From Acidobacteriaceae bacterium (GTDB lineage: Bacteria > Acidobacteriota > Terriglobia > Terriglobales > Acidobacteriaceae): a stretch of DNA of 32,160 bases. This document shows positions 1 through 32,160 of this stretch, piece after piece. The number at the start of each line of letters is the position of its first letter. Position 1 is the stretch's first letter. Location: contig JABFXN010000345.1 of NCBI GenBank assembly GCA_013361705.1, positions 1 through 32,160 on the forward strand. Direction: 5' to 3'. Below the pieces are notes generated by a model. It made no database searches and had not been told where the DNA came from. It saw only the letters and a program-made list of their open reading frames with translations. Position numbers and translations under genes: made by a program.

Positions 1-2664
1 AAATTCTACCGTAATTTTGGCGTCATCCCCCTCACCTACACGCCGAACCAGGATTCCTTCCCCGTATTTGGGGTGCCGGACCCGGGTTCCGCGGGCCATG
101 CCGTTCTTGCCGGTGGGCTCGGGCAGGTCCATTTTCGGGCGGGAGACCTTCTGGCCCCTCTGCGAGAAGAAGCTGGCAATGTTGTCCATGGAGGAGCCGG
201 AACGGCCGCCGCCCCCACTGCTGCCGCCGCCATAGCGTTGCTGCGGACGTCCACGGCTGCCGGACTGGTCTTCGTCCTCGTAAGAGTAATGCCGTTCGCC
301 CTCTTCGTAGGGATCGCGCCGCTGCTGGCCATACCGGCCGCCGCCGCTTGACCACGACGGGGTAGGACGTGGACTGCCGAGGTCTTCCATCAGGCGGGAA
401 GGTATCTCCTCCAGGAAGCGTGAGGGCATACTGGCCTCTGGCATGTCATTGCCGTAGCGGCGACGGTATCGTGCCCGGGTGATGATGAGCGTGTCCATGG
501 CGCGGGTGATACCCACGTAGCAGAGGCGGCGCTCTTCTTCCAGACCGGTGGGGTCTTGCAGGACACGCGAGTGCGGGAAGAGACCCTCTTCCATGCCGCA
601 GAGAAAGACCAGTGGGAATTCGAGGCCCTTGGCCGCATGCAGGGTCATCAGCGTGACCTTGGCGTCGGCCTGGTACTGATCTACGTCGGAGACCAGGGCG
701 GCATGGTCCAGGAAGTCGGCCAGGGTCTCTCCGCGCTCCTGAGCATCCTGGGCGGCATTGGCGAGTTCCTTCAGGTTTTCGATGCGGGAGAAGGCTTCGG
801 GCGTGCCTTCGTCCTCAAGCGCACGGATGTAGCCTGAGCGGTCGTTGAGGAACTTGATCAGCTCAGGAAGCGTCGCCGGATCGCCGGGCGCGCGGAAGCC
901 GTCGACCCGGGTGCTGGTCTCAAGCTTTTCCGTCGAGGCATCTTCCTTGGAAGCATCAGCTTTGGACGCAGGAGAGGACTTCTCCACCACCGGAGCGAAG
1001 GGATTGAACGAAACGTCTTCGGTGCCGTGCGCATTTTCCGGGGCGATGGAAGATTGTTCCTCCGTCGGGCCGAAGTCGAAGTTGAAGTTGAAATTGAAAC
1101 TAGTGTCGAAGGAGGCATCGGCTTCTTCGTTTTCGACCTCTGCCTCTGCTTCTGCGAAGGAAAACGATACGTCTTCGTCTGTTGCGGCCGTGTCTTCGGC
1201 GAGCTTCTCTGCAAAGCCAGGACCAAGCATGGCACGCGCATCTTCGATCAGACGCTTGAAGCCTTCGAGCGCGGTGAGGGCGCGTTGTGGCAACAAACGT
1301 TGTTTGATGGCCTGGCCAATGGCGTCCCATGTGGACATGCCAGTCTCGAGTGCCAGGCGTTCGAGCGTCTCCATCGTAGTCTTGCCGATGCCACGTGCGG
1401 GCGCGTTGATGACGCGTGCCAGGCCGACGGAATCATGCGGATTCTGGACCAGCTTCAGGTAGCTGATCATGTCCTTGATCTCGGAGCGTTCGTAGAACGA
1501 GAAGCCGCCAACCATCGTGTACTTAATCTGATAACGGCGTAGCGCCTCTTCTACCAGACGCGACTGCGAGTTGGTGCGGTAGAGGATGGCGCAGCGCGCT
1601 TCTCCTTCCCCTTCGGAAGCAGTCCTTAGATAACTTTTCAGGCGATCGGCGATGAAAAGAGCTTCGTTTTCTCCGTCGGGAGCTTCGTAGTAGCCGATCA
1701 GCGATCCGCCATCGCGCGTGGTGAAGAGATTCTTGCCTTTGCGCTGCGTGTTGTTGGAAACGACCGCGCCTGCGGCTTCAAGAATGACCTGGGTGGAACG
1801 GTAGTTCTGTTCCAGTCGGATGGTCTGCACCTCGGGAAAGTCTTTTTCGAACTCGAGGATGTTGCGGATGTCGGCGCCACGCCAGCTATAGATCGACTGA
1901 TCTTCATCGCCGACGACGCAGACGTTGTGATGATCACCGGCGAGCATCTTCATCAGCTCGTACTGCGGACGATTGGTGTCCTGGTACTCGTCGATAAGGA
2001 TGTAGCGATAGCGACGGTTGTAGCGCTCGCGTGTTTCTGAGGAGGACTTGAACAGCCGCACGGTCTCGAGCAGAAGATCGTCGAAGTCCAGCGCGTTGGC
2101 TTTGGCCAGCTCCTGTTTATAGATCTTGAAGATGTGCGCGATCCGCTCTTCCAGGGGATTGGTGGAGTTGAGGAAGTACTCCTGCGGATCGATCATGTGA
2201 TTCTTCGCCCACGAGATGCGCCCGAGAGCAACACGCGGCTTCAACTGCTTGTCATCGATACCCAGGCGCTTCAGCGCCTGCTTGACGACGGCCTGCTGAT
2301 CGGTTTCGTCATAGATGGCGAAGGTCTTGGTGAGACCGACGTTATTCACACGCAGCGCTTCGATATCGCGACGCAGTGTGCGCACACAGAACGAGTGAAA
2401 TGTGGAGATCGAGGGCTTGGAGAGCGATCCGTGACCCAGCAGTGCGAGGACGCGCTCCTCCATCTCCTTCGCGGCCTTGTTGGTAAAGGTCACGGCGAGG
2501 ATGGAATCCGGAGAGACACCCCGTTGATCAATCAGGTACGCGATGCGGTGCGTGATGACGCGGGTCTTACCGGAACCGGCGCCGGCAAGCAGCAACACAG
2601 GACCATCGACGGTCTCTACACCGGCTCTTTGCTGCGGATTCAATTTGTCGAGAAGATGCTGCAA
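1..2664 (-). CDS. pcrA: PcrA/UvrD-type superfamily 1A DNA helicase (3' end beyond the window)
   Basis: This is an ATP-dependent 3'-5' DNA helicase of the UvrD/PcrA family, used in excision repair and in removing stalled RNA polymerase. All 888 visible codons are open. Motifs appear in order: Q-motif LNPQQ (residues 8-12), Walker A AGAGSGKT (27-34), Walker B LIDEYQDT (about 225), GDEDQSIYSWRGA (about 250), LEQNYRS (about 285), TLHAAKGLEFP (about 670) and CYVGITRA (about 717). The last 30 visible residues (GTRVRHPKYGEGIL onward) match the C-terminal Tudor-like domain of PcrA, so only a short tail is missing. The frame has an upstream stop. The only plausible start before LNPQQ is the TTG at 2664, with AGGAG about 13 nt upstream. 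Two features are odd. A roughly 117-residue acidic Ser/Phe-rich insertion lies at about 480-597, inside the region corresponding to subdomain 2B. A Gly/Arg/Ser-rich linker lies at about 775-825. The helicase identity is secure; the pcrA-versus-uvrD name rests on the C-terminal domain. Confidence 0.95.
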   Translation of the reverse strand, partial: MQHLLDKLNPQQRAGVETVDGPVLLLAGAGSGKTRVITHRIAYLIDQRGVSPDSILAVTFTNKAAKEMEERVLALLGHGSLSKPSISTFHSFCVRTLRRDIEALRVNNVGLTKTFAIYDETDQQAVVKQALKRLGIDDKQLKPRVALGRISWAKNHMIDPQEYFLNSTNPLEERIAHIFKIYKQELAKANALDFDDLLLETVRLFKSSSETRERYNRRYRYILIDEYQDTNRPQYELMKMLAGDHHNVCVVGDEDQSIYSWRGADIRNILEFEKDFPEVQTIRLEQNYRSTQVILEAAGAVVSNNTQRKGKNLFTTRDGGSLIGYYEAPDGENEALFIADRLKSYLRTASEGEGEARCAILYRTNSQSRLVEEALRRYQIKYTMVGGFSFYERSEIKDMISYLKLVQNPHDSVGLARVINAPARGIGKTTMETLERLALETGMSTWDAIGQAIKQRLLPQRALTALEGFKRLIEDARAMLGPGFAEKLAEDTAATDEDVSFSFAEAEAEVENEEADASFDTSFNFNFNFDFGPTEEQSSIAPENAHGTEDVSFNPFAPVVEKSSPASKADASKEDASTEKLETSTRVDGFRAPGDPATLPELIKFLNDRSGYIRALEDEGTPEAFSRIENLKELANAAQDAQERGETLADFLDHAALVSDVDQYQADAKVTLMTLHAAKGLEFPLVFLCGMEEGLFPHSRVLQDPTGLEEERRLCYVGITRAMDTLIITRARYRRRYGNDMPEASMPSRFLEEIPSRLMEDLGSPRPTPSWSSGGGRYGQQRRDPYEEGERHYSYEDEDQSGSRGRPQQRYGGGSSGGGGRSGSSMDNIASFFSQRGQKVSRPKMDLPEPTGKNGMARGTRVRHPKYGEGILVRRVGEGDDAKITVEF

Positions 2665-2767
2665 GACGAGAAAACTACTCCTGCATCAAGTTTACCGCCG
2701 CAGCGCACAAGAGCATATAAGACAGCCGCGGCATGTGGAGGTTAGCAAGGAAAGTGCAGAAAATTAC

Positions 2768-2783
2768 TCGAAATTAATTTCGA
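2768..2783. promoter_or_regulatory. 16-bp perfect palindrome in a divergent intergenic region
   Basis: TCGAAATTAATTTCGA is a perfect AT-rich palindrome lying between the helicase start (2664, minus) and the small secreted protein gene (2895, plus). Its position and symmetry would suit a dimeric repressor site or part of a promoter. No regulator is encoded nearby and no second copy was noticed, so the role is a guess. Confidence 0.3.
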
Positions 2784-2894
2784 AAAAAGTTGGAACAAAG
2801 TGGGAACGGGCCGCGTAATGCCTCCTGCGTGACGAAATCACCTGAACCTAGGCCAGATGAGATTCGATCAGCCACCGCAAAGGAGAGAACTCAC

Positions 2895-3248
2895 ATGAAC
2901 CGTCAGACTGTTACGCGCGCCGCATTCGCAATCGCCTTCACCGCCATGACTTTGGCCCCTACCGCGCACGCCGCATCGTTCTTCAAGAAAGGCACCCCGG
3001 ATACACAGACCTCCATGAAGAAGGCCGGCAAGACCATCAAGTTCACCGTTCGTAACGATTCCAATGAGGCACGCGAGCTTCGTGTGGGCGATGACGTTGT
3101 GACGATCGCCGCAAAGAGCAGCAAGCAGCTCGAAGCCGCTGACGGTACCCGCGTTTACAGCAACACTGCCACCGACAAGGTCGCCGCCGGCACCCTGATG
3201 GTGCAGCTCTCCAAGGATATGAACAACGCTACCCTGGCGTTGAACTAA
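2895..3248 (+). CDS. small secreted protein of unknown function
   Basis: A 117-residue protein that I cannot assign to a family. It begins with a clear Sec signal peptide: basic MNRQTVTR, a hydrophobic stretch to about residue 20, then the likely cleavage site AHA-AS near residue 24. The mature part is about 93 residues, basic, Lys/Thr/Ala-rich, without cysteines. It looks like a small beta-rich domain (KFTVRNDSNEARELRVGDD, then a VTIAAKSSKQLEA stretch), reminiscent of periplasmic Ig-like or cupredoxin-like folds but without metal ligands. The ATG at 2895 is chosen because AGGAGAG sits 8 nt upstream at 2881-2887 and the signal peptide starts there; the frame stays open further upstream but without signal-like sequence. 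It stands alone, divergent from the helicase and 65 bp before the LOG gene. Confidence 0.8.
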   Translation: MNRQTVTRAAFAIAFTAMTLAPTAHAASFFKKGTPDTQTSMKKAGKTIKFTVRNDSNEARELRVGDDVVTIAAKSSKQLEAADGTRVYSNTATDKVAAGTLMVQLSKDMNNATLALN

Positions 3249-3313
3249 GATTCACAATTCTCAATCCGCTCCCCTACTGGATGGCTGGCGGTGAAGGCGT
3301 ACTCTAATGGAGT

Positions 3314-3877
3314 ATGTCTTCGCCGGCAGCCATCTCGCCTTCCCGCAATATCTGTGTCTTTTGTGCCTCTGCCAATGGAGCTCGGCCCGAATACCGCGCC
3401 GATGCAGAGGATCTGGGACGACAGCTTGCCCTGCAGAATATCGGCCTGATCTATGGCGGCGCTCGTGTTGGCCTGATGGGGGCAGTTGCTGATGCCACGT
3501 TGGCTGCAGGCGGACGTGTGACTGGTGTTATCCCGCATGTACTGGTCGATATGGAAGTAGCGCATCACGAGATCACTGAGCTTCATATCGTGAAGACGAT
3601 GCACGACCGCAAAGCCCTGATGGGAGAGAAGGCAGATGCGTTTCTGATTCTTCCTGGTGGCTTCGGCACGCTGGAAGAACTCTTCGAGGTGCTGGCCTGG
3701 TCGACCCTGAAACTTCATTCCAAACCGATTGTGCTGTTGAATACGGAGAAGTTCTGGGATGGCATGCTTGCTTTTCTGGACTACTGTATTGCGGAAGGCG
3801 TGTTGACACAGCCGAGACGAGAGCTGCTGCTGGTGGCCGACACGGTGGATGAAGCGATCCGGCTTTGTCTCGGATAG
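3314..3877 (+). CDS. LOG-family cytokinin riboside 5'-monophosphate phosphoribohydrolase
   Basis: A 187-residue cytosolic protein of the LOG (TIGR00730) family. These enzymes hydrolyse the N-glycosidic bond of nucleoside 5'-monophosphates, releasing a free base and ribose 5-phosphate. In bacteria the natural substrate is often simply AMP or another nucleotide rather than a cytokinin. The sequence shows the family pattern: NICVFCAS at the N-terminus, the nucleotide loop YGGARVGLMG (about 48-57), the conserved MHDRKALM segment (about 96-103) and the signature PGGFGTLEE (114-122) with its catalytic Glu. Length is normal. The start at 3314 has only a weak ribosome site (GGAG lies almost against the ATG), so translation may begin a little differently. 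An Old Yellow Enzyme gene follows after 67 bp on the same strand. Older annotations call such proteins lysine decarboxylase, which is incorrect. Confidence 0.92.
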   Translation: MSSPAAISPSRNICVFCASANGARPEYRADAEDLGRQLALQNIGLIYGGARVGLMGAVADATLAAGGRVTGVIPHVLVDMEVAHHEITELHIVKTMHDRKALMGEKADAFLILPGGFGTLEELFEVLAWSTLKLHSKPIVLLNTEKFWDGMLAFLDYCIAEGVLTQPRRELLLVADTVDEAIRLCLG

Positions 3878-3944
3878 GGCGCTTCGTGCCAGGCAGCCCG
3901 ATCTGTTGAATCTTTCACGTTCATCGAACCATCCAAGCGTAGGT

Positions 3945-5003
3945 ATGCCTACTCTGTTTGATCCCATTCGCGTCGGTGATCTCGATCTTCCCAACCGTAT
4001 CTTCATGTCGCCGCTGACGCGGCTGCGCGGCACGCCAGACCATGTGCCCACACCGATTCAGGCGGAGTATTACCGTCAGCGGGCAAGCGCCGGGCTGATC
4101 ATCAGTGAAGGAACTCCCGTGGCTCCCTTGGGTGTTGGCTATCCGCAGGTCCCCGGGATCTGGAGTGATGAGCAGGTTGAAGCGTGGAAGCCGATTACGC
4201 AGGCGGTGCATGAGGCCGGCGGCCGCATCTTCGCGCAGATCTGGCATGTTGGCCGCATCTCGCATTCGAAGCTGCTCAATGGTCAATTGCCGGTAGCGCC
4301 GAGCGCGATCGCCGTGCAGGGAACGGTAAATGTCCTGCGGCCGCAGGTTTCGTTCGAGACGCCGCGAGCGTTGACGGTTCCAGAGATCAAAGAGATCGTG
4401 GAGCAGTTTCGTCGCGGAGCACAGAATGCGCAGCGCGCCGGCTTCGATGGTGTGGAGCTGCATGGAGCGAATGGATATCTACTCGACCAGTTCCTCCAGG
4501 ATGGCGCCAATCATCGGGATGATGAGTACGGCGGCAGCCTGGAGAATCGCGCACGGCTGATGCTGGAGTGTGCGGATGCTGCAATCAGTGTGTGGGGACC
4601 CGATCGGGTTGGTATGCATCTGGCTCCCCGTCCTGGAGCGCATGGCATTCAGGATTCAAACCCGGCTGCGACGTTCGGATATGTTGTGACGGAATTGGGT
4701 AAGCGGAAGATTGCTTTCATCTGTGCCCGCGAACGTGTTGCGGAAGACAGCCTGGGGCCTGAGCTGAAGAAGAAGTTTGGCGGCGTCTATGTGGCGAATG
4801 AAGCATTCACCTTCGAGCAGGCGGGTAATGCGTTGAATGATGGTTGGGCCGATGCAGTGGCGTTCGGGAAGTTGTTCATCGCCAATCCCGATCTGCCGCG
4901 GCGGTTTGCCGAAGGGTTGACGTTGAATCAGCCGAATCCGGAAACGTTCTATACGCATAATCCGGAAGGCTATGTGGATTACCCCACGCTGCCGGAAGAT
5001 TGA
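3945..5003 (+). CDS. Old Yellow Enzyme family alkene reductase (NemA-like)
   Basis: A 352-residue FMN-dependent, NAD(P)H-using flavin oxidoreductase that reduces activated C=C bonds in unsaturated carbonyls, or nitro compounds, in the cytosol. The TIM-barrel starts with LFDPIRVGDLDLPNRIFMSP. The substrate-binding pair H173 and N176 and the proton-donor Tyr178 lie in ELHGANGYLLDQF, spaced as in yeast OYE1 (H191/N194/Y196). FMN/phosphate-binding motifs include DEYGGSLENR (about 190) and the C-terminal VAFGKLFIANPDLPRR; the protein ends EGYVDYPTL as NemA proteins do. I chose the ATG at 3945 (MPTLFDPI) because it matches the family N-terminus; upstream codons would overlap the LOG gene and are unlike the family. 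The Shine-Dalgarno is weak (TAGGT). A terminator hairpin follows. The physiological substrate cannot be told from sequence. Confidence 0.94.
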   Translation: MPTLFDPIRVGDLDLPNRIFMSPLTRLRGTPDHVPTPIQAEYYRQRASAGLIISEGTPVAPLGVGYPQVPGIWSDEQVEAWKPITQAVHEAGGRIFAQIWHVGRISHSKLLNGQLPVAPSAIAVQGTVNVLRPQVSFETPRALTVPEIKEIVEQFRRGAQNAQRAGFDGVELHGANGYLLDQFLQDGANHRDDEYGGSLENRARLMLECADAAISVWGPDRVGMHLAPRPGAHGIQDSNPAATFGYVVTELGKRKIAFICARERVAEDSLGPELKKKFGGVYVANEAFTFEQAGNALNDGWADAVAFGKLFIANPDLPRRFAEGLTLNQPNPETFYTHNPEGYVDYPTLPED

Positions 5004-5024
5004 GGATGAGGAGAGGGTGGGACA

Positions 5025-5057
5025 AAGAAGTCGGGCTTATACCTGACCTTCTTTTTT
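5025..5057 (+). terminator. intrinsic terminator after the Old Yellow Enzyme gene
   Basis: AAGAAG-TCGGG pairs with CCTGA-CCTTCTT across a short loop, with one bulge and one G-T pair, and runs directly into TTTTTT. It begins 22 bp after the stop codon. The T-run merges into the adjacent dispersed repeat. Confidence 0.65.
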
Positions 5058-5165
5058 GTTTGTCATCCCGAAGGGATCTGCTTTTCGACTAAACCTAAAT
5101 CCCTGTTCAAAGGTGGAGTAGAAAAGCAGATTCCTCCGCTTGCGCTACGGAATGACAAACAAAAA
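5052..5165. repeat. palindromic dispersed repeat, family A, copy 1
   Basis: The outer ends are TTTGTTTGTCATCCCG on the left and CGGAATGACAAACAAA on the right, forming an inverted repeat. An inner inverted pair is GATCTGCTTTTC / GAAAAGCAGATTC. A closely similar copy is at 17055-17169 and a right-half fragment at 15562-15613. No coding potential was seen. It lies between the converging Old Yellow Enzyme and YbjQ genes, and a folded transcript could act as a two-way terminator or a 3'-end protector. Confidence 0.8.
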
Positions 5166-5195
5166 TGGTTACTCACCTAATCTGTCGATAGATTC

Positions 5196-5531
5196 CTAAA
5201 TCTTCTCCACAACCACGGCGGTGCCATAGGCAAGCACTTCGGTAACGCCCTGCATGATTTCAGTGGCATCGTACTTGGCTGCAATGACGGCGTTCGCTCC
5301 GCTTTGCTCGGCGTGCAGCAGCATCATCTGGAAGGCGTCGTTGCGTGTCTTCTCGCAGAGATCACTGAGGATGGTGATGTTGCCACCGATCAGAGTCTGC
5401 AGACCGGCTCCGATAGAACCGAAGATCGAGCGCGAGCGTACCAGAATGCCGCGCACGACACCTACATTACGTACGATGCGATAACCAGGCAGCTCAAACG
5501 CGGTGGTGACCATAGACGGATCGATAGGCAT
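5196..5531 (-). CDS. YbjQ/UPF0145 family protein
   Basis: A 111-residue cytosolic protein of the YbjQ (UPF0145, formerly DUF74 'heavy-metal-binding') family, which forms small pentameric rings of unknown function. Family features seen are the N-terminal [21 protein letters not shown], the central [20 protein letters not shown], the SLM-like segment [18 protein letters not shown], then [15 protein letters not shown] and a C-terminal beta strand [12 protein letters not shown]. The start at 5531 is supported by AAGGAG about 6 nt upstream; the frame is open 17 codons further upstream without a ribosome site. It lies 75 bp downstream of trpD on the same strand and could be co-transcribed. The name gives no secure biochemical role. 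Confidence 0.9.
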
Positions 5532-5606
5532 GGAATTCTCCTTGCGGGGAATTGTACGAGGAGAGGGTTTACGGAGTTCCATTTCCCTCGTAAACAGCCA
5601 GTTTCT

Positions 5607-6617
5607 CTAGCTGCGAAGCTTTTCCAGCAGAGCGGTCACTGCGCCACAGTCGATGGTTGATTGTGCCAGCGCGACACCCTCTTTCAGCGTCTTTGCTTTG
5701 CCGGCGACGACAAGCACGGCGGCGGCATTCAACACCACGATATCCCGGCGTGGACCTTGTTCCCCCGCAAAGATAGCAGTGAGGATGGCTGCGTTCTCCG
5801 TTGCATCGCCGCCACGGATCTCGGAGATCGGAGCGCTCTTTAGGCCGAGATCTTCCGGCTTTATCGTCATCAGCGAGACAACGCGTCCCTTCACTTCGGC
5901 GATCTGCGTGGCGCCTTCGAGCGTGATCTCGTCCAGGCCATTTCCATGCACGATAAACGCGTGCCGCGTGTTGAGCATGGCCATGGCTTCGGCGACGACC
6001 GGCACCAGATGCGGAGCATAGACGCCCATCACCTGGGATGGGGCTCCCGCGGGGTTTGCCATCGGGCCAAGGATATTGAAGACGGTACGGACGCCGAGAG
6101 CGCGGCGTACCGGCATAACGGCCTTCATCCCGGGATGCAGTTCAGGCGCGTGAAGAAAAAGAAAGCCATCCCGACGCAGGATCTCGGCGCCGGTCTCTGG
6201 AGACTGCGAGATGGGAATTCCGAGCGCTTCCAACACGTCAGCCGAGCCGCACATGGAAGTGACGGAGCGGTTGCCATGCTTGGCGACTCGGGCTCCGGCG
6301 GCGGTTGCGACCAGGGCCGCGGCGGTAGAGATATTGAAGGTGCCGCTCAGGTCTCCTCCGCTGCCGCAGGTGTCGACCAGCATCTCTCGTTCGCCGGCAT
6401 TCAGAGGAAGTTGCAGGGCGGCCAAACGCATGGCTTCGGCAAAACCTGCGATCTCGGCGGCGGTCTCGCCGCGGGTAGCCAGGGCGGTGAGCAGGCCCGC
6501 GAGCGTGATTTCGGTAAAGTCGCCGGCGAGAATCTCGGCCATCAGGGCACGGGACTCCTCACGCGTGAGCACGGCTTTCTGTTCGACGATGCGCTTGAGA
6601 GTGAGTGAGAGACCCAT
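5607..6617 (-). CDS. trpD: anthranilate phosphoribosyltransferase
   Basis: TrpD transfers the phosphoribosyl group of PRPP to anthranilate, the second committed step of tryptophan synthesis, in the cytosol. The 336-residue length is typical. An N-terminal helical domain (residues 1-75, with the LTREESRALMAEILAGD segment) precedes the PRPP-binding domain. This carries CGSGGDLSGTFNIST (glycine-rich loop, about 85-100), KHGNRSVTSMCGSADVLEALG (about 112-132) and the magnesium-binding DE in NGLDEITLEG (about 230). The loop has GSGGD where many enzymes have GTGGD, a conservative change. No other trp gene is next to it, so this is a detached trpD. The ATG at 6617 has only a poor ribosome site, but the N-terminus matches the family. 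Confidence 0.95.
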   Translation of the reverse strand: MGLSLTLKRIVEQKAVLTREESRALMAEILAGDFTEITLAGLLTALATRGETAAEIAGFAEAMRLAALQLPLNAGEREMLVDTCGSGGDLSGTFNISTAAALVATAAGARVAKHGNRSVTSMCGSADVLEALGIPISQSPETGAEILRRDGFLFLHAPELHPGMKAVMPVRRALGVRTVFNILGPMANPAGAPSQVMGVYAPHLVPVVAEAMAMLNTRHAFIVHGNGLDEITLEGATQIAEVKGRVVSLMTIKPEDLGLKSAPISEIRGGDATENAAILTAIFAGEQGPRRDIVVLNAAAVLVVAGKAKTLKEGVALAQSTIDCGAVTALLEKLRS

Positions 6618-6660
6618 ATCCGTTTTTTGAGGGTAGCATTTAGATGCGAATTAGCCGGGA

Positions 6661-7356
6661 ATGTCATCTAATGTCCGTATGCGCTGGATGGCACTCGTGG
6701 CACTGTTCGTGACGCTCACCGCGGCTGCGCAGGACCCGCAGCGGACGGCGAAGTCTGGCGATGACAACAATAGAATCCGCAGCGTCCCGACGAACGACAA
6801 CTATTCGGTTCCAATCGACTCAATCGATTACGACAACCCTATGGGACATCCGGAGAACCGTCCGGCCGCGCCGATCTGTGACCCGGAACAGATTGAGGTA
6901 AAGATAGGCACGGACAACGCTTCCAACGGCCAGCACGGCATTCCTGTCAGCTTCCATAACGGCAGCAATCTGACTTGTTCCTTTTCATCTGTAATGGTGA
7001 TGCAGCTCGAGAACAGCTCCGTCGTCCAGGAGCGGGTGCGGCAGGGAACTACATGGGTAATGAAGACGGTCACGCGGTACCGACCGGTGCCGATCACTAC
7101 TTGTCAGAACTGCGGTGGATTCCATTTCAACTCCAGCATTGGGCAGGAGATGGTTGTCGAGCCCGACGCCGTGGTCTATGCGATTATCGGCTTCAGTTCG
7201 CTCAATTCCGCTCCTTGTGCCGATCCGGACACGTTCAGTTGGCTAACGCGTCCAGGCAGCCAAATGCAGCATGTTCCTCTCTCACTGCATGTCTGTGCGC
7301 CGCTACGATTCTCCGGAATTATTAAAAGTTTGCCCGATGGCTTCCTGATACCGTAG
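6661..7356 (+). CDS. exported cysteine-containing protein of unknown function
   Basis: A 231-residue protein that I do not recognise. The first 25 residues form a Sec signal peptide (MRWMALVALFVTLTAAAQ, cleavage probably after AAA). The mature protein is polar and Asn/Asp/Pro-rich at its start, then resembles a single beta-sandwich domain. It has six cysteines, including a CQNCGG motif near residue 155, which would suit disulphides in the periplasm. The start could be 6661 or the in-frame ATG at 6679; neither has a strong ribosome site, and the second gives a more compact signal peptide. It is divergent from trpD and 97 bp upstream of sucC. A small hairpin follows its stop, so it is probably its own transcription unit. 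Confidence 0.7.
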   Translation: MSSNVRMRWMALVALFVTLTAAAQDPQRTAKSGDDNNRIRSVPTNDNYSVPIDSIDYDNPMGHPENRPAAPICDPEQIEVKIGTDNASNGQHGIPVSFHNGSNLTCSFSSVMVMQLENSSVVQERVRQGTTWVMKTVTRYRPVPITTCQNCGGFHFNSSIGQEMVVEPDAVVYAIIGFSSLNSAPCADPDTFSWLTRPGSQMQHVPLSLHVCAPLRFSGIIKSLPDGFLIP

Positions 7357-7376
7357 GCGCCCCTAATGGTGCGAAC

Positions 7377-7394
7377 ATCGCACGAAAGTGCGAT
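7377..7394 (+). terminator. short hairpin after the exported protein gene
   Basis: ATCGCAC and GTGCGAT pair perfectly around a GAAA tetraloop, 20 bp after the stop at 7356. There is no T-run behind it, so it could be a weak or factor-dependent terminator, or the first part of the sucC leader. Confidence 0.35.
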
Positions 7395-7433
7395 CTCCGG
7401 TTGCGCCTCGTTCTGCGGCTCGACTACGATCAT

Positions 7434-7451
7434 TTGCGGATAGCTCCGCAA
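7434..7451 (+). promoter_or_regulatory. hairpin directly in front of the sucC start codon
   Basis: TTGCGGA-TAGC-TCCGCAA is a perfect 7-bp stem that ends 2 nt before the sucC ATG at 7454. The only purine-rich segment that could serve as ribosome site (GCGGA) is inside its left arm. Folding would therefore interfere with initiation, suggesting translational control, but this is inferred from position alone. Confidence 0.4.
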
Positions 7452-7453
7452 CC

Positions 7454-8632
7454 ATGAAAATTCACGAGTATCAGGCAAAAGAGATCCTGCGGAAGTATGG
7501 CGTCACCGTGCCTAGCGGTGAGATGGCCACTACGCTGGAAGAGGCCGACAAGGCCGCCAAGCAGCTCTTCTCCAACGGCGCTCCCGCCGTGGTCGTCAAG
7601 GCGCAGATCCATGCCGGCGGCCGTGGCAAGGGCGGTGGTGTGAAGGTTGCCAAAACAATCGATGACGCGAATGCTGCGTCGAAGGCGATCCTCGGTATGC
7701 AGCTGGTCACGCATCAGACCGGACCGCAGGGCCAGAAGGTTCAGCGTCTGCTGGTCGAAGAGGCGTCAGCCATCGACCGCGAGCTGTATCTCGGTATCGT
7801 GCTCGACCGCGCTTCGGCCAAGCTGGTGTTTATGGCCTCACAGGCCGGCGGTATGGAGATCGAAGAGGTTGCCGCGAAGGATCCTGACGCGATCTACAAG
7901 GAGTACATCGATCCGGGTATCGGCCTGCAGCCGTACCAGGCGCGCAAGCTCGCCTTCAAGCTGCGCCTGAAGCCCACGCAGGTGGGTCAGGCCGTGCAGT
8001 TCATGATGGGCCTGTATAAGGCGTTCGTCGAGACCGACTGCTCGCTGCTCGAGATCAATCCCTTCATCACGACGAAGGACGACAAGCTCGCTGCGCTCGA
8101 TTGCAAAATCAATTTCGATGACAACGGCATGTTCCGTCACAAGGACCTGAAGGAGCTGCGCGACATCACCGAAGAAGATCCGCTCGAGGTTGAAGCCAGC
8201 AAGTTCAACCTGAACTACATTCGCCTGGAAGGCAACATCGCCTGCATGGTGAACGGCGCCGGTCTTGCGATGGCGACGATGGACATCATCAAGTACGCCG
8301 GCGGAGCTCCCGCGAACTTCCTGGACGTGGGCGGCGGCGCCAGCCAGGAGCAGATTGAGCAAGCCTTCGGCATCCTGTTGAAGGATCCAAATGTGAAGGC
8401 GATCTTCATCAACATCTTCGGCGGCATTCTGCGCGTGGATGTGCTGGCGACCGCTGTTGTGGCCGCTGCCAGGAACCTGGGCGTCAACATTCCGATCGTC
8501 CTTCGCCTGGAAGGCACGAACGTGGAAGAGGGTCGTAAGATCCTGAAGGAAAGCGGTCTGAAGTTCGAAGTAGGCGCAACGATGAAGGAAGCCGCTGACC
8601 TGGCTGTCGCGGCAGCCAAGGGGGTGGCGTAA
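7454..8632 (+). CDS. sucC: succinyl-CoA ligase (ADP-forming), beta subunit
   Basis: SucC is the nucleotide-binding subunit of succinyl-CoA synthetase, the TCA-cycle enzyme that makes ATP or GTP by converting succinyl-CoA to succinate. The 392-residue length is standard. The N-terminal ATP-grasp domain begins [17 protein letters not shown] and contains [19 protein letters not shown] (about 44-62). EINPFI (about 200) supplies metal ligands, and the C-terminal CoA-ligase domain has FLDVGGGAS (about 290) and [16 protein letters not shown] (about 315). The ATG at 7454 is chosen from the conserved N-terminus; an upstream in-frame GTG-type start would add non-conserved residues. No good Shine-Dalgarno is visible and a hairpin occupies its place. 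It overlaps sucD by one base (TAATG), so the subunits are translationally coupled. Confidence 0.97.
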
Positions 8633-9507
8633 TGGCAGTACTGGTCGATAAGAACACGCGACTGATCGTTCAGGGCATCACCGGCCGCGAGGGTACGTTC
8701 CACGCCAAGGCCTGCGCCGAGTACGGCACTAAGGTTGTGGGCGGCGTAACGCCGGGTAAGGGCGGCACCATTCACGAGGGCTGGCCTGTCTTCAACACGG
8801 TGGAAGAAGCCGTGCGCGAGACCGGCGCCAACGCCAGTGTGATCTTCGTTCCTCCGCCGGCGGCTGCTGACGGCATTCTGGAAGCAGTCGACGCCAAGCT
8901 CCCGCTCGTGATCTGCATCACCGAAGGCATTCCCGCGCTGGATATGGCGAAGGCCTGGCCGGTTGTGAAGGGTTCGCAGTCGCGCCTGATCGGGCCGAAC
9001 TGCCCGGGTGTGATCTCGCCCGGTAAGGCAAAGATCGGTATCATGCCGGGTCGCATTCATAAGGAAGGCAGCGTTGGTATTGTCTCCAAGTCGGGCACGC
9101 TGACTTACGAGGCGGTCTACCAGCTCACGACCCGCGGGATCGGCCAGTCGACCGCGATCGGTATCGGCGGCGACCCGATCATCGGAACGACGCACATCGA
9201 CGCGCTGAAGCTGCTGCAGGACGATCCGGAGACCGAGGCGATCATCATGATCGGCGAGATCGGTGGATCGGCCGAAGAGGCAGCCGCAGCCTTCATCAAG
9301 GAGCATGTCACCAAGCCCGTAGTCGGCTTCATCGCCGGTCAGACGGCGCCTCCGGGACGCCGCATGGGCCATGCCGGTGCGATCATCTCCGGTGGAGAAG
9401 GCACGGCGCAGAGCAAGATGGAAGCCATGCGCGCGGCCGGTATCCATGTGGTGCAGTCGCCCGCAGAGATGGGCGAGATGATGGCCAAGGTGCTGGGCAA
9501 GGCCTAG
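8632..9507 (+). CDS. sucD: succinyl-CoA ligase (ADP-forming), alpha subunit
   Basis: SucD binds CoA and carries the phosphohistidine of succinyl-CoA synthetase. The 291-residue protein has the N-terminal Rossmann CoA-binding fold with [12 protein letters not shown] (about 13-24), NCPGVISPG (about 123-131) and the active-site GHAGAII with His247 as the phosphorylated residue, followed by [10 protein letters not shown]. The ATG at 8632 overlaps the sucC stop, the usual arrangement. The pair ends at a strong hairpin terminator, so sucCD forms a complete two-gene operon, and nothing else from the TCA cycle is adjacent. Codon use and GC content match the surroundings. Confidence 0.97.
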
Positions 9508-9528
9508 GTTCCGGTAACAGAATCAGGC

Positions 9529-9552
9529 AAGGGCGGCTTCGGCCGCCCTTTG
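9529..9552 (+). terminator. terminator of sucCD
   Basis: AAGGGCGGC and GCCGCCCTT form a perfect 9-bp GC-rich stem closed by a TTCG tetraloop, 21 bp after the sucD stop. Only a short T stretch follows (TTTG), but the stem with its very stable loop is characteristic. Confidence 0.85.
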
Positions 9553-9684
9553 TCGTTCCGTGACGCAGTCGATACGGCAACGCTGACGTGATTCAGCGGC
9601 ATCTTGAACTTTCGATGGCCTGTTTGGACTACACTTCCGTCGGCACGGTTACTAACGGGCCGACTTCGCTTTGGAGAGAACGAG

Positions 9685-10329
9685 ATGACAACGTCAAACC
9701 GCATTGCACGGTTTTTCTTCCCCCTGCTCCTCGTACTGCCTCTGACCGCAACGACTGGTACGCAGGCACAGCAGTCGCGGTGGTCTGATAAGGACGCTTC
9801 GCGGATTGCAGGTGAAGTGCAGAAGCAGCTTCTGCGATTGACCAATTACAGCGTCTTCGACAGCCTGCACTTCGGCCTGCGCGGCGGCGTGGTGACGCTG
9901 GGCGGTTATGCCAGCCGGCCCACGTTGAAAGACGATGCGGCACGTGTGGTGAAGAAGATCGAAGGCGTGACCGAGGTCGATAACCAGATCGAGGTTCTGC
10001 CGAACTCCCCCAATGACGATCGCATTCGTATGGCCGTCTATACCAACATCTACAGGCAGCCGGCGCTTCGGAAGTACACGTCGAACTTCCCGAACGCCGC
10101 GCTGACGCCATCGATTCCGCGTGCCGCCGGCGGCATCACCTGGGATCCGCCGCTCGGTTATCATGCGATCCACATCATCGTGAAGAACGGCAATGTGATC
10201 CTGGCCGGAGTGGTGAACAGCGAGAGCGATTCCATCATCGCGCAGATGCAGGCGAACTCCACGCCGGGTGTCTTTGGTGTCGAGAACCAGTTGATTGTGC
10301 CTGCGCCACAGAAGAAAAAGGAGAAGTAA
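9685..10329 (+). CDS. exported BON-domain protein
   Basis: A 214-residue protein with a Sec signal peptide (FFFPLLLVLPLTATTG, cleavage around AQA-QQ near residue 30). Two BON-like modules follow. The first, about 34-108, has the typical strand-glycine pattern FGLRGGVVTLGGYASRP and VVKKIEGVTEVDNQIEVLP. The second, about 110-205, has VKNGNVILAGVVNSESD and VFGVENQLIV but carries a 40-residue insertion. BON domains bind phospholipid at the envelope and occur in OsmY and DolP, so a role in outer-membrane or osmotic stability is likely but not shown. The ATG at 9685 has GGAGAG 6-12 nt upstream; the earlier open frame lacks a ribosome site. It forms its own unit after the sucCD terminator. It ends in a lysine-rich tail. 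Confidence 0.85.
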   Translation: MTTSNRIARFFFPLLLVLPLTATTGTQAQQSRWSDKDASRIAGEVQKQLLRLTNYSVFDSLHFGLRGGVVTLGGYASRPTLKDDAARVVKKIEGVTEVDNQIEVLPNSPNDDRIRMAVYTNIYRQPALRKYTSNFPNAALTPSIPRAAGGITWDPPLGYHAIHIIVKNGNVILAGVVNSESDSIIAQMQANSTPGVFGVENQLIVPAPQKKKEK

Positions 10330-10356
10330 CGTTACAGGAAATTTCTGGCCCCGAAC

Positions 10357-10390
10357 GGGGTGGAATGCCATACTTATGGCATTCCACCCC
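10357..10390. repeat. 34-bp near-perfect palindrome upstream of the first M1 peptidase
   Basis: GGGGTGGAATGCCATA is followed, after only CT, by its exact reverse complement, giving a 16-bp stem. It starts 27 bp after the BON gene stop and ends 13 bp before the favoured peptidase start. There is no T-run on the plus strand. It may be a two-way terminator, an attenuating hairpin in the peptidase leader, or a member of a dispersed palindrome family. Confidence 0.7.
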
Positions 10391-10403
10391 AATGGGTTTC
10401 TTC

Positions 10404-12752
10404 ATGTTTCGAGCTGTAGCCCTTGTGGCACTTCTACTGCCTTCTGTCCTTTCCTCGCAAACCTCACCCAAACTCCCTAATTCCAACGCTTCGTATCTCG
10501 CACTTCGAGGTACTTTGCCTGCGGGTAATGGCGTTAGCGTTCAGCACTTCGACTTGAAGCGCGAAGTCGGATTATTTCATTTCAAATCGGGTACTTTTTA
10601 TTTTTTTGCACCAGTCGCTGGACGGACAACAGGGGCGATCTTCGTCGGTATTGGAAGCTTCGAGATGGCGCCCGACGACCCCGCAGAAAAGCACAGTCTT
10701 AGCCTCATCCTCAAGGGAGATTCCTTTCAGCGCGATTTCACGACGCTGGCGTTGCGTTTTACTGACGATACAGAGGCGTTGATCCGCAAGGCATCGATAG
10801 GGGAGGCGCTTACTACGCCGGCCGCGATCTCCTCCGGCCAAGAATTGCAGCGGCTCTTCCGGAATGAGTTGCTTTATAACGTCGAAGCTCGTCTGCTGCA
10901 GGATATCGACGGCCCCGGAGGGTTCTTTTTCGCGACGTTCAAAGGGCAGGGGGCGTTCTCCAAGCGCTATCTCTACGTGATTGACCCGTATGGAGTCTAC
11001 TGGTCACAGCCAGACGAGATCGCTCTCCTCAGCTCAGGTGACGAAGATTATGACGTCACTGTCGGTCTGCGGCTTCAAGGCAGCAAGGGCCACGAAGCGT
11101 TTTCGGTCAAACAGCAGGACATCGATACCAGGATCGAAAAGAACGGCAAAATTGCGGCTCAAACTACCACTCAGTTGACGATTACAAAAGATGGAGTCCA
11201 TGTTCTTCCATTTCGTCTCCATCCCACGCTGCGTGTCTCCGCTGTGACGGCATCTTCCGGGGAAGCGCTCGATTTTATTCAGGAAAATAAGGATCACGAC
11301 TCTCAATTTGCTGTCGTGCTTCCCAAGGCCTCTAACCAAGGCGATACGCTCTCCATCAAGCTGAGCTATGCAGGGTCAGATGTCGTCGAAAACCTGGGGA
11401 ACGGCAATTACTATCCATCCGCCCGGACCTCATGGTATCCCTCGGGAACATCGTCACTGGGCAGTTACGTGAACTACCACCTAACCTTCACCGTGCCGAA
11501 GGGGATGAAGGTTGTTGCTACTGGTAAGCAGGTGCGTGAAGTTACCGAAGGGAATACGGTTATTTCAGAATGGAAGACCGATGTTCCTATTGCAGTCGCG
11601 GGTTTCAACCTCGGCGACTTCAAACAACTCTCCGGTGAATTGCCGGATAAGTCTTTGAAGATCGACACCTTCGCCAATAAGGAACTCCCCGATTATCTCC
11701 AGCCCCTTCGCAACGGTGCGGGAATGGGAACGCTGAATGCCCTCAGTATGCAACCGGGGCAGCTCGCGGATGGAGCAGCCGCGCTGCAGGTCTACACGGA
11801 CTACTTCGGTAAACTCCCTTACGATCATGTCTCCCTCACGCAGCAGGGAGCCTGTACTTATGGCCAGGCCTGGCCTATGCTCGTCTTTCTGCCCATTTGT
11901 GGCTTCTTTGATAGCCAACAATTGCATATGCTCGGCCTTGATCGGAGCGATCCCGGCTTCTGGAATGAAGTTACTGCCCATGAGGTTGCCCATCAGTGGT
12001 GGGGACAGATGGTCGGCTTTGACAGCTATCGTGATCAATGGATGAGTGAAGGCTTTGCTGACTTCTCCACCAGCCTGTTTTTGCTGCACGCCCGCAGAGA
12101 CATGAAGGGATACCAGAACTTTTGGGAGACAGAGCGCCGCCGAGTCCTCGAAAAGGTCGCGAATGGAAAGCGTGCCGTCGACGTAGGCCCGGTCACGATG
12201 GGAGTTCGCCTGAATAGTTCAGCGATCAAAAACGACATCTACCAGCGCCTTGTCTACGGCAAAGGTGCGTACATTCTGCACATGCTGGAGATGCTGTACT
12301 ACGACAGCCAGTATGGTGAAACGCCATTCAAGCAGGCGCTCCAGGACTTCTGCGCTACCTATCGCAACAAGCCGGCGACGACGGAAGATTTCAAGGCCGC
12401 CATGGAGAAAAACCTTCCACCCTGGATGGACCTCGATGGCAACAAAAAACTCGACTGGTTTTTCGACGCCTATGTCTATGGCACTACCGTTCCCCATTAC
12501 ACGATCGAGTCTTCTCTCCAGGAGAAAAACGGAAGCAAGGTCTTGCACTTCAAACTCACCCAGAGCGGTGTTCCCGATACCTTCCGCATGTTGGTCCCGC
12601 TCTATATCGATCTGGGAGAGGGTAAACAAAGCCGCCTGGGCGTTGCCCATCTTCACGGTAATACGTCTACGGAAAAGGATATTCCCGTTCCAGCGAACGT
12701 AACCCCCAAGCGGGTCTTCCTCAACGCATTTCACGATCTGCTGAGCGATTAG
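10404..12752 (+). CDS. secreted M1-family zinc metallopeptidase
   Basis: A 782-residue aminopeptidase-N-like (gluzincin) enzyme, exported by a signal peptide (MFRAVALVALLLPSVLSSQ). A large N-terminal beta region (residues 25-450) precedes the catalytic domain. H526-E-V-A-H530 gives two zinc ligands and the catalytic Glu527, and E549 in MSEGFADF, 19 residues after the second His, is the third ligand. The usual GAMEN substrate loop is not recognisable; QGACTYGQAW occupies that place, so specificity may differ from classical aminopeptidases. In-frame ATGs at 10365 and 10392 are alternatives, but the first lies within the palindrome stem and none has a good ribosome site. The stop TAG at 12750 is the first three bases of a MITE-like repeat. 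The Tat-exported amidase follows at once, suggesting joint degradation of peptides or amides outside the cytoplasm. Confidence 0.9.
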   Translation: MFRAVALVALLLPSVLSSQTSPKLPNSNASYLALRGTLPAGNGVSVQHFDLKREVGLFHFKSGTFYFFAPVAGRTTGAIFVGIGSFEMAPDDPAEKHSLSLILKGDSFQRDFTTLALRFTDDTEALIRKASIGEALTTPAAISSGQELQRLFRNELLYNVEARLLQDIDGPGGFFFATFKGQGAFSKRYLYVIDPYGVYWSQPDEIALLSSGDEDYDVTVGLRLQGSKGHEAFSVKQQDIDTRIEKNGKIAAQTTTQLTITKDGVHVLPFRLHPTLRVSAVTASSGEALDFIQENKDHDSQFAVVLPKASNQGDTLSIKLSYAGSDVVENLGNGNYYPSARTSWYPSGTSSLGSYVNYHLTFTVPKGMKVVATGKQVREVTEGNTVISEWKTDVPIAVAGFNLGDFKQLSGELPDKSLKIDTFANKELPDYLQPLRNGAGMGTLNALSMQPGQLADGAAALQVYTDYFGKLPYDHVSLTQQGACTYGQAWPMLVFLPICGFFDSQQLHMLGLDRSDPGFWNEVTAHEVAHQWWGQMVGFDSYRDQWMSEGFADFSTSLFLLHARRDMKGYQNFWETERRRVLEKVANGKRAVDVGPVTMGVRLNSSAIKNDIYQRLVYGKGAYILHMLEMLYYDSQYGETPFKQALQDFCATYRNKPATTEDFKAAMEKNLPPWMDLDGNKKLDWFFDAYVYGTTVPHYTIESSLQEKNGSKVLHFKLTQSGVPDTFRMLVPLYIDLGEGKQSRLGVAHLHGNTSTEKDIPVPANVTPKRVFLNAFHDLLSD

Positions 12753-12852
12753 ACATGTTTACCTGTAGGTGTCGTGTAGGGCTTCTGTATGCATGGTCGT
12801 TTTTCGCAATGAAAACGCCGCTGCACTCCCAGCAACAGGGCAAAACGCTCTA
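12750..12852. repeat. MITE-like element, family B, copy 1
   Basis: A diverged 103-bp copy in forward orientation. Its left end is TAGACATGTTTACCTGTAGG and its right end CAGGGCAAAACGCTCTA. The internal hairpin is retained as CGTTTTTCGCAATGAAAACG. The left TAG is the stop codon of the M1 peptidase and the final A is the first base of the amidase ATG, so the element fills the whole gap between the two genes. Confidence 0.8.
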
Positions 12853-14762
12853 TGCTTGCAAACATGATGCAAGCTGACGAGTCTCGCCGCCGCTTTCTTG
12901 GCGTGTGCGCCAAAGCCGGTGTGGGCGCCACATTGTTTCCTGGTGCGCTGTATACGCTGGCCGCTCAGGCGCAGCAGCGTGCGACGCCTGGAGCCGGGCT
13001 TGGAGCGGGGGTTGGAGCAGATCCGGGCGCCTTTGCGAAGATCACGCCGGAGATGATCGATCAGGCAGCCGCGATGGCAGGGCTGACGATCACCGATGAG
13101 CAGAAGAAGCAGTTGCTCGATGGTGTTGTCGAACAGCGGGATTCCATTCGCCAGCTTCGCGACCTGCATCTGCCGAATCGAGTTGCGCCTGCGTTCTCAT
13201 TCGACCCCGTGCCTTCCGGGATGAAGCTTGAAACGGCGAAGAAGCCCGCGGTGCTGTCCGCTGCGCCCGATGTTAGCGGACTCGCCCTGAGCAATGAAGA
13301 GAAGCTCGCTTTTGCCACAGCGCGCGAGTTGGGCGAGCTGGTGCGGACCCGGAAGATTTCGAGTGTCGAGCTGACCAAGCTGTATCTGTCGCGCCTCAGG
13401 CGCTTCGATCCGCAGCTGCACTGCGTTATTACCTTCACTGAAGAACGTGCGTTGCAGCAGGCGGCGGAGGCGGATCGCCAGATCGCGGCGGGCAAACATC
13501 TGGGACCGCTGCATGGTGTTCCGTGGGGTGCGAAGGATCTGCTCAGCGTAAAGGGATATCGCACGACCTGGGGAGCTGCAGGCTTCGAAGAGCAGCAGTT
13601 CGAAACCACGGCGACAGTTGTTGAACGGCTCGATAAAGCCGGAGCCGTGCTGGTCGCCAAGCTGAGTATGGGAGCCCTGGCACAGGGCGATCTGTGGTTC
13701 GGTGCACGTACGCGGAATCCGTGGAATACAAAGCAAGGTTCAAGTGGGTCGTCGGCCGGTTCGGGCTCGGCGGTGAGTGCAGGTCTGGTGGGCTTTGCCA
13801 TCGGGACAGAGACACTGGGCTCGATCTCTTCGCCTGCAACGCGCTGCGGTGTCACCGGGCTGCGTCCGACCTTCGGTTTTGTGCCGCGAACCGGAGCGAT
13901 GGCGCTGAGCTGGACGATGGATAAGATCGGGCCTATCTGCCGCAGCGTAGAAGACTGTGCGCTGGTGATGGATGCCATCCACGGCCCTGATGGACAGGAC
14001 CGCATGGTCAAAGATGCCGCCTTCTCCTGGGATGCCCGCTTTGACTGGAAGAAACTCCGTGTCGGTGTGTTCTCAGCGGCGTTTGAGGCGCCGAAGTTCG
14101 AAGAACCGAAGCGCAAAGATGGCGAGGTCGATGCGGCGTTCGAAGAGCGTGTTGCCATGGCGAAGCGGAACTATGAGCGCTCTGTCTATGACAACCGTTA
14201 CGACCGCGCATCGCTGGACGCGTTGAACAAGATGGGCGTGACCTTGATTCCAGTGGAGCTGCCGAAGCTTCCCTGGGGTGCAATCACTCCAGTGCTTGAG
14301 GTCGAGGCGGCGGCCGCGTTCGATGAACTTACCTTGAGCGGTCGCGATCGCCTGCTTACCGGGCAAAGCTCCGGCGACTGGCCCAACACCTTCCGCATCG
14401 CTCGCTTCTACTCCGCGGTGGATTATGTGCAGGCGATGCGTGCACGCACTCTCGGCATCGAACAGATGGCAGAGCTCTTTGCGAAGGTGGATGTGATCGT
14501 GACTCCCTCCGGCGGCTCACAGCTTCGCGCCACCAATCTGACGGGGCATCCGGCAGTAATCGTTCCCAACGGTCTACGCGGTGATGATGCGCCGCTGCCG
14601 TGGAAGACTGGCGATGGTGACCCGGGGAACAACGGTGGACCGGGTACGATGACGAGTATTACGTTTCTCGGTCAGCTTTACTCTGACGCACGGCTGGCCG
14701 CATTGGCGCGCGCGTACCAGGAAGCGACAGGCTTCCATAAACTCCATCCGAAGCTTGCCTGA
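12852..14762 (+). CDS. Tat-exported amidase-signature hydrolase
   Basis: A 636-residue member of the amidase signature family (Ser-cisSer-Lys triad), which hydrolyses amide bonds. The N-terminus has a twin-arginine signal, ESRRRFLGVCAKAG followed by a hydrophobic stretch and AQAQQ, predicting export of a folded enzyme. A linker with a small helical segment (ITPEMIDQAAAMAGL, about 64-100) precedes the amidase domain. Catalytic Lys228 is in GVPWGAKDLL, the cis-Ser lies near residue 300 in GSSGSSAGSG, and nucleophile Ser324 is in GTETLGSISSPA. A roughly 40-residue acidic/basic insertion follows around 410. It is not GatA, because there is no gatB or gatC partner and it is exported. Starts at 12852, 12864 or 12867 are possible; all keep the Tat motif and none has a strong ribosome site. 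The ABC ATPase gene starts 2 bp after the stop. Confidence 0.92.
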   Translation: MLANMMQADESRRRFLGVCAKAGVGATLFPGALYTLAAQAQQRATPGAGLGAGVGADPGAFAKITPEMIDQAAAMAGLTITDEQKKQLLDGVVEQRDSIRQLRDLHLPNRVAPAFSFDPVPSGMKLETAKKPAVLSAAPDVSGLALSNEEKLAFATARELGELVRTRKISSVELTKLYLSRLRRFDPQLHCVITFTEERALQQAAEADRQIAAGKHLGPLHGVPWGAKDLLSVKGYRTTWGAAGFEEQQFETTATVVERLDKAGAVLVAKLSMGALAQGDLWFGARTRNPWNTKQGSSGSSAGSGSAVSAGLVGFAIGTETLGSISSPATRCGVTGLRPTFGFVPRTGAMALSWTMDKIGPICRSVEDCALVMDAIHGPDGQDRMVKDAAFSWDARFDWKKLRVGVFSAAFEAPKFEEPKRKDGEVDAAFEERVAMAKRNYERSVYDNRYDRASLDALNKMGVTLIPVELPKLPWGAITPVLEVEAAAAFDELTLSGRDRLLTGQSSGDWPNTFRIARFYSAVDYVQAMRARTLGIEQMAELFAKVDVIVTPSGGSQLRATNLTGHPAVIVPNGLRGDDAPLPWKTGDGDPGNNGGPGTMTSITFLGQLYSDARLAALARAYQEATGFHKLHPKLA

Positions 14763-14763
14763 T

Positions 14764-15537
14764 ATGTCTTTTGTCGTCGCTCAGAATCTGGTGAAGGAGT
14801 ACCCGGCAAAGAACGCCTCCGGCAAGGTGCGCGTTGTGGATGATGTCTCGCTGACCATCGAGCGTGGCGAGACCCTTGGGCTGGTGGGTGAGTCGGGCTC
14901 CGGCAAGAGCACGGTCGCCCGCATGCTACTGCGGCTGGTGGAACCCACAGCGGGGTCTGTGCAGGTAGATGGCGTCGATGTGCTGGCGGCGGGCCGTGCA
15001 GGCATGCACGCCCTGCGGCGCCGTATGCAGGTGGTCTTTCAGGACCCTTACTCGGCACTGAATCCGCGGATGCGTGTGCGGCAGATCCTGCTGGAGCCGT
15101 GCGCGATTCATGGCGTACCGGAGGGCATGCGGCCAGAGGAGAGGGTGCGGCAACTGTTGCATGAGGTCGGGCTTGATGCGTCGGCGCTGGAGCGCTATCC
15201 GCATGAGTTCTCCGGAGGACAACGGCAGCGCATCAACATCGCTCGGGCGTTGATGTTAAGACCGGAGTTCCTCGTGCTGGATGAGACAGTCAGCGCGTTG
15301 GACGTTACGGTGGCAGCACAGGTAGTAAACCTGCTGCGCGAGCTGCAGCGGAGCTATGGGCTGACGTATCTGTTCATCTCGCACTCCATGCCGCTGGTGC
15401 GGTATCTCTGCGACCGTGTGGCGGTGATGCAGCATGGAAAGCTGGTGGAGATCGGGGAGGCGCTGGAAGTCTGCGATCATCCACGGGAAGCGTATACGCA
15501 GCAGTTGATTGCGGCTACACCTGAGTTGCCGGTGTGA
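14764..15537 (+). CDS. OppF/DppF-type ABC transporter ATP-binding protein
   Basis: A 257-residue ATPase of the oligopeptide/dipeptide/nickel importer class. It has Walker A GESGSGKST (42-50), a Q-loop in VVFQDPYSALNPRM (about 93, the DPYSALNPR signature of OppF), the ABC signature SGGQRQR (150-156), Walker B FLVLDETVSALD with D173-E174, and an H-loop ISHS near 207. Most relatives have DEP or DEA before SALD; here it is DET, a mild change beside the catalytic Glu. The C-terminal oligopeptide-transporter extension with its Cys motif is absent and the protein ends at ATPELPV. It starts 2 bp after the amidase stop, so the two are probably co-transcribed. No permease, substrate-binding protein or OppD partner is in the window, making this an orphan subunit whose partners must lie elsewhere. 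Confidence 0.9.
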   Translation: MSFVVAQNLVKEYPAKNASGKVRVVDDVSLTIERGETLGLVGESGSGKSTVARMLLRLVEPTAGSVQVDGVDVLAAGRAGMHALRRRMQVVFQDPYSALNPRMRVRQILLEPCAIHGVPEGMRPEERVRQLLHEVGLDASALERYPHEFSGGQRQRINIARALMLRPEFLVLDETVSALDVTVAAQVVNLLRELQRSYGLTYLFISHSMPLVRYLCDRVAVMQHGKLVEIGEALEVCDHPREAYTQQLIAATPELPV

Positions 15538-15561
15538 TCTCGCTTTCTTCCCGTATTTCGT

Positions 15562-15613
15562 CAGCAGGGAAGCAGATTTCTCCGTTGCGCTACCAAAAGA
15601 CAAAACAAAAAAG
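15562..15613. repeat. fragment of family A palindromic repeat, copy 2
   Basis: AAGCAGATTTCTCCGTTGCGCTAC followed by AAAAGACAAAACAAAA corresponds to the right half of copies 1 and 3 with a deletion and changes. The left half is missing. It follows the ABC ATPase stop by about 25 bp. Confidence 0.6.
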
Positions 15614-15675
15614 ACAGGTACTAGCTCTAAAATCGGCCCGGTTTTGCACACCCTTTGCAGCAGTACCATTCCGGA

Positions 15676-16293
15676 ATGACCCAGCATCACGTTGGCCGGT
15701 TGGAGGTGATCACCGGCCCTATGTTCTCCGGAAAGAGCGAGGAACTGATCCGCCGTTTGAAGCGCGCCAAGATCGCGAAACAGCGAGTCGCCTGCTTCAA
15801 ACCTGACATTGATCTGCGGTATCACCGTACGGCAATCGCATCGCACTCTGAGCAGACGCATGACGCTGCGGTGGTTACGCCGACTTCGGAGCGCCTGAAG
15901 GCAACGCTCTTCGAGAACGATCACATTCATGAGGTCGATGTCATCGGCATCGACGAGGTGCAGTTCTTCGATGAGGCTGTGATTCCTCTGGTAATGGAGT
16001 TGGTGCATCTCGGCAAGCGGGTAATTCTGGGGGGTCTGGATACGACCTTTGCCAACGAGCCCTTTGGGCCGGTGCCAAATCTGATGGCGCTTGCCGATGA
16101 GGTGACGAAGCTGTCGGCCGTGTGCATGGTCTGCGGGAATCCTGCGATTCACACGCAGCGGCTGGGACAGAGCCAGGAGCTGGTGGTGGTGGGAGCGGCC
16201 GGGATGTATGAGGCTCGCTGCCGTGAGCACTTCCAGCCCTTTATCGACGAGAACCACAGCGAGCAGATGGAGCTTCCAGCGGTCGCCCCGTAG
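15676..16293 (+). CDS. tdk: thymidine kinase (type II, TK1-like)
   Basis: Thymidine kinase phosphorylates thymidine to dTMP with ATP in the pyrimidine salvage pathway (cytosol, homotetramer). The 205-residue protein has Walker A GPMFSGKS (14-21), Walker B/active site IGIDEVQFFD with Glu94 as general base, the phosphate/lasso region GGLDTTFANEPFGP (about 118-131), and a structural zinc site with Cys150-x2-Cys153 and Cys182-x2-His185. The lasso segment VVVGAAGMYEARC binds the thymine. The ATG at 15676 is preferred because the sequence before LEVITGPMFSGKSEEL is short in the family; the ribosome site is weak. Its stop TAG (16291-16293) coincides with the left end of a MITE-like element. Confidence 0.96.
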   Translation: MTQHHVGRLEVITGPMFSGKSEELIRRLKRAKIAKQRVACFKPDIDLRYHRTAIASHSEQTHDAAVVTPTSERLKATLFENDHIHEVDVIGIDEVQFFDEAVIPLVMELVHLGKRVILGGLDTTFANEPFGPVPNLMALADEVTKLSAVCMVCGNPAIHTQRLGQSQELVVVGAAGMYEARCREHFQPFIDENHSEQMELPAVAP

Positions 16294-16404
16294 AGCATTT
16301 CCCTGTAGGTGTAAAGTAGGGCTTTTGCATTTATGGGCGTTTTCCGCAATGAAAACGCCGCTCCACGCTCCTTCCGGAATACCCAGCAACAGGGAAATGC
16401 TCTA
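16291..16404. repeat. MITE-like element, family B, copy 2
   Basis: This is the best-preserved copy, 114 bp, forward orientation. Its ends form a perfect 16-bp inverted repeat: TAGAGCATTTCCCTGT on the left and ACAGGGAAATGCTCTA on the right. An internal perfect 9-bp hairpin is GGCGTTTTC-CGCAAT-GAAAACGCC. TAG at its left end is the tdk stop. No open frame of note and no transposase. Confidence 0.92.
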
Positions 16405-16465
16405 GGCCACGTTTTGCATAGCGATGCATCCTATACGTATCCTGCGGGATACAAGGAGATTCACT

Positions 16466-16981
16466 ATGCGTCTTGCATCCGTTGCTGCGGCCGCCCTTCT
16501 GGCTGCCGTTCCCGTTTTTGCTGCCGCACCCAAGCCCGTCAAGGTTATGTTGAAGGACGCGAACGGCAAGGACGCCGGTTACGTCACCTTCTCACCAGCT
16601 AAGAGCGGTGTGAAGGTCATGGTCATGCTTGCGAACCTGCCCGCCGGTGAGCATGCCGTGCATGTGCACGCTGGCGCGACCTGTGAGGCTCCGAGCTTCC
16701 AGTCCGCGGGCGGTCATTTCAACCCTGACAACAAGCATCACGGCTTCAAGAACCCCGAGGGACATCACAGTGGCGACTTCCCCGAGTCGGTGACGATGAC
16801 CGGAAACATGGGCCACAAGACCTTCGACGCGGACTACCTGTCACTGGATCCGGCGGCGCCGAACTCCATCTACGGCCACACGGTGGTCGTGCACGAGAAG
16901 GCCGACGACCAGATGACCGACCCGGCTGGAAATGCCGGCAGCCGGCTGGCCTGCGGTGTGATCGAAAAGCCCGCGATGTAG
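16466..16981 (+). CDS. sodC: periplasmic Cu/Zn superoxide dismutase
   Basis: A 171-residue Cu/Zn SOD that converts superoxide to oxygen and hydrogen peroxide in the periplasm. The signal peptide (MRLASVAAAALLAAVPVFAAA) is cleaved near residue 21. Copper ligands are His66, His68 and His143 (HTVVVHEKADD); bridging His84 is in GGHFNP; zinc ligands are His92, His101 and Asp104 in GHHSGD. The structural disulphide is Cys73 with the Cys in RLACGVI, beside the active-site Arg. The electrostatic-loop sequence KADDQMTDPAGNAGSR is typical of bacterial SodC. The start has an excellent AAGGAG 7 nt upstream. It is transcribed separately from tdk, with the MITE-like element between them, and ends in a strong terminator. 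Confidence 0.96.
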   Translation: MRLASVAAAALLAAVPVFAAAPKPVKVMLKDANGKDAGYVTFSPAKSGVKVMVMLANLPAGEHAVHVHAGATCEAPSFQSAGGHFNPDNKHHGFKNPEGHHSGDFPESVTMTGNMGHKTFDADYLSLDPAAPNSIYGHTVVVHEKADDQMTDPAGNAGSRLACGVIEKPAM

Positions 16982-17007
16982 ATCGGCAATAGGGCAGAAA
17001 AAGTAAA

Positions 17008-17046
17008 GGGGCTGGAGACGTCGTGTCTCCAGCCCCTGTTGTTTTT
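17008..17046 (+). terminator. intrinsic terminator of sodC
   Basis: A perfect 12-bp stem, GGGGCTGGAGAC and GTCTCCAGCCCC, with a 5-nt loop, is followed by TGTTGTTTTT. It lies 27 bp after the sodC stop. A textbook Rho-independent terminator. Confidence 0.93.
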
Positions 17047-17054
17047 GTGGGTCA

Positions 17055-17169
17055 CTTTTTGTTTGTCATCCGAAGGGATCTGCTTTTCGTTTGTCTGAAT
17101 CTGAAGCCGCTGTAGAAAAGCAGATTTCTCCGCTCCCTACGCTCGCTACGAAATGACAAAACAAAAGAA
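17055..17169. repeat. palindromic dispersed repeat, family A, copy 3
   Basis: Left end TTTTTGTTTGTCATCCGAAG, right end ACGAAATGACAAAACAAAAG, inner pair GATCTGCTTTTC / GAAAAGCAGATTTC. It is closely similar to 5052-5165 except in the middle. It fills the gap between sodC and the converging SRPBCC gene and ends 3 bp before that gene's stop. Confidence 0.82.
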
Positions 17170-17172
17170 GGA

Positions 17173-18249
17173 CTATCGTGGGGTCGTTGGAGGCGGCGTA
17201 GGCCTGCGTACGGCGCCTTCCGGTAACGGCTTGCCCTCGGCCAGCAGCTTCATGTTTTCGAGCATCTGGGTAAACCGTGTGCGGCGGTTTTCAATGTCCT
17301 TCTGCTTTGCGGCATCGTCCGGCAGTGCGGAGTTGTCATAGAGCAGGGTGTAGTGCAGGCGGGTGGTGGTAGCGGTCAGGGGCTCGGCTTCCAGGTCACC
17401 GTGGTACATGTTGTAGCTGCTGCCAACCCGTTTGGGCTGAGTGTAGATGTAGCTGTACTTCGTCTTACCCACCAGCACCTCATTACCGATAGAGCGGATG
17501 GTGCCCAGCTCACCGTCTTTGCCGGAGGTGATGGTGCAGCCCGGGATGCCCCACTCGCCGATGTCGCAGTACTTGCCGATGCGGGCCCACACTTTATCTG
17601 CCGGAGCGTTGACGTCGACGCTCATCGGGATGGTGATGTAGTGTGGCTCAGGCACAAGCCATGGCGCGGTGGAGAGCACCGGAGGTGGCGCGGTCGGCTT
17701 TTCTACTTTGCCGCCCTCAGACAATGTCTTCATCGTCTTCAGGAAGCCGGTAAAGCGCATCTTGCGGGTAGCAATCTCGGTATTGCGAGCGGCATCGTCC
17801 GTCAGCATGGAGTTGTCGTAGAGGAAGCTGTACTCCAGCCGGGATGTCTTTGCCGTCACCGGAACCACCTCCAGGGTGGCGTGGTAGAGGTTGTAGGTCA
17901 CTCCCTGTCGCGGAGCCTGGGCGTAGGTATAGCTGTATTTGGTTTTTCCGACCATCACCTCGTTCTGGATCGACCGAACGGAGCCGATCTCATTTCCTGG
18001 TCCCTGGAGGATGGTGCAGGGAAACCCCCACTCGCCGATGTCGCAATATTTCCCCACCCGAGCCCAGACCGTGTCGGCTGACGCGTTGACATCCTGGGTC
18101 AGCACGAACGAAACGTAGTGCGGGTTGGGGCTTTCCAGCGGCGGCGGAGCCGGACGTGCGGCCGGGGCGGCGGCCGGCGCCTGGGCAAGGGCAATGGCCG
18201 AGCAGGCCAGCAGAGCACAGGCAGACAGGGAGAGATGGACCTTAGACAT
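17173..18249 (-). CDS. exported protein with two tandem SRPBCC-like (START/Bet v 1-type) domains
   Basis: A 358-residue protein with a Sec signal peptide (LSLSACALLACSAIALAQA), a Pro/Ala linker, then two homologous halves at about 40-180 and 200-340. Each half carries the pattern DVNA-AD-VWAR-GKYCDIGEWG, then a second Cys, then IRSI-NEV-VGKTKYSY, then a YN-YH-LE strand and LLYDNS-L-DDAA. Both the order of elements and ADKVWARIGKYCDI resemble the polyketide cyclase/SRPBCC fold, which binds hydrophobic ligands in a deep cavity. The two conserved cysteines per half could form a disulphide in the periplasm. The ligand is unknown. AAGGAG lies about 6 nt upstream of the ATG at 18249. It is divergent from the ECF sigma gene. 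The C-terminus is Pro/Thr-rich. Confidence 0.82.
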   Translation of the reverse strand: MSKVHLSLSACALLACSAIALAQAPAAAPAARPAPPPLESPNPHYVSFVLTQDVNASADTVWARVGKYCDIGEWGFPCTILQGPGNEIGSVRSIQNEVMVGKTKYSYTYAQAPRQGVTYNLYHATLEVVPVTAKTSRLEYSFLYDNSMLTDDAARNTEIATRKMRFTGFLKTMKTLSEGGKVEKPTAPPPVLSTAPWLVPEPHYITIPMSVDVNAPADKVWARIGKYCDIGEWGIPGCTITSGKDGELGTIRSIGNEVLVGKTKYSYIYTQPKRVGSSYNMYHGDLEAEPLTATTTRLHYTLLYDNSALPDDAAKQKDIENRRTRFTQMLENMKLLAEGKPLPEGAVRRPTPPPTTPR

Positions 18250-18259
18250 GGATCTCCTT

Positions 18260-18282
18260 GAAACGGTGGATGAAACGGTGGA
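18260..18282. repeat. 11-bp tandem direct repeat in the leader of the SRPBCC gene
   Basis: GAAACGGTGGA occurs twice with one base between (18260-18270 and 18272-18282), directly upstream of the ribosome site of the minus-strand gene. It may be a slippage product or a protein-binding half-site pair; nothing else supports a role. Confidence 0.5.
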
Positions 18283-18308
18283 AATGAGTGGGTTTCTGCT
18301 GCAGGAGC

Positions 18309-18338
18309 ATCAGACTCCGGAGAACCGACCACTGTCAA
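18309..18338 (-). promoter_or_regulatory. sigma-70-type promoter for the SRPBCC gene
   Basis: On the minus strand a perfect TTGACA (-35, plus-strand 18333-18338) is followed after 18 bp by TCTGAT (-10, 18309-18314). It lies about 60 bp upstream of the start at 18249. The -35 is strong and the -10 matches four of six consensus positions. Confidence 0.5.
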
Positions 18339-18380
18339 CGCGCGTCCCTCTTTTGGGTCAGATTTTCCGGGGCATCCCTG

Positions 18381-18408
18381 GGAACTGCGCAGTTACGTTT
18401 TTCGTATA
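18381..18408 (+). promoter_or_regulatory. ECF-type promoter in front of the sigma factor gene
   Basis: GGAACT (18381-18386) is the classic -35 of RpoE/ECF-type sigma factors, and CGTATA (18403-18408) stands 16-17 bp downstream where an ECF -10 would be. A 12-bp perfect palindrome, AACTGCGCAGTT (18383-18394), overlaps the -35. The -10 ends only 8 bp before the ATG at 18416, so transcription from it would give an almost leaderless message or favour the ATG at 18431. It suggests autoregulation of the cassette. Confidence 0.5.
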
Positions 18409-18415
18409 GAAACAT

Positions 18416-19189
18416 ATGGGCGTTTTACACATGGCGATTCCCGCGCACGGCTTGCCGGTCATACCGGTAAAGCGGGCCATGCTGCTGGGACCGGATCCTC
18501 GAAAGGGCCAGGTTCCACCCTCCGCGCCTGTGCCGCAAGTTACACTCGATCAGACACATAAGCAGGCTGAGGAACGTATTGTGGAGCGCACGCCCGAGCA
18601 GGAGGCCATGGAGAAGCTGGTTCGCCAGTGTATGGCGGGGGACTCCCACGCCTGGCAGCAGCTCGTCGCCTCGCAACACCGGCGGATTTACGCCATCTGC
18701 TACCGCTTTACGGGATCGCCTACAGACGCCGAAGATCTGACGCAGGACGTTTTTCTGAAGCTGTACCGGAACCTGGACAGCTTCGACGCCTTCAAGGGCA
18801 GCTTCCAGACCTGGATTACGACGCTGGCGCGCAATTTGCTGGTGGATCACTTCCGCCGCACGCGCATGGACCGGGTCTCGGATTCGATGGACGCAAGTTT
18901 TGACGGGGAAGACGACGGACCGACCTTCGCCGACCGGCTGGCCGATACACGCAAGACCCAGCATGAGCATGTCGCCGGCCTGGAGCTGAAGACTCGTATC
19001 CAGACGGCGCTGAAACAGCTGTCGCCAGAGTTGCGTGAAGCAGTTATTCTGCGCGATCTGGAAGACATGGATTACAAAGAGATTGCGGCCGTACTCAAGG
19101 TGCCCGAGGGTACCGTCAAAAGCCGCATCAACCGCGGACGCGGTGAGTTGGCAAGAATCCTAGGAAAGACCGAAAGGCAGGTGGTGTAA
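18416..19189 (+). CDS. ECF-type RNA polymerase sigma factor
   Basis: A 257-residue sigma-70 family protein with only regions 2 and 4, as in ECF factors. Region 2 runs from about 75 to 140: ICYRFTGSPTDAEDLTQDVFLKLYRNLDSFD, then FQTWITTLARNLLVDHFRR. Region 4 lies near 200-250: LSPELREAVILRDLEDMDYKEIAAVLKVPEGTVKSRINRGR, a helix-turn-helix for -35 recognition. The first 60 residues are a non-conserved, Pro-rich extension. Start 18416 is the longest choice and 18431 an alternative; neither has a ribosome site. The gene heads a four-gene unit and its stop is immediately followed by the GTG of a zinc-finger anti-sigma factor, the standard partner arrangement. It probably controls its own promoter and envelope functions. 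Confidence 0.93.
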   Translation: MGVLHMAIPAHGLPVIPVKRAMLLGPDPRKGQVPPSAPVPQVTLDQTHKQAEERIVERTPEQEAMEKLVRQCMAGDSHAWQQLVASQHRRIYAICYRFTGSPTDAEDLTQDVFLKLYRNLDSFDAFKGSFQTWITTLARNLLVDHFRRTRMDRVSDSMDASFDGEDDGPTFADRLADTRKTQHEHVAGLELKTRIQTALKQLSPELREAVILRDLEDMDYKEIAAVLKVPEGTVKSRINRGRGELARILGKTERQVV

Positions 19190-20101
19190 GTGGCGGAGAT
19201 GAACCAATTCGGAGCGCAGAACCCGGGAAGCCGTGCCGGAGGGATGGGGTGCGCCGAGTGTGAGGCTATGCTGACGGACGCGATCGACGGCCTGCTTACA
19301 CCAGAGCAGCGGGCTCGGTTCGATCTTCATCTGCTGGGTTGCGAAGACTGTGCGATGGCGTACGAAGACGCCCAGCGGGGTGCAGCCTGGCTGGAGATGC
19401 TCAAAAGCGATCGTCCGCAGCCAACGGCAGACCTGATGGCCCGCATTCTGGCTCAGACCTCTGGTGCCCACATGGCTCAACCAGCCTATGTGGCAGCTGT
19501 GGAGCCGGTGATGGCGCCGCCGATCGCGGCGCGGTGGTCGACCCGCGTACGGGCCTGGTTCAACCTGAAGAATCTTGGGCAGTCGCTTCTGCAGCCGAGG
19601 CTGGCAATGACGGCGGCGATGGCTTTCTTCTCGATTGCCCTTACGATGAACCTGGTTGGTATCCGTATTACGGATATCAAGGCAAGCGATCTGAAGCCCA
19701 GCAGCCTGAAGCGGACCCTCTACCAGACCAACGCGCGTGTCGTGCGCTATTACGACAACCTGCGGGTCGTCTACGAGTTGGAATCGCGCTTAGGTGAGTT
19801 GCGGCGTAACGACGATGCACCGGCGGGTAACAACAATAACCAGAACCAGAACAATGCTCAGCCGAAGAATCAGCAGCAGAATCCCCAACAGAATCAGCAG
19901 CAGAAGAACGAAGAGAAGCGGCCGCGTAATGGATCGAGCCGGAAGGAAAATATCCGTCCGAGTTATGTGCTGACGGCGCAGGTCGAGCTCAACCTGATTG
20001 AGCCGAACCAGATCAATCCAAAAGTTTTGCAGTACCACTCCCATGGTGTAGTAGCCAACGCCGTCCGCGCGGACGGTAAAACGGAAAGAGGCACGGTATG
20101 A
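19190..20101 (+). CDS. zf-HC2 membrane-anchored anti-sigma factor with Asn/Gln-rich linker
   Basis: A 303-residue protein that should hold the upstream sigma factor inactive. The N-terminal zinc-binding anti-sigma domain has Cys24 and His47-x3-Cys51-x2-Cys54 (HLLGCEDC). A single transmembrane helix lies at about 142-163 (MTAAMAFFSIALTMNLVGI). The extracytoplasmic part contains a stretch of about 35 residues made mostly of Asn and Gln (around 208-245), then a Lys/Arg-rich segment, and ends in a short conserved-looking domain (YVLTAQVELNLIEPNQINP). The GTG at 19190 directly follows the sigma gene stop; the ATG at 19199 is an alternative start. It overlaps the next gene by 4 bp (ATGA), so translation is coupled. 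The Asn/Gln-rich tract is unusual for an anti-sigma sensor domain. Confidence 0.88.
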   Translation: MAEMNQFGAQNPGSRAGGMGCAECEAMLTDAIDGLLTPEQRARFDLHLLGCEDCAMAYEDAQRGAAWLEMLKSDRPQPTADLMARILAQTSGAHMAQPAYVAAVEPVMAPPIAARWSTRVRAWFNLKNLGQSLLQPRLAMTAAMAFFSIALTMNLVGIRITDIKASDLKPSSLKRTLYQTNARVVRYYDNLRVVYELESRLGELRRNDDAPAGNNNNQNQNNAQPKNQQQNPQQNQQQKNEEKRPRNGSSRKENIRPSYVLTAQVELNLIEPNQINPKVLQYHSHGVVANAVRADGKTERGTV

Positions 20102-21288
20102 TGTGCGCCAACCATAATGATCGTGAAAACGTGGCGTTTTGCCAGAACTGCGGCAAACCGCTCTGCCAGGAGTGCACACGTACCGTCGGCTCGGCCGTCT
20201 TCTGTGAGCCCTGCCTGGCGGCCAAGCTGAGCGGCGCTGTTCCCCCGCCACCTGTGGGTGCGGGCTGGCAGCCAGTCTCAGGCGGCACGGCCTATACCGC
20301 CGTTCCGCCGGTTTCCAGCGGGCCGAATCCCGGTCTTGCGGGTCTGCTGGGTGTGATTCCAGGCGTTGGCGCCATGTACAACGGTCAGTTTGCCAAGGGC
20401 ATCGTTCACCTCGCCATCTTTGCCGTTCTCGCCTCGATGAGTGACCACGTCAGCGGTTTCTTCGGGATCTTCGTTGCAGGTTGGATCTTCTACATGGTCT
20501 TCGATGCCTACCAGACAGCGAAGGCCCGCCGTGAGGGCACACCGCTACCCGATCCCTTCGGTCTGAACGACGTGGGTGAGAAGTTTGGTTTTGGAAAGGC
20601 CTGGCCTTCGAACAATGCCACCGGCCCTGTCGGCTCTGTTCCCCCAGTGCCTTCTGCGGAACCGGTAGCGCCACCGCCGCCCCCTTCCGGTTGGAGCAGC
20701 TCCCCCTACACACCGCCTGCCGCGAACTACAGCGTGCCCCCGGTGCCTCCTATGCCTCCTGCCACCCCCGCGTATGACCCGAACTGGCAGCCTGCCCCGG
20801 TCAACCGTTTCCCCACCGGAGCGATCTGGCTGATCGGCCTGGGTGTCATCTTCCTGATCGGTAGCTCTGGGATTCTCGGCGAGATGAGCATGAACTATTT
20901 CTGGCCATTCCTCATCATCGGGTTCGGTGTGTGGATCTTCCTCCGCAAGATGACGGAGAGCGGCCTGACCTTGGGTGACGACGGCAGCCTGGGATACCGC
21001 CTGCGGGTGCTGCGTGCGCTCCGCGGCTCGGTATGGATCATTCTGGTGGGCGTGCTGTTCTTCCTGAACCAGGTGCACGTGCTTACCTGGGGACATAGCT
21101 GGCCGATCTTCCTCATCGTCGTCGGTCTGCTGGCGATTGCCGAACGTGCCGCCTACTCTGACGCTGCGGCGGCCCAGTACTACACACAGCCTGCTGCCCC
21201 GGGTACGTCAGCAGCGGCTCCGGCTGGGACCCCCATCGTGCCTTCTTCGGGTACGGACTCTGTGGATCACGAAGGAGAGGCCAGGTAA
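20098..21288 (+). CDS. B-box zinc finger, TM2-like and LiaF-type membrane protein
   Basis: A 396-residue modular membrane protein. Residues 1-40 form a double zinc site of B-box type: Cys3, His6, Cys15, Cys18, Cys23, Cys26, Cys36, Cys39. Next comes a segment similar to TM2 domains (LAGLLGVIPGVGAMYNGQFA, then two hydrophobic helices to about 145). A Pro/Ser-rich linker of about 60 residues leads to a four-helix region (about 240-350) with the WPFLIIGFGVW and WPIFLIVVGLL repeats of LiaI/LiaF-like (DUF5668-type) membrane domains. It starts inside the anti-sigma stop (ATGATG) and ends 5 bp before the next gene, so it belongs to the sigma cassette. A likely role is sensing or transmitting membrane stress; that is inferred from context. 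Confidence 0.85.
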   Translation: MMCANHNDRENVAFCQNCGKPLCQECTRTVGSAVFCEPCLAAKLSGAVPPPPVGAGWQPVSGGTAYTAVPPVSSGPNPGLAGLLGVIPGVGAMYNGQFAKGIVHLAIFAVLASMSDHVSGFFGIFVAGWIFYMVFDAYQTAKARREGTPLPDPFGLNDVGEKFGFGKAWPSNNATGPVGSVPPVPSAEPVAPPPPPSGWSSSPYTPPAANYSVPPVPPMPPATPAYDPNWQPAPVNRFPTGAIWLIGLGVIFLIGSSGILGEMSMNYFWPFLIIGFGVWIFLRKMTESGLTLGDDGSLGYRLRVLRALRGSVWIILVGVLFFLNQVHVLTWGHSWPIFLIVVGLLAIAERAAYSDAAAAQYYTQPAAPGTSAAAPAGTPIVPSSGTDSVDHEGEAR

Positions 21289-21293
21289 GAACA

Positions 21294-23027
21294 ATGGCTA
21301 CGATTCCTCCAATCGATCCTCGTTTTCAGCGTGAGCAGTGGCGTCAGCAGCAGCGTATTGCCCGCGATCAGGCAAAGGCGCAGCGGGATGCATGGCGGGC
21401 CCAGGCCCGGTTGCAGCGCGAACAGATGCGCTGGCAGATGCGGCAGTATCGCCGGGGCTCCATCGTTGGTCCTCTGCTTCTGGTGGCCATCGGCATTGTT
21501 TTTCTACTGATCCAGACGGGACGCATTGCCGCGAACCAGTTCTGGAACTGGTATGGACACTTCTGGCCGCTGGTGCTGATTGCAATCGGCGTGCTGATGC
21601 TGGCCGAGTGGGCTGTTGACCGCTACTTGCGGGCCGGCGATGCTCCGCCGGTGCGGCGCAGTGTAGGCGGCGTGGTCTTTCTGGTGATCCTTCTGGCGTT
21701 TGTCAGTCTCGCCTATACGGACTCGCGCCGCGTCAACGGATGGGTTGCCCGCAGCTTCCATGTCAGTAGTGATAATTGGGATGAGTTTACGGGTGACAAG
21801 CATGAGAGCGATTTGACGCCGGTGGAGCAGGCATTCCCCGAGGGTGGAACGCTTACCGTGGACAATCCGCGGGGCGACCTGACGATTGCCGGCACCAGTG
21901 ACGACGGCAAGCTGCACATTACCGGTCACAAAGAGGTTTACTCCGACAGCGACTCCGAGGCTGAGCGCAAGGCGAAGGCGATCGATCCCAATATTTCCGC
22001 CAGCGGCAACAGCGTGGTGGTGAATATCGCGGCAGAGAAGGGATGCAAGCTCGACCTCGATATTACGGTTCCGGCCACGGCCCTTGTGACCGCAACCGCG
22101 AATCATGGTGAGCTGCATGTCCGCAATCTAAAGGCTCCGGTGAATCTGACGGCCAATCATGGCAACGTCGATATCTCGGCCATTACCGGAACCTCGAACG
22201 TGCATATCAACAACAACGATTCGTCGCTGAATGCACACTCTCTGACGGGTTCGCTCAATATTGAAGGCAAGATCGACGAGCTTAGCATCTCCGATGTAAA
22301 TGGGCCGGTGCAGATGAATGGAGACTTCTTCGGTGCAGGGCGCATCGAGCGTGTCCAGGGGCCGTTTCAACTACGCACCAGCCGCACCGAGTTCCGCTTT
22401 GTCCGCCTGGACGGTCACGTCGATATCGACCCGGACCACGATATGACGGTGGAAGATGTGTTGGGACCCGTCGTTCTGAATACACGCAGCCGTGACATCG
22501 TCATGAACCGCGTTGCCGGTGACGTGACGGTAACCAACAAGAATGGCACCGTCGAGATCGGTGTTGCGCAACCGGTTGGCAACGTTACGGTGACCAATCG
22601 CAGCGGCGATGTGAAGCTTACGGTGCCGGAGAAGGCTGGCTACACGATCTCCGCGGAGACGAAGAACGGATCGACCGATACTGATCTTCCGCTGGACCGG
22701 AACTCGAGCGGCGATCGCCACATGCTCTCAGGCTCTATCAATGGCGGTGGCAAGCAGATCCGCATCCTCAACTCTGAGAGCGATATCTCCATCAATCGCA
22801 ATACACTGCCGCCGATTCCGGCTACACCGCCGGCGCCGCCGAAGATCACGATGGAAAAGCCCGGAGCGCCGCCTGCACCTCCGGATTCTCCCGCGGGGAT
22901 AGATATCAGAGACGCGAACGGCACGCGTGTCATCATTAACAAGAACGGTGTGATCGTGCGCGATGGCAAGGCAGCCTCGAAGCAGAAAAATAAAGATAAG
23001 AACAAAGACAACGACACCGATTTTTAG
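21294..23027 (+). CDS. membrane protein with DUF4097-like beta-helix domain
   Basis: A 577-residue protein. The N-terminal 50 residues are a Gln/Arg-rich amphipathic helix. Two LiaF-like transmembrane segments follow (LLLVAIGIVFLLIQTG and WPLVLIAIGVLMLAEWAV, about 58-110), then a third (VVFLVILLAFVSLAYT, about 127-142). The rest, about 180-500, is a repetitive beta-rich domain with the DUF4097 pattern: TLTVDNPRGDLTIAGTSDDG, ELHVRNLKAPVNLTANHGNVDI, VTVTNKNGTVEIG. The C-terminus is Pro-rich, then Lys/Asp-rich (KQKNKDKNKDNDTDF). The ribosome site AGGTAAG precedes the ATG at 21294. DUF4097 proteins often accompany ECF or LiaRS-type envelope-stress genes, so it is likely the effector or sensor end of this cassette. 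Its TAG stop is the first codon of a MITE-like element. Confidence 0.87.
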   Translation: MATIPPIDPRFQREQWRQQQRIARDQAKAQRDAWRAQARLQREQMRWQMRQYRRGSIVGPLLLVAIGIVFLLIQTGRIAANQFWNWYGHFWPLVLIAIGVLMLAEWAVDRYLRAGDAPPVRRSVGGVVFLVILLAFVSLAYTDSRRVNGWVARSFHVSSDNWDEFTGDKHESDLTPVEQAFPEGGTLTVDNPRGDLTIAGTSDDGKLHITGHKEVYSDSDSEAERKAKAIDPNISASGNSVVVNIAAEKGCKLDLDITVPATALVTATANHGELHVRNLKAPVNLTANHGNVDISAITGTSNVHINNNDSSLNAHSLTGSLNIEGKIDELSISDVNGPVQMNGDFFGAGRIERVQGPFQLRTSRTEFRFVRLDGHVDIDPDHDMTVEDVLGPVVLNTRSRDIVMNRVAGDVTVTNKNGTVEIGVAQPVGNVTVTNRSGDVKLTVPEKAGYTISAETKNGSTDTDLPLDRNSSGDRHMLSGSINGGGKQIRILNSESDISINRNTLPPIPATPPAPPKITMEKPGAPPAPPDSPAGIDIRDANGTRVIINKNGVIVRDGKAASKQKNKDKNKDNDTDF

Positions 23028-23140
23028 AGCATTTTCCCTGTTGATGGGTAGCCCGGAAGAGGAGTGCAGCGGCGTTTTCATTGCGGAAAACGCCCATAGA
23101 TGCGGAAGCCCTACACTATACCGACAGGGAAAATACTCCA
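23025..23140. repeat. MITE-like element, family B, copy 3
   Basis: A 116-bp copy in reverse orientation relative to 16291-16404. Left end TAGAGCATTTTCCCTGTTG, right end GACAGGGAAAATACTCCA, internal GGCGTTTTC-ATTGCG-GAAAACGCC. The left TAG is the stop of the DUF4097-like gene, and the right end lies 19 bp before the hydrolase start at 23160. Confidence 0.9.
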
Positions 23141-23159
23141 AGGAAACGAGTCCGGATCG

Positions 23160-24458
23160 ATGCGATTCGAATCAGTCGTCTGCCGTAGTTTTCTCGGGGC
23201 TGCAATTCTTGCAGCCCCGTTGGCATCTCCAGCGCAGAGCGCCATCCATCGCCTGGATGGTACGACACTCACCACAACGCAGGCGGAGACCATGGTGCGT
23301 ACTACGCTTGCCACAGGGAATATTCCCGGCGCGCAGATCGCCATTCTGAACCATGGCAGGCCCGTATGGGTGGAGAGCTTCGGTCTGCGAAACGTGACTC
23401 AGAAGCAGGCCATGGACAACGATACGGTGATGTGGGCGGCCTCCATCACCAAGAGTGTCTTTGCGACCTTCGTCATGCAGATGGTGCAGGCGCACGAGAT
23501 CGATCTGGATACGCCGATCGCAACCTATCTCCCGAAGCCGTTGCCCGAGTACGAGAAGTACAAGGATCTCGCAGACGATCCTCGCTGGCAGAAGATCACA
23601 CCCAGGCATCTGCTATCGCATACGGCCGGATTTGCTAACTTTACCGCGCTGGAACCGGATCATAAACTGCATATCCACCACAACCCGGGGACGCGCTTTG
23701 CCTATTCGGGTGAAGGCTTGAACCTGTTGCAGTTCACCATCGAGCAAAAAACGGGCCGCAGCCTGCGCGAGCTAATGGAGGAGCGCCTGTTTATCCCACT
23801 CGGCATGACGCGCACCGGTATGAGCTGGAAAGATAGCTTTGCTTCGGACGTGGCCGATGGGTACACCCCTGACGGTAAGCTCATCGCGCATACGCATCGC
23901 ACCAATCCGCGGGCTGCGGGGTCCATGGATACCAACATCAATGACCTGGTGAAGTTCACCCAGGCGCTCCTGGCCGGCAAGCTACTCAGCGGACCAATGC
24001 AGGCACAGATGCTTTCGCCGCAGGTCCAGATCCATACGGCGCATCAGTTCCCAACCCTTGCAGAGGACACCTCGGAAGAGCCGATGCAGGTAGGCTTGGC
24101 ATATGGCCTGGGATGGGGGCTGCTGACGAATACGAAGTATGGCCGGGCCTTCTTCAAAGAAGGTCACAGCGACGGCGCGCAGAACTACATGATCTGCTTC
24201 GAGAAGACCGAAGACTGCATGATCATGCTGACCAACAGCGAAAACGGCGAGTTCGCCTTCAAACCGTTGCTGGAGAAGTTGCTGGGCGATACGGTGACGC
24301 CGTGGGAGTGGGAAGGCTACACGCCAGAACGAATCCGCATGCAACAGATGAATGAGCATCCGGAGCTTGCTCCGCCGCCTCCTCCGAAGCCACAGAAGAA
24401 GAGCTGGGTGCGTAAGGAAGCGGATAAGCTGGAGAAGCTGAAAAAGCACATGCAGTAA
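23160..24458 (+). CDS. exported serine beta-lactamase-family hydrolase
   Basis: A 432-residue member of the beta-lactamase/penicillin-binding (class C-like, COG1680) fold. The N-terminal signal peptide (SFLGAAILAAPLASPAQ) predicts export. The nucleophile Ser95 and Lys98 lie in the SITK motif (AASITKSVFA); Tyr182 in YSGEGLN is the second motif (YxN/YSxxG type); and GHSDGA (335-340) stands where class C enzymes have KTG or HxG. The C-terminus is a Pro-rich then Lys-rich tail (KPQKKSW to the end) of about 40 residues. Such proteins are more often esterases, D-amino-acid peptidases or transpeptidase relatives than resistance enzymes, and nothing here indicates antibiotic resistance. The start at 23160 is chosen because the signal peptide begins there; the longer frame would start inside the MITE-like repeat. 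It may be read from its own promoter. Confidence 0.9.
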   Translation: MRFESVVCRSFLGAAILAAPLASPAQSAIHRLDGTTLTTTQAETMVRTTLATGNIPGAQIAILNHGRPVWVESFGLRNVTQKQAMDNDTVMWAASITKSVFATFVMQMVQAHEIDLDTPIATYLPKPLPEYEKYKDLADDPRWQKITPRHLLSHTAGFANFTALEPDHKLHIHHNPGTRFAYSGEGLNLLQFTIEQKTGRSLRELMEERLFIPLGMTRTGMSWKDSFASDVADGYTPDGKLIAHTHRTNPRAAGSMDTNINDLVKFTQALLAGKLLSGPMQAQMLSPQVQIHTAHQFPTLAEDTSEEPMQVGLAYGLGWGLLTNTKYGRAFFKEGHSDGAQNYMICFEKTEDCMIMLTNSENGEFAFKPLLEKLLGDTVTPWEWEGYTPERIRMQQMNEHPELAPPPPPKPQKKSWVRKEADKLEKLKKHMQ

Positions 24459-24514
24459 GTATTTTCCCTGTTGCTGGTATCCCGGAAGACTACACCAGCG
24501 GGAAAAAGACTCTA
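24456..24514. repeat. internally deleted MITE-like element, family B, copy 4
   Basis: A 59-bp remnant in reverse orientation: left TAAGTATTTTCCCTGTTGCT, right GCGGGAAAAAGACTCTA, with the central hairpin region lost. The left TAA (TAG in other copies) is the stop codon of the hydrolase gene. Confidence 0.75.
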
Positions 24515-24559
24515 GCCGAGCAAGCTGAATACGAATCGCCGACTCGGCCTGCCCGATCT

Positions 24560-24793
24560 CTAGTCCAGGTCGGGTTGCGATTCCAGGCCCGCAAGAGTCT
24601 CTCGTTTTTGCCGGATCTCGGTTGTCAACGCTTCTTTTTCGTCGCGATATTGCCCTTCGGTAGAGGTAGCCCGATAGCCTTCCAGGCCGATGTTCTGCAT
24701 CAGGTCGTCCTCAAGCTGTTCCATCTCACGATATCGCTCCTCGTCCTGAACGATCTCCGACTCTAGCTGCCGTATGGGCTGTGACTCTTTCAT
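24560..24793 (-). CDS. small coiled-coil protein of unknown function
   Basis: A 77-residue, strongly acidic, helical protein with no recognised family. Nearly the whole length has a heptad-like pattern rich in Glu, Gln, Leu and Arg (QLESEIVQDEERYREMEQL, then EKEALTTEIRQKRETLAGL), interrupted by MQNIGLEGYRATS, which contains the only helix breakers. It therefore looks like a helical hairpin. No cysteines and no signal peptide, so cytosolic. The ATG at 24793 is supported by AAGGAG about 8 nt upstream; an earlier in-frame start at 24856 is less likely. It lies 77 bp downstream of the aldolase gene on the same strand and may share its transcript. Confidence 0.7.
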   Translation of the reverse strand: MKESQPIRQLESEIVQDEERYREMEQLEDDLMQNIGLEGYRATSTEGQYRDEKEALTTEIRQKRETLAGLESQPDLD

Positions 24794-24870
24794 GATCAAT
24801 CTCCTTCGGATGTTGATGTGAAGTTCGACCGCCGGATAGCTCCTTCGAGAGAGCACATCCCGGAAGAATG

Positions 24871-25740
24871 TCAGGCCAGCTTGTTGAAGAGCTTCAGACG
24901 TGATGCAGCCACCTCTTTGATGGCATCGATCGCCGCCGGAAGAATCTTGTAGGGAACGACCTCCTGTGGATGTTTTGCCAGGCTCGCGTCGAGCCCCTGC
25001 CGCCAGGCGATCCGCAGCTCCGTATTGATGTGGATGCTGTTGATTCCAGCCTCGATGGCTTTGCGCATATCGTCATCATCGGTTCCGGAGGCTCCGTGCA
25101 AGGTGAGCAGAGCTCCGGTTGCGCTCTTGATTTGTGCGATCCGAGCGAGATCCAGGCGCTTTTTCGTTTTACCCTGCACCATGCTCTGGACCATGCCGTG
25201 CATATTGCCTACGGCCGGCGACAGGATGTCGATGTTGCTTGCGGCCAGATAGCGTTTCGCCTCTTCCGGATCGGTAAGGCCTTTCGACAGATCGGGGACC
25301 TCGTCATGAATCTCGGATCCGGTGCCGATATCGCCGATCTCTCCTTCGATCAGGATGGATGGATTGATCGCTTTCAGCGTCTCCACGGCCGCTTTGGTTT
25401 GCCGCGCATTCTCGTCGATGGGCAGTGCAGAGAGATCGAAGACGATGGCGTCATATCCGGCCTTTGCGGCTTCGACAGCGCTCGCAAGCGTATGAGTATG
25501 GTCGGCGTTGAGGAAGATGGGGAAGTCAAACTCTTCACGCAGGCTGCGGACCAGTGCAGCGAGCTGGCGAGCGCCCATGAATTTCCGCTCACCTTCGGAG
25601 GCGCCGACGATGACGGGTACCTTCAATTCATATGCGGCAGCGAAGACCGCCTTTAACAGGGAAAAGTCAGCGATATTGAAGTGGCCTATGGCTACTCCCT
25701 CTTGCGCCGTCCGGGTTAGGACATCTCGTAAGTTGGTCAT
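24871..25740 (-). CDS. class II (zinc-dependent) ketose-bisphosphate aldolase family protein
   Basis: A 289-residue TIM-barrel aldolase of the FbaA/GatY/KbaY class, which cleaves ketose 1,6-bisphosphates (or related sugars) to dihydroxyacetone phosphate and an aldehyde in the cytosol. Catalytic Asp80 and zinc ligand His81 are in LNADHTHT; further zinc ligands are His181 in GNMHG and His215 in LHGASG. The phosphate-binding GTDDDDMRKAIEAGINSIHINTELR follows. Family members normally have HxDH; here Asn-Ala-Asp-His stands at this position, as in some divergent branches, so the true substrate need not be fructose 1,6-bisphosphate. GGAGATA lies 7-10 nt upstream of the ATG at 25740. It is divergent from the glycosylase gene and precedes the small coiled-coil gene. 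Confidence 0.9.
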   Translation of the reverse strand: MTNLRDVLTRTAQEGVAIGHFNIADFSLLKAVFAAAYELKVPVIVGASEGERKFMGARQLAALVRSLREEFDFPIFLNADHTHTLASAVEAAKAGYDAIVFDLSALPIDENARQTKAAVETLKAINPSILIEGEIGDIGTGSEIHDEVPDLSKGLTDPEEAKRYLAASNIDILSPAVGNMHGMVQSMVQGKTKKRLDLARIAQIKSATGALLTLHGASGTDDDDMRKAIEAGINSIHINTELRIAWRQGLDASLAKHPQEVVPYKILPAAIDAIKEVAASRLKLFNKLA

Positions 25741-25914
25741 TGATACTTATCTCCAGTGCAGTGTTCGTATTGGGGAGGGGCGAAGTCTTCCGCGATCGAG
25801 TGACAGCGCGGCGCATCGGGACGCTCTTTTATGAGGCGTAAAACGGCATCTGAACTCATGGATGCTCGATCAGGGCGGCAGGAATCATCTGGATACTTTG
25901 ATTTGCATTAGAAA

Positions 25915-26502
25915 TTGACGAAGCCGATTTCCGCAGCATCCGCAGCTTTGCGTCTGCGATACAGTCAAAGCTTGGCAAACCTTCCCGCGGCAACGGAAAA
26001 TGCACCCCATCTCCCCGATATTCTGGCGGAGAACCTTGACACTGTGTTCTGCGGAATCAATCCTGCTCTGAGTGCCGCTCTCGCTGGTCATCACTTCTCC
26101 AATCCCAGCAACCGCTTCTGGCGGACGCTTCATCTGGCAGGCTTCACGCCACATCTCATCCCTGCAACGCAGGACCGCGCTCTGCTGCAATACGGTTATG
26201 GCATCACCGCCGCGGTAGCCCGTCCCACCGCTAGCGCCGGTGACCTGGCGCCGCGCGAATTGCGAACCGCCGGCGCGGAGTTGGAACGGAAACTTTTGTG
26301 CTACCGTCCACGAGTGATCGCATTCCTTGGAAAACCTGCCATCAGCGCTATCGTTCGTAAGCCCACGGTTGCATGGGGACGGCAGTCATTCAGTTTTGCC
26401 GGCTCCACGGTGTGGGTGTTACCCAATCCCAGCGGCCTGAACCGGGCGTTTTCGCTAAACGCACTTGTCTCCGCCTATCGCGAACTTCGTGAGGCCCTCT
26501 AG
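25915..26502 (+). CDS. mug: G/U-T mismatch-specific DNA glycosylase
   Basis: A Mug/TDG-family base-excision enzyme that removes uracil or thymine (and etheno-cytosine) from mispairs with guanine. The visible core is standard: VFCGINPALSAALAGHHFSNPSNRFWRTLHLAGFTP, with the GINP motif whose Asn activates water. It continues through GYGITAAVARPTA and PRVIAFLGKPA to VLPNPSGLN, the minor-groove intercalation loop, and ends YRELREAL. The first 35 residues are non-conserved and the start is uncertain: TTG at 25915 is the furthest upstream, but no clear ribosome site is seen and internal TTG codons are possible. It is divergent from the aldolase gene by 174 bp, in which I see no further feature. Confidence 0.9.
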   Translation: MTKPISAASAALRLRYSQSLANLPAATENAPHLPDILAENLDTVFCGINPALSAALAGHHFSNPSNRFWRTLHLAGFTPHLIPATQDRALLQYGYGITAAVARPTASAGDLAPRELRTAGAELERKLLCYRPRVIAFLGKPAISAIVRKPTVAWGRQSFSFAGSTVWVLPNPSGLNRAFSLNALVSAYRELREAL

Positions 26503-26538
26503 AACATTCATACTCGACGAGCTGTTCTGTCATTCCGA

Positions 26539-26654
26539 TAGAGCATTTCTCCTGCAGGTGTAGTGTAGGGCTTCCGTATTTATGGGCGTTTTCCGCAATG
26601 AAAACGCCGCTGTACTCCCCTTCTGGGCTACACATCAACAGGAGAAATGCTCTA
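26539..26654. repeat. MITE-like element, family B, copy 5
   Basis: A complete 116-bp copy in forward orientation with ends TAGAGCATTTCTCCTG and CAGGAGAAATGCTCTA (16-bp perfect inverted repeat, carrying a compensating C/G change against copy 2). The internal hairpin GGCGTTTTC / GAAAACGCC is intact. It lies between the glycosylase and second M1 peptidase genes. Confidence 0.92.
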
Positions 26655-26687
26655 GAGCATTTCTCCTGCAGGTGTAGTGTAGGGGCT
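26653..26687. repeat. truncated tandem copy of the family B left end
   Basis: The first 32 bases of copy 5 (TAGAGCATTTCTCCTGCAGG onward) are repeated immediately after its right end, sharing the TA, and then break off at GGGGCTCCC. The remaining stretch to 26898 holds no other recognised feature except the ribosome site of the following gene. Confidence 0.8.
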
Positions 26688-26898
26688 CCCAAACCGGTTG
26701 CTAGTTGGTGTGAAACACAGAGGAGGAACGGTTTCTCTGCTAAGGGTGATCCATCATGCTGCTGCGTCCTTTTCGGCGTTCCGGACGTCTTCTCATCACG
26801 TGCAAAAGAAGGTTCATCGGCTCCCCGATCCCCGCGGGAAAAACTCGCGCGCCTTCGTCTGCCCAATCCGCACCGCCACCTCTGATTCAGGAGATTTC

Positions 26899-29052
26899 AT
26901 GACGCACGTGTGTGCTATGCGCCGCGCCCTTAGAGCATTTTCCCTGTTGCTGGGTATCCCGAAGAGGGAGTGCAGCGGCGTTTTCATCGCGGAAAGCGCC
27001 CATAAATACGGAAGCCCTAATCGACACCTACAGCGAAAATGCTCCCTCGTCGCCACGTTTCTTGTTTCCGCTGCAGTGATGGCCGCTCAGCCGCCCCAGG
27101 GGCAGGGCCGCCGTCCGCAGATTCCGGATACCGGCGGACGTTCCGCCACCTACGATCCGTTGAAGACCTTTGCGCCTTATGCCATGCCGCAGCCGGTTAC
27201 GAGCTATCGTGGCGCCGATGGCGCACCGACCCCGGCGTACTGGCAGAACTCGGCTGACTATGAAATGCACGCGACCATCGATCCCGGGACGAAGACGCTC
27301 TCGAATATCGAGACCATCACCTATACCAACAACAGTCCGGTGGCGCTCAACAGCCTATGGCTTCAGGTAGAGCAGAACACGTATCGTGCCGATGCGCGTT
27401 CGCGTGCCTTCTCCGGCGGTAGCCGGCAGCGGCCGGAAAGTATCAACACTGACGGCACCGACTTCGAGTCGATGGAGCTGCTCCCTACGGCGAAGGGCGC
27501 CAAGGCGGTAAAGGCTGAGTATGTTATCAGCGACACCAGGGCACGGATCGATCTGCCTACACCGCTGCCGCATGGAAGCAGCATCAAGATCCTGATCAAG
27601 TACCACTACACAGTGCCGGGCATCTGGGGTGGACGCACCTCGGTCGACGAAGTGAAGGACGGGCCGATCTACGACATCGCGCAGTGGTATCCGCGTATGG
27701 CTGTCTATGACGACGTTCATGGCTGGGACACGCAGCCGTTCCTCGGCAATGAGTTCTATACCGAGTTCGGCAATTACGACTTCTACGTCACCGTCCCCTC
27801 GAACTATCTGGTCGCCGGGACCGGTTATCTGGTGAACGGCGCGGAGGTGCTCACCAAGACGCAACAGGATCGCCTGAAGCAGGCTGCAACAAGCGACAAG
27901 ACGATCTTCATCCGCACACAGGTTGAGGTGCACGATCCAGCCAGCCGGCCGAAGAAGGAAGGCACGCTCACCTGGCACTATCACATGGACCACACCCGTG
28001 ATGCTGTCTTCTCTGCATCGCCGTCATTCATCTGGGATGCCGCAAAGATCAATCTTCCCGGTGGGAAAACCTCGCTGGCGGAGAGCTTTTATCCACCGGA
28101 GGCTGCTGGTGACGATGGATGGGGCCGCTGCACCGAGTATCTGAAGGACGCAGTCGAGCATTTCTCGCGGGATTGGTATGTCTATCCCTATCCCGCAGGC
28201 ATCAACGTTGCCGGTTTCTCTTCCGGCATGGAATATCCCGGTCTGGTCTTTGACGGGATCCGGTCGAAGAGCAAGGGCCTCTTTGTCGTTACGGCACACG
28301 AGATCGGTCATACCTGGTTCCCGATGGTGGTGCAGTCCAACGAGCGCCGCGATGCCTGGATGGATGAGGGCTTCAACACCTTCATCGATATCTATGAGTC
28401 TGACCAGTTCAACCATGGCGTCTGGGGTCCGAAGCGCGATGGCGAGTATGCTCCCGGCGGCGGATATCCAGCAGACGAGATCGCCAAGGTCAATGCTGAT
28501 CCAGAGGCTCCGCCCATCCTCATGCGCTCTGACGCCATCCGCGAGAAGTATCGCCATCCCATCACCTACTTCAAGTCGGCAGAGGGGCTGTATCTGTTGC
28601 GCGAAGAGATTCTGGGGCACGAGGTCTTCGACCGCGCCTTCCGCAAGTACATCAACGACTGGGCGTTCAAGCATCCCACGCCGTCAGACTTCTTCCGCGA
28701 GATGGAGAGTGAGGGCGGAGAAGACCTCAGCTACTTCTGGCGGGGATGGTATGAGAACAACTGGACGATGGATATGGCTGCGAAAGATCTGAAGTACAAC
28801 GATCTGGCTGATCCTTCTAAAGGGGCACATGTCACCATCGAGCAGAACGGTCAGCTGGTTCTGCCGGCGTGGGTGCAGGTGAAGTACGACGACGGGACGG
28901 ACCTGAAGATCAAGCTGCCGGCGGAGACGTGGATGCAGAAAGCTACATACAACATGCCTCTGCCAACGACGAAGAAGATCGCGGAAGTCACGATCGATCC
29001 GGAACATCGCATCCCTGATGGAGACCGTGCGAATAATACGGCGAAGCCGTAG
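26899..29052 (+). CDS. exported M1-family zinc metallopeptidase with in-frame repeat insertion
   Basis: A 717-residue gluzincin peptidase. The catalytic site is His467-Glu468-I-G-His471 and Glu490 in MDEGF, exactly 19 residues after the second His. A large N-terminal beta domain (about 100-400) precedes it, and a helical/beta C-terminus follows (NNWTMDMAAKDLKYNDLADP, then a strand-rich end). The ATG at 26899 has AGGAG 5 nt upstream. The N-terminus is abnormal: codons 12-49 are a MITE-like element read in frame (SGVFIAESAHKYGSP region), splitting the signal peptide between MRRAL and VATFLVSAAVMAAQ. Removing 114 bp restores a perfect signal peptide. The present n-region is nearly 50 residues long, so export may be altered. 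A frame open further upstream lacks a ribosome site. A terminator follows the stop. Confidence 0.9.
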   Translation: MTHVCAMRRALRAFSLLLGIPKRECSGVFIAESAHKYGSPNRHLQRKCSLVATFLVSAAVMAAQPPQGQGRRPQIPDTGGRSATYDPLKTFAPYAMPQPVTSYRGADGAPTPAYWQNSADYEMHATIDPGTKTLSNIETITYTNNSPVALNSLWLQVEQNTYRADARSRAFSGGSRQRPESINTDGTDFESMELLPTAKGAKAVKAEYVISDTRARIDLPTPLPHGSSIKILIKYHYTVPGIWGGRTSVDEVKDGPIYDIAQWYPRMAVYDDVHGWDTQPFLGNEFYTEFGNYDFYVTVPSNYLVAGTGYLVNGAEVLTKTQQDRLKQAATSDKTIFIRTQVEVHDPASRPKKEGTLTWHYHMDHTRDAVFSASPSFIWDAAKINLPGGKTSLAESFYPPEAAGDDGWGRCTEYLKDAVEHFSRDWYVYPYPAGINVAGFSSGMEYPGLVFDGIRSKSKGLFVVTAHEIGHTWFPMVVQSNERRDAWMDEGFNTFIDIYESDQFNHGVWGPKRDGEYAPGGGYPADEIAKVNADPEAPPILMRSDAIREKYRHPITYFKSAEGLYLLREEILGHEVFDRAFRKYINDWAFKHPTPSDFFREMESEGGEDLSYFWRGWYENNWTMDMAAKDLKYNDLADPSKGAHVTIEQNGQLVLPAWVQVKYDDGTDLKIKLPAETWMQKATYNMPLPTTKKIAEVTIDPEHRIPDGDRANNTAKP
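26931..27046. repeat. MITE-like element, family B, copy 6, within a coding sequence
   Basis: A 116-bp reverse-orientation copy with ends TAGAGCATTTTCCCTGTTG and CAGCGAAAATGCTCCC, the last bases changed from CTA. Internal GGCGTTTTC-ATCGCG-GAAAGCGCC. It is open in the reading frame of the peptidase and contributes 38 net codons. Confidence 0.9.
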
Positions 29053-29074
29053 TCGTTGTTGTGTTCGAAGGACA

Positions 29075-29106
29075 AAGGCCGCACAGAAATGTGCGGCCTT
29101 CGTGTG
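29075..29106 (+). terminator. terminator of the second M1 peptidase gene
   Basis: AAGGCCGCACA and TGTGCGGCCTT form a perfect 11-bp stem around a GAAA tetraloop, 22 bp after the stop at 29052, followed by CGTGTGTTT, a poor T-tract. Stem and position make a terminator likely. Confidence 0.8.
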
Positions 29107-29409
29107 TTTCATGGATGCTTTTGCTCTTACAACTATGCAATTACAGTTAGGGCGTATTGAAGCATTCGGCAACAGAACACCCTCGTTGCCCCATTCTTTT
29201 GCCGAAGACGGAAGGGTGGGGTATCCAGCGAAGCGAGACCGTTTCCTGTTCCGATCGATAAGGACAAAGTCTGGAGCAAATCTGAGATTGATGCTTGGGA
29301 TAGTAAAAGCCGGGCCCATGTCCCCGAGGGACATGGGGCACCCAGTGTGTGGGCTCTCTTGGGTTCGTCGATGCACCCCGTTTAGCGCGAAGAAAGCTAT
29401 AAATGAAGG
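29107..29409. other. intergenic region with small inverted repeats
   Basis: No convincing gene lies in this 300-bp stretch. It holds an imperfect inverted repeat around 29193-29222 (CCCCATTCTTTTGCCG against CGGAAGGGTGGGG) and a perfect hairpin at 29315-29337 (CCCATGTCCC-CGA-GGGACATGGG), followed by GGGCACCC. Open frames here have neither ribosome sites nor recognisable protein character. The promoter of the downstream acetyltransferase must lie near its right end, but I cannot point to one. Confidence 0.55.
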
Positions 29410-30075
29410 ATGAAAAGATCGCTTATTGCGGAGACGCCGGCTTCAGGCCTCGTGTTGAAGCGTCTGCAGCCTTCCTCTGAAGCGGAGTTCAGCGATCTGC
29501 TCAGCCTCTATGAGGAGGCCTTCCCAAGCTCCGAACGTAAGCCGGTAGATGTGCTGCATCGGATGCTTACTACGGAACAGTATTATTTCCTCCTTGCAAC
29601 AGAAGGCGACATAACAGTCGGCTTCGCAATTGCGCGTGTACTTAGTGGCGGTACCGCAGCGCTGCTGGAGTACATGGCCGTTGCACCGTCACAACGTCGC
29701 CGTGGGATTGGCGGTCAGATCGTTCTTGCTACCGCGCGTGCTGTGAATGCGCCTTCGACAACGCTTCTGATGGAGGTGGAATCCGATCGTATTGAGGATC
29801 AGGATCGGCTCCTGCGCACGAAGCGGAAGCAGTTCTATCGCGCGCTGGGCGCTCTCGAACTGCGCAATCTTAACTGGGTTATGCCGCCGGTCATCGCGAC
29901 GCCGCCTCCAGCCATGGAGATGATGGTCCTCGCTTCGGGGATTAGCTTCGTGCGGCGCGAAGAGCTACGGCAGTGGCTGGTGAGCATCTACGTTGATGTC
30001 TATCAACGGAGCGCGGATGATCCCCGTATCGACGTGATGTTGAGAGAGCTTCCGGAAAAAGTGGAACTCATCTGA
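29410..30075 (+). CDS. GNAT-family N-acetyltransferase
   Basis: A 221-residue protein with a GCN5-related acetyltransferase domain, which transfers acetyl from acetyl-CoA to an amine. The acetyl-CoA-binding motif A is LLEYMAVAPSQRRRGIGGQIV (strand, then the RRRGIG pyrophosphate loop, about 77-97). The domain starts with ELLSLYEEAF-like sequence (about 28-40) and the following region contains LMEVESDR and the FYRALGALEL motif (about 140-150), as in GNAT proteins acting on small molecules. The C-terminal 60 residues form a helical extension (MEMMVLASGISFVRREEL onward). Substrate unknown. The ATG at 29410 has only a partial ribosome site (GAAGGA close to it). A hairpin separates it from the converging glutathione peroxidase gene. 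Confidence 0.85.
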   Translation: MKRSLIAETPASGLVLKRLQPSSEAEFSDLLSLYEEAFPSSERKPVDVLHRMLTTEQYYFLLATEGDITVGFAIARVLSGGTAALLEYMAVAPSQRRRGIGGQIVLATARAVNAPSTTLLMEVESDRIEDQDRLLRTKRKQFYRALGALELRNLNWVMPPVIATPPPAMEMMVLASGISFVRREELRQWLVSIYVDVYQRSADDPRIDVMLRELPEKVELI

Positions 30076-30086
30076 CCTAACAAAAC

Positions 30087-30116
30087 GGGGCGCCCAGTGA
30101 ATGGGCACCCCATTTG
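30087..30116. terminator. two-way terminator between converging genes
   Basis: GGGGCGCCCA and TGGGCACCCC pair (nine of ten positions) around GTGAA, with ATTTG on the plus side and CGTTTTG on the minus side. It sits 11 bp after the GNAT stop and 15 bp after the peroxidase stop on the other strand. Confidence 0.7.
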
Positions 30117-30131
30117 TCGACGCAGAACTGG

Positions 30132-30686
30132 CTACTTCTTGTTCAGCTCACTCTCAATGGCTGCGATCACTTCCGGAGAGTCTGGCTTGACTGCCGGCTC
30201 GAAACGGTTCACCGGTGTCCCATTGCGTGCGATCAGGAACTTGGTGAAGTTCCATTTGATATCTCCACCGACAGCGGGATTTGCCGCCTTGTCGGTCAGA
30301 TAGTGATAAAGCGGTGTCTGATCGGCGCCGACGACCGAAACCTTCGACATCATCGGGAAGGTTACGTGGTACTTGCGGTTGCAGAAGGTCTTGATCTCAG
30401 CCTCTGTGCCGGACTCCTGGTTGGCGAAGTTATTGGCTGGAACACCAACGACAACCAGTCCCTTGTCCTTGTACTTCTCGTAGATGGCTTCCAGTGCGGT
30501 GTACTGTGGCGTAAATCCGCATGCGCTTGCCACATTCACGACCAGTAGAACTTTGCCCTTGTACTTCGCCAGCGAGGTCGGCTCCCCATCGATCGTCTTC
30601 AGATGGTAGTTGTAGACCTGCGTTGCTGTTCCGGCAAATGCCGCGATCGTAAAGCAGAGCAAGGACAGTATCAGTCGTTTCCGCAC
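30132..30686 (-). CDS. exported glutathione peroxidase-family thiol peroxidase
   Basis: A 184-residue peroxidase of the GPx family, reducing hydrogen and organic peroxides; bacterial members mostly use thioredoxin. The signal peptide (RKRLILSLLCFTIAAFAGTA) predicts a periplasmic enzyme. The peroxidatic Cys56 lies in NVASACGFTPQY (cysteine rather than selenocysteine), Gln90 in FANQESG and Trp in IKWNFTKFLI complete the catalytic triad; Asn follows in the same motif. A second Cys is in KTFCNRKYHVTFPM. GTG at 30686 is preferred over longer in-frame starts because GGAG lies 6 nt upstream, the signal peptide begins there, and a perfect TATAAT lies 40 bp upstream. The CNQF motif of many GPx proteins reads ANNF here. 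The upstream LolA-TPR frame overlaps its first 257 bp. Confidence 0.93.
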   Translation of the reverse strand: MRKRLILSLLCFTIAAFAGTATQVYNYHLKTIDGEPTSLAKYKGKVLLVVNVASACGFTPQYTALEAIYEKYKDKGLVVVGVPANNFANQESGTEAEIKTFCNRKYHVTFPMMSKVSVVGADQTPLYHYLTDKAANPAVGGDIKWNFTKFLIARNGTPVNRFEPAVKPDSPEVIAAIESELNKK

Positions 30687-31920
30687 AGGTTCTCCATTCC
30701 GGTAAGCCAAGGTGGCGTGTGCCGCCATTATAGAGAGTGTGCCGCGGGGAGATGTCACTGGCTGACCTTCGGCTTTCTCCTTTGCGTAGACGGTCCAGTT
30801 TTTTCTGAACTGCATCTCCCCTCGCTCCCAGCTTTAGAGCCTGTTCAAAGGCGGCAATTGCACTTTTGCGGTCCTTCTTCTGGAGATAGGCTTCCCCAAG
30901 GTTGTCGTAGGCATCCGCTGATTGCGGATTCTCCCGAACGATCTGAAGAAATACGGGTAAGGCGTGGCTGTATTTGTCGACCTTCAAAAGCTCGTATCCT
31001 AGCCAGTTCATGTCATAGACCACGTCGGCATCTTTGCCTTCGGCGCCGTGACGAAAGCCGATGTAGGTCGCCATCATCTGGCTGGGAGTGTCGTGGTTTG
31101 CCTGTTTCAGCATCGTCAGGACAACGGCTGTGATTCCCGATGGATGTACCTCAGGCGCCTGAAAGATTCCGGGATCGTTGAGCGTATTTGCTTCAATGGA
31201 CGTCCACTCCACGCCGTCGATGACCTCGCCGGTGTCGAAGTTCACCTCTTCCTCGCGCGAGAGAAGTCGGACTCCGTTCACATCCAGGTTTTTCGTATAA
31301 ACAGCAACGGTGTCGACGGCATCGCCACGCGCGTGAATTGGAAGCTTAGCCCGGGTCATGCGAATGGCATAGGTCTGCGGATCGAAGTAGTAGAGCATGC
31401 CCGATCCGCAATCTGGCCTGTCGATCTGAACAGCTTCGACATCCACACCAAGAACGTGCTGGGTTCCGAGATAGGTGGCGTGGAAGCCTCGTTCCCTATA
31501 GTCAATGAAGAGATAGTCGAAGGTAGCTCCACAGTGCAAGGCGTGCTCAGCTTTATTGACGGTGCGTACCAGCCGCTGTTTGGGCCAGTTCAGCTCCCAT
31601 CCGCGCCGGCCATCGAAGCCTTCTACGATTCTGCTCCACTGCGCGTGGCAGCCCGGAATCTCCGGCCTGCACCCCACAAGGCGTAATCCTGGGCGCATGC
31701 GAACCATCACTGATTTCGATGTTTTGGTCTGGACATACTCCTGCTGGTAGCTGCCTTCGTAATGAAACCCACGATAGATAAGGCTGTGGAGAGCGTGGAT
31801 CTTCTCGATGCCACCCATGGCGGCGATCGCCTTTTGGATGACCTCATCCGCCTTCGTCCCCTGCGCCATAAGGCATGGCGTCATAAACAGGATCGCTCCC
31901 AGCAGCAGCAAACGTGGCAT
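30430..31920 (-). CDS. exported LolA-like/TPR protein; frame runs into the next gene
   Basis: The frame encodes 496 residues. A Sec signal peptide (MPRLLLLGAILFMTPCLMAQ) has GGGAGAG about 8 nt upstream of the ATG at 31920. Residues 25-280 have the beta-strand pattern of LolA/LolB-like outer-membrane lipoprotein-sorting folds (DEVIQKAIAAMGGIEKI, YYFDPQTYAIRMTRAKLP, EEEVNFDTGEVIDG). A TPR module follows at about 345-405 (VVYDMNWLGYELLKVDKYSHALPVF, SADAYDNLGEAYLQKKDRKSAIAAFEQALKLG). Protein-like sequence ends near residue 411 (KKLDRLRKGE); the last 86 codons are an out-of-frame reading of the glutathione peroxidase gene. A frameshift or lost stop near 30775 is therefore likely; in the neighbouring frame RKPKVSQ ends at a stop at about 30755. 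Function unknown, probably envelope. Confidence 0.72.
   Translation of the reverse strand: MPRLLLLGAILFMTPCLMAQGTKADEVIQKAIAAMGGIEKIHALHSLIYRGFHYEGSYQQEYVQTKTSKSVMVRMRPGLRLVGCRPEIPGCHAQWSRIVEGFDGRRGWELNWPKQRLVRTVNKAEHALHCGATFDYLFIDYRERGFHATYLGTQHVLGVDVEAVQIDRPDCGSGMLYYFDPQTYAIRMTRAKLPIHARGDAVDTVAVYTKNLDVNGVRLLSREEEVNFDTGEVIDGVEWTSIEANTLNDPGIFQAPEVHPSGITAVVLTMLKQANHDTPSQMMATYIGFRHGAEGKDADVVYDMNWLGYELLKVDKYSHALPVFLQIVRENPQSADAYDNLGEAYLQKKDRKSAIAAFEQALKLGARGDAVQKKLDRLRKGESRRSASDISPRHTLYNGGTRHLGLPEWRTCAETTDTVLALLYDRGICRNSNAGLQLPSEDDRWGADLAGEVQGQSSTGRECGKRMRIYATVHRTGSHLREVQGQGTGCRWCSSQ
30727..30732 (-). promoter_or_regulatory. -10 element for the glutathione peroxidase gene
   Basis: On the minus strand the sequence is a perfect TATAAT, 40 bp upstream of the GTG at 30686. 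The best -35 candidate (GTGACA or TGACAT) stands 19-20 bp further upstream and is weak. It lies within the 3' end of the LolA-TPR frame and supports separate transcription of the peroxidase. Confidence 0.45.
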
Positions 31921-32000
31921 CGTCGTCTCTCCCGTGGCCCTTAGACAAGCGGCGGGTGCGGCGGTTAGGGAAGAAACCAGCATATGACGATAAACTGGAA

Positions 32001-32016
32001 GTTCCGCACGCGGAAC
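32001..32016. promoter_or_regulatory. 16-bp inverted repeat upstream of the last gene
   Basis: GTTCCGC-AC-GCGGAAC is a perfect inverted repeat ending 4 bp before the ATG at 32021 and lying between two divergent genes. It could be an operator or a hairpin covering the ribosome site (GCGGAA is the only candidate). No further support. Confidence 0.35.
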
Positions 32017-32020
32017 CTGC

Positions 32021-32160
32021 ATGTCTGCCGAAATCATCCTCCAGCAAACTCCGGACGCCGCCGCCCTGCTTGACAGGCGTGAGCAGCTTGCCGGTGTTCG
32101 CGTCAGGCTGGCCGAGTGCGAATCGGAGCTGGCGCAGCTCCGTGCCCAGCTCAAGGCCTT
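32021..32160 (+). CDS. N-terminus of a coiled-coil protein (truncated by the window)
   Basis: Forty-six codons of an open frame are visible, starting MSAEIILQQTPDAAALLDRR and continuing with a Leu/Glu/Arg heptad pattern (LAGVRVRLAECESELAQL) suggestive of a coiled coil. There is no signal peptide. The start has only a weak ribosome site, GCGGAA, inside the inverted repeat. It is divergent from the LolA-TPR gene, whose start is 100 bp away. Family cannot be assigned from this fragment. Confidence 0.55.
   Translation, partial: MSAEIILQQTPDAAALLDRREQLAGVRVRLAECESELAQLRAQLKA

Follow-up and report, generated by a model that had tools for sequence, protein, structure and literature searches.

How does an exported enzyme remain readable with a transposable element inside its coding sequence? 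The question is raised by a stretch of 32,160 nucleotides (hereafter, the window) that makes up the whole of contig C49 of draft genome G000 (414 contigs), the source of which is a Terriglobus-type acidobacterium; G000 falls in one genus with genomes G009 and G012. On its forward strand the window carries a gene of 717 codons for an exported family M1 peptidase (positions 26899–29052, element included; Peptidase_M1, E 8.6e-15), and a HEIGH motif within the domain match (28297–28311) presumably has a zinc-binding role. An earlier note had placed a mobile repeat, in frame, in the signal-peptide n-region of this gene. That placement is borne out here, as the reading frame is open through the repeat and orthologues without it exist.

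A repeat in frame between the native start and the hydrophobic core

The gene opens with MTHVCAMRRA and the first two bases of the codon after it (26899–26930), native n-region sequence that is kept in close orthologues. The earlier note had the gene start reading MRRAL at 26899; this needs correction, since the ATG at 26899 gives MTHVCAMRRAL and MRRAL starts at 26917. Its description of a good ribosome site at that ATG was sound, with a Shine-Dalgarno-like GGAG (26890–26893) located five bases 5' of the start and the same bases found in the orthologues of G013 and G002. Downstream of the native codons lie a left-hand TA, the target site (26931–26932), and a 112-bp copy of the repeat that is open in its forward frame 1 and departs from the family consensus at 10 positions in 112 (26933–27044), followed by CC in place of the usual right-hand TA of the family (27045–27046). 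The hydrophobic core of the signal peptide (LVATFLVSAAVMA, 27046–27084, identified by hydropathy and from orthologues) is followed by AQ; all these features are on the forward strand. The 112-bp element and 2 bp add up to 38 codons, in frame between the conserved start and the core, and the protein reads MTHVCAMRRA, then 38 element residues, then SLVATFLVSAAVMAAQPPQ and onwards.

From hydropathy, the core spans residues 48–63 in G000 and 9–25 in G013, corresponding to n-regions of about 50 and 12 residues, respectively, in line with the nearly 50 residues proposed previously. Lysines and arginines in the n-region number nine in G000 versus two in G013, and aspartates and glutamates two versus none. 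Judged by hydropathy and charge, the protein has the features of a Sec signal peptide, namely a basic n-region, a hydrophobic core and small residues before the cleavage site. The element contributes a second, weaker hydrophobic stretch (ALRAFSLLLGIP, residues 10–21; windowed hydropathy mean at most 2.0, versus 2.4 for the core), which might act as a competing signal core. Translation from a start downstream of the element had also been considered; the last 31 codons before the core contain no ATG, GTG, TTG or CTG in frame, so such a start cannot keep the signal peptide.

The empty site and the age of the insertion

The N-termini of 16 M1 loci of the genus were read: the gene of the window, a fragment from G011 that lacks an N-terminus, and 14 others. 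The element is absent from all 14 other orthologues, as judged by eye from the translations (three, at ~57% identity, are too diverged for their start to be aligned), and the 38 residues are accordingly no common property of these peptidases. Among the genomes read, the M1 insertion is found only in G000. Start and core are conserved on both sides of the empty site in the close orthologues. The closest of these, from G013 (98% identical), reads MTHVCAMRRAFLVATFLVSAAMMAAQ, with the start, the ribosome site and the hydrophobic core unchanged. The difference between the two genomes is precise: G013 lacks exactly 114 bp and joins GCGCCGCGCCTTTC to TCGTCGCC with nothing between, which is the intact signal peptide that had been predicted for removal of 114 bp. 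In-frame TAA was noted inside the matched range of the M1 orthologue of G007 (L013), and may simply be the end of that gene.

The empty site reads TTTATCG, containing a TA, in G002 and TTTCTCG in G013. The TA duplication that had been presumed to bracket the insert is seen in part, the left TA being present and the right dinucleotide being CC. This would follow from two changes in the right TA, or from a target that had already ceased to be TA.

Comparison with G013 over 634 codons gives a pS of 0.20, a pN of 0.010 and a pN/pS of 0.049; the rest of the M1 gene is under strong constraint. At 10/112, the M1 copy has diverged from its consensus about as far as a single lineage would have done neutrally after separating from G013 (0.20 halved), so the fusion could be nearly as old as the species; copies may already differ before insertion.

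A family of short elements with TA target sites

A first look returned 291 candidate copies in G000, 327 in G002, 424 in G009 and 269 in G013. The repeat is more than a chance resemblance, because there are 291 candidates in G000 and all 40 of those scored were significant. In 57 other genomes, ranging from the same genus to the same class, only two had a match, each a single short one (34 bp and 23 bp). The length of ~112 bp, the high copy number and the lack of a coding gene of its own mark the repeat as a MITE. With both TA dinucleotides the consensus is 116 bp; its ends are inverted, and it begins TAGAGCATTTTCCCTGT and ends ACAGGGAAAATGCTCTA. TA/TA is the commonest pair of flanks in 164 complete copies (94, with TA/CA in 22 and TA/CC in three), and 90 of the 164 amount to exactly 114 bp with one TA. 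Reading of the alignments between G002 and G009 gave a clean TA duplication at 8 of 16 sites, with one TA in the empty and two in the filled allele; at the remaining eight the ends have diverged or shifted. The 115 TA/TA copies show a preference for a pyrimidine before the TA and nCG after it. The two ends are asymmetric, in that the right-hand TA is replaced by CA in 27 of the 164 copies and the mirror-image left-hand TG occurs in six.

Three of the six frames of the consensus are free of stops (forward frames 1 and 2 and reverse frame 2), and insertion with the TA at codon positions 1–2 always creates a TAG. The DNA fold of the element is not unusual (z -0.80), the RNA fold of positions 26880–27075 has a z of -2.37, and an Rfam scan of the window gave no match. 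Other copies are present in the window. On the reverse strand, a second copy upstream of the M1 gene (26540–26654), common to G013, adjoins a fragment of a third (26653–26689, family D3), and this abutting arrangement (26539–26689) lies ~210 bp upstream of the M1 start. A forward-strand copy at 23025–23139, common to G013 and G009, provides with its first bases the TAG stop of the open reading frame at 21294–23027, and two further copies are on the reverse strand, one at 16292–16404 that is common to G009 and a diverged one at 12758–12851.

MITE ends were sought around a transposase at 24 transposase loci of the DDE_3 and DDE_Tnp_1 families, and none were found; an ordinary MITE copy was near two of the 24. 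An inverted pair of ends 0.4–3.5 kb apart was entertained as an autonomous element, and the sole such pair in the loci examined turned out to be two MITEs. Elements of the IS630/Tc1-mariner type have a TA target as a family trait, and TA duplication is likewise seen in the MITE family. The sole DDE_3 transposase found in G000 (L452, 1371–2366) belongs to a TA-flanked element whose ends begin GAGCA like those of the MITE, although the agreement covers these first five bases only.

The element recurs in genes for exported proteins

In total, 221 non-redundant copies with their flanks, from the four genomes G000, G002, G009 and G013, were screened for open frames leading into coding sequence. Twelve genes for exported proteins start upstream of the element and encode a hydrophobic core downstream of it (the 11 besides M1 judged by eye). 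In a thirteenth, sialidase-like gene (label by inspection; G000 and G013), the element lies just after the cleavage site. Element-free orthologues were identified for 11 of the 12 n-region genes, the sensor described below being the one without, and for the thirteenth gene.

The 13 genes use exactly the three open frames and no other. Forward frame 1 is read in the M1 peptidase (G000), an Amidase_3 protein (all four genomes), a DUF885 protein (G000), an OMP-barrel receptor (G009) and a VWFA-like protein (G002; labelled by inspection, with no Pfam match in the piece scanned). Forward frame 2 is read in an HlyD lipoprotein (all four genomes), a CsgG-like protein (G002, G009 and G013; labelled by inspection, no Pfam match) and a GDPD protein (G002). 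Reverse frame 2 is read in a second OMP-barrel receptor (G000, G009 and G013), a glycosidase-like protein (all four genomes; weak Pfam match below the cut-off), a sensor with Reg_prop and GGDEF domains (G002 and G013, at sites ~20 bp apart) and an unnamed protein, X421 (G000, G002 and G013). The domain assignments come from a scan of 10 proteins or pieces. Coding sequence downstream of an open element was present in 40 + 10 candidate rows, and those outside the 13 genes were dropped by eye for a plausible start downstream of the element or a spurious-looking frame; examples with a downstream start are a purine nucleoside phosphorylase, a ribonuclease-like protein and an AraC-like regulator (names by inspection). 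The 28 of 221 copies that fall in the 13 genes do not represent a frequency, as the copies were partly gathered via long open frames; the sole stretch chosen without regard to elements is 1.2 Mb of G002.

Several of these loci have features of their own. The target TA of the amidase is part of the TAA stop of an overlapping upstream gene in G017; the element gives that upstream gene a TAG stop, while the amidase reads through in another frame. In the sensor gene (L372 and L373), the elements of G002 and G013 are in the same n-region, orientation and frame, arising from two insertions or a rearrangement, and the G002 copy has TG on both sides. Element-free alleles are found for the CsgG-like protein in G000 (L430) and for an OMP receptor in G002 (L483), while relatives that are seemingly more distant by M1 divergence are filled, which suggests precise loss or gene exchange.

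No sampled copy is in frame within a coding domain

A codon-usage score that required 50 or more coding codons in the same frame on either side of the element placed not one of the 221 copies in frame within a coding domain. For comparison, 72% of the preference-weighted TA sites in the 1.2 Mb of G002 are inside genes, by a preference model built from 98 target sites and a home-made gene caller applied to that stretch. A stop codon is located at the element edge after at least 60 coding codons in 65 of the 221 copies, 20 of them among the 56 copies of the G002 stretch, versus 14.5% of the weight expected among tolerated sites. At the one stop-supplying site compared, a TAA occupies this position in the element-free genome. 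In many copies, as in that at 23025 of the window, the first bases TAG are the stop of the preceding gene.

Open n-region sites account for 1.8% of the model weight among tolerated sites. Three of the 56 copies in the G002 stretch are in n-regions (amidase, HlyD lipoprotein and sensor), versus about one expected (Poisson p ~0.08). We claim no enrichment and do not adopt targeting of n-regions; with three copies where about one is expected, tolerance therefore suffices as an explanation.

Shared copies keep the frame and are little constrained

Eighteen shared sites were found, six of them in the 13 genes (amidase, HlyD, glycosidase-like, X421, CsgG-like and sialidase-like). Each of these six is one site filled in two to four species, and the frame used is open in every copy. 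The only net differences in length are +6 (G000) and -3 (G013), both in the amidase; the glycosidase-like copies have compensating 2-bp gaps in the alignment. The second OMP receptor provides a seventh shared case, outside the count of 18, that is filled in three species with no gap. A net frame-changing length was seen in none of the six coding groups versus four of the 12 other shared sites, a contrast that is not significant. Pooled pN/pS amounts to 0.56 in the element versus 0.14 in 120 downstream codons, with X421 alone at 2.0. The element thus stays open under little constraint.

A probably tolerated extension of the signal peptide

In the most probable reading, a MITE in an n-region keeps the frame by its 114 bp and is tolerated as the extra peptide should leave with the signal peptide. 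A non-autonomous element inserted in the n-region and added 114 bp, composed of the element and the duplicated dinucleotide. The ribosome would start at the native ATG at 26899, read 38 extra residues and continue into the unchanged core and mature enzyme, giving a preprotein with an n-region of ~50 residues instead of 12 that is rich in basic residues. Sec should accept a long basic n-region, and signal peptidase (the lipoprotein peptidase in the case of HlyD) would then remove core and insert together, leaving the mature enzyme unchanged. Because cleavage would discard the element-coded peptide, n-regions are predicted to be one of few near-neutral sites in a gene, and because insertion would be nearly neutral there, the family could survive in about a dozen n-regions and one mature-protein start and, among the copies sampled, not in domains. 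Removal of the extra peptide, presumably with the signal peptide, would explain how a selfish element resides inside genes at almost no cost.

It is possible to go further and suppose that the 38 residues are a mobile n-region module, selected and tuned to be more basic, that alters when, or by which route, many secreted proteins are exported at once, and that n-regions are a general, overlooked landing zone for in-frame bacterial transposons; this we consider unlikely.

Alternatively, translation may begin inside the element, which would supply a new start and a shorter n-region. Suitable codons are present, with CTG, TTG and CTG 13–19 bases into the M1 element and an in-frame ATG (MKTP..) 57–58 bases into the opposite-orientation copies; outside M1, a clear ribosome site is missing from several of the native starts. 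However, no Shine-Dalgarno-like sequence was seen by eye before the internal codons, whereas M1 and the two OMP receptors have GGAG, GGAGG and GGAGA ahead of their native starts, and close orthologues retain the start region that precedes the element in M1, all of which makes an internal start quite improbable. In opposite-orientation copies such as L439 and L477, a change of the left TA to TG creates a second ATG at the junction.

Whether the peptide has instead been co-opted to delay or steer export, serving as a functional, lengthened n-region in the manner of autotransporter signal sequences, can be judged from its charge and its evolution. The M1 copy has a net charge of +5, a value attained in 8% of the 137 non-coding copies that lack a stop in that frame, and the corresponding ranks are 6% for the glycosidase-like protein and X421 and 10% for GDPD. 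The OMP receptors, in contrast, rank at 91% and 93%, the amidase at 75%, DUF885 at 56% and the sensor at 49%; the charge shift over the 12 n-region genes is weak (first-listed copy of each, p ~0.08), and the element codons evolve nearly freely. Charge and pN/pS thus gave weak hints of selection on the element peptide; co-option is very unlikely on these figures, and we do not claim it.

It is more doubtful still that the insertion harms export and that the M1 gene is drifting towards inactivation. Such drift would fit an insertion found in one genome among those read and an n-region grown from 12 to 50 residues, but the gene runs for 717 codons without a stop and is strongly constrained, and insertions in other genes are common to up to four species. 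An assembly artefact, in which a high-copy repeat led to misjoined flanks in the draft (414 contigs), is scarcely credible given that both flanks come from one gene and follow each other correctly, and that the same architecture occurs in eight other genes of G002, a one-contig genome.

With tolerance of the extended n-region as the preferred reading, two consequences follow for work on secretion and annotation. The dozen fusions, 11 with element-free orthologues, constitute a natural experiment on the limits of n-region length, and programs for gene calling or signal-peptide prediction may assign wrong starts to genes of this kind.

Comparison with known in-frame repeats

Among the matches listed from titles and abstract openings of the open-licence literature, there was no report of this MITE family or of a set of insertions in n-regions. 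Repeats that lie in frame have been described in Rickettsia and in enterobacteria, according to the portions of the reports cited (PMC2759123, PMC2229807, PMC10969869). The Rickettsia palindromic elements (RPE) are described there as repeats of ~100–150 bp that sit in protein-coding genes without disturbing the frame and are translated together with them (PMC10969869, PMC2229807). The earlier note had drawn this likeness, and it extends to in-frame insertion of a repeat in protein genes, evident here from the frame and the empty sites; insertion within domains, in contrast, is not shared. The MITE family, which is set beside RPE by description, further differs in its TA duplications and in having its in-frame copies in n-regions, with 0 of 221 inside coding domains. 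In RPE the extra peptide stays in the protein, whereas here it is presumably removed with the signal peptide.

A MITE that forms part of a signal peptide has been described for YPO1552 of Y. pestis (PMC2759123, PMC2229807, PMC10969869). In these open-reading-frame fusions of the enterobacterial RU-1/RU-2 repeats, as far as the cited portions describe them, the repeat itself helps to form the signal sequence and one locus is highlighted. In the present family, by contrast, 12 genes, 11 of them with element-free orthologues, retain the native core and have a longer n-region. Autotransporters provide known cases of long signal sequences that continue to work with Sec, as outlined in the cited portion of PMC2805444; those belong to one protein class, whereas the extension seen here is a transposable element in varied proteins. 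Set against these systems, the insertion in the M1 peptidase gene is an instance of a real, recurrent variant of in-frame MITE insertion.
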